Source: Arthrobacter stackebrandtii
Lineage (GTDB): Bacteria > Actinomycetota > Actinomycetes > Actinomycetales > Micrococcaceae
Assembly: GCF_017876675.1 (NCBI RefSeq)
Contig: NZ_JAGIOI010000001.1
Span: 3,348,001-3,412,000 of the forward strand
Reading direction: 5' to 3'
Length of the DNA: 64,000 nt
Part shown: positions 1 to 64,000 of the stretch, in pieces
Layout of the letters: each line of letters opens with the position of its first letter
Numbering within the stretch: position 1 is the first letter of the stretch
Notes under the pieces: generated by a model
Database searches by the model: none
Told to the model about the DNA's origin: nothing
What the model saw: the letters and a program-made list of their open reading frames with translations, nothing else
Position numbers and translations under genes: made by a program

Positions 1-929
1 AACGTGGGCGCGGCAATGTCCCGGTCCTCCTGGACCAGGTGGCTTGCACCCTCAAAACGGTGCACGTCGGCGTGCGGCAGCCGGGTGATGAGGTCGTTGA
101 GGTAGCGGTCCGAGAACACGGGGTCCTTGGGCCCCCACATCATCAGCGCAGGCACCTCCAGGCTGCGGATGCCCTCCGCCACTCCCTCCAGCGCTTCCCA
201 CGACGGGTGTCCCGGGGCCGCCGGAATGTCGGCCACAAAGTTGCCCACGCCGGCACGCCGCTCCACGGAGCGGTAGGGGGCCATGAAGGCCTTGGCCACG
301 TCGTCCGCCAAGGCGGGCTGCGCCAAACCGTGCGTCACCTTCAAAAAGGCGGGGGTCGTCGTCGTGCCCCATTGGTGCACGGCCGGGTGCAGGGCCAGCT
401 TCAGGGCCGGCGGCAGCGCATGGCCGGCCGGGTGGACGGCCGTGTTGGTGAGCACGACGGCGGCCAGCTGGCTTGGGTGCGCCAGGGCCCAGCCGAGGGA
501 GATGACCCCGCCCCAGTCGTGGCCCACGCTGACCACCGGGCCGGTGAGGCCCAGCTCGGCGGTGAAGTCGGAGAGGTCGGTGATGCGGTCGGGCAGGCGG
601 CGGAAGGTTCCGGTCCGTTCGGAGAAGCCCATGTCCAGCTGGTCCACGGCGATGACGCGCCACGGTCCGCCGCCGGCGATGGCTGCGGGGGAGGTGGCGC
701 CGGCCAGGAGCGTGCGCCACAGGTAGGACCAGGTGGGGTTGCCGTGCACGCACAGCAGGGTGCCCGCAGGTTCCATGCCGGTGGCGGCGACGTCGGACTC
801 ATTGTCCAGGTAGTGCCACTGGCGCAGGGTGCCGGGGGCGTCAACGGAGGCGGTGGACGGGACGGAGAGGGTGCGGCGCCACTGCGCGTCAACACCGGGC
901 CAGGGCGTGGCAGTGTCCTGCGAAAGCAC
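1..929 (-). CDS. oleBC: OleBC fusion protein, OleB (alpha/beta hydrolase) part; 3' end outside window
   Basis: The visible part is an alpha/beta hydrolase of the haloalkane-dehalogenase-like OleB family, which decarboxylates beta-lactones to cis-olefins. It shows an HGNPTWSYLW oxyanion motif, the nucleophile elbow VGHDWGG with Asp, and a late GASHLV that fits the catalytic His. I start at GTG 929, two bases after oleA stops, which gives MLSQDTATPWPGVDAQW and then the hydrolase fold. The frame is open to base 1 with no stop. Actinobacterial relatives carry OleB fused to the AMP-ligase-like OleC, so the rest of OleBC probably lies to the left; that fusion is inferred and only OleB is seen. It is probably co-transcribed with oleA. 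Confidence 0.85.
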   Translation of the reverse strand, partial: MLSQDTATPWPGVDAQWRRTLSVPSTASVDAPGTLRQWHYLDNESDVAATGMEPAGTLLCVHGNPTWSYLWRTLLAGATSPAAIAGGGPWRVIAVDQLDMGFSERTGTFRRLPDRITDLSDFTAELGLTGPVVSVGHDWGGVISLGWALAHPSQLAAVVLTNTAVHPAGHALPPALKLALHPAVHQWGTTTTPAFLKVTHGLAQPALADDVAKAFMAPYRSVERRAGVGNFVADIPAAPGHPSWEALEGVAEGIRSLEVPALMMWGPKDPVFSDRYLNDLITRLPHADVHRFEGASHLVQEDRDIAAPT

Positions 930-931
930 TG

Positions 932-1957
932 CTACCACGCAATTTCCATCATCGCGGTGTTCAGCCCGGAACCCACGCCCATGCACAGCACGCGGTCGCC
1001 GGGGCTCAGGGTCTGGGCTTCCTGCGCCAGCGTCATGGGCAGGGATGCCGGCCCCACGTTGCCCCACTTGGGGAACGTGATCGGGACCCGACCCTTGACC
1101 AGGTTGACCGCCTTGATGATGGCGTTGGTATAGGAATTCGAGACCTGGTGGGTGACGTAGCGGTCCATGGAGCGCCAGTTCCAGCCGTCGGTGTGGGCCT
1201 CATGCCAGGCGTTGGTGACAAGTTCCAGGCCGTTGTCCAGCAGGCCCTTGGTGTCTGTGAACATGCCGTCCGGACCGCCCACGCACAACTCGTGGTGTTC
1301 GGTGCCGGCACGTGAGACGCCGCCCAGAATGCGGTGCCCGCCGGGGTGCTTGTCAGCCGGGCCCATGACGGCCGCGGCGGCGCCGGAGCCCAGGGTCAGG
1401 GTGGCAAACTCGCGCAGGTAGTCGTCGCGCGTGGACGTCTCGGCGTTGAGCCGGTTGAACGTGGTTTCCTGCGTGGCCTGGGCGTCCTCGCCGGCCACGA
1501 TCAGGGCGTACTGGATCTGACCGGAGTCGATCATGTTCGCGGCCAGCGTCATGCCGTTGACGAATCCGAGGCACGCGTTGGCCACGTCAAAGTTCATGGC
1601 GGAAGACGGCAGGCCCAGCCCGTTGTGCACCTTGACGGCGACGGACGGCTCCAGGTTGCGGCGCGTCACGGACGTGTTGATGAGCAGGCCCACCTGGCCG
1701 GCCTCGATCCCGGCCTCGGCCAGCGCCTTGGCACCGGCCTCAATGGCAGCGTCGTCAAAGGACGTTCCCGGCGCCCACCAGCGGCGCTCCTCCACGCCGG
1801 CCACGCGCTCCAGAAGGCGCTTGGACAGGCGGAGCCGTTTCAGGCTGGGTGCGAGGCGGGCATCAAAGTCACTGGACTTGACCACCACGGGGGCTTCCAC
1901 GCTTGAGACAGCGAGCAAGGCGGTGTTGTGGTGACGAAACGTAGCGTTGCCGATCAA
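932..1957 (-). CDS. oleA: OleA, acyl-CoA head-to-head condensing thiolase (olefin biosynthesis)
   Basis: Thiolase-fold enzyme resembling 3-oxoacyl-ACP synthase III. In the Ole pathway OleA joins two fatty acyl-CoAs into a beta-keto acid, the first step to long-chain alkenes. The active-site Cys is in VANACLGFVNG (near residue 125), and a GVGSGLNTAMMEIAW C-terminus closes the fold. The frame is open up to 2014, but TTG 1957 gives MIGNATFRHHNTALLAV, a natural N-terminus for the family, with a purine-rich stretch just upstream; I prefer it. The gene ends two bases before oleBC and lies divergent from smc. The partner gene next door is what separates it from a FabH paralogue; a true FabH is at 34558-35619. 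Confidence 0.9.
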   Translation of the reverse strand: MIGNATFRHHNTALLAVSSVEAPVVVKSSDFDARLAPSLKRLRLSKRLLERVAGVEERRWWAPGTSFDDAAIEAGAKALAEAGIEAGQVGLLINTSVTRRNLEPSVAVKVHNGLGLPSSAMNFDVANACLGFVNGMTLAANMIDSGQIQYALIVAGEDAQATQETTFNRLNAETSTRDDYLREFATLTLGSGAAAAVMGPADKHPGGHRILGGVSRAGTEHHELCVGGPDGMFTDTKGLLDNGLELVTNAWHEAHTDGWNWRSMDRYVTHQVSNSYTNAIIKAVNLVKGRVPITFPKWGNVGPASLPMTLAQEAQTLSPGDRVLCMGVGSGLNTAMMEIAW

Positions 1958-2210
1958 GTTCCAGCCTTTTTCTTGAGGTATTGTGCAAGTCATTGGGCAC
2001 CGGAAAACCGGCACCCCTGCCTTGAAATACGCGGAAACAGCCTAAAACGGTCCCCCGCGGTTCAAGACCCACCCTTAACTATGCACCTTGTACCGCTGAT
2101 CGTGCACATACGCCACAGTGCATATGCCCACATCCGCACCGCTCGCCCGCAGGCAATTCACGGTAGATTGGCTACTTGAGAAACAGCCCGCCGCAGGAGA
2201 AGAAACCAGT

Positions 2211-5200
2211 TTGCATCTAAAGAGCCTGTCCGTGCGCGGATTCAAGTCCTTCGCCTCGGCCACCACTTTCGACTTTGAGCCGGGCGTCACCGCGGTGGTG
2301 GGCCCCAACGGCTCCGGCAAGTCCAACGTGGTGGACGCCCTCGCCTGGGTCATGGGCGAGCAGGGCGCCAAGACGCTCCGCGGCGGCAAAATGGAGGACG
2401 TCATCTTCGCGGGCACCGCCGGGCGCCCCGCCCTGGGCCGCGCCCACGTGGCCCTGACCATTGACAATGCCGACGGCGCCCTGCCGATCGAATACTCCGA
2501 GGTCACCATCTCCCGCACGCTGTTCCGCGCAGGCGGTTCAGAGTACGCCATCAACGGCACTTCCTGCCGGCTCCTGGACATCCAGGAACTGCTCTCCGAC
2601 TCCGGCCTGGGCCGGGAAATGCACGTCATCGTGGGCCAGGGCCAGCTGGACAAGGTGCTGCACGCCACCCCGGAGGACCGCCGCGGCTTCATTGAGGAGG
2701 CCGCAGGCATCCTCAAGCACCGCCGCCGCAAGGAAAAAACGCTGCGCAAGCTGGACGCCATGGGTGCCAACCTGGCCCGGCTCACCGACCTGACCGGGGA
2801 GATCCGCCGCCAGCTGACCCCGCTGGGCAAGCAGGCCGCCGTGGCCCGCCGCGCCCAGGCCGTCCAATTCGACGTCCGCGACGCCCGCGCCCGCCTGCTG
2901 GCCGATGAAATCGTGACCCTCTCCACCGCCGTCGAGCGGGACGAGGCGGCGGAACTGGCCCTCAAGCGCCGGCGCGAGGAGGTGGATGCGTCGCTGCAGG
3001 CGGGCCGGACCCGCCAGGCCGACCTGGAACAGGCGGCGGCCGCGGCCACCCCCGTCCTCAACGCCGCCCGCGACAACTGGTACCAGCTCAACGCCGCCCG
3101 CGAAAAGTTCAAGGCCCTGGGCGTGCTCGCCGCTGAACGCCAACGCCACCTGGGCAGCACCGACGACGTCCCCGACCCCAGCCGCGACCCGGACCGGCTG
3201 GCCCAGCAGGCCGCACGGCTCCGTGCCGAGGAAGCCGAGCTGGACCTGGCGCTGGAGGAAAAGCGGTACGGGCTCGAGACGGCCATGGAGATCAAGGATG
3301 ACGCCGAGGCCGCCGTCCGTGACGAGGAACAGCGGGTCCGCGAGCAGATGCGCGCCACGGCCGACCGCCGCGAGGGCCTGGCCCGGCTGGCGGGCAAGGT
3401 GGCCTCGGCCCGGTCGCGGGTGGAGTCGGCGGAGGCCGAGATTGGACGCCTGCACCAGAGCCGGGCCGCCGGAGCCGACCGGCACAGCGCCGCGGCCGAG
3501 GAATTTGCCGCGCTGGAGTCGCAGGTGGCCGGAATCGAGGCCGGCGAGCAGCGCCTCGACGCCGGCTACGAGGAGGCCGCCGCCGCCCTTGCGGAGGTTG
3601 ATGCGGCGCTCGAGGCCGCCTCGGCGGCACAACTGGCCGCCGAGCGGGAGCGCGATTCACTGACCGCCCGCCGCGACGCCCTCGCCACCGGCCTGCTCCG
3701 CAAGGACGCCGGCGCACACCTGCTCGATGCCCGCCCCGACGGCGTCATGGCCTCCATGGCCCAGCTCGTCCAGGTGGCCCCCGGCCACGAAACCGCCGTC
3801 GCCGCCGCACTGCACGCCGCGGCCGAGGGCGTGGCCGTCACCGACTTTCCCTCCGCCCTCGCCGCGCTGGAACTCATCAAGGAGCACGACGGCGGACGGG
3901 TCACCCTGGTCCTGGCCGGCGCCGGCGCCGGGGCTGCTGCGCCGGACGGCGCCGCAGGAACGGGCAGTGCCGGGCCGGCAGCTGCCGGCCCCCGGGACGC
4001 CGCCGGGCTGGCGTCATTGCAGCAGGCCGCGCAAGCTGCGGCGTGCGCGGTGCCAGGTGCCGCCGTCGCCCGTTCACAGGTGACCGGGCCGGAGGAGCTG
4101 GGGGACACCCTCGATGCACTCCTGGCCGGCGTCGTGCTGGTGCCGGATGCCGCTGCCGCACAGGATGTCCTGGCCCGCGGTGCGCAGCTGACCGCAGTGA
4201 CGGCTGCCGGCGACGTTTTCACACAGTGGTGGGTGCAGGGCGGCTCGGCCGTGGCGCCGTCGCTGCTGGAGCTGCAGGCCGCCGTGGACGAGACCGAGGC
4301 CGCCCTGGCAGAGGCCGTGGCGCGCGGCGAACAGCAGCGCTTTGCCGTGGCAGGGCTCCAGGCCCGGCGCGGCCCGTTGGCACAGGAGGAAGAGGACGCC
4401 CTCGCCGCGCTGCACGAGTCCGACGCCCGGCTGGCGGCCGTGGCGGAGCGACTCGGCACCCTGGGCGCCACGCTGCGCTCCGCAGCGGGGGAGTCGGAGC
4501 GGCACGCCCAGTCGGTCGAGGCGGCCACCGCCAACCTGGGGCGCGAACAGGCGGCTCTCGAGGAGGTGGCTGGGAGGCTGGCCAAGGCGCAGGAGGCGCC
4601 GGCCGACCTCGAGCCTTCCATGGACGAGCGCGACGCACTGTCCGCTGCGGCCGTGGCGGCGCGGGCCGTCGAAATGGAGACGCGGCTGGCACTGCGCAGC
4701 ACCGAGGAGGCGCTGAACACGGCGCGGACCCGGGCGGCGGCGCTGGAGCGGGCGGCCGCCACGGAGAAGCTGGCACGGGAACAGGCGGCGCAGCGGGCCA
4801 GGCGCCGGCTGTTCCAGGCGAAGAAGGCGGCCGCCGTGGCGCTGGCTGTGGAGCACATTCTGGTCCATGTCGAGGCGTCGATCGAGCTGGCCGAGCATGT
4901 CCGCGACGAGGCGGAGGAGCAGCGGGCGGGGCGCGAGGTGGAACTCATGGCGGTCCGCGGAGAGACAGCGGAGGCCGAGAAGGAACTGGCGCGGCTGACC
5001 GATTCCGTGCACCGGGACGAGATGGCCCGCACCGCCCAGAAGCTGCGCATTGAGACGCTGGAGAACAAGTCGATCGAGGAGCTGGGGCTCAGCGTCGACC
5101 ACCTTCTTAAGGAGTACGGCCCTGACACGCTGGTGCCGCTGGGGCCGGGCGAGGTCACGGACAAGTGGGCTGCGCTGCGCGTGGCGGTGGACGAGTCCGG

Positions 5201-5891
5201 CGAGGAAGTCCGCGAGGGCACGCCGTTTGTGCGCGAGGAGCAGGAAAAGCGGCTCAAGCGCGCCGAACGCGACCTCGCCGCACTGGGCAAGGTCAACCCC
5301 CTCGCCCTGGAGGAATTTGCCGCGCTCGAGGAACGCCATCAGTTCCTGTCCTCGCAGCTTGAGGACCTCAAGGCCAGCCGCAAGGACCTGCTGGAGATCA
5401 TCAAGGAGGTGGACCAGCGGGTGGAGGAGGTGTTCACGGCCGCCTACGCCGACACCGCCGCCCAGTTTGAACGCGTCTTTGGCCGCCTGTTCCCGGGCGG
5501 CGAGGGCCGGCTGGTCCTGACCGACCCCTCCGACATGCTGACCACCGGCATCGAGGTCGAGGCGCGCCCGGCCGGGAAGAAGATCAAGCGGCTTTCGCTG
5601 CTTTCCGGCGGCGAGCGGTCGCTGACTGCCGTGGCCCTGCTCGTGGCCATCTTCAAGGCCAGGCCCTCGCCGTTCTACGTCATGGACGAGGTGGAGGCGG
5701 CGCTGGATGACACCAACCTGGGCCGGCTCATCACCATCTTCGAGGAGCTGCGCGAATCCAGCCAGCTGATCATCATCACCCACCAGAAGCGCACCATGGA
5801 AGTGGCCGACGCCCTGTACGGGGTGTCCATGCGGGGCGACGGCGTCTCCACCGTCATCAGCCAGCGCCTGGACCGCGTCGCAAGCGTCTAG
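2211..5891 (+). CDS. smc: Chromosome segregation protein SMC
   Basis: SMC ATPase of about 1,226 residues, the usual length. It forms the condensin ring with ScpA and ScpB for chromosome compaction and segregation. The N-terminal half has Walker A GPNGSGKSNVVDALAWVMGE. Two long Ala/Glu/Arg-rich coiled coils flank a hinge near residues 500-650 (about 3720-4200), which holds an Ala/Gly/Pro-rich stretch. The C-terminus has the ABC signature LLSGGERSLTAVALL and Walker B FYVMDEVEAALDD. TTG 2211 is chosen because AGGAGAAG precedes it by about 9 bases and the protein then begins LHLKSLSVRGFKSF as in other SMCs; an ATG in frame at 2118 has no such site. ftsY lies about 3.7 kb further on, with two MFS genes inserted between. 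Confidence 0.95.
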   Translation: MHLKSLSVRGFKSFASATTFDFEPGVTAVVGPNGSGKSNVVDALAWVMGEQGAKTLRGGKMEDVIFAGTAGRPALGRAHVALTIDNADGALPIEYSEVTISRTLFRAGGSEYAINGTSCRLLDIQELLSDSGLGREMHVIVGQGQLDKVLHATPEDRRGFIEEAAGILKHRRRKEKTLRKLDAMGANLARLTDLTGEIRRQLTPLGKQAAVARRAQAVQFDVRDARARLLADEIVTLSTAVERDEAAELALKRRREEVDASLQAGRTRQADLEQAAAAATPVLNAARDNWYQLNAAREKFKALGVLAAERQRHLGSTDDVPDPSRDPDRLAQQAARLRAEEAELDLALEEKRYGLETAMEIKDDAEAAVRDEEQRVREQMRATADRREGLARLAGKVASARSRVESAEAEIGRLHQSRAAGADRHSAAAEEFAALESQVAGIEAGEQRLDAGYEEAAAALAEVDAALEAASAAQLAAERERDSLTARRDALATGLLRKDAGAHLLDARPDGVMASMAQLVQVAPGHETAVAAALHAAAEGVAVTDFPSALAALELIKEHDGGRVTLVLAGAGAGAAAPDGAAGTGSAGPAAAGPRDAAGLASLQQAAQAAACAVPGAAVARSQVTGPEELGDTLDALLAGVVLVPDAAAAQDVLARGAQLTAVTAAGDVFTQWWVQGGSAVAPSLLELQAAVDETEAALAEAVARGEQQRFAVAGLQARRGPLAQEEEDALAALHESDARLAAVAERLGTLGATLRSAAGESERHAQSVEAATANLGREQAALEEVAGRLAKAQEAPADLEPSMDERDALSAAAVAARAVEMETRLALRSTEEALNTARTRAAALERAAATEKLAREQAAQRARRRLFQAKKAAAVALAVEHILVHVEASIELAEHVRDEAEEQRAGREVELMAVRGETAEAEKELARLTDSVHRDEMARTAQKLRIETLENKSIEELGLSVDHLLKEYGPDTLVPLGPGEVTDKWAALRVAVDESGEEVREGTPFVREEQEKRLKRAERDLAALGKVNPLALEEFAALEERHQFLSSQLEDLKASRKDLLEIIKEVDQRVEEVFTAAYADTAAQFERVFGRLFPGGEGRLVLTDPSDMLTTGIEVEARPAGKKIKRLSLLSGGERSLTAVALLVAIFKARPSPFYVMDEVEAALDDTNLGRLITIFEELRESSQLIIITHQKRTMEVADALYGVSMRGDGVSTVISQRLDRVASV

Positions 5892-5925
5892 CAACGCCCT
5901 CCCCGACGCCGCATCAGATAATTCG

Positions 5926-6060
5926 GGTGGGGGCAGATAATTCCGGGCCGGGGGCAGATATCGTAATCCGCCCCCTGTCTACCTGGGGCGGATTACGATA
6001 TCTGCCCCCGGCGTGAGTGGCGGGTGTGCGGAACGGCAGCAGATCGCAACTTCTGCCCCC
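5926..6060. repeat. GGGGGCAGAT repeat cluster with a 25-bp perfect inverted repeat
   Basis: Arms 5950-5974 and 5985-6009 are perfect inverted complements of 25 bp around a 10-nt loop. Each arm begins or ends with GGGGGCAGAT or its complement. A further copy, GGGGCAGATAATTC, is at about 5931-5944, and a small dyad GCAGA...TCTGC ends in CCCCC at 6040-6060. There is no T run, so this looks more like a REP/BIME-type palindromic repeat than a simple terminator. It sits between convergent smc and an MFS gene, with no gene across 5892-6250. Confidence 0.7.
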
Positions 6061-6160
6061 GTCACTGAAAATGTGCCGTCACCCGCCCCGCGCGCCGTCA
6101 CCCACCCCCCGCACCGCCCAAGGCGCCGGGACAGCGGAGGCCGGTACCGCCATCGTGCTT

Positions 6161-6230
6161 AAAAACCAACCCCGCAGTTGTGGTTGCAAAATCAGCCGCA
6201 ACGGCCTGTTTGCAACCACAACCGCGGGGT
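6161..6230 (-). terminator. Long hairpin with T-rich tail, likely terminator of the leftward MFS gene
   Basis: Arms 6169-6190 and 6209-6230 pair over 22 bp with one mismatch, around an 18-nt loop. Read leftwards the stem is followed by TTGGTTTTTAAG, as expected of an intrinsic terminator 20 bases beyond the MFS stop codon. The stem is unusually long for a terminator, so it may also be a palindromic repeat put to this use. Confidence 0.6.
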
Positions 6231-6250
6231 CGGCTGGAAAAGCAGGAAGG

Positions 6251-7627
6251 CTACTTCCGGCGGGCGGCCTCACGGCTGCGCCAGTAGGCCTCGATTTCCT
6301 CGAGCGACTTGCCGGATGTCTCGGGCACGCGGCGGATCACGTAGAAGAACGCAATGGCGGAGAGCAGGGCGAACACCAGGAACACCAGCGGGCCGAACTT
6401 CTCCATGGCGGACGGGAAGGCCTGGGCGAAGATGGCGTTGAAGAGGTACTGGGTGAAGGTGATGACGCCCATGCCGATGGCACGCATGCGCAGGGGCAGC
6501 GCCTCGGGGACGTAGAGCCAGAAGACGGGGCCCAAGCCAAAGCCGAAGGAGAAGGTGTAGGCGAAAACGGCCGCGATGGTCAGGTAGCCGGACTCCGGGA
6601 ACATCCACAGCACCACCATGGACACGGCCTGGCCTGCCATGCTGATGGCGAGCATTTTCACGCGGCCCAGCTTGTCGATCAGGGGCAGGGACGCGGCGGT
6701 GGAGACCACCAGGGCAATGCCCACGCCGTAGTTGGCGACCATGCCGGGGTTGGAGCCCAGCGAGGGGACGTCGGCGAAGATGATGGGTGCGTAGTAGACC
6801 ACGGCGTTGATGCCCGTGAACACCTGGAAGAACGTCAGGATGAACAGCACTGACATGGCCGGGCGGGCCGACTTGAACAGGGCCGAGATGCCGGCTTCCT
6901 GCTGCTTGAGGCTGTTCTCGATGTCCTGGACTTCGGCGTTGGCGATCTCGTCCGTGGCGCGCAACTTGCGCAGCACCTTCAGTGCCTCGTCGTGGCGGCC
7001 GCGCATGATCAGCCAGCGCGGGCTCGGCGGGCTCAGCAGCATGCCCACGAAGAAGATGACGGCCGGGATGACACCGGCGCCGAGGATCCAGTTCCATGCC
7101 CCGGCGTCGTGCAGGGCGTCGCCCACAATGTAGGCGCACAGGATGCCCACGTTGACGGAGAGCTGGTACAGGGCGGTCAGCAGGCCGCGGATGCGGGTGG
7201 GCGCCAGCTCGGAGAGATAGATCAGCCCGAACATGTTGGCGATGCCCACGGCCAGGCCCAGGAAGAACCGGGCAAACATGAGCAGCGGGATGTCGGTGGC
7301 GAACAGGCAGATCAGCGAGCCGACGATGAAGATGACTGCCGCAACCAGCAGCAGGTGCCGGCGGTCGTAGCGCTTCGCGGCAAGCGTGGAGCCGATGATG
7401 GCCGGCAGGGCGCCCCACAGCAGGAGCGAGGTGATCAGGCCCTGGGCCCCGGCGTCGATGCCGAAGTCGTTGATCAGCAGCGGCAGTGCGCCGGAGATCG
7501 CCCCGGAATCGTAGCCGTACAGGAGGCCGGAGAAGCCTGCCAGGATGGCGATCAGGATGACCACCCGGGGGATGGCTTCGGTGCTGTGGTCACGCGGCTT
7601 TGTGACCTCGTTGGTGCTTTGCGTCAT
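6251..7627 (-). CDS. MFS sugar:H+ symporter (sugar porter family)
   Basis: Twelve-helix major facilitator of about 458 residues. Sugar porter signatures are present: an N-terminal [17 protein letters not shown], the DRRH-type loop 2-3 motif ([10 protein letters not shown]), [21 protein letters not shown] in helix 4-5, PESPRWL-like [13 protein letters not shown] before the central loop, [14 protein letters not shown] in helix 7 and a C-terminal [13 protein letters not shown]. It should import a hexose or pentose with protons; the substrate cannot be read. ATG 7627 is preferred because GGAAG lies 6 bases upstream and the longer frame adds an unrelated 28 residues. It is probably transcribed alone, from a promoter near 7913-7942. 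Confidence 0.88.
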
Positions 7628-7912
7628 TGCTTCCAATTTCTGTGGCTGTTCTTGGTCAGCAAGCAGCACGGATGGGTGCGGCTGGCTGGGGCTACGGTGC
7701 CCGGGCGGCACTCCGGTGCCGGTTGGCGCGCAGTGCGTGACTGCGCCGGGCGGAGGTGCCCATGATCCATGGCTGATGCGCGTCTTCCGCGGCCGACGGC
7801 GTGCCGGTGTCCTCTGCGGAGCGGCGCCATTCGTGACCAGGACGTGCGGAACAGGGCCGACACTCGGTCACCTGGCAATTCCGGCCCTGGCAGCTGGATG
7901 TTTAGTGATTTC

Positions 7913-7942
7913 AGTCTAGACATCGGATGCATTAAGTGCCAA
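7913..7942 (-). promoter_or_regulatory. Candidate promoter for the sugar porter gene
   Basis: Read leftwards, TTGGCA (7942-7937) and TAGACT (7918-7913) are 18 bases apart, a fair sigma-70-type match. It would give a leader of about 280 nt before ATG 7627. The rest of the 601-base gap 7628-8228 holds a 13-nt palindrome AACATCTGATGTT (7983-7995) and a purine-rich tract (about 8166-8223) but no gene I can support. Confidence 0.35.
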
Positions 7943-8228
7943 CCGACACATTCCGGCGCATGGAACTGTTGTTCAGCTCACAAACATCTGATGTTATGCG
8001 TGTTGGTGCCGCGGCCACCCTTCCTGAAGCACGACGGCGCGTGCCCGGCTTTCGGCGTCCGGCCCACCCGCTGCCGGCCTGCTTTCGGATGTGCCCGCTC
8101 GATGCCTCGTTGGATACCTGCGGGCTGCGATGGCGTTGGGGAAAATTCAGCCATTGCTGCGATGGCGTCGAAGACGGAAGAGGGGAGAGGGAAGGGGGAA
8201 AGAGGGGAGGCGGGAAGAGGGGTGCCTG

Positions 8229-9485
8229 CTAGTGCAGGAGGTGCCGGGTGTCCTTGGCCGGCAGCCAGAACAGGAAGCTGAGGAAGGCAACGGCGGTTGC
8301 CATCAGGAATGCTGGCCCGTAGGAGAAGGCGTCGACCAGGAATCCGGCGGCAATGGGTCCGATGATGGCGCCAAAGTCCGAGGACATTTGGAAGGTGGCC
8401 AGGACCTTGCCGCCGGAACGGTCGTTGCCGATGACATCGGCCACTGCCGCCTGCTGGCCCGGCCCCATGAGGCCGCTGCCAAATCCGGCAATCGCGGAGA
8501 CCAGGAAGAACCAGAATTCATTGCCGGTGAAGCCCAGCACGCCCATGGCGATGCCGTTGACCGCCAGGCCGGAGAGGATCATGGGCTTGCGCCCCCAGGT
8601 GTCGGCCAGCTTGCCGGAGAACGTCAGGGCCATGCCCGTTCCGACAGCGAACACCGCCAGCGAAATTCCCGCCACCTCCGGCCCGGCGCCGAGTGCGGCA
8701 GTGGCAAAGAGGGGAACCAGGGCCATGCGGATGCCAAACGCCGACCAGCCGTTGGCGAAACCGGAGGTCAGCACGGCCCTGTAGGCGGGGATGCCCAGTG
8801 CCTGGCGCAACGGCAGGGCATCCTTTTTCGCGGCGGGTGCGCCGGCCCCGCCGGCAGCTGAACCGGCAACACCGGATCCGGCGACAGGCTTCACGGCATG
8901 CAGCTGGGTGGCAACAAGCAGCGCCACCAGCACCAGGGCGCCGGCGTAGACGAGGAACGGCAGCTGCATGCCAAATCCGGCCAGCAGCCCGCCCACGGCG
9001 GGGCCGGCGATGTTGCCCAACAGGAAGGATCCGGCGTACAGGCTGGAGATGCGGCCCCGGGCCTCCGGCGGGGCCAGCCGGATGAGCAGGCCCATGGCGG
9101 CGACGGTGAACATGGTGGAGCCGATCCCGCCCAGGCCACGGTAGATCAGCAGCTGCCAATAGTCCTGGGCAAAGGCGCAGGCGGCGGAGGAGGCGGCGAC
9201 GATCAGGATGCCCAGGATGTAGGTCCGGCGCTCGCCCATGCGCTCCACGAGCACGCCGCTCAGCGGGGCAAACACCAGCCGGGTGAACGCGAAGGCGCTG
9301 ACCACCACGGCCGCGGCGGTCACGCTGACGTCGAAACTCTGGGCGAACTGCGGCAGCACGGGCGCCACGATGCCGAAGCCGATCGCGATCAGGAAGGCGG
9401 CGGCAATGAGCACCTTGATCTCACGCGGCAGCTTCACGGGTGCCGGATCAATGGCTTTCTTGGGGGCGGGGCTGGTCATGGGCAT
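8229..9485 (-). CDS. MFS transporter, drug-efflux-like
   Basis: Twelve-helix MFS protein of 418 residues. The DHA1-like pattern shows APVLPQFAQSF in helix 1, the motif-A loop GVLVERMGERRTYILG between helices 2 and 3, and a repeat of it in the second half (GKLADTWGRKPMILSG). The central loop is rich in Ala/Gly (VAGSAAGGAGAPAAKKD). This resembles proton-driven multidrug or metabolite exporters, but the substrate is unknown. It starts at ATG 9485 (an ATG two codons later is equally possible) and reads leftwards, divergent from ftsY. The 88-base gap before ftsY must hold both start regions. Confidence 0.85.
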   Translation of the reverse strand: MPMTSPAPKKAIDPAPVKLPREIKVLIAAAFLIAIGFGIVAPVLPQFAQSFDVSVTAAAVVVSAFAFTRLVFAPLSGVLVERMGERRTYILGILIVAASSAACAFAQDYWQLLIYRGLGGIGSTMFTVAAMGLLIRLAPPEARGRISSLYAGSFLLGNIAGPAVGGLLAGFGMQLPFLVYAGALVLVALLVATQLHAVKPVAGSGVAGSAAGGAGAPAAKKDALPLRQALGIPAYRAVLTSGFANGWSAFGIRMALVPLFATAALGAGPEVAGISLAVFAVGTGMALTFSGKLADTWGRKPMILSGLAVNGIAMGVLGFTGNEFWFFLVSAIAGFGSGLMGPGQQAAVADVIGNDRSGGKVLATFQMSSDFGAIIGPIAAGFLVDAFSYGPAFLMATAVAFLSFLFWLPAKDTRHLLH

Positions 9486-9573
9486 CAGCTAAGAGTTTGT
9501 CACATGCGCGCAAAACGGGCCCGGCCCGGCCCGTGGACCCGGCCCCGGCCGCCCCACATGAGAGACTGGGGGA

Positions 9574-10767
9574 GTGAATGAACTTCTCCCCATCATCCTG
9601 TCCATTGTTGTTGGGCTCGCCGTCATTGGCGGTCTCATCCCCGTCTTCATCAAGGCCCGGCGCAACAGCCAGAACTACACCGGCCCCCGCGACGCCAATG
9701 ACCCCGCCCCCCTGGATCCATCCACAACCGGCGCCCAGGGCGGCGGCACCTTGGTGGAGGAGCGCCCCGAAACCCAGGTTCCGCCGTCGGACCTGGAAAC
9801 CCTTGAGCCGGAAGCCCCTGCGGCACCGGCACTTGAGACCCCACTGCCCGTCGAGGGCCGCCTGGTGCGCCTGCGCGCGCGGCTGTCGAAGTCGAACAAT
9901 GCGCTGGGCAAGGGCCTGCTGGCGCTGCTTTCCCGCGACACCATCGATGAGGATGTCTGGGAGGAAGTCGAGGAGACGCTGCTGCTGGCGGACATCGGCA
10001 CTGATTCCACCATGGAGCTTGTGGACAAGCTGCGCGAGCGTGTGAAGGTGCTTGGCGTCCGCAGCCCCGAGCACGTCCAGGCCATGCTGCGCGAGGAGCT
10101 CATCGCCCTGGTGGATCCCTCCATGGACCGCAGCCTGAACATCACCCGCCATGACGACCGCCCGGCCGTGCTCATGGTGGTGGGCGTCAACGGCGTCGGC
10201 AAGACCACCACTGTTGGCAAGCTGGCGCGCGTGCTCGTGGCCGAGGAGAAGGACGTGCTGCTCGGTGCAGCCGACACCTTCCGCGCCGCCGCCGCCGAGC
10301 AGCTGGCCACCTGGGGCGCGCGCGTGGGTGTTCCCACCGTGAAGTCCGACGTCGATGGCGCGGACCCTGCCTCCGTCGCCTTTGAAGCGGTGAAGGCAGG
10401 CATCGAGCAGGAAGTCGATGTTGTCATGATCGACACCGCCGGGCGCCTGCAGAACAAGGTGGGCCTCATGGACGAGCTCGGCAAGGTCAAGCGCGTCATT
10501 GAAAAACAGGCAACCGTGGATGAGGTGCTGCTGGTGCTGGATGCGACGACCGGCCAGAACGGGCTCACCCAGGCGAAGGTGTTTGCCGAAGTTGTGAACA
10601 TCACCGGCATCGTGCTGACCAAGCTCGACGGCACGGCCAAGGGCGGCATTGTCGTGGCCATCCAGAACACGCTCGGCGTGCCGGTGAAGCTGGTAGGCCT
10701 CGGCGAAGGTGCAGATGACCTGGCGCCATTCGAGGCAGCGAGCTTTGTTGACGCCCTGCTGAACTAG
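9574..10767 (+). CDS. ftsY: Signal recognition particle receptor FtsY
   Basis: SRP receptor GTPase of 397 residues that delivers SRP-bound ribosomes to SecYEG. It has an N-terminal membrane helix ([20 protein letters not shown]), typical of actinobacterial FtsY, and an acidic linker. The NG domain has [52 protein letters not shown] and [12 protein letters not shown]. The GTG start at 9574 puts the membrane helix right at the N-terminus and follows a GGGGGA stretch. Its partner Ffh is encoded at 15980-17551. A hairpin at 10846-10885 probably ends transcription. Confidence 0.96.
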
Positions 10768-10845
10768 TTTTACCCGGCGCCGGCCGGTCCGCAGGGCCCG
10801 GCCGCCGTGGTGCCAACGCTTAGTTCCACCGCGAACGGACATCGG

Positions 10846-10885
10846 TAAAGAGGGATTGCCCGCTTCGGCGGCCAGTCCCTCTTTA
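10846..10885 (+). terminator. Hairpin downstream of ftsY
   Basis: Arms 10846-10863 and 10868-10885 pair over 18 bp (one wobble, one mismatch) around a TTCG tetraloop, and the stem ends CTTTA. The gap 10768-11242 also holds a 14-bp palindrome (10946-10959) and a promoter-like pair TTGTCC (11156-11161) and GATTAT (11178-11183) for the next gene. Confidence 0.65.
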
Positions 10886-10945
10886 TGGTTAACGGGTTGT
10901 TCGGAAGCAGCGGTTGGCTCCGCCCGGTGGCCATGTGGGCGTTTG

Positions 10946-10959
10946 ACGTCAGCTGACGT
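10946..10959. promoter_or_regulatory. Perfect 14-bp palindrome ACGTCAGCTGACGT
   Basis: A perfect dyad in the gap between ftsY and the LuxR-type regulator, about 220 bases before the candidate promoter of that regulator. It has the size of a dimeric repressor site, but no regulator is known for it and its distance from the promoter is large. Confidence 0.35.
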
Positions 10960-11242
10960 TGGGCGCGAGCTGCCGGCCCAACACCACATTCAAGCCTTGG
11001 GCAAGAACGCCCTCGACCATCGGCTAAAACGTACGCCCGGAAGAAAAGTAGCATGAACTTGGCAAGATTAATGCCGGGGTGCCACGTCCCGGCTGCACCT
11101 GCCTGGATGGCTGAACCGCCCAAAGACTAGCCGTTTGGACAGGGTTTTTAGTCCATTGTCCAACGCCGGTGAGATAAGATTATGACGCCTTGGGGGTGAA
11201 AGCGGGGGGTTAATATTCCATCCGCCGGTCCCGTTTGCACGG

Positions 11243-11965
11243 ATGCCGGAAGGCGACCCTAATACGATCTTTAGCCTGAAGGAATTTGGTGGCAACACGT
11301 TGAATGCAGGAATCGCAGAGAAGACCGGCAACCTGCGCATGGCCGTCGTGGGAAGCGACTACATAACGGGACTGGGCCTCACCCAGCTCCTGGACCAGGC
11401 GCCGTTCATCACGAATGTCGGCAGTGTTGCCACCGCCGGCCAGGTGCTGGCCATGGCGGACGAGTGGCCCGTGGACCTCGTCCTGGTCGATGCAGCCATT
11501 CAGGGACAGGACCTGGCGGCAGCCTGCCGCAGCCTCATCGAGTCGGAGAATCCACCCACCGTGGTGGTCATGGGCGAGGTTCCCTTCAACGTGGCCGAGT
11601 CCCTGGTGCTGTGCGGCGTGACCGCCTTCCTTAATCCCGGACTGGTCGCCGAGGACCTGCCCGTGGCGCTGCGCCTGATCCAGCGCGGCGGTGCCATCCT
11701 GCTCAGCGATGCGGCCCGCGAGGCGCTCGTTGCCCGCGGCAGGTCCTTCGACACTGCCCACCGGAGCCGCTACGAAACCCTCAATGCCAGGGAAAAAGTC
11801 GTGGCCGAGGGCGTGGCCGAGGGCAAGACCAACCTGGAGCTCGCCGCCGACATGCATGTCAGCGAGGCCACCGTGAAGCTGCTCGTTTCCAACGTGATGA
11901 ACAAGCTGGGCGTCTGCAACCGAGTCCAGGTCGCCGTCATTGCAACCAAGGCCCGCATCATCTAG
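11243..11965 (+). CDS. Two-component-type response regulator, LuxR/NarL family
   Basis: About 240 residues with a receiver-like N-terminal domain and a C-terminal LuxR helix-turn-helix (LNAREKVVAEGVAEGKTN, then LAADMHVSEATVKLLVSNVMNKLGV). The receiver is atypical. It begins AVVGSDYITGLGL where an Asp pair is usual, although an Asp remains in VDLVLVDAAIQG at the phosphorylation position, so control may not be by phosphate. No sensor kinase is adjacent. The start is uncertain: ATG 11243 lacks a ribosome site, while TTG 11300 lies downstream of AAGGA and ATG 11340 would open directly with the receiver strand. Confidence 0.8.
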   Translation: MPEGDPNTIFSLKEFGGNTLNAGIAEKTGNLRMAVVGSDYITGLGLTQLLDQAPFITNVGSVATAGQVLAMADEWPVDLVLVDAAIQGQDLAAACRSLIESENPPTVVVMGEVPFNVAESLVLCGVTAFLNPGLVAEDLPVALRLIQRGGAILLSDAAREALVARGRSFDTAHRSRYETLNAREKVVAEGVAEGKTNLELAADMHVSEATVKLLVSNVMNKLGVCNRVQVAVIATKARII

Positions 11966-12163
11966 GCAGGCGACCTCAGCCTCCCGATTACGACGGCGGC
12001 CGCCAGCTTGGCTGCCGCCGGCGGATCCTGTCAGAGTGGGCTCCGACCCCGGCCGTAGACCACCGGCGGTGGCGCCGCGCACCAGGGGCGGCCGCTCCGC
12101 CGTCGGCCCGAAACATGGCGGAAACATGCCCGACCCGTCAATTTAACACCGCAGCCGGCATCC

Positions 12164-12201
12164 GTAACTTCGCGGAAACTTCTCCCGTGCGGATGTGAAA
12201 C
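12164..12201 (+). promoter_or_regulatory. GlnR box upstream of amt-glnK
   Basis: The sequence reads GTAAC-n6-GAAAC-n6-CGTGC-n6-GAAAC, with exactly six bases in each spacer. This is the published actinobacterial GlnR layout (gTnAC-n6-GaAAC repeated), with only the third half-site degenerate. It lies 81 bases before the amt start. A TACAAA -10-like hexamer follows at 12226-12231. GlnR activates ammonium uptake genes under nitrogen limitation. Confidence 0.8.
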
Positions 12202-12281
12202 ATGGGTCGACCAGCATTGCAAGAGTACAAAGTGCACCGCACCGGCGGGCACCACACCTCCTGCAATGAAAGGCCGGTCCA

Positions 12282-13637
12282 ATGAACACTGGCGACACGG
12301 CATGGGTCCTGATCTCGGCAGCCCTGGTGCTGCTCATGACTCCGGGACTTGCCTTCTTCTACGGCGGCATGACCCGCGCGAAGGCCGTCCTGAACATGAT
12401 GATGATGAGCTTCGGCGCCATCGGCATAGTCGCGGTCCTGTGGGTCATGTTTGGCTACTCGGCAGCCTTCGGCACCGACCTTGGCGGCGGGCTGCTCGGC
12501 AACCCGCTGCAGAAGCTGGGCCTGCAGGGCGTCCTTGACACCGGCGACGGCGCCCCGCTTGTGGGCACCATCCCCGAAATCGTCTTCGTGGGATTCCAGG
12601 CAGTCTTTGCCATCATCACCGTTGCCCTCATCACCGGGGCCATCGCCGACCGTGCCAAGTTCGGCGCCTGGATGACCTTCGCCGCCGTCTGGGTCTCGCT
12701 GGTCTACTTCCCTGTTGCGCACTGGGTGTTCTCCTTCACGGAGGACGCCGACGGCAACCCGACGGGCGGCTGGATCGGCCAGGGCCTGGGGGCCATCGAC
12801 TTTGCCGGCGGCACGGCCGTGCACATCAACGCCGGCGCCGCGGCCCTGGCCCTGGCCCTGATCCTCGGCAAGCGGAAGGGCTTCGGGAAGGACCCCAGCC
12901 ACCGGCCGCACAACCTGCCGTTCGTCATGCTCGGTGCAGGCCTGCTCTGGTTCGGCTGGTTCGGCTTCAATGCGGGGTCGGCCCTGGGTGCCAACGCCGT
13001 GGCCGGCTACGCCTGGATCAACACCCTCGCCGCCCCGGCCGCCGCCATCCTGGGCTGGCTCGTGGTGGAGAGGCTGCGCGACGGTCACGCCACCTCGCTG
13101 GGAGCCGCATCGGGCGCCGTCGCCGGCCTGGTGGCCATCACGCCGGCCTGCTCCGCCTTGACACCCATGTGGTCCATCGTGCTGGGCGTGCTGGCCGGGG
13201 CCCTGTGTGCCTGGGCAGTTGGCCTGAAGTACCGCCTGGGCATCGATGACTCGCTCGACGTCGTTGGCGTCCACCTGGTGGGCGGCATCGTCGGAACCTT
13301 GTTCATCGGACTTGCCGCGGACCCCAACTCACCCGCAGCAGGAACGGGCCTCTTCTATGGCGGCGGGCTGGAATTGCTGGGCAAGCAGGGCATCGCCGCC
13401 GGCGCCGTCATGGTCTACTCCTTCGCCATGGCCTACGCGATCGGCTGGATCATCAACAAGACCATGGGCTTCCGGATCTCCGGGGCGCATGAATCCGCCG
13501 GGATCGACGTCTCCGTCCACGCCGAATCGGCCTACGACATCGGCGGACGCACCTCCGGCAGCTTCCACCCGATGGGCGGGCAGCCCGCCGCACACCCCAG
13601 CACCGACCGCTCCAGCGAAGAAAAGGTTGACGCATGA
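12282..13637 (+). CDS. amt: Ammonium transporter Amt
   Basis: Eleven-helix Amt/Rh channel of 451 residues that moves ammonium across the membrane. The N-terminus LVLLMTPGLAFFYGGMTRAKAVLN is the family signature. The pore twin histidines are in VHINAGAAAL and GVHLVGGIVG, and the NAGSALGANAVAGYAWINT segment is typical. The cytoplasmic tail is long and polar (about 45 residues). An AAAGG ribosome site precedes ATG 12282. The stop overlaps the glnK start (ATGA), so transporter and PII inhibitor are coupled, and a GlnR box upstream explains nitrogen control. Confidence 0.96.
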   Translation: MNTGDTAWVLISAALVLLMTPGLAFFYGGMTRAKAVLNMMMMSFGAIGIVAVLWVMFGYSAAFGTDLGGGLLGNPLQKLGLQGVLDTGDGAPLVGTIPEIVFVGFQAVFAIITVALITGAIADRAKFGAWMTFAAVWVSLVYFPVAHWVFSFTEDADGNPTGGWIGQGLGAIDFAGGTAVHINAGAAALALALILGKRKGFGKDPSHRPHNLPFVMLGAGLLWFGWFGFNAGSALGANAVAGYAWINTLAAPAAAILGWLVVERLRDGHATSLGAASGAVAGLVAITPACSALTPMWSIVLGVLAGALCAWAVGLKYRLGIDDSLDVVGVHLVGGIVGTLFIGLAADPNSPAAGTGLFYGGGLELLGKQGIAAGAVMVYSFAMAYAIGWIINKTMGFRISGAHESAGIDVSVHAESAYDIGGRTSGSFHPMGGQPAAHPSTDRSSEEKVDA

Positions 13638-13972
13638 AACTCATCACGGCCATCATCCGGCCCGAACAGCTCGACGACGTCCGCAACGCCCTGGAGAGTT
13701 TCGGGGTCCAGGGGCTGACCGTCAGCAGCGCCCACGGCTACGGGCGCCAGCGCGGCCACACCGAAATCTACCGGGGTGCCGAATACACCGTGGACCTGCA
13801 CGCCAAGGTGCGCATCGAGGTCCTCGCGACCGACGAACAGGCGTGGGACCTCGTGGACATTATCGTGGCCAGTTCCAATACCGGCAGCGCCGGCGACGGC
13901 AAGGTCTGGATGGTGGAGGTTTACGAGGCTGTCCGCGTCCGCACGGGGGAACGCGGAGTCTCCGCCATCTGA
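13634..13972 (+). CDS. glnK: Nitrogen regulatory PII protein GlnK
   Basis: Full-length PII trimer subunit (112 residues) that senses 2-oxoglutarate and ATP/ADP and blocks Amt when nitrogen is plentiful. It starts MKLITAIIRPEQLDDV. The T-loop has RGAEYTVD with the Tyr that actinobacteria adenylylate, then the B-loop (NTGSAGDGKVWM) and a C-terminal EVYEAVRVRTGERG. Its ATG overlaps the amt stop by four bases. The usual third gene glnD does not follow; the operon ends in a strong hairpin instead. Confidence 0.96.
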   Translation: MKLITAIIRPEQLDDVRNALESFGVQGLTVSSAHGYGRQRGHTEIYRGAEYTVDLHAKVRIEVLATDEQAWDLVDIIVASSNTGSAGDGKVWMVEVYEAVRVRTGERGVSAI

Positions 13973-14004
13973 ACCGCCAGGTTCCCTCCGGTTCCACACG
14001 TTGC

Positions 14005-14068
14005 GGAGTGACATGGCGATGCGGCGTCCTTGATAAGGAGTGGCATGGCGATGCAACGCCCCTTGAGA
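14005..14068 (+). repeat. Two 32-bp imperfect tandem repeats after glnK
   Basis: Units 14005-14036 and 14037-14068 share GGAGTG(A/G)CATGGCGATGC and the following CG(T/C)CC(T/C)TTGA. Each carries a Shine-Dalgarno-like GGAGTG ahead of an ATGGCGATG. The implied peptides are tiny (MAMRRP in the first), so I treat them as repeats rather than genes. Confidence 0.55.
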
Positions 14069-14069
14069 T

Positions 14070-14105
14070 ATGAGAAAACCCCAACGTTGATTGGGGTTTT
14101 CTCAT
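14070..14105. terminator. Bidirectional terminator between glnK and the G6PDH-like gene
   Basis: A 15-bp perfect stem (14070-14084 with 14091-14105) around CGTTGA. The A-rich side gives a T run in either direction, with TTGGGGTTTTCTC on the right arm. It sits between convergent genes and probably serves both. Confidence 0.85.
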
Positions 14106-14186
14106 GTCTCAACGCTGTGCCTGCATTGTTTTCTCGCATCCAAACATAGTGGGGGCGTTGTGTGCCCGCACCTCAACATTGGAGGA

Positions 14187-15677
14187 CTATTCCTCTTGGG
14201 ACGTGGTCCAGCCTTCGGGCCCCGGTGAGCCTGCGGGGTAGTCCGCCATGGGCACCTCATCGGCCTTCCACGCGGCGAACGCCGGTTCCACAATGCGCCA
14301 GCATTCCTCGGCCGTGTCCCCGCGCACGGACAACAGCGGGTCCGCCGCCAGGACGCCGTCGAGCACTTCACCGTAGGGCAGCACGGGGTTGCTGGCCAGC
14401 TCCGCCTCCAGCTGGACGCGGTCCAGGGTGAACAGGTTGCCGGGGCCGTTGACGTCAAAGTCAAGGGTCAGGGTGTCGGGGCCGAACCCGATGTGCAGGC
14501 GGGTGGGGGAGTCGGCGCCCTTGAAGCCGACCGGCAGGTGCGGGACGGGCCGGAACGTGACCACAGCCTCCTTGCGGGTCCGGCCGAGGGCCTTGCCGGA
14601 TCGGAGGATGAACGGCACTCCGGCCCAGCGCCAGTTGTTGACGTACACCTCCACCTCGGCGAGGGTCTCGGTGCCGTTGGCGGGGTCCACGCCCTCTTCG
14701 TCGAGGTAGTTCGGAACCTTGCGGTCCCCGATCTCCCCGGCCGTGTACCTTGCCCGGCGGGTGTGGGCGGTGAAGTCCGACGTCCCCTGCGGGCCGATGG
14801 TGCTGGCACGCAACACGGCCGCAATGTTGGAGCGGACGTCGTTTTCACCCAGGGTGGCCGGCGGGTCCATGGCCATGATCGCCATGATCTGGAGCAGGTG
14901 GCTCTGGATCATGTCCCGCCCGGCACCGGCGTGGTCGTAGTACCGGGCCCGGTTTTCCAGGGTCAGCGACTCGTCAAAGATGATCTCCACCTTTTCAATG
15001 TGCGCGCTGTCCCACGAGTGCTCCAGCAACCGGTTGGCAAAGCGCAGCCCCATGATGTTCAGCACCGTGGACTTGCCCAGGAAGTGGTCCACCCGGTGGA
15101 TGTGGTCCTCGTGCACCAGCCTGGCCAGGATCGCGTTGAGCCGCTTGGCGGAGGCGGCGCTGGAGCCGAACGGCTTCTCCATGACCAGCCGCGTGCCAGG
15201 CGGCAGCTCCTTCTTCAGCACCACCTTGCACGCCTCCTCGCTGATGGCCGGCGGCAGCGCGAAGTACAGGGCCACGGGGCCCTCCACGGTCTTGAGGAGT
15301 TCGCCCAGCGCACCCTTCGCCGTGACGTCGACCTGTTGGTAGCGACTGGCCTTCTTCATGCGGAGCAGCTCGGCGCGGCCCTCCTTGGTGGCGGCGGGGT
15401 CGTCGGTGAGGGCCTCGGCGAAGCTCTTGTCCAGGCGCTCCTGCCAGCGGGCGGCGGTCCAGTCGTCGCTGCCGGCACCCACCAGCGAGAGGCCGGACGC
15501 CCTGCCCGAGGCGATCAGGCGCGCAACCCCGGGCAGCAGGAGCCGGCCGGTCAGGTCGCCCGAGGCACCCAAAATCACCAGGGTCTTGATCCGCCCGCCG
15601 GAGCCGGGCGCGGCTGCCGGGGACCCGGCGTCGTGCGTGGAAGGGACAGGGGCGGAGGGCGCAGTGGTCTTGGTCAC
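14187..15677 (-). CDS. zwf: Glucose-6-phosphate dehydrogenase-like protein
   Basis: 496 residues. The family oxidises glucose 6-phosphate to 6-phosphogluconolactone with NADP. The Rossmann motif is GASGDLTGRLLLPGVARL, the Lys-Pro motif is MEKPFGSS, and the active-site strand is RVDHFLGKSTVLN. The usual RIDHYLGKE is altered there (Phe for Tyr, no Glu after Lys), and the N-terminus carries about 28 extra Ser/Pro/Ala residues. This is therefore a divergent paralogue, and the main zwf is probably elsewhere. GTG 15677 follows GGAAA. No pentose-phosphate partner (opcA, pgl, tal) is adjacent. A 6PGDH gene is at 62434, too far away for an operon. Confidence 0.85.
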   Translation of the reverse strand: MTKTTAPSAPVPSTHDAGSPAAAPGSGGRIKTLVILGASGDLTGRLLLPGVARLIASGRASGLSLVGAGSDDWTAARWQERLDKSFAEALTDDPAATKEGRAELLRMKKASRYQQVDVTAKGALGELLKTVEGPVALYFALPPAISEEACKVVLKKELPPGTRLVMEKPFGSSAASAKRLNAILARLVHEDHIHRVDHFLGKSTVLNIMGLRFANRLLEHSWDSAHIEKVEIIFDESLTLENRARYYDHAGAGRDMIQSHLLQIMAIMAMDPPATLGENDVRSNIAAVLRASTIGPQGTSDFTAHTRRARYTAGEIGDRKVPNYLDEEGVDPANGTETLAEVEVYVNNWRWAGVPFILRSGKALGRTRKEAVVTFRPVPHLPVGFKGADSPTRLHIGFGPDTLTLDFDVNGPGNLFTLDRVQLEAELASNPVLPYGEVLDGVLAADPLLSVRGDTAEECWRIVEPAFAAWKADEVPMADYPAGSPGPEGWTTSQEE

Positions 15678-15979
15678 TTTTCCAGCATGCCACGGCTGCG
15701 GCGTGTTTTTGTGGACACAGGCCCATAAGCTCGGTAGGTTTTGTGGCAGGACAATCTATGGGCCGCGCAACTGGCAGAGCTGGGTGCCATGTGCAGCGAA
15801 GGGGCCGCGCAGTTGATACCCTTGATAGTTGAGTCCCTCAGGAAAGGGAGTGGGACGGCCCCAAAGCCGCCCGCCGGTCTCATCCTGATTAACGTATATT
15901 GCCGCGTCACGTGCGCGGCCAGGCCCATGGTCTGGCCGCGCCGGCGTTGGTGATTCCTGACGAAAGAAGTGCGCGGCGC

Positions 15980-17551
15980 GTGTTCAACTCCCTATCTGAT
16001 CGCCTGACAGCAACTTTTAAGAATCTGCGCGGCAAGGGTCGGCTGAGCGAGGCCGACGTCGATGCAACAGTCCGCGAGATCCGCCGCGCCCTGCTGGATG
16101 CCGACGTTGCCGTGCCCGTGGTCCGCGAATTCACCGCCAAGGTCCGCGAACGCGCCCTGGGTGCCGAGGTCAACGAGGCGCTGAACCCGGCACAGCAGAT
16201 CGTCAAGATCGTCAACGAGGAACTCGTCGCCATCCTGGGCGGGGAAACCCGCCGCATCAACCTGGCCAAGAACCCGCCCACCGTCATCATGCTGGCCGGC
16301 CTCCAGGGTGCAGGAAAGACCACGCTCGCCGGAAAGCTGTCCAAGTGGCTCAAGGGCCAGGGCCACAGCCCGCTGCTGGTCGCCGCCGACCTCCAGCGCC
16401 CCAACGCCGTCAAGCAGCTGCAGGTCAACGGTGAGCGCGCCGGCGTCCCCGTCTTCGCCCCGCACCCGGGCGTGTCCAGTGAATTTGAATCCGCCACCGG
16501 CGATCCAGTTGCCGTTGCCATGGCCGGCCTGGCCGAGGCCAAGTCCAAGCTCCACGACGTGGTCATCGTTGACACCGCCGGCCGCCTCGGCATCGACGCC
16601 GAACTGATGAAGCAGGCCGCGGACATCCGCGCCGCCATCAACCCCGACGAGGTCCTCTTCGTCATCGACGCCATGATCGGCCAGGACGCCGTCAACACGG
16701 CCCAGGCCTTCAACGAGGGCGTCAACTTCACCGGCGTTGTCCTGACCAAGCTCGACGGCGACGCCCGCGGTGGTGCTGCCCTCTCGGTTGCCTCGATCAC
16801 CGGCAAGCCCGTCATGTTCGCCTCCACCGGCGAATCCCTGGACGACTTCGAGCTGTTCCACCCGGACCGCATGGCCAGCCGCATCCTCGACATGGGCGAC
16901 GTCCTCACGCTCATCGAGCAGGCCGAGAAGAACTGGGACAAGGGCGAAGCCGAGCGCATGGCGCAGAAGTTCGCCGACCAGGAAGACTTCACCCTGGACG
17001 ACTTCCTCGCCCAGATGCAGCAGATCCGCAAAATGGGCTCCATGAAGAAGATGCTCATGATGATGCCCGGCGCCGCCAACATGCGCCAGCAGCTGGAGAA
17101 CTTTGACGAGCGCGAGATCGACCGCGTCGAGGCCATCGTCCGCTCCATGACCCCGCACGAGCGCGTCGCCCCGAAGATCATCAACGGCTCCCGCCGCGCC
17201 CGCATCGCCCGCGGTTCCGGCGTGCACGTCTCCGAGGTCAACGGCCTGCTGGAGCGCTTCGGCCAGGCCCAGAAGATGATGAAGAAGCTTGCCCAGGGCG
17301 GCGGCATCCCCGGCATGCCCGGCGTCGCAGGCCCCGGCGGCTTCAAGAGCTCACGCAAGGGCAAGCAGGCACCCAAGAAGAAGGCCCGCTCCGGCAACCC
17401 CGCCAAGGCCGCCGCCGAGCTCAAGGCCGCCCAGGAAAAGGCCAACACCCCGGCCCTGCCCACCGGCGCCGCCTTCGGTGCCGGCGCCGAGGACTTCGAC
17501 CCCACCAGCCTGAACCTGCCCAAGGGATTTGAGAAATTCCTGGGCAAGTAG
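15980..17551 (+). CDS. ffh: Signal recognition particle protein Ffh
   Basis: SRP54 GTPase of 523 residues that binds 4.5S RNA and signal sequences and docks with FtsY. After the N domain the G domain shows GLQGAGKTTLAGKLS, DLQRPNAVKQLQ, DTAGRLGID and TKLDGDARGGAAL. The Met-rich M domain has MGSMKKMLMMMPG and the RNA-binding SRRARIARGSG. The open frame begins 27 codons earlier, but GTG 15980 gives the standard MFNSLSDRLTATFKNLRGKG with GAAAGAAG upstream. The C-terminal 60 residues are Lys/Ala/Pro rich, as in other actinobacteria. Confidence 0.96.
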   Translation: MFNSLSDRLTATFKNLRGKGRLSEADVDATVREIRRALLDADVAVPVVREFTAKVRERALGAEVNEALNPAQQIVKIVNEELVAILGGETRRINLAKNPPTVIMLAGLQGAGKTTLAGKLSKWLKGQGHSPLLVAADLQRPNAVKQLQVNGERAGVPVFAPHPGVSSEFESATGDPVAVAMAGLAEAKSKLHDVVIVDTAGRLGIDAELMKQAADIRAAINPDEVLFVIDAMIGQDAVNTAQAFNEGVNFTGVVLTKLDGDARGGAALSVASITGKPVMFASTGESLDDFELFHPDRMASRILDMGDVLTLIEQAEKNWDKGEAERMAQKFADQEDFTLDDFLAQMQQIRKMGSMKKMLMMMPGAANMRQQLENFDEREIDRVEAIVRSMTPHERVAPKIINGSRRARIARGSGVHVSEVNGLLERFGQAQKMMKKLAQGGGIPGMPGVAGPGGFKSSRKGKQAPKKKARSGNPAKAAAELKAAQEKANTPALPTGAAFGAGAEDFDPTSLNLPKGFEKFLGK

Positions 17552-17564
17552 CCATCCCAAGGTG

Positions 17565-17603
17565 GGCCCCGTTTGGCGTTGAATCACGACGCCGGACGGG
17601 GCC
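17565..17603 (+). terminator. Terminator after ffh
   Basis: GGCCCCGT pairs with ACGGGGCC and an inner GGCGT with ACGCC, around a short loop, 14 bases past the ffh stop, followed by TTTCGCTT. A standard intrinsic terminator. Confidence 0.8.
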
Positions 17604-17720
17604 TTTCGCTTGCCCGGTGCCTCCCGCCGGGCTGCTGGGGCAGCGCCGCCTGCGGTCGGTCCCGGCGCTTGGCCGTGACACACACGCGGAAATGATGGTG
17701 CCAACCGGTAGCCTGAATAG

Positions 17721-18416
17721 ATGAGCAAAACCCGGATTGTGTTTGTCCACGGCATGGACGGCTACGGCGCGGCCGCTTGGCCCGCCCAGCACCTCCTGGC
17801 CGGGACCTACGACTGCCTTTTCCTCAAGCGCACGGGGTTTGACGCAGTTGAGCCACCCGTGGCCACGGACTTTGCCGCCGATGCCGCCTCCATTGTTGCG
17901 GCGCTGGGCCGCGGCGGCCACGTGGTGGCGCATGCCCAGGGTGCCCCGGCTGCCATGATGGCCGCCGTGGAGCGCCCGGACCTGGTGGCGTCGCTGGTGC
18001 TTATTGAGCCGATGCTGGCCTCGCTCACGGCGGAACTGCCCGCCACCGCCGCCTATTCCCAGAGGGTGGAGGAGCTGTATGCCCGCGCACCGGAGCTGGA
18101 CGATGCCGCCTTCCTGCGTGAGTTCAACACGCTGCTGGCCATTCCTGCCGGCGGGTCACCCGAGTCCGAGGCCCGCCGGGCCGCCCGCGCCCGGCTGCAG
18201 CGCGCCACCACGGAGGCGCCGCTGCACATCATTCCCGGGGTCCCCACCATGGTGCTGACCGGGGGATGGGAACCGCTGTATGAAGAAGTGGCAGGCTTCC
18301 TGGCGAGCACCGGCGCGCACCACGCCGCCCTGCGCAGCGGCCCCCGCCCACAGGACAGCCCCGAGGGTGCCGAGATCATTGAGGCGTTTATTGACAATTC
18401 GGCACAGGGCGGCTGA
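17721..18416 (+). CDS. Alpha/beta hydrolase-fold protein lacking the usual nucleophile
   Basis: 231 residues. The N-terminus IVFVHGMDGYGAAAWPAQHLL is the oxyanion-loop strand of an alpha/beta hydrolase, and the pattern of strands and helices continues to the end. The nucleophile elbow, normally G-x-S-x-G, reads VVAHAQGAPAAMM, so the central residue is Ala instead of Ser, Cys or Asp. Unless another residue is used, the protein is not a classical esterase and may bind rather than cleave. The start at ATG 17721 has no clear ribosome site. The stop is 29 bases before the acetyltransferase gene, so the two may be co-transcribed. Confidence 0.75.
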   Translation: MSKTRIVFVHGMDGYGAAAWPAQHLLAGTYDCLFLKRTGFDAVEPPVATDFAADAASIVAALGRGGHVVAHAQGAPAAMMAAVERPDLVASLVLIEPMLASLTAELPATAAYSQRVEELYARAPELDDAAFLREFNTLLAIPAGGSPESEARRAARARLQRATTEAPLHIIPGVPTMVLTGGWEPLYEEVAGFLASTGAHHAALRSGPRPQDSPEGAEIIEAFIDNSAQGG

Positions 18417-18445
18417 TTGTCGGTTCCGGGGGATAGGCTTTTCCC

Positions 18446-19006
18446 ATGTGGGAGATCCGGCCGGCGGCCCTGAGTGAATTTGCGCTGCTGCCCGCCATCG
18501 AGGCCGAGGCGGACGAGGCCTTTGAAGCGCTCACCCCGGCCATCAGCACCGCCCGCTTCCCTCCTCCGGGCGATGCCGCCGAGTACGCCGCCGCGTTCCA
18601 CATCATGGTGGCGGGGCGCCCGCCGGTGGGGTTTGTGCGTCTTGAAATTGTCGACGGCGGGGCCCACCTTGAGCAGCTGGCCGTCAGTCCGGACTATGCG
18701 GGGCAGGGGATTGGCCGTGCACTCGTCACCGCCGCCAAGGCGTGGGCGCGGGAAGCAGGATTCCGCCACATGACTTTGTGCACTTTCCGCGATGTTCCCT
18801 TCAACGCCCCGTTCTACGCCAGCTGCGGCTTCGTTGAGATGCGCGCGCAGGACCTGGGGGAGGAACTGCGGCAATTGCGCCAACATGAGGCCGGGCTGGG
18901 AATGGATGCCCTCGGGGTGCGGGTTGCCATGGAGGCAGTGCTCACCCAAGGCCGCGACTGGCAGGATCCGGCAGAACAACGCCTCCGCCCCCGGGGAATG
19001 GGATGA
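18446..19006 (+). CDS. GNAT family N-acetyltransferase
   Basis: 186 residues with the GNAT core: strand 4 EQLAVSPDYAG and the acetyl-CoA pyrophosphate loop QGIGRALVTAAKAWARE, then FYASCGFVEM near the end. The substrate is unknown (protein, amino acid or small amine). It begins MWEIRPAALSEFALLPAIEAEADEAF with a GGGGGATAGG stretch upstream. It follows the hydrolase-like gene closely and precedes the VOC gene, which has its own promoter. Confidence 0.85.
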   Translation: MWEIRPAALSEFALLPAIEAEADEAFEALTPAISTARFPPPGDAAEYAAAFHIMVAGRPPVGFVRLEIVDGGAHLEQLAVSPDYAGQGIGRALVTAAKAWAREAGFRHMTLCTFRDVPFNAPFYASCGFVEMRAQDLGEELRQLRQHEAGLGMDALGVRVAMEAVLTQGRDWQDPAEQRLRPRGMG

Positions 19007-19081
19007 CAACGCACCGCACCCGTTGAAATGGGAGAACACAGCGCACCTGTTGAGGCATGCGGGAGCGAGACCTTCAGAATA

Positions 19082-19110
19082 ACTTGAAGCTTCAAGTAGT
19101 TTGCTATGAT
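19082..19110 (+). promoter_or_regulatory. 16-bp palindromic operator overlapping the promoter of the VOC gene
   Basis: ACTTGAAGCTTCAAGT (19082-19097) is a perfect palindrome. It covers the -35 region (CTTGAA), with TATGAT as -10 at 19105-19110. The form fits a MarR-type dimer, and MarR proteins commonly control VOC/ring-cleavage dioxygenase genes. No marR gene is adjacent, so the regulator would act in trans. Confidence 0.65.
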
Positions 19111-19137
19111 ATGACTACAACGAACCTTGGAGAAAAC

Positions 19138-20025
19138 ATGACTGCCACCCAGGACCTGCTGTCCGCCGACCTCACCATGGGCACCGTGATGCTCAAGGTC
19201 GGAAACATGAAGACCATGTCCGACTACTACCAAACGGCGCTTGGCCTGGACATCGTGGCCGAGGCGGACGGCGGCCAGTACCTGGGCCGCGGCACCACCC
19301 CGCTGGTCCACCTCCAGCCGGCCGGCGGGCTGCACCTTCCCGGCCGCGGGGAAGCCGGCCTGTTCCATACCGCACTGCTCTTCCAGGACCAGGCCTCCCT
19401 GGCTGCCACCGTCGCCACCGCCGCACAGTACAACCCGCAGGCCTTCGCCGGATCCGCCGACCACCTCGTCTCCGAGGCCTTCTACTTCACGGACCCCGAG
19501 GGCAACGGCATCGAGCTGTACTGGGACCGCCCCCGCGCCGCATGGAGCTGGAAGGACGGCGGCGTGGAGATGGCGTCCCTCTCGCTCCCGCCCCAGCGCT
19601 ACCTCGAAACCCACCTGAGTGAAGCGTCGGTGGCGGGGCAGCGGCAGGCGGCGGCCGACGTCGGGCACGTCCACCTGCAGGTCGGCGACGTCGCCACGGC
19701 GGAAAAGTTCTACGTGGACACGCTCGGCTTTGAGAAGACTGCCGGCTGGCACGGCCAGGCCCTTTTCGTCGCGGCCGGCGGCTACCACCACCACATGGCC
19801 ATGAACGTCTGGAACAGCCGCGGCGCCGGCCCCCGCAAGGACACCCTGGGCCTCGGCGAGGTGCTGATCCAGCTGCCCAAGCTTGACGACGTCGGAGCCC
19901 TCCGCGAGCGTTTGGCGCGCCACCGCATCGCCGTCGCCGACACCGGGGAAGAGATTGGCTTCGACGATCCGTGGAACAACAGGATCCGCGTTACTGTTGA
20001 AGCTGTACAGTCCGAGCAGCCGTAG
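19138..20025 (+). CDS. VOC superfamily protein, CatE-like (extradiol dioxygenase/glyoxalase fold)
   Basis: Two vicinal-oxygen-chelate modules of about 130 residues each. The first holds VMLKVGNMKTMSDYYQTALGLDI, HTALLF and DPEGNGIELYWDRP. The second holds GHVHLQVGDVATAEKFYVDTLGFE and YHHHMAMNVW. His and Glu residues suit a 2-His-1-carboxylate metal site, as in catechol 2,3-dioxygenase-like CatE proteins that remove catechols or quinones. I prefer ATG 19138 (GGAG 8 bases upstream) over the longer frame from 19057, which would run through the palindromic operator. Control by a MarR-like repressor is inferred from that operator. Confidence 0.85.
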   Translation: MTATQDLLSADLTMGTVMLKVGNMKTMSDYYQTALGLDIVAEADGGQYLGRGTTPLVHLQPAGGLHLPGRGEAGLFHTALLFQDQASLAATVATAAQYNPQAFAGSADHLVSEAFYFTDPEGNGIELYWDRPRAAWSWKDGGVEMASLSLPPQRYLETHLSEASVAGQRQAAADVGHVHLQVGDVATAEKFYVDTLGFEKTAGWHGQALFVAAGGYHHHMAMNVWNSRGAGPRKDTLGLGEVLIQLPKLDDVGALRERLARHRIAVADTGEEIGFDDPWNNRIRVTVEAVQSEQP

Positions 20026-20074
20026 CCGGACCCGGGGCGCTGCCTCCGGACCCACAAAAACGAAAGGCTTATGC

Positions 20075-20527
20075 GTGGCCAATTACTCAGAGTTCTTCAT
20101 TGCCGACCACCACCAGGCCGTGGCCCGTGCCAAGGCCCGCATTGCGGGAAAATCCCCGGCCGTGGACGTGCCCGTCCTGCCCACGCCGGGCCTGAGCGAC
20201 TTTGAGATCGAAGTTCTTGGCGAATTTGCCGTCAAGAAGGTGCACGCCACCGGAGTCGCGGCCGAGCTAAGCCTGGTCGACATCGAGCTGGACACGCTGT
20301 TTGCCGTGCCGGATGCGCTGCTTGAGGTGTTTGCCGAGCTGGACGCGCCCGAGGATCCCGAGGAAGTTTCCGAGCTCGCCGCCGAGTGGGCCGCCGCCGA
20401 GGAGATGGAATCGACCCCCGAGGTGACGGAGCCGCTGCTGCGTGCCCTGACCGCCATGGCAGCCTCGGCCCTCTCGGCGGCCGAAGACAACGCCAAGATG
20501 GGCCTGTTCTTCTACTCTGCCGAGTAG
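20075..20527 (+). CDS. Hypothetical acidic protein
   Basis: About 150 residues beginning MANYSEFFIADHHQAVARAKARIAGKSP, with a GTG start at 20075 about 8 bases after AAAGG. Helical and acidic, rich in Glu, Ala and Leu (LDAPEDPEEVSELAAEWAAA), with no membrane segment or signal. I do not recognise a family. It begins 49 bases after the VOC gene in the same direction and may share its transcript. Codon use looks like the neighbours, so I accept it as a gene. Confidence 0.7.
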   Translation: MANYSEFFIADHHQAVARAKARIAGKSPAVDVPVLPTPGLSDFEIEVLGEFAVKKVHATGVAAELSLVDIELDTLFAVPDALLEVFAELDAPEDPEEVSELAAEWAAAEEMESTPEVTEPLLRALTAMAASALSAAEDNAKMGLFFYSAE

Positions 20528-20592
20528 TACCGGACTGCCACCCAGCCTCGTGCCCGGCCCCTCGGGGCGTGGCCGCCCCGTGCCTGATGAAT

Positions 20593-20681
20593 CCACTGCT
20601 CCTGCGTACGGTCAAGTCCCCATGGTGCGCAACTCTTGGAGTTGCGCATAGTTCGGAATTAACGGTGCGCAGGAGCAGTGG
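20593..20681. repeat. 89-bp near-perfect palindrome
   Basis: The outer arms CCACTGCTCCTGCG (20593-20606) and their complement (20668-20681) are perfect. The middle pairs imperfectly, and the core TGCGCAACT...AGTTGCGCA (9 bp) pairs around 20625-20648. The whole segment is almost its own reverse complement. It lies in the 540-base gap between the hypothetical gene and rpsP, which holds no coding sequence I can support. Confidence 0.7.
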
Positions 20682-20713
20682 GCCGCGTCCGGATTTCCGC
20701 CCCCAGCGGCGAA

Positions 20714-20805
20714 GTGCACTGTTCTGCGCAGCGTCACCCCTCGACCTGACGCACAACACTGTTCTGCGTCACGCCCGCACCAAACACTGCGCAGAACAGC
20801 ACGCT
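20714..20805. repeat. Nested palindromic repeats built on CTGTTCTGCG
   Basis: An outer pair CTGTTCTGCGCAG (20719-20731) and its complement (20788-20800) surrounds a 25-nt palindrome at 20747-20771 that has only three mismatched pairs. CACTGTTCTGCG occurs directly at 20718 and 20757. Together with the element at 20593-20681 this forms a cluster of cruciform-type repeats before the rpsP promoter. Confidence 0.65.
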
Positions 20806-20927
20806 CACCCCGCAAGAACCAGCCAGGCGCCCCGCCGCGGCCTGGTCTTGGACCCCACCATGGCGGCAACGTGGGAGAGCTCACAAACGGCGCCGTCCGG
20901 AAGGCGTCGCGCGGCTTGGGGATCTTC

Positions 20928-20936
20928 TGGCATAAT
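20928..20936 (+). promoter_or_regulatory. Extended -10 promoter of the rpsP operon
   Basis: TGGCATAAT is an extended -10 (TGn plus CATAAT) about 130 bases before rpsP. No good -35 lies 17 bases upstream, as is common for extended -10 promoters. It should drive rpsP-khpA and, in part, rimM-trmD. Confidence 0.5.
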
Positions 20937-21067
20937 GGACAGGTACTCGATCCGCATGGCCCCTCTCTCCGTGTGATGATCCTGTCCTTAGAAGTCCGCA
21001 GCACGGCCCGCCCCACGGGAGCGTAAAACGGATTTCGCCCCTTTTCGAACCAGGAGTAACCACAAAA

Positions 21068-21475
21068 GTGGCCGTAAAGATTCGCCTTAAGCGCTTTGGT
21101 AAGATGCGCGCCCCGTTCTACCGCGTCGTCGTCATGGATTCACGCGCCAAGCGTGATGGCCGTGCCATCGAGGAGATCGGCAAGTACCACCCCACCGAGC
21201 AGCCCTCGTTCATCGAGATCAACTCGGACCGTGCACAGTACTGGCTCAGCGTCGGCGCACAGCCGTCCGAGCAGGTCTTCAAGCTCTTGAAGATCACCGG
21301 TGACTGGCAGAAGTTCAAGGGCATCAAGGGCGCCGAAGGCACCTTGAAGACCAAGGCCGAGAAGGTTGCCTTCGTGGCACCGGAAGCCAAGAACGTCGTT
21401 GTCAAGGAAGCCATCACCCCGAAGGCCAAGAAGGCTGAAGAGGCAGAGGCCCCCGAGAGCACCGAGGCTGAGTAG
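21068..21475 (+). CDS. rpsP: 30S ribosomal protein S16
   Basis: 135 residues. The core [26 protein letters not shown]...[14 protein letters not shown] is the S16 signature. The C-terminal extension (about 50 residues, ending [18 protein letters not shown]) is usual in actinobacteria. It starts at GTG 21068, with AGGAG 12 bases upstream. It opens the operon for ribosome and tRNA maturation with khpA, rimM and trmD. Confidence 0.97.
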
Positions 21476-21476
21476 C

Positions 21477-21719
21477 TTGTTGGCTGAAGCGCTGGAGCAC
21501 CTGGTCCGCGGGATTGTTGACTCTCCCGAGGACGTGAAGGTGAGCGTCAAGAACAACCGCCGCGGGGAATCCCTCGAGGTGCGTGTTCACCAGGACGATC
21601 TGGGCCGGGTTATTGGCCGCCAGGGCCGCACCGCCCGTGCCTTGCGCACAGTGGTTGCCGCGCTGGCCCACGGCGAACCGGTGCGTGTTGACGTTGTTGA
21701 CACGGACCGCCGCCGCTAA
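21477..21719 (+). CDS. khpA: KH-domain RNA-binding protein KhpA
   Basis: 80 residues consisting of a single KH domain. It shows AEALEHLVRGIVDSPEDVKV and the RNA-binding loop with GRVIGRQGRTARALRTVV, where the GxxG motif is GRQG. KhpA usually pairs with KhpB/Jag and influences RNA stability and cell growth. It starts at TTG 21477, one base after the rpsP stop, so translation is coupled. The longer frame in front overlaps rpsP and is spurious. The position between rpsP and rimM is conserved. Confidence 0.93.
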   Translation: MLAEALEHLVRGIVDSPEDVKVSVKNNRRGESLEVRVHQDDLGRVIGRQGRTARALRTVVAALAHGEPVRVDVVDTDRRR

Positions 21720-21779
21720 CCTGCCCGGAGCCTGCCGCGGCCGCAAGGAAGCAGCAGGCATTCAGCAGTAAAGCCAAAC

Positions 21780-21821
21780 GTTTGGCCCCGGCACCATCAC
21801 GGTGACGGGGCCAAACTTTTT
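21780..21821 (+). terminator. Terminator or attenuator between khpA and rimM
   Basis: GTTTGGCCCCG and CACC pair with GGTG and CGGGGCCAAAC over about 15 bp, followed directly by TTTTT. It lies within the operon, 26 bases before the rimM start, so it may reduce rather than end transcription. Confidence 0.8.
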
Positions 21822-21846
21822 CCCACCAACATCTTTAGGAGTTCCC

Positions 21847-22452
21847 ATGCAGGTCCAGGTTGCCCGGATTGGCAAGCCCCACGGCATCAAGGGCGAGGTC
21901 ACCGTGCTGGTCCTCACCGACGCCCCCGAGTCCCGCTTTGCCGTCGGCGCCGAGTTCATTGTTGAACCGGCCAAGCTCGGCACGCTCACCGTGCGGAGCT
22001 CGCGCTGGAACAAGGACATCCTCCTGCTGGGCTTTGAGGGCACCAATACCCGAAACGACGCCGAACTGCTCCGCGGCGCAACCCTCTTCTTCGAATCCGA
22101 CGACGACGAGGACGACGACGCCTGGTACGAGCACGAGCTGCTGGACCTTGAAGTCCGGGTCGGCAAGACCGTGGTTGGCAAAGTGGCCGGGCTGCGCACC
22201 CAGGCGGTGCAGGACCTGCTGATCGTCAAGGATGCCGACGGCGACGAGGTCCTGGTGCCGTTTGTTGACGAGATAGTCCCCGAGGTCAACATCGAGGAAG
22301 GCTATGTGCTGCTGACCCCGCCGGCCGGCCTGTTCACCGTCAACAAGGAGCCCTCCGAGAATGACGAGTCCGGCGAACCTGCGGACGTCCCCGGCGCCGT
22401 GATCGTGGACAGCGAAGACGGCGGCGACGAAGCGGAAGGCGCCGGCAAGTAA
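21847..22452 (+). CDS. rimM: Ribosome maturation factor RimM
   Basis: 201 residues. RimM binds S19 and helps assemble the 30S head. The N-terminal barrel begins [24 protein letters not shown], and the PRC-barrel follows ([30 protein letters not shown]). The C-terminal 30 residues are acidic. ATG 21847 has AGGAG five bases upstream; the open frame from 21802 would run through the hairpin and is not used. The stop overlaps trmD (TAATG). Confidence 0.95.
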
Positions 22453-23258
22453 TGCGCTTTGACGTCGTCAGCATCTTCCCCGAATACCTGGCACCCCTGG
22501 ACCTGAGCCTGATCGGCAAGGCCCGCAAGGACGGCCTGCTGGAACTGGCCGTCCACGACCTGCGCAGTTACACGCAGGACCGCCACCGCACGGTGGATGA
22601 CACCCCGTACGGCGGCGGCGCCGGCATGGTCATGAAGCCGGAACCCTGGGCGCAGGCCCTCACCGACATTGCGGAAAAGTCCCCCAAGTCCGACGGCGCC
22701 CGGCCCACCTTGATCGTTCCCTCGCCTGCGGGGGAGGTGTTCAACCAGAAGCTTGCCTACGAGCTGGCGGAGGAGGAGCACCTGGTCTTCGCGTGCGGAC
22801 GCTACGAAGGCATTGACGAACGCGTCCTGGAATGGGCGGCGGACAGCTACACCGTCCGGCCCGTCAGCCTCGGCGACTATGTCCTGAACGGCGGCGAAGT
22901 TGCCGTCCTGGCCATGGTCGAGGCCATCGGCCGCCTCGTGCCCGGTGTCGTGGGCAACCCGGAGTCACTCGTTGAGGAGTCCCACTCGGACGGCCTCCTC
23001 GAATACCCCGTCTACACCAAGCCCTCCACGTGGCGCGAACGCGACATCCCCGAGGTGCTGCTCAGCGGCAACCACGCCAAGATCGCCAAGTTCCGCCGGG
23101 AATTGCAGCTGCGGCGCACCGCCGCCCGCCGCCCCGACCTCATTGAGGCGCTGGACGCCGCCGCGCTGAGCAAAACCGAACGCAACGTGCTCTGGGAACT
23201 GGGGTACGCCGTCGAGCATGGAAAAGTCCACAAGCGCCCCGAAACCGGCGCCAATTAG
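22452..23258 (+). CDS. trmD: tRNA (guanine-N1)-methyltransferase TrmD
   Basis: 268 residues of the SPOUT class. It makes m1G37 with S-adenosylmethionine and prevents frameshifting. [32 protein letters not shown], the trefoil-knot segment [11 protein letters not shown] and [19 protein letters not shown] are all present. The end ([11 protein letters not shown]) is normal. It starts one base inside the rimM stop. Confidence 0.97.
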
Positions 23259-23468
23259 CGCCATCGCCGCGCATATGGCAAAATAAATAGATGTGCCTGC
23301 TGGGCGCGTTCCTGCCACAGGGGGAGCGTTTGTCAACAGCGCGGCACACCGGTGGTCCATTCAGGGCAGCCGGTCCAATTTCTTTCGCACTCCATGACTG
23401 GCCCCGCGCCGTCCATGGTGTGCGTGACACAAAGTAAATGACCTGTGGCGTTTACCTGGAGTGAGAAC

Positions 23469-23828
23469 ATGCATCTTCTCGATTCCGTTGACGCAGCCAG
23501 CCTGCGCAGCGACATCCCCGCCTTCCGTGCCGGCGACACCCTCAACGTCCACGTGAACATCATTGAAGGCTCACGCTCACGTGTGCAGGTCTTCAAGGGC
23601 TTCGTGTTGGGCCGCCAGGGCGACGGCGTCCGCGAGACCTTCACGGTCCGCAAGATCTCCTTCGGCGTCGGCGTCGAGCGCACCTTCCCGGTGCACTCCC
23701 CGGTCCTGGAAAAGATCGAGGTTGTCACCAAGGGTGACGTCCGCCGCGCCAAGCTGTACTACATGCGCAGCCTGCGCGGCAAGGCTGCCAAGATCAAGGA
23801 AAAGCGCGACGCCGTTCCTGCCAAGTAA
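23469..23828 (+). CDS. rplS: 50S ribosomal protein L19
   Basis: 119 residues: [29 protein letters not shown]...[31 protein letters not shown]...[20 protein letters not shown], the complete L19 sequence pattern. ATG 23469 has GGAG 7 bases upstream; the extra codons before it are not needed. A 210-base leader separates it from trmD and may hold its own promoter (AT-rich ATATGGCAAAATAAAT at about 23273) or an autoregulatory structure that I cannot resolve. Confidence 0.97.
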
Positions 23829-23841
23829 CGGAACAAGCACT

Positions 23842-24492
23842 TTGACTTACGCGAAACGCCAGTCCAGGAAACTGGGCTGGCGTTTTGTTGTTGTGGCGGT
23901 TCTTGCGCTGTTCCTGGTCCTGGCGCTGGTCCGCAACCTGTTCATGGACCTGTACTACATTCCGTCCGAATCCATGGAGCCGCTGCTGCTCACGGGCGAC
24001 CGGGTTCTCGTCTCGCGCACGGCCTTCGCCAACGCACCCATCCAACGCGGCGACGTCGTGGTGTTTGACGGGCGGGGATCCTTCACACCCTGGAAGTCCG
24101 GCGCCGGACCCGTGGCGGACGGCATTGTGGCCGCCGGGCAGTGGCTGGGTGTCGTGCCCAATGACAACATTTACGTCAAGCGCGTCCTGGGGGTCGCCGG
24201 CGACACCGTCAAATGTTGTTCGGCGGAGGGGCTGCTGGAAATCAACGGCGTCCCCGTGACGGAAAGTTACCTCTTCCCCGGCGACGCGCCCAGCGATTTG
24301 GTGTTCGAGGTCACGGTGCCGCAGGGTAAGTTGTGGCTTATGGGCGACCACCGCAGCGTGTCCCTGGATTCACGGTCGCTGCTGGGGGCACCCGGCGGCG
24401 GGCTGATCTCCACCGACAAGGTCATCGGCGCGCCCGTGGCCAACATCTGGCCGCCGGCCCGGATCCACGCGATCCACGGCGACCAGCGCTGA
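23842..24492 (+). CDS. lepB: Signal peptidase I (first copy)
   Basis: About 216 residues. Membrane serine protease that removes Sec and Tat signal peptides outside the membrane. One N-terminal helix (FVVVAVLALFLVLALVRNLF) is followed by YIPSESMEPLL with the catalytic Ser, NIYVKRVLGVAGD with the general-base Lys, and MGDHRSVSLDSR. The start is TTG 23842, just past rplS, with GGAA upstream. It is followed by a second, longer lepB. Paired signal peptidase genes between rplS and rnhB are common in this group. Confidence 0.93.
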   Translation: MTYAKRQSRKLGWRFVVVAVLALFLVLALVRNLFMDLYYIPSESMEPLLLTGDRVLVSRTAFANAPIQRGDVVVFDGRGSFTPWKSGAGPVADGIVAAGQWLGVVPNDNIYVKRVLGVAGDTVKCCSAEGLLEINGVPVTESYLFPGDAPSDLVFEVTVPQGKLWLMGDHRSVSLDSRSLLGAPGGGLISTDKVIGAPVANIWPPARIHAIHGDQR

Positions 24493-24524
24493 CTTTTACT
24501 CTGACTTTGCTAAGGAACCGACCC

Positions 24525-25379
24525 GTGAACCACCACAGTGAGCCGCAAGAGCCCGGCACCGGCACACCCACACAGTCCGGCGACGGGGCCTTGCGGCCGT
24601 GGGACCGGTCTGCCCGCCGGGCTGCGGGCACCCGGGCCGGCAAGGACGACGGCGGAACTCCCGGCTCGCGTGCGGCCCACCAGGCCTGGGCGTGGGGGAA
24701 GGAAATCCTGACCATCATCGCCATCGCCGTGGTGCTGTCCTTCCTGATCAAGACCTTCCTGTTCCGTGCCTTCTTCATCCCCTCCGGCTCCATGGAAAAC
24801 ACGCTGCAGATCGATGACAGGATCTTCGTGAACCTGCTGGTGCCCAAGCCGATCGCGATTGAGCGCGGCGACGTGGTGGTCTTCAAGGACACCCAGGGCT
24901 GGCTGGCCCCCGTGGACCAGGCACCCGCCAACTGGCTCACGGAAGCCGGGACGTTCATCGGCCTGCTGCCCGATTCCTCCCAGCAGCACCTGGTGAAGCG
25001 GGTCATCGGCCTGCCGGGCGACCGGATCATCTGCTGCAATGCCGAGGGCAAGCTGACCATCAACGGCGAGCCCATCACCGAACCGTACCTCTACCCGGGC
25101 GCCAGCCCGTCGGACACCCCCTTTGACGTGACGGTCCCGGCCGGCCACCTGTGGGTCATGGGCGACCACCGCAACAACTCCCAGGACTCCCGCTACCACT
25201 ACGCGTCCAACAACACCGGCTTCGTGCCGATCGAGGACGTCGAGGGCCGTGCCGTTGTCATCGCCTGGCCGCTCTCACACTGGGGCGTCCTGGGCAACTA
25301 CCCCGACGTCTTTGACAGCGTGCCCGATCCGAAGAGCGCCAGCGTGTCCTCCCCGCTGCCCGCCCCCGCCGCAAAGTAA
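24525..25379 (+). CDS. lepB: Signal peptidase I (second copy)
   Basis: 284 residues. After about 60 polar N-terminal residues comes a membrane helix (ILTIIAIAVVLSFLIKTFLF), then FFIPSGSMENTL (Ser), HLVKRVIGLPGDRI (Lys) and MGDHRNNSQDSRYH. The GTG start at 24525 follows AAGGA. Compared with the first copy it has a longer cytoplasmic head and a Pro/Ser-rich tail. Its TAA overlaps the rnhB start (TAATG). The two enzymes probably share general secretion, perhaps with different preferences. Confidence 0.94.
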   Translation: MNHHSEPQEPGTGTPTQSGDGALRPWDRSARRAAGTRAGKDDGGTPGSRAAHQAWAWGKEILTIIAIAVVLSFLIKTFLFRAFFIPSGSMENTLQIDDRIFVNLLVPKPIAIERGDVVVFKDTQGWLAPVDQAPANWLTEAGTFIGLLPDSSQQHLVKRVIGLPGDRIICCNAEGKLTINGEPITEPYLYPGASPSDTPFDVTVPAGHLWVMGDHRNNSQDSRYHYASNNTGFVPIEDVEGRAVVIAWPLSHWGVLGNYPDVFDSVPDPKSASVSSPLPAPAAK

Positions 25380-26053
25380 TGGCAGCCTCGCCCACCCTGG
25401 ACTGGGAACGCGAGCTGGCAGGCCGGGGCTTCGCCGTCGTGGCCGGCTGCGACGAGGTGGGCCGCGGCTCCCTGGCCGGCCCCGTCAGCGTGGGAGTTGT
25501 CATCATTGACGCCGCCACCGCCGCCGAGCTGCCGGGCGTGAAGGACAGCAAGCTGCTGCGCACCACGGTGCGGGAGTCCCTCGTCCCGGCCATCAAGGAC
25601 TGGGCGCAGGCAAGCGCCGTCGGGCATGCCTCCGCCGGCGAAATCGATGAATTCGGCCTCGTGGCTGCGCTGCGGCTGGCCGGCACCCGCGCACTGGCGC
25701 AGGCAGCCGCCGTCGTGCGCCCCGACTTTGTCATACTGGACGGCAACCAGGACTGGCTGTCGGAACCGGAACCCGACCTTTTCTCGGTGCTGGCCGACGG
25801 CCCCGGGCGCGGGGGACCCGAGGCGCAGTGGCGCATCCAGACCCGCATCAAGGCCGACATGACGTGCCTGTCCGTCGCTGCGGCCAGCGTCCTGGCCAAG
25901 GTGGAACGCGACGGCATCATGGCCGGGCTTGCCGAAAAATTCCCCGAGTTCGGTTGGGAGGCCAACATGGGCTACGGCACGGCCGCACACCGCGAAGCCA
26001 TCGGCAGGCTCGGCGCCACGGACCACCACCGCCGGAGCTGGCGCCTGACATAG
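25379..26053 (+). CDS. rnhB: Ribonuclease HII
   Basis: 224 residues. It cuts RNA in RNA-DNA hybrids, including single embedded ribonucleotides. GCDEVGRGSLAGPV carries the first catalytic acidic pair, LDGNQDW the next Asp, and KADMTCLSVAAASVLAKVERD the last. FGWEANMGYGTAAHREAI and DHHRRSW are typical of the C-terminus. It starts by one-base overlap with lepB. Confidence 0.96.
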   Translation: MAASPTLDWERELAGRGFAVVAGCDEVGRGSLAGPVSVGVVIIDAATAAELPGVKDSKLLRTTVRESLVPAIKDWAQASAVGHASAGEIDEFGLVAALRLAGTRALAQAAAVVRPDFVILDGNQDWLSEPEPDLFSVLADGPGRGGPEAQWRIQTRIKADMTCLSVAAASVLAKVERDGIMAGLAEKFPEFGWEANMGYGTAAHREAIGRLGATDHHRRSWRLT

Positions 26054-26109
26054 GCCCGCCGCGCCGCGCCCGTTGGGCAACCGGGCCCCAAGTGATGGAT
26101 GATGGAACC

Positions 26110-26442
26110 ATGAGCGCTGAGGATCTGGAAAACTACGAAACAGACATGGAACTGCAGCTTTACCGCGAGTACCGCGACGTGGTGAACCTGTTCAGCTATG
26201 TTGTTGAGACCGAACGCCGCTTCTACCTCGCCAACCATGTGGACCTGCAGGCCCGATCGGCCGACGGCGAGGTCTACTTTGACCTGACCCTCCAGGACGC
26301 CTGGGTGTGGGACGTCTACCGCACCGCCCGCTTCGTGAAAAACGTCCGGGTCATCACTTTCAAGGACGTCAATGTCGAGGAACTCATGAAGTCCGACGAC
26401 CTCCAGATTCCCAAGGACGGCCAGCTCGGCACGCTGGGCTGA
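26110..26442 (+). CDS. DUF2469 family protein
   Basis: 110 residues, strongly conserved in actinobacteria just after rnhB: MSAEDLENYETDMELQLYREYRDVV, then YVVETERRFYLANHVDL and YFDLTLQDAWVWDVYR. The function is not known. No signal or membrane segment. ATG 26110 follows GGATGATGG. Its constant place between rnhB and yraN suggests a nucleic-acid-related role, but that is inference. Confidence 0.9.
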   Translation: MSAEDLENYETDMELQLYREYRDVVNLFSYVVETERRFYLANHVDLQARSADGEVYFDLTLQDAWVWDVYRTARFVKNVRVITFKDVNVEELMKSDDLQIPKDGQLGTLG

Positions 26443-26484
26443 CCGCCCGCGGCTGCCCCGGCGCCGCACACCAGCCACAACCTG

Positions 26485-26525
26485 AAGGACGACGGCGGAG
26501 CGCAGCTTCCGCCGTCGTCCTTCCC
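26485..26525 (+). terminator. Terminator after the DUF2469 gene
   Basis: A 15-bp perfect stem (26485-26499 with 26508-26522) around an 8-nt loop, followed by CCCT. The stem itself ends in CTT, so the T tract is weak. Confidence 0.7.
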
Positions 26526-26663
26526 TGTGTGCCGGGCCGGCCGGGCCGCGCAGCCGCCGATGAATTCCTCCACAGGCGGGGCGGCCGGGCAGGCTGTCCA
26601 CAATTTGGCTTTTCGTCCTTTTGCCCGTCCCCGCCCTCCGCAAGGCTGGTGGTGGAGGCAGCG

Positions 26664-27020
26664 ATGAGAGCAAAAGATGTGTTGGGGCAGGCCGGTGAAT
26701 GGATCGCCGCGGACTTCCTGGAGGACCGCGGCATCCGCGTCATTGACAGCAACTGGCGGTGCCGCGAAGGTGAAATCGACATTGTGGCGATTGACGGCCA
26801 GGAGTTGGTCATTGTCGAGGTCAAGACGAGGCGGTCGCGGCGCTACGGCGACCCCCTGGAGGCGCTGACCCGGGCCAAGCTGCGCCGGCTGCGCACGCTG
26901 GCGGTGCTGTGGGCGAGGGCGCACGGGCACGTGTACGGCAGCATCCGGATTGACGCCGTCGGCATCATCATGGACGGGGACTCCCCGCCCGCCATCGATC
27001 ATCTCAAGGGGGTGGCCTGA
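26664..27020 (+). CDS. YraN/UPF0102 family endonuclease-like protein
   Basis: 118 residues with a PD-(D/E)xK-like core: LGQAGEWIAADFLEDRGIRVIDSNWRC, REGEIDIVAIDG and VIVEVKTRR. The Asp of GEIDIVA and the Glu-x-Lys of VEVKT match the nuclease active site. ATG 26664 has GGAGG about 6 bases upstream. The last codon overlaps comM (TGATG). It probably acts in DNA processing with ComM and DprA; the exact substrate is unknown. Confidence 0.9.
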   Translation: MRAKDVLGQAGEWIAADFLEDRGIRVIDSNWRCREGEIDIVAIDGQELVIVEVKTRRSRRYGDPLEALTRAKLRRLRTLAVLWARAHGHVYGSIRIDAVGIIMDGDSPPAIDHLKGVA

Positions 27021-28567
27021 TGGGGGTGGGGCGGGCCCTTGCGGTGGCGCTCGTGGGGCTGAACGGCCATGTGATCGAGGTGGAGGCGGACATAGGGCAG
27101 ACCCTGCCCAGCTTCATCCTGCTGGGCCTGCCCGATGCGTCCCTGTCCGAGGCGCGGGAGCGGATCCGCTCGGCCGCGCAGAATTCCGGGATCCCGCTGA
27201 GCCGGCGCAAGATCACCGTCAACCTGGTTCCGGCGTCGCTGCCCAAGCGCGGCTCCGGATTTGACCTGGCCATTGTCATGGCGGCCCTCAACGCGGCCGG
27301 GGACCTGCGCGGGACAGGAGGGACCGTGTTCATTGCGGAGCTGGGCCTGGACGGGCGGCTTCGACCGGTCCGAGGGGTGCTGCCCGCCGTGCTGGCGGCC
27401 CTGGCCGCGGGTTGGCGGGACGTGGTGGTGGCGCCGGCCAACGAGGCCGAGGCACGGCTCGTCAAGGGCGCACGGGTTCGTTCCTTCTCCTGCCTGGCGG
27501 AGGTGGCCTATGCCTTCAATGCCGACCCCAAGGAGCTGGTTCGCGTGGCCGGCGAACGGGAGCCTGAACCTGAGGCGGCCGCTGCCGAACCGGGTTCGGC
27601 CGAGCCCCCTGCGGACCTGTCCGAGGTGGCGGGGCAGCCCGTGGCCCGGCTGGCCCTGGAAATTGCCGCAGCCGGCGGGCACCACCTGATGATGGTGGGC
27701 CCGCCGGGATCCGGCAAGACCATGCTGGCCGAACGGCTGCCCGGGCTGTTGCCGGACCTTGCCGACGGGGATGCCATGGAGGTTACGGCCATCCATTCCC
27801 TCGAGCACAGGGCATCGGGGCCGCTGGAACTGGTGCGCCGGCCCCCGTTTGAGCATCCGCACCACTCAGCCAGCACGGCCGCGATCATCGGCGGAGGCAG
27901 CGGCATCCCGCGCCCTGGCGCCGCCTCACGGGCCCACAGGGGCGTGTTGTTCCTGGATGAGGCGCCCGAGTTCGACAAGCGGGTGCTTGACGCCCTGCGC
28001 CAGCCCCTGGAGAGCGGGGAGCTGGTGCTCCACCGCTCGGCCGGAACGGCCGCCTATCCGGCGCGGTTCCAGCTGGTGCTGGCAGCGAACCCCTGCCCTT
28101 GCGGCAAGGTCACCGGCAAGGGCGTCGACTGCGAATGCACGCCTATGGCGAGGCGGCGTTACTTTGGCCGCCTGTCCGGGCCGCTGCTGGACCGGGTCGA
28201 CATCCAACTCCAGGTCAACAAGGTCCAGCTGTCCCAACTGGCCGGCACCGGGCCCGGGGAATCCACGGCCGACGTCGCCCAACGGGTGCAGTTGGCCCGG
28301 AGCGTGGCCAGAGAGCGGCTGGACCGGTGGGGACTGGTGCACAATGCGGAACTGACCGGACGGATACTGCGCGGACCCCTGCGGCTGGACGGCCACCGCA
28401 CCGCACTGCTTGACCGGGCCATGGGCACGGGAGTGCTCAGCGCCCGGGGATACGACCGCGTCCTGCGGCTCGCCTGGACCGTGGCGGACCTGCACGGCAG
28501 GGACCTGCCGGACAGCGACGACGTCGGCCTGGCACTGACGCTGCGCCAGCGGGGCGAAGGACTGTGA
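27020..28567 (+). CDS. comM: ComM/YifB family Mg-chelatase-like AAA+ ATPase
   Basis: 515 residues. ComM is a helicase that promotes branch migration during integration of incoming DNA. The N-terminal domain starts ALAVALVGLNGHVIEVEADIG. Walker A is GPPGSGKTMLAE, Walker B is GVLFLDEAPEF, and NPCPCG followed by further Cys (near residues 355-372) gives the usual zinc-like cluster. The C-terminal RHxLR-type helices follow. It overlaps the yraN stop by one base and is followed by dprA, a natural-transformation gene set. Confidence 0.93.
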   Translation: MGVGRALAVALVGLNGHVIEVEADIGQTLPSFILLGLPDASLSEARERIRSAAQNSGIPLSRRKITVNLVPASLPKRGSGFDLAIVMAALNAAGDLRGTGGTVFIAELGLDGRLRPVRGVLPAVLAALAAGWRDVVVAPANEAEARLVKGARVRSFSCLAEVAYAFNADPKELVRVAGEREPEPEAAAAEPGSAEPPADLSEVAGQPVARLALEIAAAGGHHLMMVGPPGSGKTMLAERLPGLLPDLADGDAMEVTAIHSLEHRASGPLELVRRPPFEHPHHSASTAAIIGGGSGIPRPGAASRAHRGVLFLDEAPEFDKRVLDALRQPLESGELVLHRSAGTAAYPARFQLVLAANPCPCGKVTGKGVDCECTPMARRRYFGRLSGPLLDRVDIQLQVNKVQLSQLAGTGPGESTADVAQRVQLARSVARERLDRWGLVHNAELTGRILRGPLRLDGHRTALLDRAMGTGVLSARGYDRVLRLAWTVADLHGRDLPDSDDVGLALTLRQRGEGL

Positions 28568-28583
28568 AGCGAGGAGAGGGATT

Positions 28584-29861
28584 GTGAACAGCAACAATAG
28601 CGATGCAGGCAGCAGCGGCAACAGCCACGACGGCGGCGGCAACAGCGGGCGGGACGGGTGCACCACCTTGCTGCTCGCTCGGGCGGCGCTGACCCGGCTC
28701 ATGGAACCCTCCGACCTCCCGGGGCTGGCCCTCATCAGGCTGCTGGGACCCGAGGAAGCGCTGGGCTTCATCCGCAGCAGCAACACCACCAATCCGGGGG
28801 TGGAACAAGAAATGACCGAAGTCCTGCAGGACTCCGGCACCCCGCGGTGGGACGGGTTGGCCGCGGCTCTGGAACGGTGGCGCCCCCGCCTGGCGGACCT
28901 CGCACCCGAACGGGACCTGGCCACTGTGGACCGGCTGGGCGGTCGGCTGCTGGTGCCTGAGGACCCCCAATGGCCGCAGGGGCTGGCGGACCTGGAGCTG
29001 GCAGCGCCCATTGCCCTGTGGTGCCGGGGCACGGCCCCGGCCATTCCGGCGCAGGAACGCTGCATCGCCGTCGTCGGCTCGCGCGACAGCACCAGCTACG
29101 GCGCCAACGTCACGGCAGAGATCACCCATTCCCTGGTGCAGCGCGGCTATACCGTCGTCAGCGGCGGCGCCTACGGCATAGACGCCAACGCCCACCGCGG
29201 TGCGCTGAGCGCCACCGCCGGCGGCACCCCGGCCGGCCCCGGCACGCCGCAGCCGGCCACCATCGCCGTCATGGCCGGAGGAGTGGACAGGTTCTACCCT
29301 TCAGGCAACGACGAGCTGCTGCGAACCATCGCCGGGCGCGGACTCGTGGTGGCAGAGGTGCCGCCTGGAACCAACCCGACGCGCTACCGCTTTTTGCAGC
29401 GGAACAGGCTGATCGCAGCCTTGTGCCAGGTGACGGTGGTTGTTGAGGCCCGCTGGCGATCGGGTGCATTGAACACCGCCCGCCACGCCGAGATGCTCAG
29501 CCGGATGGTCGGCGCCGTGCCGGGCTCCGTCTATTCCGCCAACTCGGCCGGCTGCCACCGGCTGCTGCGTGACGGCGCCGCCATCTGTGTAACCGACGCC
29601 GCGGACGTGGCCGAGCTCGCCGGCGGTGCGGGGGAGAACCTGGGCACCGAGCAGCCCGTCGAAGCAGCCCTGTACGACGGGCTGGGCACATCCGACCTCC
29701 TGCTCCTGGACGCCCTTCCGCTGCGGACCGCCACCACCTTGGAGAAGTTGTGCGTGGTGGCAGGCCTGAGCCCGGCCACCGTCCTGTCCGGGCTGGGCCG
29801 CCTTGAATCGCTCGGGCTGGCGCAGCCCGGCAGCGGCGGCTGGAAGCGGAAGGGACAGTAG
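28584..29861 (+). CDS. dprA: DNA processing protein DprA
   Basis: 425 residues. It loads RecA on incoming single-stranded DNA. The Rossmann-like core has AVVGSRDSTSYGANVT, VVSGGAYGIDANAHRGAL, MAGGVDRFYPSGNDELL, EVPPGTNPTRYRFLQRNRLIAAL and a C-terminal winged helix (TTLEKLCVVAGLSPATVLSGLGRLE). The first 25 residues are Asn/Ser/Gly rich and probably disordered. GTG 28584 has GAGGAGAGG upstream. Confidence 0.94.
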   Translation: MNSNNSDAGSSGNSHDGGGNSGRDGCTTLLLARAALTRLMEPSDLPGLALIRLLGPEEALGFIRSSNTTNPGVEQEMTEVLQDSGTPRWDGLAAALERWRPRLADLAPERDLATVDRLGGRLLVPEDPQWPQGLADLELAAPIALWCRGTAPAIPAQERCIAVVGSRDSTSYGANVTAEITHSLVQRGYTVVSGGAYGIDANAHRGALSATAGGTPAGPGTPQPATIAVMAGGVDRFYPSGNDELLRTIAGRGLVVAEVPPGTNPTRYRFLQRNRLIAALCQVTVVVEARWRSGALNTARHAEMLSRMVGAVPGSVYSANSAGCHRLLRDGAAICVTDAADVAELAGGAGENLGTEQPVEAALYDGLGTSDLLLLDALPLRTATTLEKLCVVAGLSPATVLSGLGRLESLGLAQPGSGGWKRKGQ

Positions 29862-29965
29862 ACCCGGCGCCCGGCCCGCGGGCCTGCCGGCGCCTGCCTG
29901 CGGGCTTGCTGGGAGAGTGCCACAAACGGCAGACAAAAGCGGCAGGGCGGTGGCAGGATGGGCAC

Positions 29966-31000
29966 ATGGGCATCGATGAGCTTCCAGCTGTTCCGCTGCG
30001 CAGGCGGAGAAACCGCCGGCGCACGGTCCTGCTGTCCGCGCTGGGGCTGGTCCTGGTTGCGGTGCTCATCGCCGTGGCGTACCTGGCCAGCCTGGCACGC
30101 AGCTTTGACTCACAGACCGTGAAGATCCCCAGCGCGTTCCCGGCAGAAACGCTTCGGCCGGAAAAACCCACGGCCGGCCCGGCCGCCAATGCCATGAACA
30201 TCCTGCTTCTTGGCAGTGACAGCCGAGGCGACTCCGTCAACATTGCCGAACAGGGCGGCGCCTCGAACCAGCGCTCGGACACCATGCTGTGGGTCCACAT
30301 CCCTGCGGACCGGAAGAACATTTACATGATGTCCGTCATGCGCGACACCTGGGTGGACATCCCGGGCGTGGGACCTGCCAAGATCAATGCGGCCATGGCC
30401 TATGGCGGCATCCCTCTCGTGGTGCAGACGCTTGAGGGCATGTTCGGCAGCAGGATCGACCACGTGGCCATCGTTGACTTCGAGGGGTTCAAGGCCATCA
30501 CGGATGCCCTCGGCGGGGTTGAGGTGGACGTGCCGCTGGCCTTCACCTCCATGGACGGATCCCACAGCTTTGCCGCGGGCCCGCAGAAGCTGAACGGGGA
30601 CCAGGCCCTTGCCTTTGTCCGCGAACGCTACGCCTTTTCCGACGGCGACTACCAACGAGTGAAAGACCAGCAGATTTTCCTCAAGGCCGTCCTCAACACG
30701 GTCCTGACGCCGGCCACCCTGGCCAACCCCCTCAAGATCAGCGACCTGGTGGGCAAGGTTTCCCCCTACATCAGCGTGGACCGGGGGCTCGACGCCGCCG
30801 CCGTGGCGGAGCTGGCCGTAAGCCTCAACGGCGTGCGGGGCAGTGATGTCCACTCCTTCACCCTGCCCACCCTGGGCACCGGTACGAGTGCCGACGGGCA
30901 GTCAATAGTGCTCCGTGACGACGCCGCCATCGCCGCCATCAGCAAGGCACTGAAGGATGACACCCTCGGCACGTACCTGGCCACGGCCGGGCCCGGCTAG
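29966..31000 (+). CDS. LytR-CpsA-Psr family cell-wall glycopolymer transferase
   Basis: 344 residues. A basic cytoplasmic head (LRRRRNRRRTV) and one membrane helix (LLSALGLVLVAVLIAVAYLASLA) lead to an external LCP domain: NILLLGSDSRGD, QRSDTMLWVHIPADRKNIYMMSVMRDTWVDIPGVG, KINAAMAYGG and FVRERYAFSDGDYQRVKDQQIFLKAV. The Arg and Asp residues of the phosphate-binding site are present. LCP enzymes attach teichoic-type or arabinogalactan-type polymers to peptidoglycan. ATG 29966 follows AGGATGG. Confidence 0.92.
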   Translation: MGIDELPAVPLRRRRNRRRTVLLSALGLVLVAVLIAVAYLASLARSFDSQTVKIPSAFPAETLRPEKPTAGPAANAMNILLLGSDSRGDSVNIAEQGGASNQRSDTMLWVHIPADRKNIYMMSVMRDTWVDIPGVGPAKINAAMAYGGIPLVVQTLEGMFGSRIDHVAIVDFEGFKAITDALGGVEVDVPLAFTSMDGSHSFAAGPQKLNGDQALAFVRERYAFSDGDYQRVKDQQIFLKAVLNTVLTPATLANPLKISDLVGKVSPYISVDRGLDAAAVAELAVSLNGVRGSDVHSFTLPTLGTGTSADGQSIVLRDDAAIAAISKALKDDTLGTYLATAGPG

Positions 31001-31063
31001 CAAATACCCGCACGTCCGGCGGGGCAGCTTGCCCTCGCACCGTCCGCACCGCACAGTTGAAGG

Positions 31064-31999
31064 GTGGATGAAGAAGAACGCAGCGCCCTGCCCCCTGCAC
31101 TGGCCCGGGCCGTCGACGGATATGAACGCTACCTGCGGGCCGAACGCGGCCGGTCCGAGCACACCATCCGCGCCTACCGGGGCGACCTGGACACCCTGCT
31201 CATCCACATGGTGGCCGACGGCGCCACGGACTGGTCACAGCTGGACCTGGCCTCCATGCGCCGCTGGCTGGGTGAACAAAACACCGCAGGGCTGGCCCGG
31301 GCCACGCTTTCCAGGCGGGCCAGCGTAGCCCGGAACTTCACCGCCTGGGCCGAACGCGAAGGCATCATCTCCCTGGACCCGGCCCTCAGGCTTAAGGCAC
31401 CCAAGCTGGAAAAGACACTGCCGGCCGTCCTGCAACAGCAGCAGCTCACCCGGCTGCTCGATGGGATGGCGGCGGCAGCCCGCGACCTGGACCCAGTAGC
31501 GCTGCGGGACCTGGCCGTCGTTGAACTGCTCTATGCCACCGGCATTCGAGTGGGGGAGTTGGCGGGCCTGGACATCGACGGCGTCAACCGGGAACGCCGC
31601 ACAGTCACCGTCCTGGGCAAGGGCGACAAGGAGCGGGCCGTGCCCTTCGGGGTGCCGGCCGACACGGCGTTGGGGCGTTGGCTGGCGCACGGCCGGGGGA
31701 AACTGCTCCAGCCCCACAGCGGTGCCGCCCTGTTCCTCGGCATGCGCGGCGGGCGCATCGACCCGCGCACCGTGCGGAAGTTCGTCGACAGGGGCCTCGC
31801 CTCGCTGGGGGACACCTCGGCCACAGGCCCGCACGCGCTGCGGCACTCGGCCGCGACACACTTGCTGGACGGCGGGGCGGACCTGCGAGCCGTGCAGGAA
31901 ATCCTTGGGCACAGTTCGCTGGCCACGACACAGCTTTACACTCATGTGTCGGTGGAGCGGCTGCGTGAGGGCTACCGTTCGGCGCATCCGCGCGCATAA
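31064..31999 (+). CDS. xerC: Tyrosine recombinase XerC
   Basis: 311 residues. It resolves chromosome dimers at dif with XerD. The N-terminal SAM-like domain has YERYLRAERGRSEHTIRAYRGDLDTLL. The catalytic set is Arg in YATGIRVGEL, Lys in GKGDKERAVPF, His-x-x-Arg in HALRHSAATHLLDGGADLRAVQEILGHSSLATTQLYTHV, and Tyr in the last motif. It starts at GTG 31064. The place after dprA is the normal chromosomal site, so this is not a phage integrase. Confidence 0.93.
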   Translation: MDEEERSALPPALARAVDGYERYLRAERGRSEHTIRAYRGDLDTLLIHMVADGATDWSQLDLASMRRWLGEQNTAGLARATLSRRASVARNFTAWAEREGIISLDPALRLKAPKLEKTLPAVLQQQQLTRLLDGMAAAARDLDPVALRDLAVVELLYATGIRVGELAGLDIDGVNRERRTVTVLGKGDKERAVPFGVPADTALGRWLAHGRGKLLQPHSGAALFLGMRGGRIDPRTVRKFVDRGLASLGDTSATGPHALRHSAATHLLDGGADLRAVQEILGHSSLATTQLYTHVSVERLREGYRSAHPRA

Positions 32000-32203
32000 T
32001 TCACCCAAAAGCGGTGATTTCGGGATGTTGCGGTGGCGCAATCGCCCTTGCTACGGCACAATGAGAGTCAGTCAACGCATTAGAACTAGGGGACGGACGA
32101 TTAGTCCGGACAATTGGGGGCCTGTTTTACGGTTCCGCGCCTGCATAATTTCATCCAGGAGAAGGTCGTTGGGGAAGACGCACCTACTGCAATGGAGGAT
32201 GGA

Positions 32204-32707
32204 ATGAAGGTAGAAACCACGCGCGGTGTCCTGTATGTACACTCAGCCCCTGCTGTCATGTGCCCACATATCGAGTCATCCATTGCCGGGGTGATGGATC
32301 AGCGCACGGACCTGCAGTGGACTGCACAGCCCGCTGCGCCCAATGTGCTGCGCACGGAGTACGCTTGGCGCGGCCCGGCCGGAACAGGTGCACGGCTGGC
32401 ATCCGCCCTCCGAGGCTGGGCCAATGTGCGCTACGAGGTCACCGAGGAGCCCAGCGCCGGCGTTGACGGTTCACGCTGGTCACACACCCCCGAACTTGGC
32501 ATCTTCCACGCAGTGACGGACGTGCACGGGAACATCATGGTCTCCGAGGACCGGATCCGCTATGCCTATGAAACGGGCAAGGGCGTTCCCGCCGCCGTCT
32601 ACCACGAACTCTCGCTCGCCCTGGGGGAGGCCTGGGACGAGGAGCTGGAACCCTTCCGCCATGCCGCGGCAGGGGCCAACGTCCGCTGGCTCCACCACGT
32701 GGGATAG
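32204..32707 (+). CDS. DUF3145 family protein
   Basis: 167 residues: MKVETTRGVLYVHSAPAVMCPHIESSI, WTAQPAAPNVLRTEYAW, YEVTEEPSAGVDGSRWSHTPELGIFHAVTDVHGN and ALGEAWDEELEPFRHA. This is a family I know only from actinobacteria, of unknown role. ATG 32204 has GGAGG 6 bases upstream. It is convergent with fabF. A 204-base gap after xerC holds a promoter-like stretch but no gene. Confidence 0.88.
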   Translation: MKVETTRGVLYVHSAPAVMCPHIESSIAGVMDQRTDLQWTAQPAAPNVLRTEYAWRGPAGTGARLASALRGWANVRYEVTEEPSAGVDGSRWSHTPELGIFHAVTDVHGNIMVSEDRIRYAYETGKGVPAAVYHELSLALGEAWDEELEPFRHAAAGANVRWLHHVG

Positions 32708-32737
32708 CGCTCCGCGCCTGCAAAACAACTTAAACAG

Positions 32738-32800
32738 ACGGCCCGCAGCAGGCGGCGAAAATTCCCCTTCGGGAGATTTTCGCTGCCGGCTGCGGGCCGT
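32738..32800. terminator. Large bidirectional hairpin between DUF3145 gene and fabF
   Basis: About 28 bp of near-complete pairing: ACGGCCCGCAGC with its complement outside, then GCGAAAAT with ATTTTCGC, and a TTCG-type loop at 32768-32771. It ends in CCGTTTG on the right and in its A-rich complement on the left. It lies between convergent genes and can stop both. Confidence 0.85.
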
Positions 32801-32815
32801 TTGCGTGCAGGCTGC

Positions 32816-34078
32816 CTAGCCGGCCAGCTCAACCTTGGGGCCGGTGCTGCGGATGGCAACAACGGCGTTGTGCCCGCCGAAGCCGAAGGAGTTGTTCAAC
32901 GCCATGACCTCGCCCTCAGGCAGTTCGCGCGGGGTTCCCGTGACCACATCGAGCGGGATTTCCGGGTCCTGGTTCTCCAGGTTGATGGTGACCGGCGCCA
33001 GGCGGTGGTATACGGCCAGGACGGTCAGCACGGACTCCACCGCGCCGGACGCACCCAAGAGGTGGCCGGTCTGCGACTTGGTGGCCGAGACGCACACGTT
33101 GTTGACGTGCTCGCCCAGGGCGGCCTTCAGCGCGGTGTACTCGGGGCGGTCGCCCACGGGAGTGGAGGTGGCGTGCGCGTTGACGTGGCAGACGTCCTCG
33201 GGCAGGGCGCGCGCGTCAAACAGCGCAGCCTTCAGGGCGCGGGTGGCGCCCAGGCCCTCGGGGTCCGGGGCCGTGATGTGGTAGGCGTCGGCAGTTACGG
33301 ACGTGCCGGCCAGCTCGCCGTAGATGCGGGCGCCGCGGGCCAGTGCGTGCTCCTCGGCCTCAAGCACCAGCGCGCCTGCGCCTTCGCCCATGACGAAGCC
33401 GTCGCGGTTCACGTCGTAGGGCCGCGATGCCGTCTCCGGGGAGTCGTTGCGCTTGGACAGCGCCTGCATGGCGGCAAACGACGCCATGGGCAGCGGGTGG
33501 ATGGCAGCCTCGGCGCCGCCGGCCATCACGACGTCGGCCTTGCCCGAACGGATGAGCTCCAGGGCGATGTGCAGGGCCTCGGTTCCGGAGGCACAGGCCG
33601 AGACCGGAGTGTGGGCGCCGGCGCGGGCGCCCAGGTCCAGGCTGACGGCGGCGGCGGGGCCGTTGGGCATCAGCATGGGCACGGTCATGGGCAGCACGCG
33701 GCGCGGGCCCTTTTCACGCAGGGTGTCCCACGCGTCCAGGAGCGTCCAGACGCCACCGATGCCGGTGGCGAAGGCCACGGCCAGGCGGTCGTGGTCGATC
33801 TCCTCAATGCCGGAGTCCTTCCAGGCTTCGCGGGCGGCGACGACGGCGAACTGGGTTGAGGGGTCCATGCGCTTGGCTTCAACGCGGCTCAGGACCTCTG
33901 AGGCAGGAGTGGTGACCTTGGCGGCGAAGTGGACGGGGAGGTCGTATTTCTCCACCCAATCGTCGGTGAGGGTGTGGGCGCCGGAAACACCCTTGAGGGC
34001 GTTCTTCCACATGGTCGGGACGTCGCCGCCAATGGGCGTCGTGGCGCCCAAGCCGGTGATGACTACTTTGCGGGCCAT
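32816..34078 (-). CDS. fabF: 3-oxoacyl-ACP synthase II FabF
   Basis: 420 residues. It elongates acyl-ACP with malonyl-ACP. VVITGLGATTPIGGDV starts the thiolase fold. The catalytic Cys is in VSACASGTEALH, His in NAHATSTPVGD and His in KSQTGHLLGASGAVE, with the C-terminal NSFGFGGHNAVVAI. AGAGAG precedes ATG 34078. It is the last gene of fabD-fabH-acpP-fabF. Confidence 0.96.
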   Translation of the reverse strand: MARKVVITGLGATTPIGGDVPTMWKNALKGVSGAHTLTDDWVEKYDLPVHFAAKVTTPASEVLSRVEAKRMDPSTQFAVVAAREAWKDSGIEEIDHDRLAVAFATGIGGVWTLLDAWDTLREKGPRRVLPMTVPMLMPNGPAAAVSLDLGARAGAHTPVSACASGTEALHIALELIRSGKADVVMAGGAEAAIHPLPMASFAAMQALSKRNDSPETASRPYDVNRDGFVMGEGAGALVLEAEEHALARGARIYGELAGTSVTADAYHITAPDPEGLGATRALKAALFDARALPEDVCHVNAHATSTPVGDRPEYTALKAALGEHVNNVCVSATKSQTGHLLGASGAVESVLTVLAVYHRLAPVTINLENQDPEIPLDVVTGTPRELPEGEVMALNNSFGFGGHNAVVAIRSTGPKVELAG

Positions 34079-34124
34079 GGTTCAACTCTCTGCAAAAAAA
34101 TAGTGGGCAGGTACTAAACGTAAA

Positions 34125-34170
34125 AGGAAAAACAGTGGTTGGCCGGTGTCCTGCATATCCGGCCAACCAC
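34125..34170 (-). terminator. Hairpin between acpP and fabF
   Basis: A perfect 12-bp stem (34135-34146 with 34159-34170) around a 12-nt loop. Read leftwards it is followed by TGTTTTTCC. It may stop part of the transcripts after acpP, giving more acyl carrier protein than FabF message. Confidence 0.75.
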
Positions 34171-34217
34171 CAGTCCCCGGTCCGCCGCGGCGGACGGGGC
34201 GCAACACAAGCGAAAGC

Positions 34218-34463
34218 TTATGCCTGCGCGCCTGCGATGAAGCTGACAGCGTCGCCGACGGTCTTGAGGTTCTTGACTTCCTCGTCCGGGATCTTCACGT
34301 CGAACTTCTCTTCGGCGTTGACAACAATGGTCATCATGGAGATGGAGTCGATGTCCAGGTCATCCGTGAAGGACTTGTCCAGCTCCACAGCCTCGGGGGC
34401 AAGGCCGGTCTCTTCGTTGACGATTTCGGCCAATCCGGCCAGGATTTCTTCGTTGCTAGCCAT
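34218..34463 (-). CDS. acpP: Acyl carrier protein
   Basis: 81 residues, acidic. The phosphopantetheine Ser is in DLDIDSISMMTIV, where the usual DSL reads DSI as in other actinobacterial AcpM-like proteins. It starts MASNEEILAGLAEIVNEETG with GGAG 9 bases upstream. It carries growing acyl chains for FabD, FabH and FabF. Confidence 0.96.
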   Translation of the reverse strand: MASNEEILAGLAEIVNEETGLAPEAVELDKSFTDDLDIDSISMMTIVVNAEEKFDVKIPDEEVKNLKTVGDAVSFIAGAQA

Positions 34464-34557
34464 TGACGGCTCCTTTTCTATATATGTTTGCGCAAGACCA
34501 AGGTTTTGATCTGTTCAGGCATGTTGACCAGGCCACGGTTGTGGCCAGATACGTTTG

Positions 34558-35619
34558 TTAGGGAAGGCGCACCACTTGGGCGCCAAACACCAGTCCGGCA
34601 CCAAAGCCGATCTGAAGCGAAAGTTTACCGGAGAGCTCGGGGTTCTCGGCGAGCAGGCGGTGTGTTGCCAGCGGAATCGACGCCGCCGAGGTGTTGCCGG
34701 CGTCGGCGATGTCGCGGCCGATGATGACATGCTCGGGCAGCTTCAGCTGCTTGGCAAGTTCGTCGATGATGCGCATGTTGGCCTGATGCGGCACAAATGC
34801 GCCGAGGTCGGCGGCCGTAATGCCGGCGTCGGCCAGGGCCTTCTTCGCCATCTTGGCCATCTCCCAGACTGCCCAGCGGAACACCGTCTGGCCGTCCTGG
34901 CGCAGGGTGGGCCACAGTGTGGAGTGGGCCTCGTCCGCGGCGGCGAGGGCAACGCCGTCGCCCTTCATCGCTTCGAGGCTGAAGTCCCGGATGTCCAGCT
35001 GCGAGTGGGTCATGCCGATCGTGTCCCACTTGCTGCCGTCCGAGCCCCACACCGAGGGGCTGATGCCCGGCTCGTCGGAGGGGCCGATCACCACGGCGCC
35101 GGCGCCATCGCCGAGCAGGAAGGAGATGGTGCGCTCGTGGTTGTCGATGACGTCGGAGAGCTTCTCCGCGCCGATCACCAGGACGTAGTCGGCGGTGCCG
35201 GAACGGACCAGGGAATCGGCCTGGGCCACGCCGTAGCAGTAGCCGGCGCAGGCGGCGGAGATGTCGAAGGCCGGGGCCGGGGTGGCGCCGAGGCGGTCGG
35301 CGATCTGGGCTGCGGCCGACGGCGTGGCGTAGGGGTGCGTCACCGTCGAGACCAGCACTGCACCAATCTGTGACGGCTCAATGCCGGCTTTCTCGATGGC
35401 CTCGGCACCGGCGGCAACCGCCATGTCCACGACGGAGACGTCCTTCGGGGCGCGGTGGCGGGTAATGATGCCGGTGCGCTGCTGGATCCACTCATCGGAG
35501 GAGTCGATCCACTGGCACACGTCCTCGTTGGTGACAATCACCGACGGGCGGTAGGCGCCGATGCCCAAAATGCGGGCGCCTGCCCGGGTGGCGTTCTGCT
35601 TCAGGGTGGGGGTGCTCAC
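34558..35619 (-). CDS. fabH: 3-oxoacyl-ACP synthase III FabH
   Basis: 353 residues. It starts fatty acid synthesis by condensing an acyl-CoA primer with malonyl-ACP; branched-chain primers are likely in this group. The triad is Cys in SAACAGYCYG, His in VPHQANMRII and Asn in AGNTSAASIPLA. GIGAYRPSVIVTNEDVCQWIDSSDEWI is typical at the N-terminus. GTG 35619 overlaps the fabD stop (GTGA). Confidence 0.96.
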   Translation of the reverse strand: MSTPTLKQNATRAGARILGIGAYRPSVIVTNEDVCQWIDSSDEWIQQRTGIITRHRAPKDVSVVDMAVAAGAEAIEKAGIEPSQIGAVLVSTVTHPYATPSAAAQIADRLGATPAPAFDISAACAGYCYGVAQADSLVRSGTADYVLVIGAEKLSDVIDNHERTISFLLGDGAGAVVIGPSDEPGISPSVWGSDGSKWDTIGMTHSQLDIRDFSLEAMKGDGVALAAADEAHSTLWPTLRQDGQTVFRWAVWEMAKMAKKALADAGITAADLGAFVPHQANMRIIDELAKQLKLPEHVIIGRDIADAGNTSAASIPLATHRLLAENPELSGKLSLQIGFGAGLVFGAQVVRLP

Positions 35620-36560
35620 AGTGTTCCTGCTTCCGGCGAGGTGTGTGCTGCCAGCAATGCCCGGGCAGCGTCGAGGTCATCGGGGGTCTTGACGGCGACG
35701 GTGGCCACACCGGCCATGCCGCGCTTGGCCAGCCCGGTCAGGGTGCCTGCAGGGGCCAGCTCGACCAGCCCGGCGACGCCCATGGCGGACATGGTTTCCA
35801 TGCACAGGTCCCAGCGGACGGGCCGCGACACCTGGGCGATGAGCGACTCAAGTGCCGCTTCCCCGGAAGTGACGACGGCGCCGTCGTAGTTGGAGAGCAG
35901 CGGCACCTTGGGGGTGTGCGGGGCCAGTGACGGCGCGAGGGCCTCCAGGGCGGAAACGGCCGGGGCCATGTGGTGGGTGTGGAAGGCGCCGGCGACCTGC
36001 AGCGGGATGACGCGGGCCTTGGCGGGCGGGGCGGCCACCAGGGCGGCGATCTGCTCCAGCGTGCCGGCGGCAACCGTCTGGCCCTTGGAGTTCATGTTGG
36101 CGGGGGTGAGCCCGGCGGCGGCGATGGCGGCCAGGACCTCGTCCGGGTCCCCGCCCACCACGGCGGCCATGCCCGTGGGGGTGGTGGCGGCGGCGTCGGC
36201 CATGCGGTTGGCGCGTTCACGCACAAACGCCATGGCGTCGGCGTTGGAGAGCGTGCCGGTAAGTGCGGCGGCGGTGATCTCACCGACGGAGTGGCCGGCG
36301 ACGACTGTTGCTGCGGGAGCCAGGTCCGTGCCGTCCAGCAGGGCGGCGGCGGTGATGAGGCCGGCGGCCACGATCAAGGGCTGCGCAACGGCGGTGTCCT
36401 TGATGGTTTCGGCGTCCGAGGTGGTGCCGTGGGCGGCGAGGTCGATCCCGGCGGCTTCGCTCAGGGAGGCAAGTTGTTCCGCAACTCCGGGCAGTTCCAG
36501 CCACGGTGAAAGGAATCCTGGGGATTGGGAGCCCTGACCCGGGCAGACTATTGCAAGCAC
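35616..36560 (-). CDS. fabD: Malonyl-CoA:ACP transacylase FabD
   Basis: 314 residues. It charges ACP with malonate. It begins AIVCPGQGSQSPGFL; the nucleophilic Ser is in VVAGHSVGEITAAAL and His in VAGAFHTHHMAPA. GTG 36560 is the start. It is the first gene of the operon, 143 bases downstream of the fasR stop, with a dyad TTGTAG-n5-CTACAA in the gap. Confidence 0.95.
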   Translation of the reverse strand: MLAIVCPGQGSQSPGFLSPWLELPGVAEQLASLSEAAGIDLAAHGTTSDAETIKDTAVAQPLIVAAGLITAAALLDGTDLAPAATVVAGHSVGEITAAALTGTLSNADAMAFVRERANRMADAAATTPTGMAAVVGGDPDEVLAAIAAAGLTPANMNSKGQTVAAGTLEQIAALVAAPPAKARVIPLQVAGAFHTHHMAPAVSALEALAPSLAPHTPKVPLLSNYDGAVVTSGEAALESLIAQVSRPVRWDLCMETMSAMGVAGLVELAPAGTLTGLAKRGMAGVATVAVKTPDDLDAARALLAAHTSPEAGTL

Positions 36561-36628
36561 ATTAACCAGCTTTCCAAACTTATCGGCATTTTCACGGTGT
36601 TTTCATGCACCAAGCTCGTGAGCACAAT

Positions 36629-36645
36629 TTGTAGGAAGTCTACAA
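36629..36645 (-). promoter_or_regulatory. Inverted repeat TTGTAG-n5-CTACAA before fabD, candidate FasR site
   Basis: A perfect 6-bp dyad with a 5-base spacer, 69-85 bases upstream of fabD and just after fasR. FasR-type activators bind the fabD promoter region in Streptomyces and Mycobacterium. I infer this is the site from its position and symmetry; the consensus was not compared. Confidence 0.5.
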
Positions 36646-36703
36646 TAGCTGCGCTGCGCGGGCCGCATCGATGACGTCCTTCGTGTGAATTGGGGAACGA
36701 GGG

Positions 36704-37954
36704 TCAGGGCAGGGGCGGTGCCGGGGCGGCGGCCGGCTTGCCGTGTCCGGCCTTGGATGCCCCCGTCCGAGGTGCGGACAGGCGGCCCACGATCAGCGCG
36801 GTCTGGAGCACGAACGCCTCACGGGGGATCAGCGGGTCCCACCCCGTGACGTCGGTGACCCGGCGCAGGCGGTAGCGGACCGTGTTGGAGTGGACAAACA
36901 ATTCCCGTGCGGCGGCCTCCAGCGAATGGCCGCCCTGGAGGTAGCTGCTGAGGGTCTCGATGAGGCCGTTTGAGGCTGCCACGAGGGGACGGTAGATGCC
37001 GTTGAGCAGTGTCTTGCGGGCGGAATCGTCACCGCCGATGACCCGTTCCGGCAGCAGGTCCTCGGCAGAGACGGGACGGGGCGCGCCCGACCAGCCGCGG
37101 GCCACGGACACTCCGGCGAAGGCGGCCTTGGCAGACGCCGTGGCTTCCGTCAGTGTGACGGCCAGCGGCCCGTAGACCACGGGACCCGGGGCGAACAACT
37201 CGCTGAGCCGCGCATGGGCGGACTCCGGGTTGCGTACATTGCCCAGGACGAGAATGAGCCTGTCACCCTGGATGCCCACCATGACGTCCTCGGCAAAACG
37301 GGCTGCGGAACGGCGCAAGTTGCCCAGGAACGATGCGTTGGCTTCCGAAGGGGCGGGGCCCACCATGATCGTGAAGTTGCCGTGCGAGGTCCAGCCCAGT
37401 GCCGAAATCCGCGACTGCAGGGCGTCGGTGTTTTCGCCGCGCAGGATCCCGTCCACTGCCAGCGCTTCCAGACGCGTGTCCCATGCGCCGCGGTTCTCTG
37501 CAGCCCGTGCGTAGACATCCGCTGCGGCAAACGCCACCTCGCGCGAGTAGCGCAGCACGGCCTCCCGCAGGGCCACCTGCTCGCCGGCCGTGGCCAGCTC
37601 CGGGACCCTGTCCTCGACTACCTGGACCACGGTGCGGATTAGCTGCAGGGCACGCTGCAGGCTGATGGACCGGGTCAGTTCCGTCGGTGCGGTGCCGAAG
37701 ACGTCGGAGAGCACCCAGCTGGGGGAGGAAGGCTGCTCGTACCAGGAAACAAAGGCGTTGATGCCGTTTTGGGCCACAAGGCCCAAGGCCGATCGTTCAT
37801 CGGCGCTCAGCCGCCGATACCAGGGCAGCGTCTCCTCCAGTTCCTTGCGCATCATGGTGGAGAGGGTGCCGATGTTGGCCCGCAGCCGTGCCAGGGTTTC
37901 GGGAGACCGGGTGGGCCCGGTGTTCTTTGCCGGAGGTGTCTGCTGTGATGCCAT
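36704..37954 (-). CDS. fasR: FasR-like PucR-family transcriptional regulator of fatty acid synthesis
   Basis: 416 residues. The C-terminal PucR-type helix-turn-helix reads SLEAAARELFVHSNTVRYRLRRVTDVTGWDP. The N-terminal and middle parts carry a GGDEF-like regulatory domain, as in FasR of Streptomyces. Its place directly upstream of fabD-fabH-acpP-fabF in the same direction is the conserved arrangement, so it probably activates that operon. The Pro/Ala-rich last 30 residues are variable. ATG 37954 has AAGGA immediately before it, closer than usual. Confidence 0.85.
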   Translation of the reverse strand: MASQQTPPAKNTGPTRSPETLARLRANIGTLSTMMRKELEETLPWYRRLSADERSALGLVAQNGINAFVSWYEQPSSPSWVLSDVFGTAPTELTRSISLQRALQLIRTVVQVVEDRVPELATAGEQVALREAVLRYSREVAFAAADVYARAAENRGAWDTRLEALAVDGILRGENTDALQSRISALGWTSHGNFTIMVGPAPSEANASFLGNLRRSAARFAEDVMVGIQGDRLILVLGNVRNPESAHARLSELFAPGPVVYGPLAVTLTEATASAKAAFAGVSVARGWSGAPRPVSAEDLLPERVIGGDDSARKTLLNGIYRPLVAASNGLIETLSSYLQGGHSLEAAARELFVHSNTVRYRLRRVTDVTGWDPLIPREAFVLQTALIVGRLSAPRTGASKAGHGKPAAAPAPPLP

Positions 37955-38140
37955 TCCTTGAGGATAGGTGCAAACCTAGCTCCGGTGCTATTTGTGTGAA
38001 TCCCACAAGTCAGGCCGTGCCCTGCAGTTCCATGCCCGCACCGTTTGTGTGGCCATGGAACTGCGTCGTGCGGCGAGGGTGATTTCGGGGGAGTTGAACC
38101 GGAACTAGCGTTTAGGTGGTGTTGGTTGTTTGAGTGCGTG

Positions 38141-38177
38141 GGAAAGGCCCCCGAACGGTGTGTTTGGGGGCCTTTCC
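38141..38177. terminator. Hairpin at the 3' end of aceE
   Basis: A 12-bp perfect stem (38141-38152 with 38166-38177), GGAAAGGCCCCC with its complement. No T run on either side, so rho-independent action is uncertain. It lies between divergent fasR and the end of aceE in a 270-base gap without a gene. Confidence 0.55.
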
Positions 38178-38224
38178 TGTGGTTGTTGCCGGGCCCGTGG
38201 GTGGGGCCTTTGGTGTGTGTTGGG

Positions 38225-40966
38225 TTAGCTGTCGCCGCCTGCGTTGCCGGTGGTGCCGGCGTTGACGTTCAGCAGGTCGTATTTCGCGGCGGCCTGGGCG
38301 GGGGCTTCGGCGGGGACTTCGCCTCGCTTGGCGAGCATTTGCAGGGTGCGGACGACCACTGAGTGGGAGTCGATCTTGAAGAAGCGCCGTGCTGCTGCGC
38401 GGGTGTCGGAGAAACCGAAGCCGTCGGCACCCAGGGTGGCGAAGTCATTGGGCAGGAACTGGCGTACCTGGTCCGGCACTGCCTTCATGTAGTCGCTGAC
38501 AGCAACCACCGGACCCTGGGCACCGGCCATCTTGGCGGTGATGTAGGGGACCCGTGCCTCGTTCTCGGGGTGCAGGAAGGATTCTTCCTCGGCAGCCAGT
38601 GCATCGCGGCGCAACTCGGTCCAGGAGGTGACCGACCAAACATCGGCGGCCACGCCCCATTCCTCGGCCAGGATCTGCTGTGCCTCCAGTGCCCACGGAA
38701 CCGAAACACCGGAGGCGAGCAGCTGCGTGCGCGGCCCGTCGATCTCGGCACCCTTGAGGTGGTAGATGCCCTTGGTGATGCCTTCGACATCCATGTTTTC
38801 CGGAGCCTTGGGCTGGATGATGGGCTCGTTGTACACGGTGATGTAGTACATGACGTTGGGATCGGTGGAGTCCGGCCCATACATGCGCTCCAGGCCGGCG
38901 TGCATGATGGCGCCGATCTCGTAACCGTAGGCGGGGTCGTAGGTGATGACCGCCGGGTTGGTGGAAGCAAGCAGCGGGGAGTGCCCGTCAGCGTGCTGCA
39001 GGCCCTCGCCGGTCAGGGTGGTGCGCCCTGCCGTGGCTCCGATGATGAAGCCACGGGTCATCTGGTCGCCGGCAGCCCAGAAGGAGTCGCCGGTGCGCTG
39101 GAAGCCGAACATGGAGTAGAACACGTAGACCGGGATCAACGGTTCGCCGTGGGTGGCGTAGGAGGTGCCGGCGGCGGTGAACGCGGCCACGGAACCGGCT
39201 TCGTTGATGCCCGCGTGCACGATCTGCCCGGAAATGGACTCCTTGTAGGCCAGGACGAGGTCGCGGTCCACGGAGAGGTAGTTCTGCCCGTTGGGGTTGT
39301 AGATCTTTGCCGTCGGGAAGAAGGCGTCGATGCCGAAGGTGCGGGCCTCATCCGGAATGATCGGCACAATGCGCTTGCCGATATTGGGGTCGCGCATGAG
39401 GTCCTTGAGCAGGCGCACAAAGGCCATGGTGGTGGCGGCGTGCTGCTTGCCGGAACCTCGGTTGGCCACTTCGTACGTCTTGTCGCCCGGCAGTTCCAGT
39501 TCGGTGTGCTTGGTGCGGCGTTCGGGCAGGAATCCGCCCAGTTCGCTGCGGCGCTCCATCAGGTACTGGATCTCGGGGGTGTCCATCCCCGGGTGGTAGT
39601 ACGGGGGGCGGTACGGATCCGCTTCCAGGACCTCATCGGAGATGGGCAGGCGCAGGTGCGTGCGGAAGTCCTTCAGGTCCTGCAAGGTGAGCTTCTTCAT
39701 CTGGTGCGTGGAGTTGCGCGCCTCGAAGTGGGTGCCCAGGCCGTAGCCCTTGACGGTGTGCGCCAGGATGACCGTGGGCTTGCCCTTGAACTCCATGGCT
39801 GCCTTGTAGGCGGCGTAGACCTTGTGGTAGTCGTGGCCGCCGCGCTTGAGGTTCCAGACCTCGTCGTCGGAGAGGTGCGCAGCCAATTCCTTGGTCTGCG
39901 GGGTCTGGCCGAAGAAGTGCTCGCGCACGAATCCGCCGGACTCGGCCTTGTACGTCTGGTAGTCGCCGTCGAGCGTGGTGTTCATGACGTCCACGAGTGC
40001 GCCGTCGCTGTCACGGGCCAGCAGGTCATCCCACTCGCGGCCCCACAGGACCTTGATGACGTTCCAGCCGGCGCCGCGGAAGAAGGCTTCCAGTTCCTGG
40101 ACGATCTTGCCGTTGCCGCGCACCGGCCCGTCAAGGCGCTGCAGGTTGCAGTTGATGACAAAGGTCAGGTTGTCCAGCTTGTCGTTGGCTGCAAGCTGGA
40201 GCAGGCCGCGTGATTCCGGCTCATCCATTTCGCCGTCGCCAAGGAAGGCCCAGACGTGCTGGTCGCTGGTGTCCTTGATGCCGCGGTTGTGCAGGTACCG
40301 GTTGGACTGCGCCTGGTAGATCGCGTTCATGGGACCGATGCCCATGGAGACCGTGGGGAATTCCCAGAACTCCGGCATCAGGCGCGGGTGCGGGTAGGAA
40401 GACAGGGCGTGGCCCTCGTGGGACTTCTCCTGACGGAAACCGTCCAAATCCTCCTCGGACAGGCGTCCTTCAAGGAACGCGCGGGCGTACATGCCCGGGG
40501 ACGCGTGGCCCTGGAAGAAGACCTGGTCCCCGCCGCCGGCATGGTTCTTCCCACGGAAGAAATGGTTGAAACCCACCTCATACAGTGTCGCAGCACCGGC
40601 GTAGGTGGAGATGTGTCCGCCAACACCAATGTCGGGGCGCTGGGCGCGGTGCACCAAAACAGCCGCGTTCCAGCGCAACCAAGCGCGGTACTTGCGCTCA
40701 ATCTCTTCATTGCCGGGGAACACGGGTTCCTGGTCGGCAGGGATCGTGTTCACATAATCAGTCGTCGTGACCATGGGCACGCCAACACTCTGCGCACCCG
40801 CCCGCTGAAGCAGGCTACGCATAATGAACTGGGCACGCTCAGTGCCACGTTCCTGAATCAATGTGTCCAGGGACTCAAGCCATTCGGCGGTCTCTTCGGG
40901 ATCACGATCAGGCAGCTGGTTTGTCAACCCGCTGAGGATATGGGAGTTCTCGTCTCCTGCAGCCAC
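38225..40966 (-). CDS. aceE: Pyruvate dehydrogenase E1 component, homodimeric
   Basis: About 913 residues, the usual AceE length. Thiamine diphosphate enzyme that decarboxylates pyruvate and acylates lipoyl E2. [32 protein letters not shown] is the cofactor-binding GDG...N motif. [24 protein letters not shown] and the C-terminal transketolase domain are present. GTG 40966 is preferred because AGAGAGG lies six bases upstream; TTG 40972 abuts that site. No E2 or E3 gene is adjacent, as in other actinobacteria. It diverges from the DUF3052 gene. Confidence 0.95.
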
Positions 40967-41158
40967 GTCCAACCTCTCTTAAAAGCAGTGTGGGGTGCCC
41001 AATGCTGTGGCCTTGGGCGTATAAACACTCTAGTCCGACGTGCGCGCCAGTGCGTAGCTGTGCACGCCTCATGAACACGCCGGACCGTCAGCAATAAGGC
41101 TTGCACACACCGGTTGGTAAGGTAAATCACAGGATCTTGGGTGTTTGGCAGTGATGTT

Positions 41159-41189
41159 TATTGCCAATGTCCAATAAGTGGAGGCAATA
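41159..41189. promoter_or_regulatory. Dyad TATTGCC-n17-GGCAATA in the aceE/DUF3052 divergent region
   Basis: The arms 41159-41165 and 41183-41189 are perfect inverted 7-mers. A second, overlapping dyad TTATTG...CAATAA lies inside. TAGACT at 41203-41208 could be a -10 for the rightward gene. The position suits an operator for one or both divergent genes. Confidence 0.4.
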
Positions 41190-41261
41190 TGGCCTCACCC
41201 CCTAGACTGGGGTTACTGACCAACAAACCAGCGCGCAAGCGTTGATCGCAGGAGGAAAAAC

Positions 41262-41681
41262 GTGAGCGAGGCCGACGCCGGCACTGTTGCCAAGGTGGCA
41301 GGCAATTTGGGGTTCAAGGACGGGGATCTTGTCCAGGAACTCGGATATGACGACGACGTTGATTATGACCTGCGCGACAGCATTGAGGAACTGATTGGTT
41401 CCGAAATGTTTGACGAGGACGATCACGACGTTGTTGACGCTGTCATCTTCTGGTGGCGCGAAAACGACGGCGACCTGGTGGATGCCTTGATGGATTCACT
41501 CACCAGCCTTGATGAGGGCGGCGTGGTGTGGATCCTCACGCCCAAGCAGGGTCGCGACGGCTATGTCCCGCCGTCGGACATCCAGGAAGCCGCGCCCACT
41601 GCCGGCCTCCACGTGACCACCACCGCCGGCGTGTCCACTGACTGGGCCGCAACCCGCCTGGTTCCGCGCAAGCGCCAATAA
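41262..41681 (+). CDS. DUF3052 family protein
   Basis: 139 residues, very acidic: AGNLGFKDGDLVQELGYDDDVDYDLRDSIEELIG, DAVIFWWRENDGDLVDALMD and GVVWILTPKQGRDGYV. The family lies beside aceE and ahpE in many actinobacteria; its role is unknown. GTG 41262 follows AGGAGG at 8 bases. It overlaps ahpE by one base (TAATG). Confidence 0.9.
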   Translation: MSEADAGTVAKVAGNLGFKDGDLVQELGYDDDVDYDLRDSIEELIGSEMFDEDDHDVVDAVIFWWRENDGDLVDALMDSLTSLDEGGVVWILTPKQGRDGYVPPSDIQEAAPTAGLHVTTTAGVSTDWAATRLVPRKRQ

Positions 41682-42172
41682 TGGACGACGGCGGCACCCG
41701 CCAGGGATTGGTGCCAGGGGACATTGCTCCCGACTTTTCCCTGCCCAACCAGTTCGGCGAGCCAGTCTCGCTGTCCGGGCTGTTGGGCGGTTCGCGGCCG
41801 CCCAGGGGAGTGGCGCTTGTCTTCTACCCCTTCGCGTTCTCCGGCATCTGCACGGGTGAACTGTGCGAGCTGCGGGACAACATCGCCGACTTTGCGGCCG
41901 CCGGGGTAACCCTGCTCGCGGTTTCGGTGGACACGAAGTTCACGCTCCGTGCCTATGCCCGGGCCGAAGGCTATGACTTTGACCTGCTGGCCGACTTCTG
42001 GCCGCACGGGGAGGTCGCGCAGGCTTACTGCGTCTTTGACCCGGTGAACGGCATGGCCGGGCGCAGCACGTTCCTGATTGGCGCCGACGGGCGCATCGCC
42101 GATTCGTTCAGCACCCCCCGGGGTCAGGCGCGGCCGCTTGGGCGGTACCGGCAGGCGCTGGAGCGGCTGTGA
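41681..42172 (+). CDS. ahpE: Peroxiredoxin, AhpE type
   Basis: 163 residues. Thiol peroxidase for hydrogen and alkyl peroxides. APDFSLPNQFGEPVSLSGL leads to YPFAFSGICTGELCELRD, with the peroxidatic Cys in the PxxxxxC position. A second Cys four residues later and one in YCVFDPV might form a disulfide. The Arg of the active site is in GMAGRSTFLIG. It is coupled to DUF3052 and to the sirtuin gene by overlaps. Confidence 0.93.
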   Translation: MDDGGTRQGLVPGDIAPDFSLPNQFGEPVSLSGLLGGSRPPRGVALVFYPFAFSGICTGELCELRDNIADFAAAGVTLLAVSVDTKFTLRAYARAEGYDFDLLADFWPHGEVAQAYCVFDPVNGMAGRSTFLIGADGRIADSFSTPRGQARPLGRYRQALERL

Positions 42173-43164
42173 ACGGCGGTGCCGCCCTGAACGGCGACAA
42201 AGTGCGTCCCGGCATCGGCCAGACCGGCTTCCGGCAGGCTGCACCGTCGGCTGCTGCCGGGGAAGGAACGCCTGCGGTGCTTGCCCCGGCCGACGCCGCC
42301 GTTCTCGACACGGTGGCAGGCATGCTTCGCGGGCTGCCCGTGGCGCTGCTGACGGGGGCCGGGCTCAGCACCGATTCGGGGATCCCCGACTACCGCGGCC
42401 CCAGTGCTGCACCCCGGCAACCACTGACGTACCAGGAGTTCATGGGCGACCCGGACCTGCGCCGGCGGTACTGGGCCCGCAACCACCTTGGCTGGGCTCA
42501 CATGCAGCGGGCCGAACCCAACTCCGGCCACTATGCGGCCGCCGACCTGGAACGGGCGGGTGTGCTCACCGGAATCATCACCCAAAATGTCGACAGGCTG
42601 CACCAGGCGGCCGGGGCCCAAAACGTCGTGGACCTGCACGGCCGATTCGACCAAATTGTGTGCACCGACTGCGGCAACAGCTATTCCAGGGAATTCCTGG
42701 CCGTGGTCCTCACGGAGCTGAACCCCGGATTCCTGGAGGCCGTTGAAGCTGCCGGTGGCGTTTCTGCCGCGCCGGACGCCGACGCCGAGCTGGAGAGCGA
42801 ACTGCTCATCGCCTCCTTCAACGTGGCCAGGTGCCCGCTCTGTGGCGGGCTGCTCAAGCCGGACTTTGTGTTCTTCGGCGAAAACGTGCCCCGCGACAGG
42901 GTTGAGCGGTCCTTTCACATGCTTGACCGCGCCGGCGCCCTGGTGGTTGCCGGATCGTCCCTGACCGTCATGAGCGGGCTGCGGTTCGTCAAGAAGGCCG
43001 CAAAGGACGGCAAGCCGGTCATCATCATCAACCGCGGTGAAACCCGTGGAGACCCGCAGGCCACGGTGAAACTCGAGGCCGGTGTGGGGGAGTCCCTGGT
43101 GCGCCTGGTGGAATTGCTGGCCCCCGAGGCGCCGCAGCCGCGGACAGGCGCAGGCACGCTGTAG
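42169..43164 (+). CDS. Sir2-family NAD-dependent protein deacylase
   Basis: 331 residues. It removes acyl groups from lysines, using NAD. The core has [38 protein letters not shown] with the catalytic His, two Cys pairs (CTDC and CPLC) that bind zinc, and [17 protein letters not shown]. The N-terminal 55 residues and the insert between the Cys pairs ([12 protein letters not shown]) make it longer than CobB. GTG 42169 overlaps the ahpE stop (GTGA). A role near aceE in controlling acetylated metabolic enzymes is plausible but not shown. Confidence 0.93.
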
Positions 43165-43175
43165 TCTCTGAAGTT

Positions 43176-44219
43176 ATGGAAATTGCCAAGGATGTGGGCA
43201 GGCGCACGGCGCCCGCGACACTGCAGGACGTGGCCGCCCGGGCCGGTGTGTCCATCAAGACCGTCTCAAACGTGGTCAACGACTACACGCATGTCCGGGC
43301 CACCACCCGGGCCAAGGTGCAGGCGGCCATTGACGAGCTGAAGTACCAGCCCAACATGACGGCCAGGAGCCTGCGTTCGGGGCGCACCGGTGTCATCAGC
43401 CTTGCGGTTCCCGAACTGAGCCTGAGCTACTTCGCCGAACTGGCCGACGGCGTCATCCGGGCGGCCGAGCGCCACGGCCTGGTGGTGCTCATCGAACAGA
43501 CGGGCGGCGACCGGGACCGGGAGATTGAGCTGCTCACCAGCACCCGTCTCCACTTGTCCGACGGACTCATTTTCAGCCCCCTGGGCATGGATAGCGACGA
43601 CGCGCACCACCTTGATGTCCCGTACCCCATGGTGTTGCTGGGTGAGCGCATCTTTGGCGGGCCCGTGGACCACGTGACAATGCGCAACGTGGAGGCTGCC
43701 CGGGCGGCCACGGAGTTCCTGATCAGCCGCGGCCGCAAGCGGATCGCCGTCATCGGCGCCCATGAAGGCGAGGTCGTGGGCTCCGCGGCGCTGCGCCTGC
43801 AGGGATACCGGGAGGCGCTGGCGGCGGCAGGGCTGCCGTTTGACGAAGCGCTGATAGGTCCGACGGGCTTGTGGCACCGCCACGACGGGCTTGTGGCGAT
43901 GAAGGCCATGTTGGACAGGGGCGTGGAATTTGATGCCGTCTTTGGGTTGAACGACACCCTGGCGCTCGGTGCCATGCGTGTCTTGCAAGAGGCGCGGTAC
44001 AAGATCCCCGACGATGTTTTCGTCATGGGCTTCGACGACCTGGACGAGACCCAGTACTCGCTGCCCGCCCTGACCACTGTGGACCCCGGCCGGGCGGAGA
44101 TCGCGGAAATGGCCGTCAAGGTGCTGCTGGACAGGATTGGCGCCCGGGGCAGCCGGAGCCAGCCTCCGCTACAGCACCTCACCGAATTTGCCATCCGCGA
44201 ACGCGAGTCCACCGGGTAA
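43176..44219 (+). CDS. LacI-family transcriptional regulator of the arabinan locus
   Basis: 347 residues. The helix-turn-helix is ATLQDVAARAGVSIKTVSNVVNDY, with the hinge NMTARSLRSGRTGVI that recognises a central CG. The periplasmic-binding-like effector domain follows (FGLNDTLALGAMRVLQEARYKIPDDVFVMGFDDL). It lies 245 bases before the transport genes, which have two LacI-type operators in their promoter, so it is the likely repressor and an arabino-oligosaccharide or arabinose the likely inducer. Confidence 0.92.
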   Translation: MEIAKDVGRRTAPATLQDVAARAGVSIKTVSNVVNDYTHVRATTRAKVQAAIDELKYQPNMTARSLRSGRTGVISLAVPELSLSYFAELADGVIRAAERHGLVVLIEQTGGDRDREIELLTSTRLHLSDGLIFSPLGMDSDDAHHLDVPYPMVLLGERIFGGPVDHVTMRNVEAARAATEFLISRGRKRIAVIGAHEGEVVGSAALRLQGYREALAAAGLPFDEALIGPTGLWHRHDGLVAMKAMLDRGVEFDAVFGLNDTLALGAMRVLQEARYKIPDDVFVMGFDDLDETQYSLPALTTVDPGRAEIAEMAVKVLLDRIGARGSRSQPPLQHLTEFAIRERESTG

Positions 44220-44344
44220 TTGCAGGCGCGGCCGGCCGATTCGACGACTCCGGCAGTGAGCATCGGCAACCAATTCCCGGCTGATTGCTGCCCTGGGCCG
44301 TGCCGTCGTGTGCGGCGCTCGGGATGAGGTCATAAATCGTCATA

Positions 44345-44362
44345 ATTTCCATCGTTGGAAAT
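44345..44362 (+). promoter_or_regulatory. LacI-type operator O1
   Basis: ATTTCCATCGTTGGAAAT is an 18-bp dyad with one mismatched pair and a central CG, the classic LacI/GalR form. It lies upstream of the -35-like TTGACG at 44379-44384. Confidence 0.7.
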
Positions 44363-44408
44363 ATGTGACGCAAACCACTTGACGAGGCCTGCGGGGGTGT
44401 GAGAAGTT

Positions 44409-44424
44409 TTTCCAACGTTGTAAA
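44409..44424 (+). promoter_or_regulatory. LacI-type operator O2
   Basis: TTTCCAACGTTGTAAA is a 16-bp dyad with one mismatch and a central CG, just after the expected -10 region and 40 bases before the binding-protein gene. The centres of O1 and O2 are 63 bases apart, six turns of DNA, suited to looping. Confidence 0.7.
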
Positions 44425-44463
44425 CGAGGAATTGCACAATCCATCCATCGAAAGGATCCCGTG

Positions 44464-45798
44464 ATGATGAAGTTACGGTTCAAAACTGGTGTCGTGGCTG
44501 CGGCCGCCGCCATGGCGCTGGTGCTTGGCGGTTGCGGGGGAGCCGGCACCGATGCCGGCGGCACCACAACACTTACCTTCATGTTCCGCGGCAACGCGGA
44601 CGAGAAGGCCGCCTACACCAAGGCCATCGCGGAATTTGAAAAGGCCAATGACGTCAAGGTCAACATGGTGGTCACCACGCCGGATGACTACTCGACAAAG
44701 CTCAAGGCGGCCATTGCCGGCAAGAAGGTGCCCGACGTTTTCTATGTTGACCCCGGCAGCGTGCAGGCCTACGTCAAGACCGGTGTCATCAAGGACATGA
44801 GCCCCATGCTGGAAGGCGCGGACCCCGTGGACCTGGACAACATCTGGCCCTACGGCGTGGACAGCTACCGCTTTGACGGCAAGCTCATGGGCCAGGGCAG
44901 CATCTACGCGCTGCCCAAGGATGTTGGGCCGTTTTCCTTCGGCTACAACAAGACCATGTTTGAAAAGGCGGGGATCCCGCTGCCCAGCAAGGACAAGCCC
45001 TATACCTTTGACGAGTTTGTGGCAGTGGCCAAGCAGCTGACCCAGGACACCAACGGCGACGGCAAGCTTGACCAGTGGGGGACGGGACTGAATGTCCAGT
45101 GGAACCTGCAGCCCTTCGTCTGGTCCAACGGCGGGGACTGGCTCAACGAAGACCGCACCAAGGTCACGGTGGACACGCCGGAATTTGCCGAGGCGCTCCA
45201 GTGGTTCGCCGACCTGCAGAACGTGGCCAAGGTAACCCCGTCCGTCGGCGAGGCCCAGACACTGGACACCTACCAGCGGTGGATGCAGGGACAGATCGGC
45301 TTCTTCCCTGTCGGCCCGTGGGATGTGTCCACGTATGAGAAGCTGCCGTTTGACTGGGACTTGATCCCGTACCCGGCAGGGGCCACCGGCAAAACCGCCA
45401 CCTGGACGGGCACGCTGGGCATCGCCGTCTCCAACTCCACCAAATCACCGGAGCAGGCCGTAGAACTGGCCAAATACCTGAGCACCAACGAAGAGGCTCA
45501 GCAGTCCCTGGTGGATGCCGGGGTGCAGATCCCCAACCTGATCGACATGGCTGAGGAGTGGGTCGCCGAATCCACGACCAAGCCGGAGAACAAGCAGGAA
45601 TTCCTGGACATCGTGCAGGACTACGGCCGGGCGCTTCCCGCCAACAACACCTACAGCGCCGAATGGTACGACGAGCTCTTCAAGAACATCCAGCCGGTCC
45701 TGGACGGCAAGAAGACGGCCGCCGAATACCTGAAGGAAGAGCAGCCCAAGATGCAGAAGTACCTGGACCAGGCCAACCAGGCCGCCGGGATCGGCTAA
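44464..45798 (+). CDS. ABC transporter sugar-binding lipoprotein (arabino-oligosaccharides, predicted)
   Basis: About 444 residues. A type II signal ends in [11 protein letters not shown], so the protein is a lipoprotein on the outside of the membrane. The rest is a family 1 solute-binding protein ([58 protein letters not shown]). ATG 44464 is taken because AAAGGA is 7 bases upstream; GTG 44461 is possible. It is the first gene after two LacI operators. The substrate is inferred from arabinan enzymes downstream. Confidence 0.9.
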
Positions 45799-45802
45799 GC
45801 AC

Positions 45803-46702
45803 GTGACAACCGTCAACCGCCGGTCTACCTTGCACCGCAGGGAGCAGCGCACGGCGCTGGCCTTTGTGGCACTGCCCGTCATCGGGTTCGCGGTGTTCGC
45901 CGTCTTTCCCCTGCTGTTCTCGGTGTATGCCTCATTCACCGAGTGGAACGGCATCTCCGCACCCGTGTTTACCGGGCTCGCCAACTTCCAGGCCATGATG
46001 GTTGACCCCTACTTCTGGCAGGCCATGTGGAACACGCTCTTCATGATGATCGGCATCCCCGTCGGCCTGTGCCTTTCCCTCCTGCTGGCGCTGGCCCTCA
46101 ACCGGAAAATGCGGGGCACCACGTTTTTCCGCACCGTCTATTACGTGCCGGTCATCTCCTCGATCGCAGCCATCGCCATCATGTGGCAGTGGGCGTTCAA
46201 CGGGGATTTTGGCCTCATCAACCAGGCCCTGGCGCTCATCGGGATCGACGGGCCCAACTGGCTGGCCAACACGGCCACCGTCAAGCCGGCCATCATCATG
46301 ATGAGCGTGTGGAAGGGGCTGGGCTACTCGATGCTGCTGTACCTGGCGGCCCTGCAGTCAGTGCCGCGGCATCTCTACGAAGCCGCGGCGCTGGACGGGG
46401 CAGGGGTGCTGGCGCAGTTCCGCAACGTGACGCTTCCCATGCTGCGCCCCGTCACATTCTTCCTGGTTGTCACCTCGATCATTGGCGGCTCGCAGATCTT
46501 CATCGAAATCAACATCATGACGCCCACGGGGGGTCCCGAGTTCGGCTCGGCCTCGATCGTTTGGTACATCTGGCAAAAGGCTTTCAACTACCTGCAGATG
46601 GGCTACGCCACCTCCATGTCGCTGGTCCTGGGCCTGATCGTCTTTGCCGTCACCGCCATCCAATTCCGGCTCAACCGCCGCAACCAGTTCTCCATTGACT
46701 GA
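45803..46702 (+). CDS. ABC sugar permease, MalF-like
   Basis: 299 residues, six predicted helices. The binding-protein-dependent transport motif (EAA loop) is YEAAALDGAGVLAQFRNVTLPMLRP. The N-terminus is LAFVALPVIGFAVFAVFPLLFSVYASFTEWNG. GTG 45803, four bases after the binding protein stops. It forms the channel with the next gene product. No ATPase gene is present in this operon, so a shared MsiK-like ATPase is likely, as in other actinobacteria. Confidence 0.93.
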   Translation: MTTVNRRSTLHRREQRTALAFVALPVIGFAVFAVFPLLFSVYASFTEWNGISAPVFTGLANFQAMMVDPYFWQAMWNTLFMMIGIPVGLCLSLLLALALNRKMRGTTFFRTVYYVPVISSIAAIAIMWQWAFNGDFGLINQALALIGIDGPNWLANTATVKPAIIMMSVWKGLGYSMLLYLAALQSVPRHLYEAAALDGAGVLAQFRNVTLPMLRPVTFFLVVTSIIGGSQIFIEINIMTPTGGPEFGSASIVWYIWQKAFNYLQMGYATSMSLVLGLIVFAVTAIQFRLNRRNQFSID

Positions 46703-46712
46703 GGGAGGGACC

Positions 46713-47657
46713 ATGAGCATTTCACCAACCACTTCCGCGCCCCCAAACGCAAGCACGGGCCCGGCGGAACGGTCCCTGCCCAGGCTGCCGGACCGCCGTC
46801 GGGCATCCGAAAGATCAGGCCGCGACAAGCGCAGGCGCACTGGAAACATTGTGGTGGCCGTCCTGCTGTCGGCGGGTGCCTTCATCATGCTGGCGCCCCT
46901 GGCCTGGACCTTTTCCACCTCGCTGAAGACCCACGAGGCAGTCTTTGCGCTGCCGCCGCAGTGGATCCCCGACCCGGCGGTGTGGGAGAACTACATCAGG
47001 GTGTGGTCGGCGGGCCCGCTGTGGAGCGGCATCAAGAACAGCCTGATCGTGGCCTGCTCGGTGACGGTCGTGGGCACGGTGGCGTCATCGCTTGCCGCCT
47101 TTGCCTTCGCGAAGATGCGCCTGCCGGCCAAGAACGTGATCTTCCTGGCGCTGCTGACCGGGATGATGATCCCGTTCCCGACCATGATGATTCCGCAATT
47201 CATGATGTTCGCCTCGATCGGCTGGGTTGACACGTTGTGGCCGCTGATCGTGCCGGGGCTGTTTGGCAACATCGTGATGATCTTCTTCCTCAAGCAGTAC
47301 CTGGATTCGGTCCCGGACTCCATCATCGAGGCTGCCAAGCTGGATGGCGCGTCCTTCCTGCAGATCTTCGCCAAGCTGATCTTCCCCATCATCAAGCCGG
47401 CCATGGCGGCCCAGTTCATCCTGTGGTTCATGGCCGTGTGGAACGACTACCTGGCGCCGATCCTCTACCTGAACTCGCCCGAAAACCAGACCCTGCAGCT
47501 GGTCATCGCCAGCTTCAACGCCACCTATGCCACGCAGACCGACTACCCGCTCATCATGGCGGCGTCGTTCATCGCGCTGCTGCCGGTGCTGCTGGTGTTT
47601 GTCATCTTCCAACGCCAGATCATCGAATCGGTCGCCTTGACGGGGGCCAAGGGATGA
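46713..47657 (+). CDS. ABC sugar permease, MalG-like
   Basis: 314 residues. A long polar head of about 45 residues, then six helices. The EAA loop is IIEAAKLDGASFLQIFAKLIFPIIKP and the end is IESVALTGAKG, as in MalG-type subunits. ATG 46713 has GGGAGGG five bases upstream. It overlaps the GH43 gene by four bases (ATGA). Confidence 0.93.
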   Translation: MSISPTTSAPPNASTGPAERSLPRLPDRRRASERSGRDKRRRTGNIVVAVLLSAGAFIMLAPLAWTFSTSLKTHEAVFALPPQWIPDPAVWENYIRVWSAGPLWSGIKNSLIVACSVTVVGTVASSLAAFAFAKMRLPAKNVIFLALLTGMMIPFPTMMIPQFMMFASIGWVDTLWPLIVPGLFGNIVMIFFLKQYLDSVPDSIIEAAKLDGASFLQIFAKLIFPIIKPAMAAQFILWFMAVWNDYLAPILYLNSPENQTLQLVIASFNATYATQTDYPLIMAASFIALLPVLLVFVIFQRQIIESVALTGAKG

Positions 47658-49048
47658 GCACGACGGCGTACGACCCCGCCCAGGTGCGCACCTGGGGAGC
47701 CCGGAATGCGCACGACCCCACCGTGGTGCGCGGCGCCGACGGGCATTGGTACATGTTCAGCACCGATGCGGGGGCCGGCGCAGCCGAGTCCGCAGCGCCG
47801 GCCGGCGTGCACATGCGCCGCTCGGCGGACCTGATCACTTGGGAATTCACGGGCACGGCCCTGGCCGGCGTCCCCGCCGAGGCTGCGGCCTGGTCGGGGG
47901 CGGGCGGCCTGTGGGCGCCGGAAGTGGTGCGCTGGCCCGCGGCCGGCGGCGAGACGCGCTGGCACATGTACTATTCGGCGTCCACTTTCGGCTCAAACAC
48001 CTCGGCGATCGGGCTGGCCACGGCGCCGGGCCCGGCCGGGCCCTGGACCCACCAGGGCCTGGTGGTCGCCACCCGGGCAGGCACGGACGCACAAAACGCG
48101 ATCGATGCCGCCGTCACCTTTGACGCCGGCGGCCGGCCCTGGCTGACGTATGGCTCCTTCTTTGCCGGGATCCACACGCTGCAACTGTCCCTCGCCGACG
48201 GCATGCCCGAATCACCTGGCGACAAGGGCGTCCTGATCGCCCGGCGCGACGCCTCCGTGGAGGGATCGGTGGAAGGCGCCTGCGTGCTGCACCGTCCGGA
48301 CACCGGACAGTACATCCTGTTTGCCTCGTACGGTTCCCTCTTCTCCACCTACAACATCCGTGTGGCAGTGGCGGACTCCATCACGGGCCCGTACCGGGAT
48401 GCGCTGGGAAGTTCCTTGACGGATGCGGCCCTGCCGCCGTGGCGGGCCGGCACCAAGGTGCTGGGCAGCTGGCAGTTCAAGGGCGGGCCCGCCTGGACCG
48501 CGCCGGGCCACAACTCGGTACTGGTGGAGGAGGGGCCGGCCGGGCCCGAGTTCTTCATGGTCCACCACGTCCGCTTTGCCGAGACCGCCGCGGATCCGGC
48601 CATTGAGCACACGGCCCAGTTGCGGCGCATGTTCTTCACAGCCGACGGCTGGCCCGTGGTCTCGCCCCACACCTTCCACGGTGCGGGCAGCGAAATCCTG
48701 CCCGCACCCGAGGCCGTCGCCGGCCGGTGGCGCGCCGTGCAGTTCCGTCCCGAAACTGAGCAGCCGGCCCGGGACGTGGCGGGCACGATCACGGTGGCCT
48801 CCGGCCCCGCGGCCATAGCCGGGGAGCCTGTGCAGTGCCGCCTGGTCCTGGCTGTCGACGGCGGTCCGGCTGGGTGTGGCGGCACGGGTGGCACCGGGTC
48901 CGGGTCCGGGTCCGGAGCCGGGGTGGAACTGGACGCCGTCGTGTTTGGTTCGTGGGATGACACCCGCGGCGAAACATTGCTGTCCTTCTCCGGCATTGAC
49001 AGCGACGGCACGGCCTGGTTCGGCAGCAAGGGAGGCAACCATGTATGA
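47654..49048 (+). CDS. GH43 arabinanase/arabinosidase, cytoplasmic
   Basis: 464 residues with a five-bladed GH43 propeller. ARNAHDPTVVRGADGHWYMFSTD holds the base Asp, LWAPEVVRW a structural motif, DAQNAIDAAVTFD the middle Asp and SVEGACVLHRPDTG the acid Glu. No signal peptide, so it probably acts on imported arabino-oligosaccharides (endo- or exo-1,5-alpha-L). A beta-sandwich-like C-terminus has a run of Gly/Ser (about residues 411-420) encoded by a 6-bp repeat at 48896-48920. The start overlaps the permease stop and the end overlaps the next gene. Confidence 0.88.
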   Translation: MSTTAYDPAQVRTWGARNAHDPTVVRGADGHWYMFSTDAGAGAAESAAPAGVHMRRSADLITWEFTGTALAGVPAEAAAWSGAGGLWAPEVVRWPAAGGETRWHMYYSASTFGSNTSAIGLATAPGPAGPWTHQGLVVATRAGTDAQNAIDAAVTFDAGGRPWLTYGSFFAGIHTLQLSLADGMPESPGDKGVLIARRDASVEGSVEGACVLHRPDTGQYILFASYGSLFSTYNIRVAVADSITGPYRDALGSSLTDAALPPWRAGTKVLGSWQFKGGPAWTAPGHNSVLVEEGPAGPEFFMVHHVRFAETAADPAIEHTAQLRRMFFTADGWPVVSPHTFHGAGSEILPAPEAVAGRWRAVQFRPETEQPARDVAGTITVASGPAAIAGEPVQCRLVLAVDGGPAGCGGTGGTGSGSGSGAGVELDAVVFGSWDDTRGETLLSFSGIDSDGTAWFGSKGGNHV

Positions 49049-49715
49049 CCATGAAACCGGCTGGGCCGGACGGGTCATGGGCTGGCTGAGGGCCTTGCTC
49101 AATCTTGTCCTGGTGAACTTGCTGTTCGTCGCAGGAACCGCGGCGGGGCTGCTGGTGCTCGGGTTCTTCCCCGCGGCCGTGGCGGCCCAGCACGTGCTGG
49201 CGGGCATGCGCGGCGGGTGCCGCGGGCAGCAGGTGGCCCGCGAATTTGCGCAGGAATACCTGGCCCAGTTCCGCCGTGCCAACCTGGTTGGCGCACCCTT
49301 CTGGGGAGTGGGGCTGCTGCTGTTCCTGGATGCGGGCGCCCTTGCCTCCGGGCATCTCTCCGGGCCGGGCACCGCCGTGCTGGCCGCACTGCTCCCGGCA
49401 CTGGGGTTGTACGCCGTGCTGGTCATGCTGGCGTCCGTGACGATTATGGCCGGACGGCGGGATTCCGCGGCTGCCATCTGGCGGTATGCACTGGCGCTGC
49501 CCCTGTCCTCGCCGGGCATGAGCACCATGCTTGTCCTGGCCATGGCGGCCCTGGCGCTGGTCCTGGGGCAATGGACCGTGCTCATCCCGCTCGTGGGCGC
49601 ATCCCTGCCCCTGTTTGCGGCCGGCTGGGTCATTGGGCACCGGCTCGAGGCGCTTGAGGCCGGCACGGCCAAATCCCCGGCCGCGACTGCGCCGGGCCAA
49701 CCGAAACTGGGCTGA
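49041..49715 (+). CDS. YesL-like DUF624 membrane protein
   Basis: 224 residues with five or six membrane helices (LLNLVLVNLLFVAGTAAGLLVLG, FFPAAVAAQHVLAG, LAALLPALGLYAVLVMLASV and others). YesL/DUF624 proteins sit in polysaccharide-utilisation operons next to ABC sugar importers in Bacillus and actinobacteria, with no defined role. ATG 49041 has GGGAGG upstream and overlaps the GH43 gene by eight bases. I assign the family mainly from topology and context. Confidence 0.75.
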   Translation: MYDHETGWAGRVMGWLRALLNLVLVNLLFVAGTAAGLLVLGFFPAAVAAQHVLAGMRGGCRGQQVAREFAQEYLAQFRRANLVGAPFWGVGLLLFLDAGALASGHLSGPGTAVLAALLPALGLYAVLVMLASVTIMAGRRDSAAAIWRYALALPLSSPGMSTMLVLAMAALALVLGQWTVLIPLVGASLPLFAAGWVIGHRLEALEAGTAKSPAATAPGQPKLG

Positions 49716-49819
49716 ACCGGCCCGGCCACGGCCTGCCCCAGCCAAGAACCATCCATCCAAGAACCTACCCATCCGTGCACGGCACGAACATTGGGAACTC
49801 AATGAAAGAGGAAGCAACA

Positions 49820-51322
49820 GTGACAAAGGCAAGCATCTCCATTGACCGGAATTTGGTCGTGGCACCCATCAACCGGCGCATCTTTGGCTCGTTCGTCGAG
49901 CATCTGGGACGGTGCGTCTATGACGGCATTTACGAACCCACCCACGCAACTGCCAACGAGGACGGCTTCCGCACTGACGTCGTCGAGCTTGTCAGGGAAC
50001 TGGGCACCACCACCATCCGCTACCCCGGCGGCAACTTTGTCTCCGGCTTCCGCTGGGAGGACAGTGTGGGCCCGCGTGAGAACCGGCCCGTCCGCCGCGA
50101 CCTGGCCTGGCACTCCATCGAAACCAACCAGGTGGGCATGGATGAATTTGCCCGCTGGCTGAAGCTGACGGACTCGGAACTGATGCTCGCCGTCAACCTG
50201 GGCACCCGGGGCATCGAGGCTGCACTTGACCTGCTGGAATACACCAACCATCCGTCCGGGACGGCCTTGAGCGACCAGCGCATCAAGAACGGCACGGAGG
50301 ATCCCCACGATGTGCGGATCTGGTGCCTGGGCAACGAGATGGACGGGCCGTGGCAGACCGGATACATGACGGCCGACGACTACGGCAAGATCGCGGCGCG
50401 CACGGCCCAGGCCATGAAGACGGCCGACCGCAACCTGGAACTGGTGGTCTGCGGGTCCTCCGGCTCCTCCATGCCCACCTTCGGCGATTGGGAGCGGACC
50501 GTCCTCGAGCACAGCTACGAGCACGTCGACTACATCTCCTGCCACGCCTACTACCAGGAGCGCAACGGCGACCTGGCATCCTACCTGGCGTCCTCGCTGG
50601 ACATGGAGTACTTCATCAAGACGGTAGTGGCCACGGCCGACCATGTGGGCAACAAGCTGCGCAGCAAGAAGAAGATCCAGCTTTCCTTTGACGAGTGGAA
50701 CATCTGGTACCTCGACGAGCACAAGGACTCGGACGAGGTCAACGACGAGTGGCGTGAAGCCCCCCGCCAGCTCGAGGACGTCTACTCGGTGGCTGACGCC
50801 GTCGTGCTCGGCAACCTGCTGATTACGCTGCTCAAGAACCACGACCGGGTGACCTCCGCGTCCCTGGCGCAGCTGGTCAACGTCATCGCCCCCATCATGA
50901 CCGAGCCCGGCGGTGCGGCCTGGCGCCAAACCACGTTCTTCCCGTTCTCCGTCACTTCGCGGCTGGCACGCGGCGAGGTGCTGGACCCGCGCATCACAGT
51001 GGGCAGCTACGCCACCGAAGCCCATGGCGAGGCGCCACTGGTTGACTCCGTTGCCACGGTCGACGGCGAAGCTGCCGCGGTTTTCCTGGTCAACCGCAGC
51101 ACCACCGATTCCATCGAGGTCACGATCGACGCCTCAGGGCTCGGTGCCACGGCGATCACGGAGGCGGTGACCCTGCACGACGCCGACGTCTACGCAAAGA
51201 ACACCCTGGCCGACCAGGAGAGGGTGGGCCTGAAGCCGTTGGAGGGCGCAGTGCTTTCCGGCGGCGTGCTCACGGTGGTCCTGCCGCCGGTGTCCTGGTC
51301 CGCCGTCGCACTGGCGTTGTAG
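49820..51322 (+). CDS. abfA: GH51 alpha-L-arabinofuranosidase
   Basis: About 500 residues. Intracellular enzyme that releases L-arabinose from arabino-oligosaccharides. The acid/base Glu is in WCLGNEMDGPWQTG and the nucleophile Glu in LSFDEWNIWYLDEH; GRCVYDGIYEP and TTIRYPGGNFVSGFRWEDSVG are family motifs. GTG 49820 follows AGAGGAAG. The 104 bases before it hold no gene. The final hydrolysis step of the pathway. Confidence 0.95.
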   Translation: MTKASISIDRNLVVAPINRRIFGSFVEHLGRCVYDGIYEPTHATANEDGFRTDVVELVRELGTTTIRYPGGNFVSGFRWEDSVGPRENRPVRRDLAWHSIETNQVGMDEFARWLKLTDSELMLAVNLGTRGIEAALDLLEYTNHPSGTALSDQRIKNGTEDPHDVRIWCLGNEMDGPWQTGYMTADDYGKIAARTAQAMKTADRNLELVVCGSSGSSMPTFGDWERTVLEHSYEHVDYISCHAYYQERNGDLASYLASSLDMEYFIKTVVATADHVGNKLRSKKKIQLSFDEWNIWYLDEHKDSDEVNDEWREAPRQLEDVYSVADAVVLGNLLITLLKNHDRVTSASLAQLVNVIAPIMTEPGGAAWRQTTFFPFSVTSRLARGEVLDPRITVGSYATEAHGEAPLVDSVATVDGEAAAVFLVNRSTTDSIEVTIDASGLGATAITEAVTLHDADVYAKNTLADQERVGLKPLEGAVLSGGVLTVVLPPVSWSAVALAL

Positions 51323-51341
51323 CACCATGTCGGGGAACCCC

Positions 51342-52322
51342 ATGAGAAGGGCCATCACACTGATCGCAGCGGCCCTGGCCCTGGCCATGGGGCTCTCCGG
51401 CTGCGGTGCGCCCGCAGGGGAAAGTGCGCTCCACGGCGATTTCTACACCCACGACCCCGCCCTTGTGGCAGGTGGTGGCGGGGAGCCGTGGTTCGTTTAC
51501 TCCACAGGGAACGGGGAGGAGGACGACGGGAACATCCAGATCCGGTCCTCCGTCGACGGGGCAACGTGGGAGCGGGTTGGCCAGGTGTGGGAGACGAAGC
51601 CGGCCTGGCTGAAGGAGGCCGTTCCGGGCGTGGACAACCTGTGGGCGCCGGAATTGTATGAACACGGCGGAACCTGGTACCTGTACTACTCGGCGTCGAC
51701 GTTTGGCAGCAACCGCTCGGTGGTCGCGCTCGCCACGAACACCACGCTCGATCCCTCGGAGCCGGGTTATGAATGGGTGGACCGGGGCCCGGTCATCGCC
51801 TCCGAGGGGACGGACTACAACGCCATCGACCCGGGCATCGTGGAGGACGGCGAGGGGACGCCGTGGATGGCCTTCGGGTCCTTCCATTCCGGCATCCGCA
51901 TCGTCAAGCTGCAGTGGCCCGACGGGTTGCGGGCCGACGGGGCCGAGCCGGCGCTGGTGGCCAGCCGCGGGGACGCCGTGAACGCCATTGAGGCGCCCTA
52001 CATCCTGGAAAGGGACGGCTGGTTTTACCTGTTTGTCTCCAAGGGGTTCTGCTGCCGGGGACTGGAATCCACGTACAGCATTGCAGCCGGGCGCTCGAAA
52101 TCAGTGACGGGGCCGTACGTGGATGCCAATGGCGTGGGGCTGCTGGACGACGGCGGCACGCCTGTCATGGAGGGTGCGGGGGACCGGGCAGGACCCGGCG
52201 GGCAGTCGGTGTCCGGAGGCATCCTGGCGTTCCACTACTATTCGCAGGCCCTCGACGGCGCTTTCCGGCTGGGGCTTGTCCCGCTGCGCTGGGAGGATGG
52301 CTGGCCTGTGCCCGACGAGTGA
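51342..52322 (+). CDS. Extracellular GH43 endo-arabinanase lipoprotein
   Basis: About 326 residues. The N-terminus RRAITLIAAALALAMGLSGC is a lipoprotein signal with Cys at about residue 21. The propeller follows: FYTHDPALVAGGGGEPWFVYSTG (base Asp), LWAPELYEH, DYNAIDPGIVED and GDAVNAIEAPYILERDG (acid Glu). It probably cuts arabinan at the cell surface to feed the importer. ATG 51342 has GGGG upstream and directly starts the signal; ATG 51327 is in frame but lacks a ribosome site. It is related to the cytoplasmic GH43 of the same operon. Confidence 0.9.
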   Translation: MRRAITLIAAALALAMGLSGCGAPAGESALHGDFYTHDPALVAGGGGEPWFVYSTGNGEEDDGNIQIRSSVDGATWERVGQVWETKPAWLKEAVPGVDNLWAPELYEHGGTWYLYYSASTFGSNRSVVALATNTTLDPSEPGYEWVDRGPVIASEGTDYNAIDPGIVEDGEGTPWMAFGSFHSGIRIVKLQWPDGLRADGAEPALVASRGDAVNAIEAPYILERDGWFYLFVSKGFCCRGLESTYSIAAGRSKSVTGPYVDANGVGLLDDGGTPVMEGAGDRAGPGGQSVSGGILAFHYYSQALDGAFRLGLVPLRWEDGWPVPDE

Positions 52323-52328
52323 GCCGGG

Positions 52329-52359
52329 GGCGGCGGTCCGGCATGCCGGGACCGCCGCC
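52329..52359 (+). terminator. Hairpin after the arabinan operon
   Basis: An 11-bp perfect stem (52329-52339 with 52349-52359), GGCGGCGGTCC with its complement, seven bases past the stop. No T run follows. Confidence 0.55.
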
Positions 52360-52475
52360 GGTGCAGGTTGGCGGGATGCAGCTGCCCGATTGGCGCAACA
52401 GGCAAGCCATCATGTACAGTAGTTTCTCGTTGGTCAGCCCGACAGGCGGAAAGCCTGAAGTGCAGAACAATGAAT

Positions 52476-52548
52476 GGGTCTTTAGCTCAGCTGGTAGAGC
52501 GCCACGTTTACACCGTGGATGTCATCGGTTCGATCCCGGTAGGACCCA
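52476..52548 (+). tRNA. tRNA-Val (anticodon TAC)
   Basis: A full cloverleaf of 73 nt: acceptor GGGTCTT with AGGACCC (one G-T pair), D stem GCTC/GAGC, anticodon stem CCACG/CGTGG with loop TTTACAC (anticodon TAC), and T loop TTCGATC. The discriminator is A52548 and the next bases are CCC, so the CCA end is not encoded. A -10-like TACAGT lies at 52415-52420. Confidence 0.95.
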
Positions 52549-52557
52549 CCCAAGAAG

Positions 52558-52602
52558 AACCCCGCCCTTCCCGCCACATGGCACGGAACGGCGGGGTTTT
52601 TT
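52558..52602 (+). terminator. Terminator after tRNA-Val
   Basis: AACCCCGCC pairs with GGCGGGGTT (52558-52566 with 52590-52598), and the run of Ts continues to 52602. A good intrinsic terminator nine bases past the tRNA. Confidence 0.85.
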
Positions 52603-52659
52603 GTGCAGGCGCCCGGATCCTGCGCAGGAACACGTGAGGGAGCACATGCAGGACATTTC

Positions 52660-52667
52660 ATTTACTG
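52660..52667 (+). repeat. Left copy of the 8-bp target duplication ATTTACTG
   Basis: ATTTACTG directly flanks the IS left end and recurs at 53953-53960 after its right end. Eight bases is the duplication length of the IS256 family. Confidence 0.93.
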
Positions 52668-52704
52668 GGGTTAGCGGCCAGAATGTGTGTATGGCCCGGG
52701 CGTG

Positions 52705-53859
52705 TCATCGGCTTCTTCCGCCCCATCCTTGTTGGATTCCGTTCCCGTCTTCGGGGCTGAAGGCTGTGTCGTAGAGGGCTGGCCCGATGGGCTCTTCGAT
52801 GGTTTTGCTTTGTTTTCTTTGGGGCTGCCAGTGGCTGGGTTTCACGAACGTCCAGGGGTCTTTCGGAGACTCGCTGTGGAGGTAGAGGTACCAGTCAACG
52901 GCTCGTTTGGCGTGGTCGTCGGTGAGACCACGGTGATCGCGTAGAAGGTGCTTGAGACCGGCATTGATTCCGCCTTCCAAGGGGCTGGTGGTGCGGTCGA
53001 TCTTGTGCTCGTTGGTGGCGGCGGTGAGCCAAGTGAACAGGTGCCCATTTTTCAATACCGTGGCCAGTGTTCCGCGGGCCCGACGCAGGCGTAGATGTGT
53101 AAACCACCATTGCTGGTTCGTGCCGATATGGGAGGGCCTCTCGCCGTTCTTCTTCGCGTAGGTTCGGGTCTTCAAGAAGGACTCCCAGCGTGCTTCCCAG
53201 GAAGCGAATTCCCCGGCCCAGACAGCGGCTTGGTCAAGGTCTTGGATCGGTGTCAGGGCCTTGGCTAGTGCCAGTAATTCCTTGCCGGCATCGAGGTTTG
53301 GGCGCATCGTGAGGTGTGTTCGAATGTTCTGCTGGATATGAAAAAGACACCGTTGCACCTTCGTCTCTGGCCAGTGCTCGCGCAGCGCACTTTCCAGGCC
53401 TTTGTGCCCGTCAACGATCGCGACCGCAGGTGCCGGGATTTGTTGCAGCAGGGCAGACCAGGACGCATTCTTTTCTCTGTCGCACCACTGCCAGGCGATG
53501 ACGTGGTTGCCGGTGTAGGCGACCAGCACGCACCAGTCGTTGAAGTACGTTCCGTCAAGCATGATCTGGGGGTGTATTTCGCCGCTCACGACGGCTGTAG
53601 GGGGCACCGTCCAGCACCAGGCACTCTGACGCCTAAAGGTGCGTGCGGAGCCTGCATGGGCTTCCTGACGGTCCTTGCCGGTGATCCAGGACAGGAACGC
53701 TGTGAACTCTGCTTTCTTGCTGACATCGACACGTGACTGGGTGCTGGAAGCACCACAGGACTTGCACCGCCACCTAGTTCTTCCCGCGCTGGTCTTGCCA
53801 TTCTTTACGAGCTTCTTAGTACATACACCACACCTGGGGTGATTCTTGGGAACTGTCAC
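52705..53859 (-). CDS. IS1249-type transposase
   Basis: About 384 residues. An N-terminal zinc ribbon (CGVCTKKLVKNGKTSAGRTRWRCKSCGAS) precedes a DDE domain: Asp in IMLDGTYFNDW, Asp in AIVDGHKGLESALREHWPETKVQRCLFHIQQN and Glu in TSPLEGGINAGLKHLLRDHRG. The zinc ribbon plus this catalytic set is the IS1249 branch of IS256. I use GTG 53859 (MTVPKNHPRCGVC); an ATG at 53895 is in frame but would put a palindrome into the coding region. GC content is lower than in the flanking genes. Confidence 0.9.
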   Translation of the reverse strand: MTVPKNHPRCGVCTKKLVKNGKTSAGRTRWRCKSCGASSTQSRVDVSKKAEFTAFLSWITGKDRQEAHAGSARTFRRQSAWCWTVPPTAVVSGEIHPQIMLDGTYFNDWCVLVAYTGNHVIAWQWCDREKNASWSALLQQIPAPAVAIVDGHKGLESALREHWPETKVQRCLFHIQQNIRTHLTMRPNLDAGKELLALAKALTPIQDLDQAAVWAGEFASWEARWESFLKTRTYAKKNGERPSHIGTNQQWWFTHLRLRRARGTLATVLKNGHLFTWLTAATNEHKIDRTTSPLEGGINAGLKHLLRDHRGLTDDHAKRAVDWYLYLHSESPKDPWTFVKPSHWQPQRKQSKTIEEPIGPALYDTAFSPEDGNGIQQGWGGRSR

Positions 53860-53860
53860 C

Positions 53861-53883
53861 GTACATGCTTTCAAAGCATGTAC
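53861..53883. promoter_or_regulatory. Perfect hairpin covering the transposase ribosome site
   Basis: GTACATGCTTT and its complement pair over 11 bp with a one-base centre at 53872, ending one base before GTG 53859. In a long transcript entering the element from outside, the hairpin would hide the GAAAG ribosome site, as shown for IS10 and IS50. The effect here is inferred. Confidence 0.55.
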
Positions 53884-53952
53884 AGGGCCCTGCATCCCAT
53901 ATGATTACTGGCCAAAAGCCACTTTTCATACACACATTCTGGCCGCTAACCC

Positions 53953-53960
53953 ATTTACTG
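53953..53960 (+). repeat. Right copy of the 8-bp target duplication ATTTACTG
   Basis: Identical to 52660-52667. It is the second copy of codons 5-8 of the interrupted exonuclease gene. Confidence 0.93.
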
Positions 53961-55011
53961 CGATCGACTTTGAAACCGCCAACAACTTCCGGGCCTCGGC
54001 CTGCGCCGTGGGCATGACCAAGGTGCGGGCCGGCGTGGTGGTTGAGCAAGTGTCCTGGCTCATGAAGCCGCTGCCCGGCTTTGACGACTTCCACCCCGTC
54101 AACGTGGGCATCCACGGCATTACAGCCGCCCAGGTGCGGAACATGCCGGATTGGCGGGGCATCCACGGGCCCATGCTGGACTTCATTGGCGCCGACGCGC
54201 TGGTGGGCCACAACGTCAGCTTTGAGAAGTCGGTGATTTCCAAGGCGAACGAGGCCTGCGGGCTTCCCGCCCCGGCCTTTGACTTCCACTGCACCTTGAA
54301 CCTGGCCAGGCAGCACCTGGTGCTGGACCACTACACGTTGTCGGACGTTGTGGGTGCGCTGGCGCTTCCGGCCTTTAACCACCACGACGCCGGCGACGAC
54401 GCGCGCGCCAGCGCGTTGATTGCCATTGAACTCGCCAGGCGCAACGGTGCCTCAAGTCTGGGCGCCTTGTGGCCCGGCGAATCAAGGCCGCGGGTGCCCG
54501 CCTATTACTCTCCGGGCTACACGCGCAAGGTGTCGGAACTGCCGAAAGCCAACCCGGATGCGAACCCTTACGGTCCGCTCTTTGGCCAGACCATTGTGTT
54601 CAGCGGGGACCTGGCTGCCATGCCGCGTGCGGACGCCCAGGACGCTGCGGCGGCCAAGGGTGCGGTGATCGCCAACGGCGCCACCAAAAAGGTCACGCTG
54701 GTGGTCAGTGCGGATGCCGGGGGATCAGGCCGGCAGAGCGCCAAGGTCAGGCGCGCCCATGAGCTGGCCGCGGCGGGCCAGGACATCAAGGTCATCAGCG
54801 AGCTGCAGTTCCTGCGCCTGCTGGCCTTCAAGTAGCCGCCGCCAGTCGGCCCGCGACACAGTCCGCGACGGCGCGGCCTGTGGGCACGCCCCTCCCGAAG
54901 GTGACATCCACGGTGTATATGTGGAGCTCTTCCAGGCGCCCCGCCGTGGGCCATCCCATGTGCGGTGGCAGCCGGGGAGCAATGTCGGACCCCTCCCGTA
55001 GCGTTCCCTGC

Positions 55012-55299
55012 ATGAGATTGCCGGGGGAAGAAGTGCTGGTGGAAACCACGGATGAGGGCGTGCCTGTCAGGGTGCACCGCAATGGCAGGCTGTGGACGGT
55101 GGGGGCGGAGCCGATGCGCTGGTATGAGCGCACGCCCTGGTGGGAGTACATGCAGCGGATGCCCAAAGGGCAGGGCCGCGTGGATGTCCAGGTGTGGCGG
55201 GTGCAGGCGCGGCTGGGGCAGAACATGCGCAGCGATCTCGTCACCATGGACCTGGAGTGCGAGCTCGAGGGAGGCCGGTGGCGCATGAGGGAGGGTTAA
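55012..55299 (+). CDS. DUF6504-like small protein
   Basis: 95 residues: EEVLVETTDEGVPVRVHRNGRLWTVGAEPMRWYERTPWW, then VDVQVWRVQARLG. This matches the pattern of a small actinobacterial family (EPVxV, P-x-F-x-W-x-G-R-x-Y, WxE-x-x-WW) that I recall as DUF6504, often near Y-family polymerase genes. ATG 55012 is chosen by similarity; GTTCCC upstream is not a ribosome site, so the start is uncertain. 54836-55011 holds no other gene. Confidence 0.7.
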   Translation: MRLPGEEVLVETTDEGVPVRVHRNGRLWTVGAEPMRWYERTPWWEYMQRMPKGQGRVDVQVWRVQARLGQNMRSDLVTMDLECELEGGRWRMREG

Positions 55300-55306
55300 A
55301 CTGAAA

Positions 55307-55370
55307 GGTTCCCCGCCACAGCTATTGGGGGACGCTGTGGTGGGGAACCAGTAATAAAAATATAACTGGT
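55307..55370 (+). ncRNA. Two-hairpin motif, copy 1 (candidate structured RNA or ssDNA element)
   Basis: A 15-bp stem (55307-55321 with 55335-55349; one G-T pair) closes the 13-nt loop CTATTGGGGGACG (55322-55334). It overlaps a second hairpin ACCAGT...ACTGGT (55347-55352 with 55365-55370) whose 12-nt loop is AATAAAAATATA. The two hairpins compete for three bases. It begins eight bases after the DUF6504-like gene. It is not a terminator, as no T run follows. Confidence 0.6.
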
Positions 55371-55545
55371 CGAGAGCCACAATGCAAACTGACACTCAAC
55401 ATTTCCAGATTATTAACAGCTGGCTGTCAGCGGGCGCTCAACTTGGCGCCTGCGGCCGTGTGAAGTGCCGGCCCGGCACGGCACCAGACGCCGTGATACC
55501 GTGGGGCGGTTGCCCTTGGCGTGCCATTGAGGCCTTAAATTGGAG

Positions 55546-55605
55546 GACCTCCCACTGTGGCTATTGGGGGACGCCACAGTGGAAGGTCTGAGAAGAAATA
55601 TACAG
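55546..55605 (+). ncRNA. Two-hairpin motif, copy 2
   Basis: A 15-bp stem (55546-55560 with 55574-55588; one C-A mismatch) closes the identical loop CTATTGGGGGACG (55561-55573). The stem sequence is different from copy 1 but still paired. A small CTG/CAG hairpin follows (55588-55590 with 55603-55605) around AGAAGAAATATA, like the 12-nt loop of copy 1. The copies are 239 bases apart, in the same direction, 150 bases before the IclR gene. The gap 55300-55754 holds no supported gene. Confidence 0.6.
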
Positions 55606-55640
55606 TCTCCGGGGCCAAATCACAACACGGGACGTTCTAC

Positions 55641-55660
55641 GTTCACCTGAACAGTATGAT
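55641..55660 (+). promoter_or_regulatory. Candidate IclR operator and -10 element
   Basis: GTTCACCTGAAC (55641-55652) is a perfect 5-bp dyad with a CC centre, followed by the -10-like TATGAT (55655-55660), about 95 bases before the regulator gene. The half GTTCACC recurs at about 56609 ahead of the transporter gene. Confidence 0.45.
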
Positions 55661-55754
55661 GAATGATGTCCACTGCAATGTACAGTTTTTTGGCCTGCAG
55701 AACGCCGCCCGGGGCCGGTCCCGGTGCCTTCAATGTTGAGGAAAACGAAAACAC

Positions 55755-56558
55755 GTGAGCAATATTCTTGCCGAGCCCGTCAAGGGCAATGAGGCGCGGG
55801 GTCACGGTTCTCCCGCCCCGGCCGTCACCCGTGCCGCGGCCGTGCTGGACGCGCTGGCCGGCTGTGAAACGGGGCGGCTGACGCTCAGCGACCTGGCCCG
55901 GGAGCTGGGCATCCCCAAGTCCTCGACCTCAAACCTGCTGCAGGCCCTCGAGGACGCAGAGCTGATTACCCGGGTCGGGTCCGACTATGCCCTGGGCGTT
56001 CGGCTGGTGGAGCTCGGTGCCGCATACCTCAGCCGCCGCGACGAAGTGCGGGAGTTCTACCGTTTCTGCGAGGCCGCACCTGTGCTCAAGGGCGAGACGG
56101 TGCGCATCGCCATGCTTGACGGCGGAAACGTCATCTACCTGGCCCGCTATGAAGGCCACCCGGCCGTCCGGTTGACCTCAAACATCGGCGACAAGATGCC
56201 GGTCTCCCTGTGCGCGGTGGGCAAGGTGCTGGTGGCGAAGCTGCACGACCATGACCTGGACCAGCAGTTTCCCGACGAATCCCCCCTGCCCGTCCTGACG
56301 CCCAATTCGCTGCGGACGGGGCGTGAGCTGAAGGAGCAAATCGGCGCCATCCGCCAGCAGGGCTATGCGTTTGAGGACGAGGAGTCGACCCTGGGCGTGG
56401 TCAGCCTGGCGGTGGCCGTGCCAACGCGCGGCTCGCACGGCCCCAGCCTGGGCGTTTCCGTCACGGCGCTCAAGGCGACGTTTTCGGACGGCCAGCGGGA
56501 TGCCATGGTGGCCGAGCTGACCGAACTGACCAAAATGCTGGGAAATCCCATGGGCTAG
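55755..56558 (+). CDS. IclR-family transcriptional regulator
   Basis: 267 residues. The winged helix is VTRAAAVLDALAGCETGRLTLSDLARELGIPKSSTSNLLQALEDAELI, and the effector domain has CAVGKVLVAKL and GYAFEDEESTLGVVSLAVAV. GTG 55755 is the start, with GAGGAAAACG about 12 bases upstream. It precedes the MHS transporter in the same direction and probably controls that gene and the dehydrogenase genes beyond. Confidence 0.9.
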   Translation: MSNILAEPVKGNEARGHGSPAPAVTRAAAVLDALAGCETGRLTLSDLARELGIPKSSTSNLLQALEDAELITRVGSDYALGVRLVELGAAYLSRRDEVREFYRFCEAAPVLKGETVRIAMLDGGNVIYLARYEGHPAVRLTSNIGDKMPVSLCAVGKVLVAKLHDHDLDQQFPDESPLPVLTPNSLRTGRELKEQIGAIRQQGYAFEDEESTLGVVSLAVAVPTRGSHGPSLGVSVTALKATFSDGQRDAMVAELTELTKMLGNPMG

Positions 56559-56688
56559 TGACGTGGGCAATACTTTACCTTGGCCATGTGTTCATTATGT
56601 TGCACGCTGTTCACCATAGTGATCGGCCTTATGGTCGTTGTCGCCTGCCCGGGCCAATGGTGGTCCGGCACGTTTCAAGGGAGATTCA

Positions 56689-58047
56689 GTGACTGCACGG
56701 CCATTAAGCCCCAAAAACCCAACCGTGAATTCCGACGCCGACAAGGTGGATCCGGACCAGCTTCGCCGGGCCACACTGGCCAGTTCGGTCGGCTCTGCGC
56801 TGGAGTACTACGACTTTTACATATACGGCCTGGCCTCTGCCTTGATCTTTGGCCCGCTCTTCTTCGCCCCGCTCGGCGACACAGGTGCGTTGATCGCCTC
56901 CTTCGCCACGTACGGCGTCGGCTTCGCCGCCCGCCCCTTCGGCGGACTCATCTTTGGCTACATCGGCGACCGCTTCGGCCGCAAGCAGGTCCTGCTGCTC
57001 ACCATTGGCCTCATGGGTGGTGCGTCCTTCGCCATCGGCCTGCTGCCCACCTACGAGCAGGCAGGCATGGTGGGAGCCATCCTCCTGGTGACCATGCGCA
57101 TCGTGCAGGGCCTGGGCGCCGGCGCCGAACAGGCCGGCGCTACAACCCTGATCTCCGAGGTGGCCCCGCGCAAGCGACGCGGCTTCTTCGCCGCGCTGCC
57201 CTTCGTGGGCATCCAGGTGGGCACGCTGCTGGGTGCCGGAACCTTCGCGCTGCTTGGCATGGCCAACCCCGAGGTCCTGGAAGGCTGGCTGTGGCGCGTT
57301 CCGTTCCTGGCCAGCATCCTGCTGATCGGCGTCGCCGTGTACATCCGCCTCAAGCTCAAGGAAACCCCTGTCTTCCAGGAACTGGAGAAGCACAAGAACG
57401 TCACCAAGAACCCGCTGGGCTCGCTGTGGCGCACCTCCAAGAAGAACGTGCTGATCGGCATCGGCCTGCGCATGGGTGAAAACGGCAACTCCAGCATCTA
57501 CTCCACCCTCCTGGTTGGCTTCATGGCCGCCAAGGGCGGCGTGTTTGAAGGGGACAAGTTCATCGGCCCCGTGGGCCTGCTGATCGCGGCAGGATTCGCC
57601 GCCGTCATGGTCATCACCTTCGGTGCCATCTCCGACCGCATTGGCCGCGTCAAGGTCTACCGCTACGGCGCACTCTTCCAGCTGCTCTTCGCCTTCCCTG
57701 CGTTCTACCTCATCACCCTGGGCCATGTCTGGCTCGTCTGGGCGGTCATGGTGGTGGGCATCTCCATCGGCGTGCAGTCCATGCTTGGCCCGCAGTGCGC
57801 CATGCTCCCCGAGCTCTTCGGCTCAACCCACCGCTTCACCGGCGTCGCCATGAGCCGCGAAATCTCGGCCGTGTTCGCCGGCGGCATTGCGCCGATTGTT
57901 GGTGTGGCCCTGTTGGCTGCCACGAACCACTCCTGGCTGGTGTTGGCCGTGTACTCCGCGGTGCTTGCAGGCATCTCCTTCTTCACCACGTTCGTCACTC
58001 CCGAAACCGTGGGCCGCGACCTCAACCTGGTTGAGGACGCCTCCTAA
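56689..58047 (+). CDS. MFS metabolite:H+ symporter (MHS family), sugar-acid importer predicted
   Basis: 452 residues, twelve helices. The N-terminus ASSVGSALEYYDFYIYGLASAL is the MHS signature, and GLIFGYIGDRFGRKQVLLLT and RIVQGLGAGAEQAGATTLISEVAP are conserved loops. Relatives carry ketoglutarate, shikimate, citrate or gluconate-like acids. GTG 56689 has AAGGGAGA upstream. The cluster context suggests idonate, ketogluconate or gluconate. Confidence 0.88.
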   Translation: MTARPLSPKNPTVNSDADKVDPDQLRRATLASSVGSALEYYDFYIYGLASALIFGPLFFAPLGDTGALIASFATYGVGFAARPFGGLIFGYIGDRFGRKQVLLLTIGLMGGASFAIGLLPTYEQAGMVGAILLVTMRIVQGLGAGAEQAGATTLISEVAPRKRRGFFAALPFVGIQVGTLLGAGTFALLGMANPEVLEGWLWRVPFLASILLIGVAVYIRLKLKETPVFQELEKHKNVTKNPLGSLWRTSKKNVLIGIGLRMGENGNSSIYSTLLVGFMAAKGGVFEGDKFIGPVGLLIAAGFAAVMVITFGAISDRIGRVKVYRYGALFQLLFAFPAFYLITLGHVWLVWAVMVVGISIGVQSMLGPQCAMLPELFGSTHRFTGVAMSREISAVFAGGIAPIVGVALLAATNHSWLVLAVYSAVLAGISFFTTFVTPETVGRDLNLVEDAS

Positions 58048-58064
58048 CCCTTCGAAACACCCCG

Positions 58065-58090
58065 GCGGCGCCTGCTTCGGCAGGCGCCGC
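58065..58090 (+). terminator. Hairpin after the MHS transporter gene
   Basis: An 11-bp perfect GC stem (58065-58075 with 58080-58090) with a TTCG loop. No T run follows. It lies between convergent genes in a 251-base gap without other features. Confidence 0.6.
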
Positions 58091-58298
58091 ACCCGCTTAA
58101 CGGCCTTGATGTTCGACGGCGGGGCGTGCCTTGCGCCGGAAGCGCACCGAGCGCCGGGGTGCTTCATGCGGCATCGACGGGAGAGGCGGCCCGCCCCGGG
58201 TGGTGCGCATCGCCGTCGCCCATTCCCGGGGGCCGCAAAAAGGGTGAGGGCACACAAAAGGGGAGCCGCCCGATGGCAGCTCCCCTATGCCGGAATTG

Positions 58299-59363
58299 TC
58301 AGTAGAAGTGGACCGTGTCTACCTCGTGCAGCAGCGGGGTGCCGGCCTGAAAGCGCTTCAGGTTCTCCATGAAGCGCTCGGCGATAAGGCGGTTCTCGGC
58401 CTGGCTGAGGGCCGAGGTGTGCGGAGAGACCATGACGCGCGGGTGCTCCCACAGCGGGCTGGCCTCCGGCAGCGGCTCCACGGCGAACACGTCCAGGCAG
58501 GCGTAGGACACCTGGCCGTTGTTGAGCGCCTCGAACAGCGCGTCCTCGTCGATGACCGTGCCGCGGCCCACGTTGACCACGATGGTTCCCGGCTTCATGG
58601 CGGCGAAGATCTCGGCGTTGATCATCTTTTCCGTGTACGGGGTGCCGGGGAGGGTGTTGATGAGGATGTCGGCCGAGGCGACGAGGCCGGGCAGCCCTGC
58701 CGTGTCGGTGACGGTGTCGATGCCGTCGATGGGCTCCACGGTGCGCTTGGTGCCGCTGACGTTCATGCCCAGGGCGCGGGCCAGGCGGGCGGTTTCGAGG
58801 CCGATCTCGCCCAGGCCCGTGATGACCACATTGGAGCCGCTCGCGAGGCGGGTGGGGGTTCGCAGCTCGGGCCAGTGCTTGGCGGCCTGGTCTGCGGCGA
58901 GCTCGGCGGTGCGCTTGAGGCCGTTGAGCGCGCCCATCATGGCGAATTCAGCCAGCGGCAGGCTGTGCACGCCTGCCGAGCTGGTGACCTTGATGCGGGA
59001 GAGGGCCTCTTCCGGCAGCTGCGCCGCCTTGACGGCCCCGCCGGCACCGGCGGCCATGGCCTGGATCCACTGGAGCTTTTCGCTGGAGGCAATTTTGGCC
59101 AGGCCGGCCGGGCTTTCGTTGGGGAAGCCGTACAGGACGTCTGCACTGCGGAGCATCTCCCAGTAGCGCGCCTCCTGCTCTTCGGTTCGCTTGAAGGCAG
59201 GGTCGCCTGCATGGTCGGCAGGGAAGCGCTCCTGGGGGAGCAGCTCGGGTTCGTATATGACTGTGACGGCCGGGTTGGCGGCGCGGATGGCCTCCACATG
59301 CTCGGCTTCGAGGGGGACTGCAATCGCGACGGTGAGATTATTTGAGGTCATAGTGTTCATCAT
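58299..59363 (-). CDS. D-isomer 2-hydroxyacid dehydrogenase
   Basis: About 354 residues, NAD(P)-dependent. NVVITGLGEIGLETARLARALGMNVSGTKR is the nucleotide-binding fold, PGTIVVNVGRGTVIDEDAL contains the conserved substrate Arg (GRG), and VMVSPHTSALSQAENRL has the catalytic His. It may reduce a 2-keto acid such as 2-ketogluconate or 2-keto-L-gulonate. ATGs at 59363, 59360 and 59351 are possible, none with a ribosome site; TTGCCA/TATCCA read leftwards would start RNA near 59363, so the message may be leaderless. The large open frame beyond 59363 overlaps the next gene and is spurious. Confidence 0.85.
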   Translation of the reverse strand: MMNTMTSNNLTVAIAVPLEAEHVEAIRAANPAVTVIYEPELLPQERFPADHAGDPAFKRTEEQEARYWEMLRSADVLYGFPNESPAGLAKIASSEKLQWIQAMAAGAGGAVKAAQLPEEALSRIKVTSSAGVHSLPLAEFAMMGALNGLKRTAELAADQAAKHWPELRTPTRLASGSNVVITGLGEIGLETARLARALGMNVSGTKRTVEPIDGIDTVTDTAGLPGLVASADILINTLPGTPYTEKMINAEIFAAMKPGTIVVNVGRGTVIDEDALFEALNNGQVSYACLDVFAVEPLPEASPLWEHPRVMVSPHTSALSQAENRLIAERFMENLKRFQAGTPLLHEVDTVHFY

Positions 59364-59388
59364 ACTGAATTGTGGATAGAATACTGAA
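59362..59388. promoter_or_regulatory. Direct repeats ATACTGAA in the divergent promoter region
   Basis: ATACTGAA occurs at 59362-59369 and 59381-59388, 19 bases apart, between the divergent 2-hydroxyacid dehydrogenase and beta-hydroxyacid dehydrogenase genes. Two similarly placed half-sites on one face of the helix suggest a shared regulator site. Confidence 0.45.
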
Positions 59389-59448
59389 CAGATATGGCAA
59401 TGTTTCACGTCAGCATCCAAACCACAACGTTGTGAGGACTGGTAACAA

Positions 59449-60402
59449 ATGGTGCAAACCACAACTTCGAGGCAGAAAGATCCGCTGACCGTCGGATTTG
59501 TCGGCCTAGGCCACATGGGGGCGCCCATGGCCGCCAACCTGCTTCGGGCCGGCTGGCCCGTGACGGTCTGGAACCGCTCGGCACCGGCCGTGCAGAACCT
59601 GGCAGGCCAGGGCGCGCAGGCCGCAGCCGGCGTCGCCGACATGCGCAGCCTCAATGTCATCATCTTCATGCTTCCGGACCTCGGACACATCAAGGACTCC
59701 GCCGCCCCGCTGCTCGACGCCTGGCGGCAGTCACCCCCGGAGCCGGGAACCGCCGTCGTGGTCATGAGCAGTGTCTCCCCGCAGGCGGTCCAGGCATTCG
59801 GCGGGGAGGTGCATGTCGCCACCGGCGGGCGGGCCTTCGTCATCGACGCCCCCGTCAGCGGCGGCACCGTGGGTGCCGCGAGCGGCACGCTGGCCATCAT
59901 GGCCGGCGCGGAACCTGGTGAATTTGAGCTGGTCCGCCCGGTCCTGGACAGCATGGGGACCACCGTACGCCTGCTGGGCCCGCTGGGCAGCGGCTCCCTC
60001 GCGAAGGCCTGCAACCAGCTCCTTGTCGGAACCACGACGGCGGCACTCGCCGAGGCTGCCGAGCTCGCCGAGAGCTCGGGGATGGACGTCGCGGCACTCT
60101 TTGAAGTCCTGGCCGGCGGCCTCGCCGGCAGTGCCGTCCTCCGGCTCGCCGGTCCGAGGATCGCCGCCAAGGACTATACGCCCACGGGGCCGGCAAAGTT
60201 CATGCACAAGGACCTGGGGTTCGTGCTCGAAAGTGCCGCTGCCGTGGGGTCGGCTGTGCCCATGGCAACTGCCGGCCATGCACTGTACGGCACCTTGAAG
60301 GACCAGGGGCTGGGTGAGCAGGACCTGACGGTCGTGCGCGAATCGATCGCCCGGTTGGGCCGCGGGCAGCAGCCCGGCGCCGTGGGGCACGGCACGCCGT
60401 GA
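59449..60402 (+). CDS. NAD(P)-dependent beta-hydroxyacid dehydrogenase (3-hydroxyisobutyrate dehydrogenase family)
   Basis: 317 residues. VGFVGLGHMGAPMAANLLRAGWPVTVWNRS is the cofactor fold. DAPVSGGTVGAASGTLAIMAG and the catalytic Lys region GSGSLAKACNQLLVGTTTAALAEAAEL are the family signature. Substrate unknown; members oxidise 3-hydroxyisobutyrate, tartronate semialdehyde relatives or sulfolactaldehyde. GGACTGG precedes ATG 59449. It starts a rightward group with idnO, idnD and gnd-like genes. Confidence 0.88.
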   Translation: MVQTTTSRQKDPLTVGFVGLGHMGAPMAANLLRAGWPVTVWNRSAPAVQNLAGQGAQAAAGVADMRSLNVIIFMLPDLGHIKDSAAPLLDAWRQSPPEPGTAVVVMSSVSPQAVQAFGGEVHVATGGRAFVIDAPVSGGTVGAASGTLAIMAGAEPGEFELVRPVLDSMGTTVRLLGPLGSGSLAKACNQLLVGTTTAALAEAAELAESSGMDVAALFEVLAGGLAGSAVLRLAGPRIAAKDYTPTGPAKFMHKDLGFVLESAAAVGSAVPMATAGHALYGTLKDQGLGEQDLTVVRESIARLGRGQQPGAVGHGTP

Positions 60403-60463
60403 CGCGGCAGGCCGGCATGGCCATTGAAGGTTTTTGGAACTCCCTATTAACAAGGATGAATTG

Positions 60464-61234
60464 ATGAGTGGATTATTTGACCTGACAGGCAGGACGGCCC
60501 TCGTGACAGGGTCCAGCCGCGGGATTGGAAATTCCCTGGCCCGCGGGCTGGCGGAGGCCGGGGCGACCGTGGTGCTCAACGGGCTGAACGAAGCGAGGCT
60601 GGCGGCGGCCGAGGCGGCCATGGCTGCGGACTTTGCCCCCGGGCAGATCCGCTCGCTGGCCTTCGATGTCACGAGCGACGTTGCTGCGGCCGAGGGCATT
60701 GCCTGGATCGAGGGCAACGTGGGGCCGCTGGAGATCCTGGTCAACAACGCCGGCATCCAGCACCGCGTGCCGCTGCTGGACCTTGACGTCAAGGACTGGG
60801 ACCGGGTTCTGAGCACCGACCTGACAAGCGCGTTCCTCGTGGGCCGCGAAGCCGCCCGCGGCATGCTGGCCCGCGGGCGCGGCAAGATCATCAACATCTG
60901 CTCGGTGCAGACGGATTTGGCCCGCCCCACCATCGCCGCGTACACCGCGGCCAAGGGCGGCCTGCGGAACCTGACCCGCGCAATGACGGCCGAATGGGCC
61001 TCCGGCGGGCTGCAGATCAACGGGATCGCCCCCGGATACATCCACACCGAGATGACCCAAAACCTGGTGGACGACGAAAAGTTCAACTCCTGGATCTTGG
61101 GCCGCACCCCCGCCAACCGCTGGGGCACTGTACAGGACCTGGTGGGCCCGGCCGTGTGGCTGGCCTCCGACGCCTCGAACTTTGTCAACGGCCAGACCAT
61201 CTTCATCGATGGCGGCATGACGGTGGTGGTCTAG
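60464..61234 (+). CDS. idnO: SDR oxidoreductase, gluconate 5-dehydrogenase (5-ketogluconate reductase)-like
   Basis: 256 residues. TGSSRGIGNSLARGLAEAG is the TGxxxGxG motif, NNAGIQHRVPLLDL the NNAG motif, and the active-site Tyr-x-x-x-Lys is in IAAYTAAKGGLRNLT. NAGIQHR and the C-terminal DASNFVNGQTIFIDGGMT are close to gluconate 5-dehydrogenases. ATG 60464 has AAGGA 8 bases upstream. It lies four bases from the idnD-like gene, which fits the idonate route. Confidence 0.85.
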   Translation: MSGLFDLTGRTALVTGSSRGIGNSLARGLAEAGATVVLNGLNEARLAAAEAAMAADFAPGQIRSLAFDVTSDVAAAEGIAWIEGNVGPLEILVNNAGIQHRVPLLDLDVKDWDRVLSTDLTSAFLVGREAARGMLARGRGKIINICSVQTDLARPTIAAYTAAKGGLRNLTRAMTAEWASGGLQINGIAPGYIHTEMTQNLVDDEKFNSWILGRTPANRWGTVQDLVGPAVWLASDASNFVNGQTIFIDGGMTVVV

Positions 61235-61238
61235 CACC

Positions 61239-62294
61239 ATGGCTGAGAACTTTGACCTTCCCGAAAGCGCCCCGGCCGTGGTGGCCCACGGCAAGGACGA
61301 CCTGCGCATCGAGGACGTGGCCCTGGCAGTTCCCGCCGCAGACCAGGCAGTCGTGGAGATTGCCTACGGCGGCATCTGCGGCTCCGACCTGCACTACTGG
61401 CTGCACGGCGCCGCGGGTGAATCCATCCTCAAGGACCCCATGGTCCTGGGCCACGAAGTGGTGGGGATAGTTGTTCGCGCTGCTGCGGACGGCACCGGCC
61501 CCGGAGTGGGAACGCCCGTCGCCGTTCACCCCGCCACGCCGGCGCCCGGCGCCGCCCGGTACCCGCTGGACCGGCCCAACCTGTCACCGGGCTGCACATA
61601 CCTGGGCAGCGCCGCCCGGCATCCGCACACCGACGGAGCCTTCCTGCGCTACGCCAACCTGCCAACCCGGATGCTTCGCGAGCTGCCGGAAGGGCTGTCG
61701 CTGAGGGGTGCGGCCCTGGTGGAGCCCGCCAGCGTGGCGTGGCATGCGGTTGCCCGAGCGGGGGAGGTCCGCGGCAAGACCGCCCTCGTTGTGGGCTGCG
61801 GGCCGATCGGTGCCCTGGCCGTGGCAGTGCTCAAGCGCGCAGGCGCCGCCCACATCACTGCCGTGGACATGCATGCCAAGCCGCTGGAAATCGCGCAGGC
61901 CGTCGGCGCCGACGCAGTGCTCCACGCGGGCGACACGGAAGCCATAGCTGCAGTGGAGGCGGACGTGGTGATTGAGTCTTCCGGGAACCATTTTGGCCTG
62001 GCCTCGGCCATCAACGGTGCTGTCCGGGGCGGCCGCGTAGTCATGGTGGGCCTGCTGCCCTCCGGGCCACAACCGGTTGCCATTTCGCTGGCCATTGTCC
62101 GCGAGCTGGAGCTCGTTGGATCCTTCCGCTTCAACAATGAAATTGACGACGTCATTGCCGCACTGGCTGAGGGCTCGTTGTTTGTTGATCCGGTGATCAC
62201 GCATGAGTATGCACTCGGCGATGCGTTGGAAGCGTTTGCAATGGCCAAGGACTCTGCCGTTTCGGGCAAAGTGCTCCTCAACTTCGGGGCCTGA
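61239..62294 (+). CDS. idnD: L-idonate 5-dehydrogenase-like zinc alcohol dehydrogenase
   Basis: 351 residues. The catalytic zinc site is GICGSDLHYWLHG and GHEVVGIVV; the nucleotide-binding site is ALVVGCGPIGALAVAVLKRAG. Only one Cys (GCTYLG) remains in the loop that holds the structural zinc in other members, so that zinc is probably missing. HYWLHG near the catalytic site matches IdnD. It would oxidise L-idonate to 5-ketogluconate, the substrate of the SDR next to it. Confidence 0.85.
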   Translation: MAENFDLPESAPAVVAHGKDDLRIEDVALAVPAADQAVVEIAYGGICGSDLHYWLHGAAGESILKDPMVLGHEVVGIVVRAAADGTGPGVGTPVAVHPATPAPGAARYPLDRPNLSPGCTYLGSAARHPHTDGAFLRYANLPTRMLRELPEGLSLRGAALVEPASVAWHAVARAGEVRGKTALVVGCGPIGALAVAVLKRAGAAHITAVDMHAKPLEIAQAVGADAVLHAGDTEAIAAVEADVVIESSGNHFGLASAINGAVRGGRVVMVGLLPSGPQPVAISLAIVRELELVGSFRFNNEIDDVIAALAEGSLFVDPVITHEYALGDALEAFAMAKDSAVSGKVLLNFGA

Positions 62295-62433
62295 GGCGTC
62301 AAGTTGGCAGCCGGTTGCCACGTTTCATTTCAATTGTGACGGCCCAGACCATCCAAATCATGGAATCAGCTGGGGAACCGGCTTCATCACCGATAAGCTG
62401 TAGGAAACCTGTTTATTTCTCTCTGGAGGTAGT

Positions 62434-63885
62434 ATGTCTGCACAAACCGGCACTGCACAGATCGGCGTCACAGGCCTCGCGGTCATGGGCGCAAACTTGG
62501 CCCGCAACCTGGCCCGCAACGGATACACCGTTGCCCTGCATAACCGCTCGGTTGAAAAGACCGACGCCCTGCTCGAAGCCCACGGCTCCGAAGGCGTATT
62601 CGTCCGCACTGAAACCCTGGCCGAACTGGTTGACTCCCTCGAGAAGCCCCGCCGCGTGCTCATCATGGTCAAGGCCGGCGGCCCGGTCGACTCCGTGATC
62701 GACTCACTGGTGCCGCTCATGGAAGAGGGCGACATCATCATCGACGGCGGCAACTCGCACTACCTGGACACCCGCCGCCGCGAAGCCGCACTGGCCGAGA
62801 AGGGCCTGCACTTCGTTGGCGTTGGCGTCTCCGGCGGTGAAGAAGGCGCACTGCTCGGCCCCTCCATCATGCCCGGCGGCTCCAAGGAGTCCTACGACGC
62901 CCTCGGCCCGCTGCTGGAAAAGATCTCCGCCAAGGTCGACGGCCAGCCCTGCTGTGCTTGGATCGGCACCGACGGCGCCGGCCACTTTGTAAAGATGGTC
63001 CACAACGGCATCGAATACGCCGACATGCAGGTCATCGGCGAAGCCTACGACCTCCTCCGCAGCGGCGCCGGCATTGAGCCCGCAGAGCAGGCTGAAATCT
63101 TCGGCAAGTGGAACGAAGGCCAGCTGGCCTCCTTCCTGATCGAAATCACCGCCGAGGTCCTGGGCCACGTCGACGCCAAGACCGGCAAGCCGCTGGTTGA
63201 TGTCATCGTCGACTCCGCAGGCCAGAAGGGCACGGGCCGCTGGACGGTCCAGTCCGCACTGGACCTGGGCTCACCCACCTCCGCGATCGCCGAGTCCGTG
63301 TTCGCCCGCGGCCTCTCCAGCCAGCGCGACCAGCGTGCCATCGGCCAGGAAGTCCTGGCCGGCCACGAGGTTGCCGTGGACCTGGGCGAGAACTTCGTTG
63401 AAGACGTCCGCCAGGCGCTCTACGCCTCCAAGCTCATCAGCTACGCACAGGGCATCGACATGCTCACCAGCGCAGCCACCGAGTACAACTGGGACTTGAA
63501 GCTGGACGAGATCGCCTCGCTGTGGCGCGGCGGCTGCATCATCCGTGCCGAGCTGCTCAAGGACATCACCAAGGCCTACGCCGCCGAGGAGAAGCCCGCG
63601 AACTTGCTCTTCGCACCGGCCTTCGCCGCGGAAATCGCCGAGGTCCTCCCGGCCTGGCGCCGCGTCGTGGCCACGGCGGTCCAGCTGGGCATCCCGGTGC
63701 CCGTCTTCTCCTCCTCGCTGGCCTACTACGACGGACTGCGCCGCAAGCGCCTGCCCGCCGCACTGACCCAGGGCCTGCGCGACCTCTTCGGCGCCCACAC
63801 GTACAACCGTGTCGACGAAGAAGGCACCTTCCACACCCAGTGGAGCGGCGACAAGAGCGAAGTCAGCGCAGTCGACACCCACTAG
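62434..63885 (+). CDS. gnd: 6-phosphogluconate dehydrogenase, decarboxylating
   Basis: 483 residues, full length. GVTGLAVMGANLARNLARNGYTVALHNRS binds NADP, GGNSHYLDTRRREAAL and GVGVSGGEEGALLGPSIMPGG form the substrate site, and HFVKMVHNGIEYADMQ carries the catalytic Lys. The long helical C-terminus ends GTFHTQWSGDKSEVSAVDTH. ATG 62434 has GGAGG 6 bases upstream. It completes a path from 6-phosphogluconate to ribulose 5-phosphate. The kinase that makes 6-phosphogluconate is not in the window. Confidence 0.95.
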   Translation: MSAQTGTAQIGVTGLAVMGANLARNLARNGYTVALHNRSVEKTDALLEAHGSEGVFVRTETLAELVDSLEKPRRVLIMVKAGGPVDSVIDSLVPLMEEGDIIIDGGNSHYLDTRRREAALAEKGLHFVGVGVSGGEEGALLGPSIMPGGSKESYDALGPLLEKISAKVDGQPCCAWIGTDGAGHFVKMVHNGIEYADMQVIGEAYDLLRSGAGIEPAEQAEIFGKWNEGQLASFLIEITAEVLGHVDAKTGKPLVDVIVDSAGQKGTGRWTVQSALDLGSPTSAIAESVFARGLSSQRDQRAIGQEVLAGHEVAVDLGENFVEDVRQALYASKLISYAQGIDMLTSAATEYNWDLKLDEIASLWRGGCIIRAELLKDITKAYAAEEKPANLLFAPAFAAEIAEVLPAWRRVVATAVQLGIPVPVFSSSLAYYDGLRRKRLPAALTQGLRDLFGAHTYNRVDEEGTFHTQWSGDKSEVSAVDTH

Positions 63886-63891
63886 CAGTCC

Positions 63892-63980
63892 CCCTTCCCG
63901 TCTATGACGCGGTTGTTGCACGTAGAAAGCGTTTTCCAAGCGATTTCGATGCAGTAACTGCGTCATAGACCGGGGAAGGG
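63892..63980. repeat. Large inverted repeat after gnd, with a LacI-like core
   Basis: The arms 63892-63910 and 63960-63980 pair over 19 bp with a two-base bulge. A 12-bp dyad GAAAGCGTTTTC with central CG lies between them at 63925-63936, like a LacI/GalR site. No T run. It could be the operator of the next gene beyond the window or a palindromic repeat. Confidence 0.55.
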
Positions 63981-64000
63981 CATGAAGCACGACGGCGGCC

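Follow-up and report, generated by a model that had tools for sequence, protein, structure and literature searches.

Two adjacent putative small RNA genes sharing a conserved C-rich hairpin loop in Arthrobacter and related Micrococcaceae

INTRODUCTION

Sibling small RNAs (sRNAs) are tandem paralogues with a common seed. In Mycobacterium abscessus, either C-rich loop of the sRNA B11 suffices for repression via a G-rich ribosome-binding site, and the targets named in the available text of that report include ESX-4 secretion genes (PMC10470900). In the 6C RNA of Corynebacterium glutamicum, both stem-loops are described as lying in one RNA of about 100 nt (PMC4046766). The alpha-r14/cuckoo RNAs, as presented in two reports, have an ultraconserved C-rich anti-Shine-Dalgarno (anti-SD) loop, freely differing stems, and several sibling hairpins (PMC10746234, PMC3927594), and the CcsR RNAs are reported to be processed from a transcript that also carries a DUF1127 gene (PMC10253847). 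According to one account, no Hfq homologue has been identified in Actinobacteria by sequence searches (PMC6789036).

Here, we describe a pair of hairpins in a 64,000-nucleotide stretch of Arthrobacter stackebrandtii DNA (the window) and their relatives, reading the hairpins, strand, promoter sites, covariation, distribution, and shared loop from the sequence. The two hairpins are very probably two small, unannotated regulatory sRNA genes on the minus strand. What the initial annotation of the locus had observed is confirmed in part, and its interpretation appears partly right once turned to the opposite strand.

RESULTS

The window holds, 239 nt apart, two hairpins with an identical 13-nt string, CTATTGGGGGACG, and different 15-nt arms, just where the initial annotation had placed two units with that loop string on different stems. 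In the host's own genome GCTATTGGGGGACGC occurs at exactly two places, both of them the window hairpins, and two further sites have two mismatches. The boundary drawn earlier, a 15-bp stem around a 13-nt loop, shifts although the string itself stands: at its two ends the 13-nt loop carries C-G, U-A, or U-G in nearly every relative, and because these outer two letters pair, each hairpin has 16 stem positions and an 11-nt loop, with the consensus RUCCCCCAAUR in both (Table 1). Read along the minus strand, the order is promoter, hairpin, tail, spacer, promoter, hairpin, and tail. Folding gave z scores of -8.2 and -6.6 on the minus strand, far beyond chance, with none of 200 shuffles folding as well, and of -4.2 and -5.2 on the plus strand.

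Table 1. Features of the locus, with positions counted from the first letter of the window
Feature	Positions	Strand	Details	Basis
Promoter of RNA-1	55597..55625	-	TTGTGA, 17 nt, TATATT	Promoter scan; -10 conserved in relatives
RNA-1 (type 1) hairpin	55546..55588	-	16-bp stem 55588-55573 / 55561-55546; loop 55572-55562 GTCCCCCAATA	Folding, covariation
RNA-1 3' tail, probable RNA end	55534..55545	-	CTCCAATTTAAG (genus consensus ntnCAntTTAAg)	T-rich positions
Conserved element upstream of RNA-1 -35	55630..55640	-	GTAGAACGTCC; possible activator site	Genus consensus
Promoter of RNA-2	55359..55388	-	TTTGCA, 18 nt, TATATT	Promoter scan, conservation in relatives
RNA-2 (type 2) hairpin	55307..55349	-	16-position stem 55349-55334 / 55322-55307, one A.C mismatch; loop 55333-55323 GTCCCCCAATA	Folding, covariation
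RNA-2 3' tail	55296..55306	-	TTTCAGTTTAA	Genus alignment
Conserved element overlapping RNA-2 -35 region	55382..55395	-	GTGTCAGTTTGCAT	Genus consensus
IclR-family regulator, divergent neighbor	55755..56558	+		Context only
Uncharacterized ORF convergent with the RNAs	54880..55299	+	Relatives form cluster c12	Context only

The stems change by compensatory substitutions, as had been expected. In type 1 alone (33 sequences), 15 of 16 pairs changed on both sides and 98.7% of cells were paired; in type 2 alone (14 sequences), the values were 11 of 16 and 95.5%. For both types, the percentage of paired cells, the two-sided changes counted by pair or by cell, and the covariation score all exceeded those of every one of 500 shuffles. 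The count of further pair types was reached by 1 of 500 shuffles for type 1 and by 399 of 500 for type 2. A first count with both types pooled (35 units) had given 12 of 15 pairs.

Which strand acts is indicated by the wobble pairs. Among 55 distinct hairpins with pair 9 omitted, 54 G.U pairs fall on the minus strand versus 7 on the plus strand; with pair 9 kept, which is often unpaired in type 2, the figures are 54 and 15. This asymmetry suggests that the pairing acts at the RNA level. The 55 hairpins came from related loci and were picked by TCCCCCAAT plus a stem, a selection that by itself fixes the loop core in this set. Promoter sites lie on the same strand: a 5-of-6 match to TATAAT precedes the hairpin in 63 of 81 distinct upstream contexts, against 3 of 81 on the other flank and 3.1% in shuffles. 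For the -35 element, 50 of 81 upstream contexts matched at 4 or 5 of 6 positions, versus 4 of 81 on the other flank, and spacing was 16 to 18 nt in 72 of 81. The sequences behind these strand and promoter counts are related, and the counts hence are not independent; they include the promoters of the g29 copies, which were themselves read as hairpins. Moreover, a generic promoter scan of both strands of positions 55200-55800 found just two sites, both on the minus strand and both before the hairpins. Reading the plus strand as the functional one, as was first done, finds no support here, with G.U pairs and promoter sites both on the minus strand.

The initial annotation had each stem followed by a small second hairpin, the two competing in copy 1 for three bases as in a switch. 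The second hairpin has 5 bp in copy 1 of the window and fewer than 5 bp in copy 2, and in relatives a loose scan found any hairpin of at least 5 bp there in 11 of 45 units. The stretch corresponds to the -10 region of the minus-strand promoter. Because it is a -10 region, and the hairpin itself is not kept, the three-base competition is not a conserved feature.

The window hairpins start 8 to 9 nt past a sigma-70-type promoter. Across the genus, the distance from -10 to stem is 7 to 8 nt for RNA-1 (21 distinct units) and 9 nt for RNA-2 (19 distinct units), a distance so short that transcription should start at the hairpin foot. The tail has T peaks at positions 2 and 8 (0.86 and 0.84 of 81) and loses them after position 9. 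A terminator scan that allows loops of 3 to 8 nt found none in the region, and the T-rich tail is weak. Could the hairpins instead be cis-acting elements, terminators or leader structures of neighboring genes? The strong GC stem and the T-rich tail after it on the minus strand are what one would expect of them, but a promoter site stands directly upstream of each hairpin, at 18 of the 21 loci compared the first ORF downstream is convergent, and ordinary terminators picked up by our search model lack the loop. We consider a cis-acting role very improbable and retain two sRNA genes as our reading. The conserved elements upstream of the two promoters differ (55630-55640 and 55382-55395, minus strand), which suggests separate activating signals for the twin RNAs.

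Our model R1 matched 22 of 23 genomes of the genus; the remaining member, G021 (90% complete), had no R1 match. In all 22, type 1 is followed by type 2 at 111 to 283 nt. Within the family, 165 of 395 genomes matched at E up to 0.01, with plain terminators among the weak matches. Matches in 15 of 32 family genera overstate the sure spread because the weak ones in g3, g6, g11, g13, g22, and g23 are terminator-like or lie within genes, and relatives of the RNA are present in about eight genera. In g1, g7, g10, g26, g28, and g29, copies have both the loop and a -10-like site; g19 copies have the loop and a poor -10, and g32 copies (L239, L245, and L247) have a type-2-like RNA, a promoter-like site, and a diverged loop, GTTCCCCCCATAT. 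Most g10 genomes have one match, and pairs occur in several g26 and g28 genomes and in the single g29 genome. Two hairpins among weak g24 matches (L246 and L257) keep CCCCCAA in the loop and are possible further relatives. At the level of the order, R1 matched 24 of 396 genomes, eight of them outside the family; all eight extra-family hairpins were read, proved terminator-like without the loop, and were rejected as relatives. Checked against the possibility that the motif had no further copies or that its loops varied as freely as its stems, the survey found copies, and loops that vary far less.

Most compared cases share one syntenic locus, in that a majority of 21 loci have common protein clusters on one or both sides. 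Pfam/NCBIfam searches identified IclR, MFS transporter, and exonuclease neighbors; others we take to be 6-phosphogluconate dehydrogenase, gluconate/idonate dehydrogenases, Sir2-like, peroxiredoxin, and AceE proteins. The convergent ORF (54880..55299) had no Pfam match and no NCBIfam match. Control of the IclR gene, one role first proposed, is not borne out: an IclR relative adjoins 12 of the 21 loci compared and did not turn up at the others, including two in the same genus, and the gene is divergent here. A Mutator/MULE-type transposase gene (window 52705-53895, minus strand) adjoins a tRNA gene (52476-52548).

The loop is the predicted unit of selection: by this reading, the stem need only pair, and the loop is the working part. 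Loops are identical within the pair in 20 of 22 genus pairs, the exceptions being G004 and G010. In G007, both copies are one C shorter on stems that still differ, and in five pairs from other genera both copies have A at loop position 2, which is mostly G in the genus. Between lineages, the length of the C run ranges from 4 to 6, with six C in the second-copy loop of G132 (read separately, outside the pair comparison), and conservation reaches past the C run, to AAU. The same loop also occurs on unrelated stems, one of type AGCGCC..GATG (G354:C6, G200:C28, and G179:C2), one of type AAGCCCTACCGG (G132:C18 and G006:C1), and one at G001:C1:1164914; G009:C31 is a further type-1-like copy. The AGCGCC type lies on a conjugative Arthrobacter plasmid, NZ_CP015733.1, with no annotated feature beneath it and a preceding gene annotated as a recombinase. 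Hairpins on the AAGCCCTACCGG stem are found in two genera (L448, about 4996; L449, about 5126), with no TATATT promoter seen, and one is near a gene, that of the G132 copy, which we presume to be relaxase-like.

The initial annotation had also raised the two ends of a short HUH-transposase-dependent element, to which REP-like DNA may be added. Two copies in the same orientation would suit such an element, as would the recombinase or relaxase-like genes next to some extra copies, yet the locus is syntenic across genera with a spacing of 111 to 283 nt, the two copies have different stems and conserved promoter sites, the G.U asymmetry speaks for RNA-level pairing, and the only two exact copies in the host genome are both at the window locus. 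We find a mobilized element scarcely credible and keep to sRNA genes.

What the loop might bind is suggested by its complement, ATTGGGGGA, which is found just ahead of start codons; AUUGGGGGA sites complementary to the loop precede the start codons of surface-protein genes. The pattern ATTGGGGGA-N3-8-ATG gave 37 sites in 12 genomes of the genus, 33 in 10 g10 genomes, and 8 in 10 genomes from genera where R1 had no match, and a reversed-pattern control gave 3, 4, and 1. With rounded genome sizes, the densities are 0.71, 0.75, and 0.22 per Mb, such that sites are 3.3 to 3.5 times denser in the 22 RNA-bearing genomes (70 sites) than in the 10 without R1 (8 sites); genera without an R1 match could have a different SD usage for reasons unrelated to the RNA. 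In a fixed-spacing search of 10 genomes, ATT made up 8 of 21 WWW combinations, no clear excess, and a control SD search returned 9 sites, too few for use. Predicted duplexes of loop and site have -17.5 to -19.4 kcal/mol versus -6.4 for an AGGAGG site, and five G without AUU have -13.3 kcal/mol with the loop. We think it reasonably likely that the loop pairs with mRNA in anti-SD fashion. Alternatively, the loop could bind a protein rather than mRNA, making the RNA a decoy or sequestering RNA, and both the conservation past the C run to AAU and the presence of the loop on unrelated stems could point that way. The loop complement at ribosome-binding sites, more frequent in RNA-bearing genera, and the variation of the C run between lineages count against a protein partner, which we regard as unlikely.

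The candidate targets of such anti-SD pairing include exported proteins. In RNA-bearing genomes, 46 of 70 sites precede an ORF of at least 75 aa and 24 precede none. By a home-made rule, 22 of the 46 ORFs start with a signal or membrane segment, or 21 without a misclassified epimerase. After filters for coding composition and an open upstream frame, 19 clusters were left, 12 of them exported by the rule and 11 once the UDP-GlcNAc epimerase cluster, misclassified as exported, was recounted as cytosolic. The baseline is 83 exported of 326 genes in a 400-kb sample of the host genome; it replaced an earlier null from syntenic loci (19 of 174) because that null was biased. Fisher tests give p = 0.004 for the 11 of 19 clusters and p = 0.005 for the 21 of 46 ORFs, values that depend on the home-made signal-peptide rule and the filters, and the filters also removed the exported rows L320, L351, L390, L394, L422, L438, and L439. 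A modest bias toward exported proteins is tentative, falling slightly short of an even call. Candidates in the host genome are, at G000:C1:1832863, a 1127-aa adhesin-like protein with SpaA and fimbrial isopeptide domains, whose site CTATTGGGGGAACAAATG has 11 nt complementary to the loop, and, at G000:C1:651036, a protein of 492 aa that has an SdrD_B-like domain. The DM13 lipoproteins encoded in G011 and G105 (two genera, 30% identical) both have ATTGGGGGA, as do the UDP-GlcNAc epimerases of G001 and G011. The lipoprotein genes L355 and L358 (G000) and L361 (G011) have TATGGGGGA as their ribosome-binding site, which nearly matches the loop complement.

That no named RNA family fits, as initially supposed, agrees with Rfam, where no match passes threshold; three sub-threshold matches (mir-9242, mir-1471, and Xoo5) were judged chance. 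The 6C model (RF01066) had no match at gathering over the window and none at E up to 10 over 55250-55760. It had no match in the host genome either, a weak negative because just 1 of 14 control genomes, C. glutamicum, matched, and that below cut-off. The exact loop 15-mer occurs in at least 119 stretches of genome contigs from many phyla. Among the matches listed, a contiguous stem of at least 6 pairs surrounds it at 13 of 124 sites, 11 of which are Arthrobacter, Specibacter, or Psychromicrobium records; the two short stems elsewhere were judged chance. Viral contigs gave 27 stretches with the loop string, L497 being an imperfect hairpin. Viral-contig record L490 (IMGVR_UViG_2865794485_000005) includes the type 1/type 2 pair known from the chromosomal locus, and thus its end is probably host DNA. 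Four phage matches at E = 1 were not convincing, and a plasmid search gave no match for the window copy and none for the AAGCCCTACCGG type. Among the matches listed for the loop string in the literature, there was no actinobacterial paper, and no description of this RNA was found in searches that mostly left subscription papers outside their scope.

DISCUSSION

How the twin RNAs relate to described families is a matter of shared parts. Like 6C/B11 (RF01066, Actinobacteria), they have C-rich hairpin loops, two per system. In contrast to 6C, each hairpin here has its own promoter site and the loops lie 111 to 283 nt apart, although a common long transcript is possible. Moreover, AAUR follows the C run here, and whereas 6C typically has six C per loop, 21 of 22 genus pairs have five in each copy, G007 has four, and a few copies from other genera have six. 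What the sequence shows toward repression via G-rich ribosome-binding sites, as in 6C/B11, is complementarity. With the cuckoo/alpha-r14 RNAs (SmelA075 and NfeR1) and CcsR1-4, the twin RNAs share a conserved C-rich loop, variable stems, and sibling hairpins, but the cuckoo/alpha-r14 loop is CCUCCUCCC as opposed to RUCCCCCAAUR, and three or four hairpins lie in one RNA in Alphaproteobacteria, another phylum. Like sibling sRNAs, they are tandem paralogues with a shared seed, but all types have only the apical loop in common, the AGCGCC and AAGCCCTACCGG stems being unrelated to types 1 and 2. We do not file the RNAs as 6C or cuckoo members because they do not match tested definitions of either family. 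By analogy, the best mechanism is that they would work like 6C/B11 and cuckoo RNAs without belonging to either.

By sequence alone, each gene has what is expected of a trans-acting sRNA, namely, its own promoter, a short structured RNA, and a conserved unpaired seed, and the anatomy is that of a predicted anti-SD sRNA. A trans-acting RNA was among the roles first proposed, and that option gains support. We favor as likely two adjacent, independently transcribed sRNAs whose loop would block G-rich ribosome-binding sites, preferentially of exported or surface proteins. RNA polymerase would start at or just before the stem of each gene, make one 16-bp hairpin with an 11-nt C-rich loop, and stop in the short T-rich tail. 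The RNA would be about 55 to 60 nt because it would start at the stem and stop in so short a tail. Its loop would pair in trans with G-rich ribosome-binding sites of type (U)AUUGGGGGA and thereby block translation, preferentially of exported and surface proteins. In this model, we infer transcription, termination, pairing in the cell, and the target class.

To our knowledge, sequence seldom reveals which part of an actinobacterial sRNA does the work, and here the loop, the genes (two promoter sites and two stems), and candidate targets are all readable. The changed loop of g32, GTTCCCCCCATAT, is a natural test of loop-target coevolution. The plasmid-borne copy, in turn, lets one ask whether mobile elements join a host sRNA regulon by copying the loop alone. 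We speculate, with more doubt than confidence, that Micrococcaceae have a family-wide regulon in which one 11-nt loop on interchangeable minimal hairpins, two chromosomal and others on plasmids or mobile elements, would set translation of AUUGGGGGA-bearing surface proteins, possibly in place of 6C RNA, and that mobile elements would use the same loop to enter the regulon of their host.
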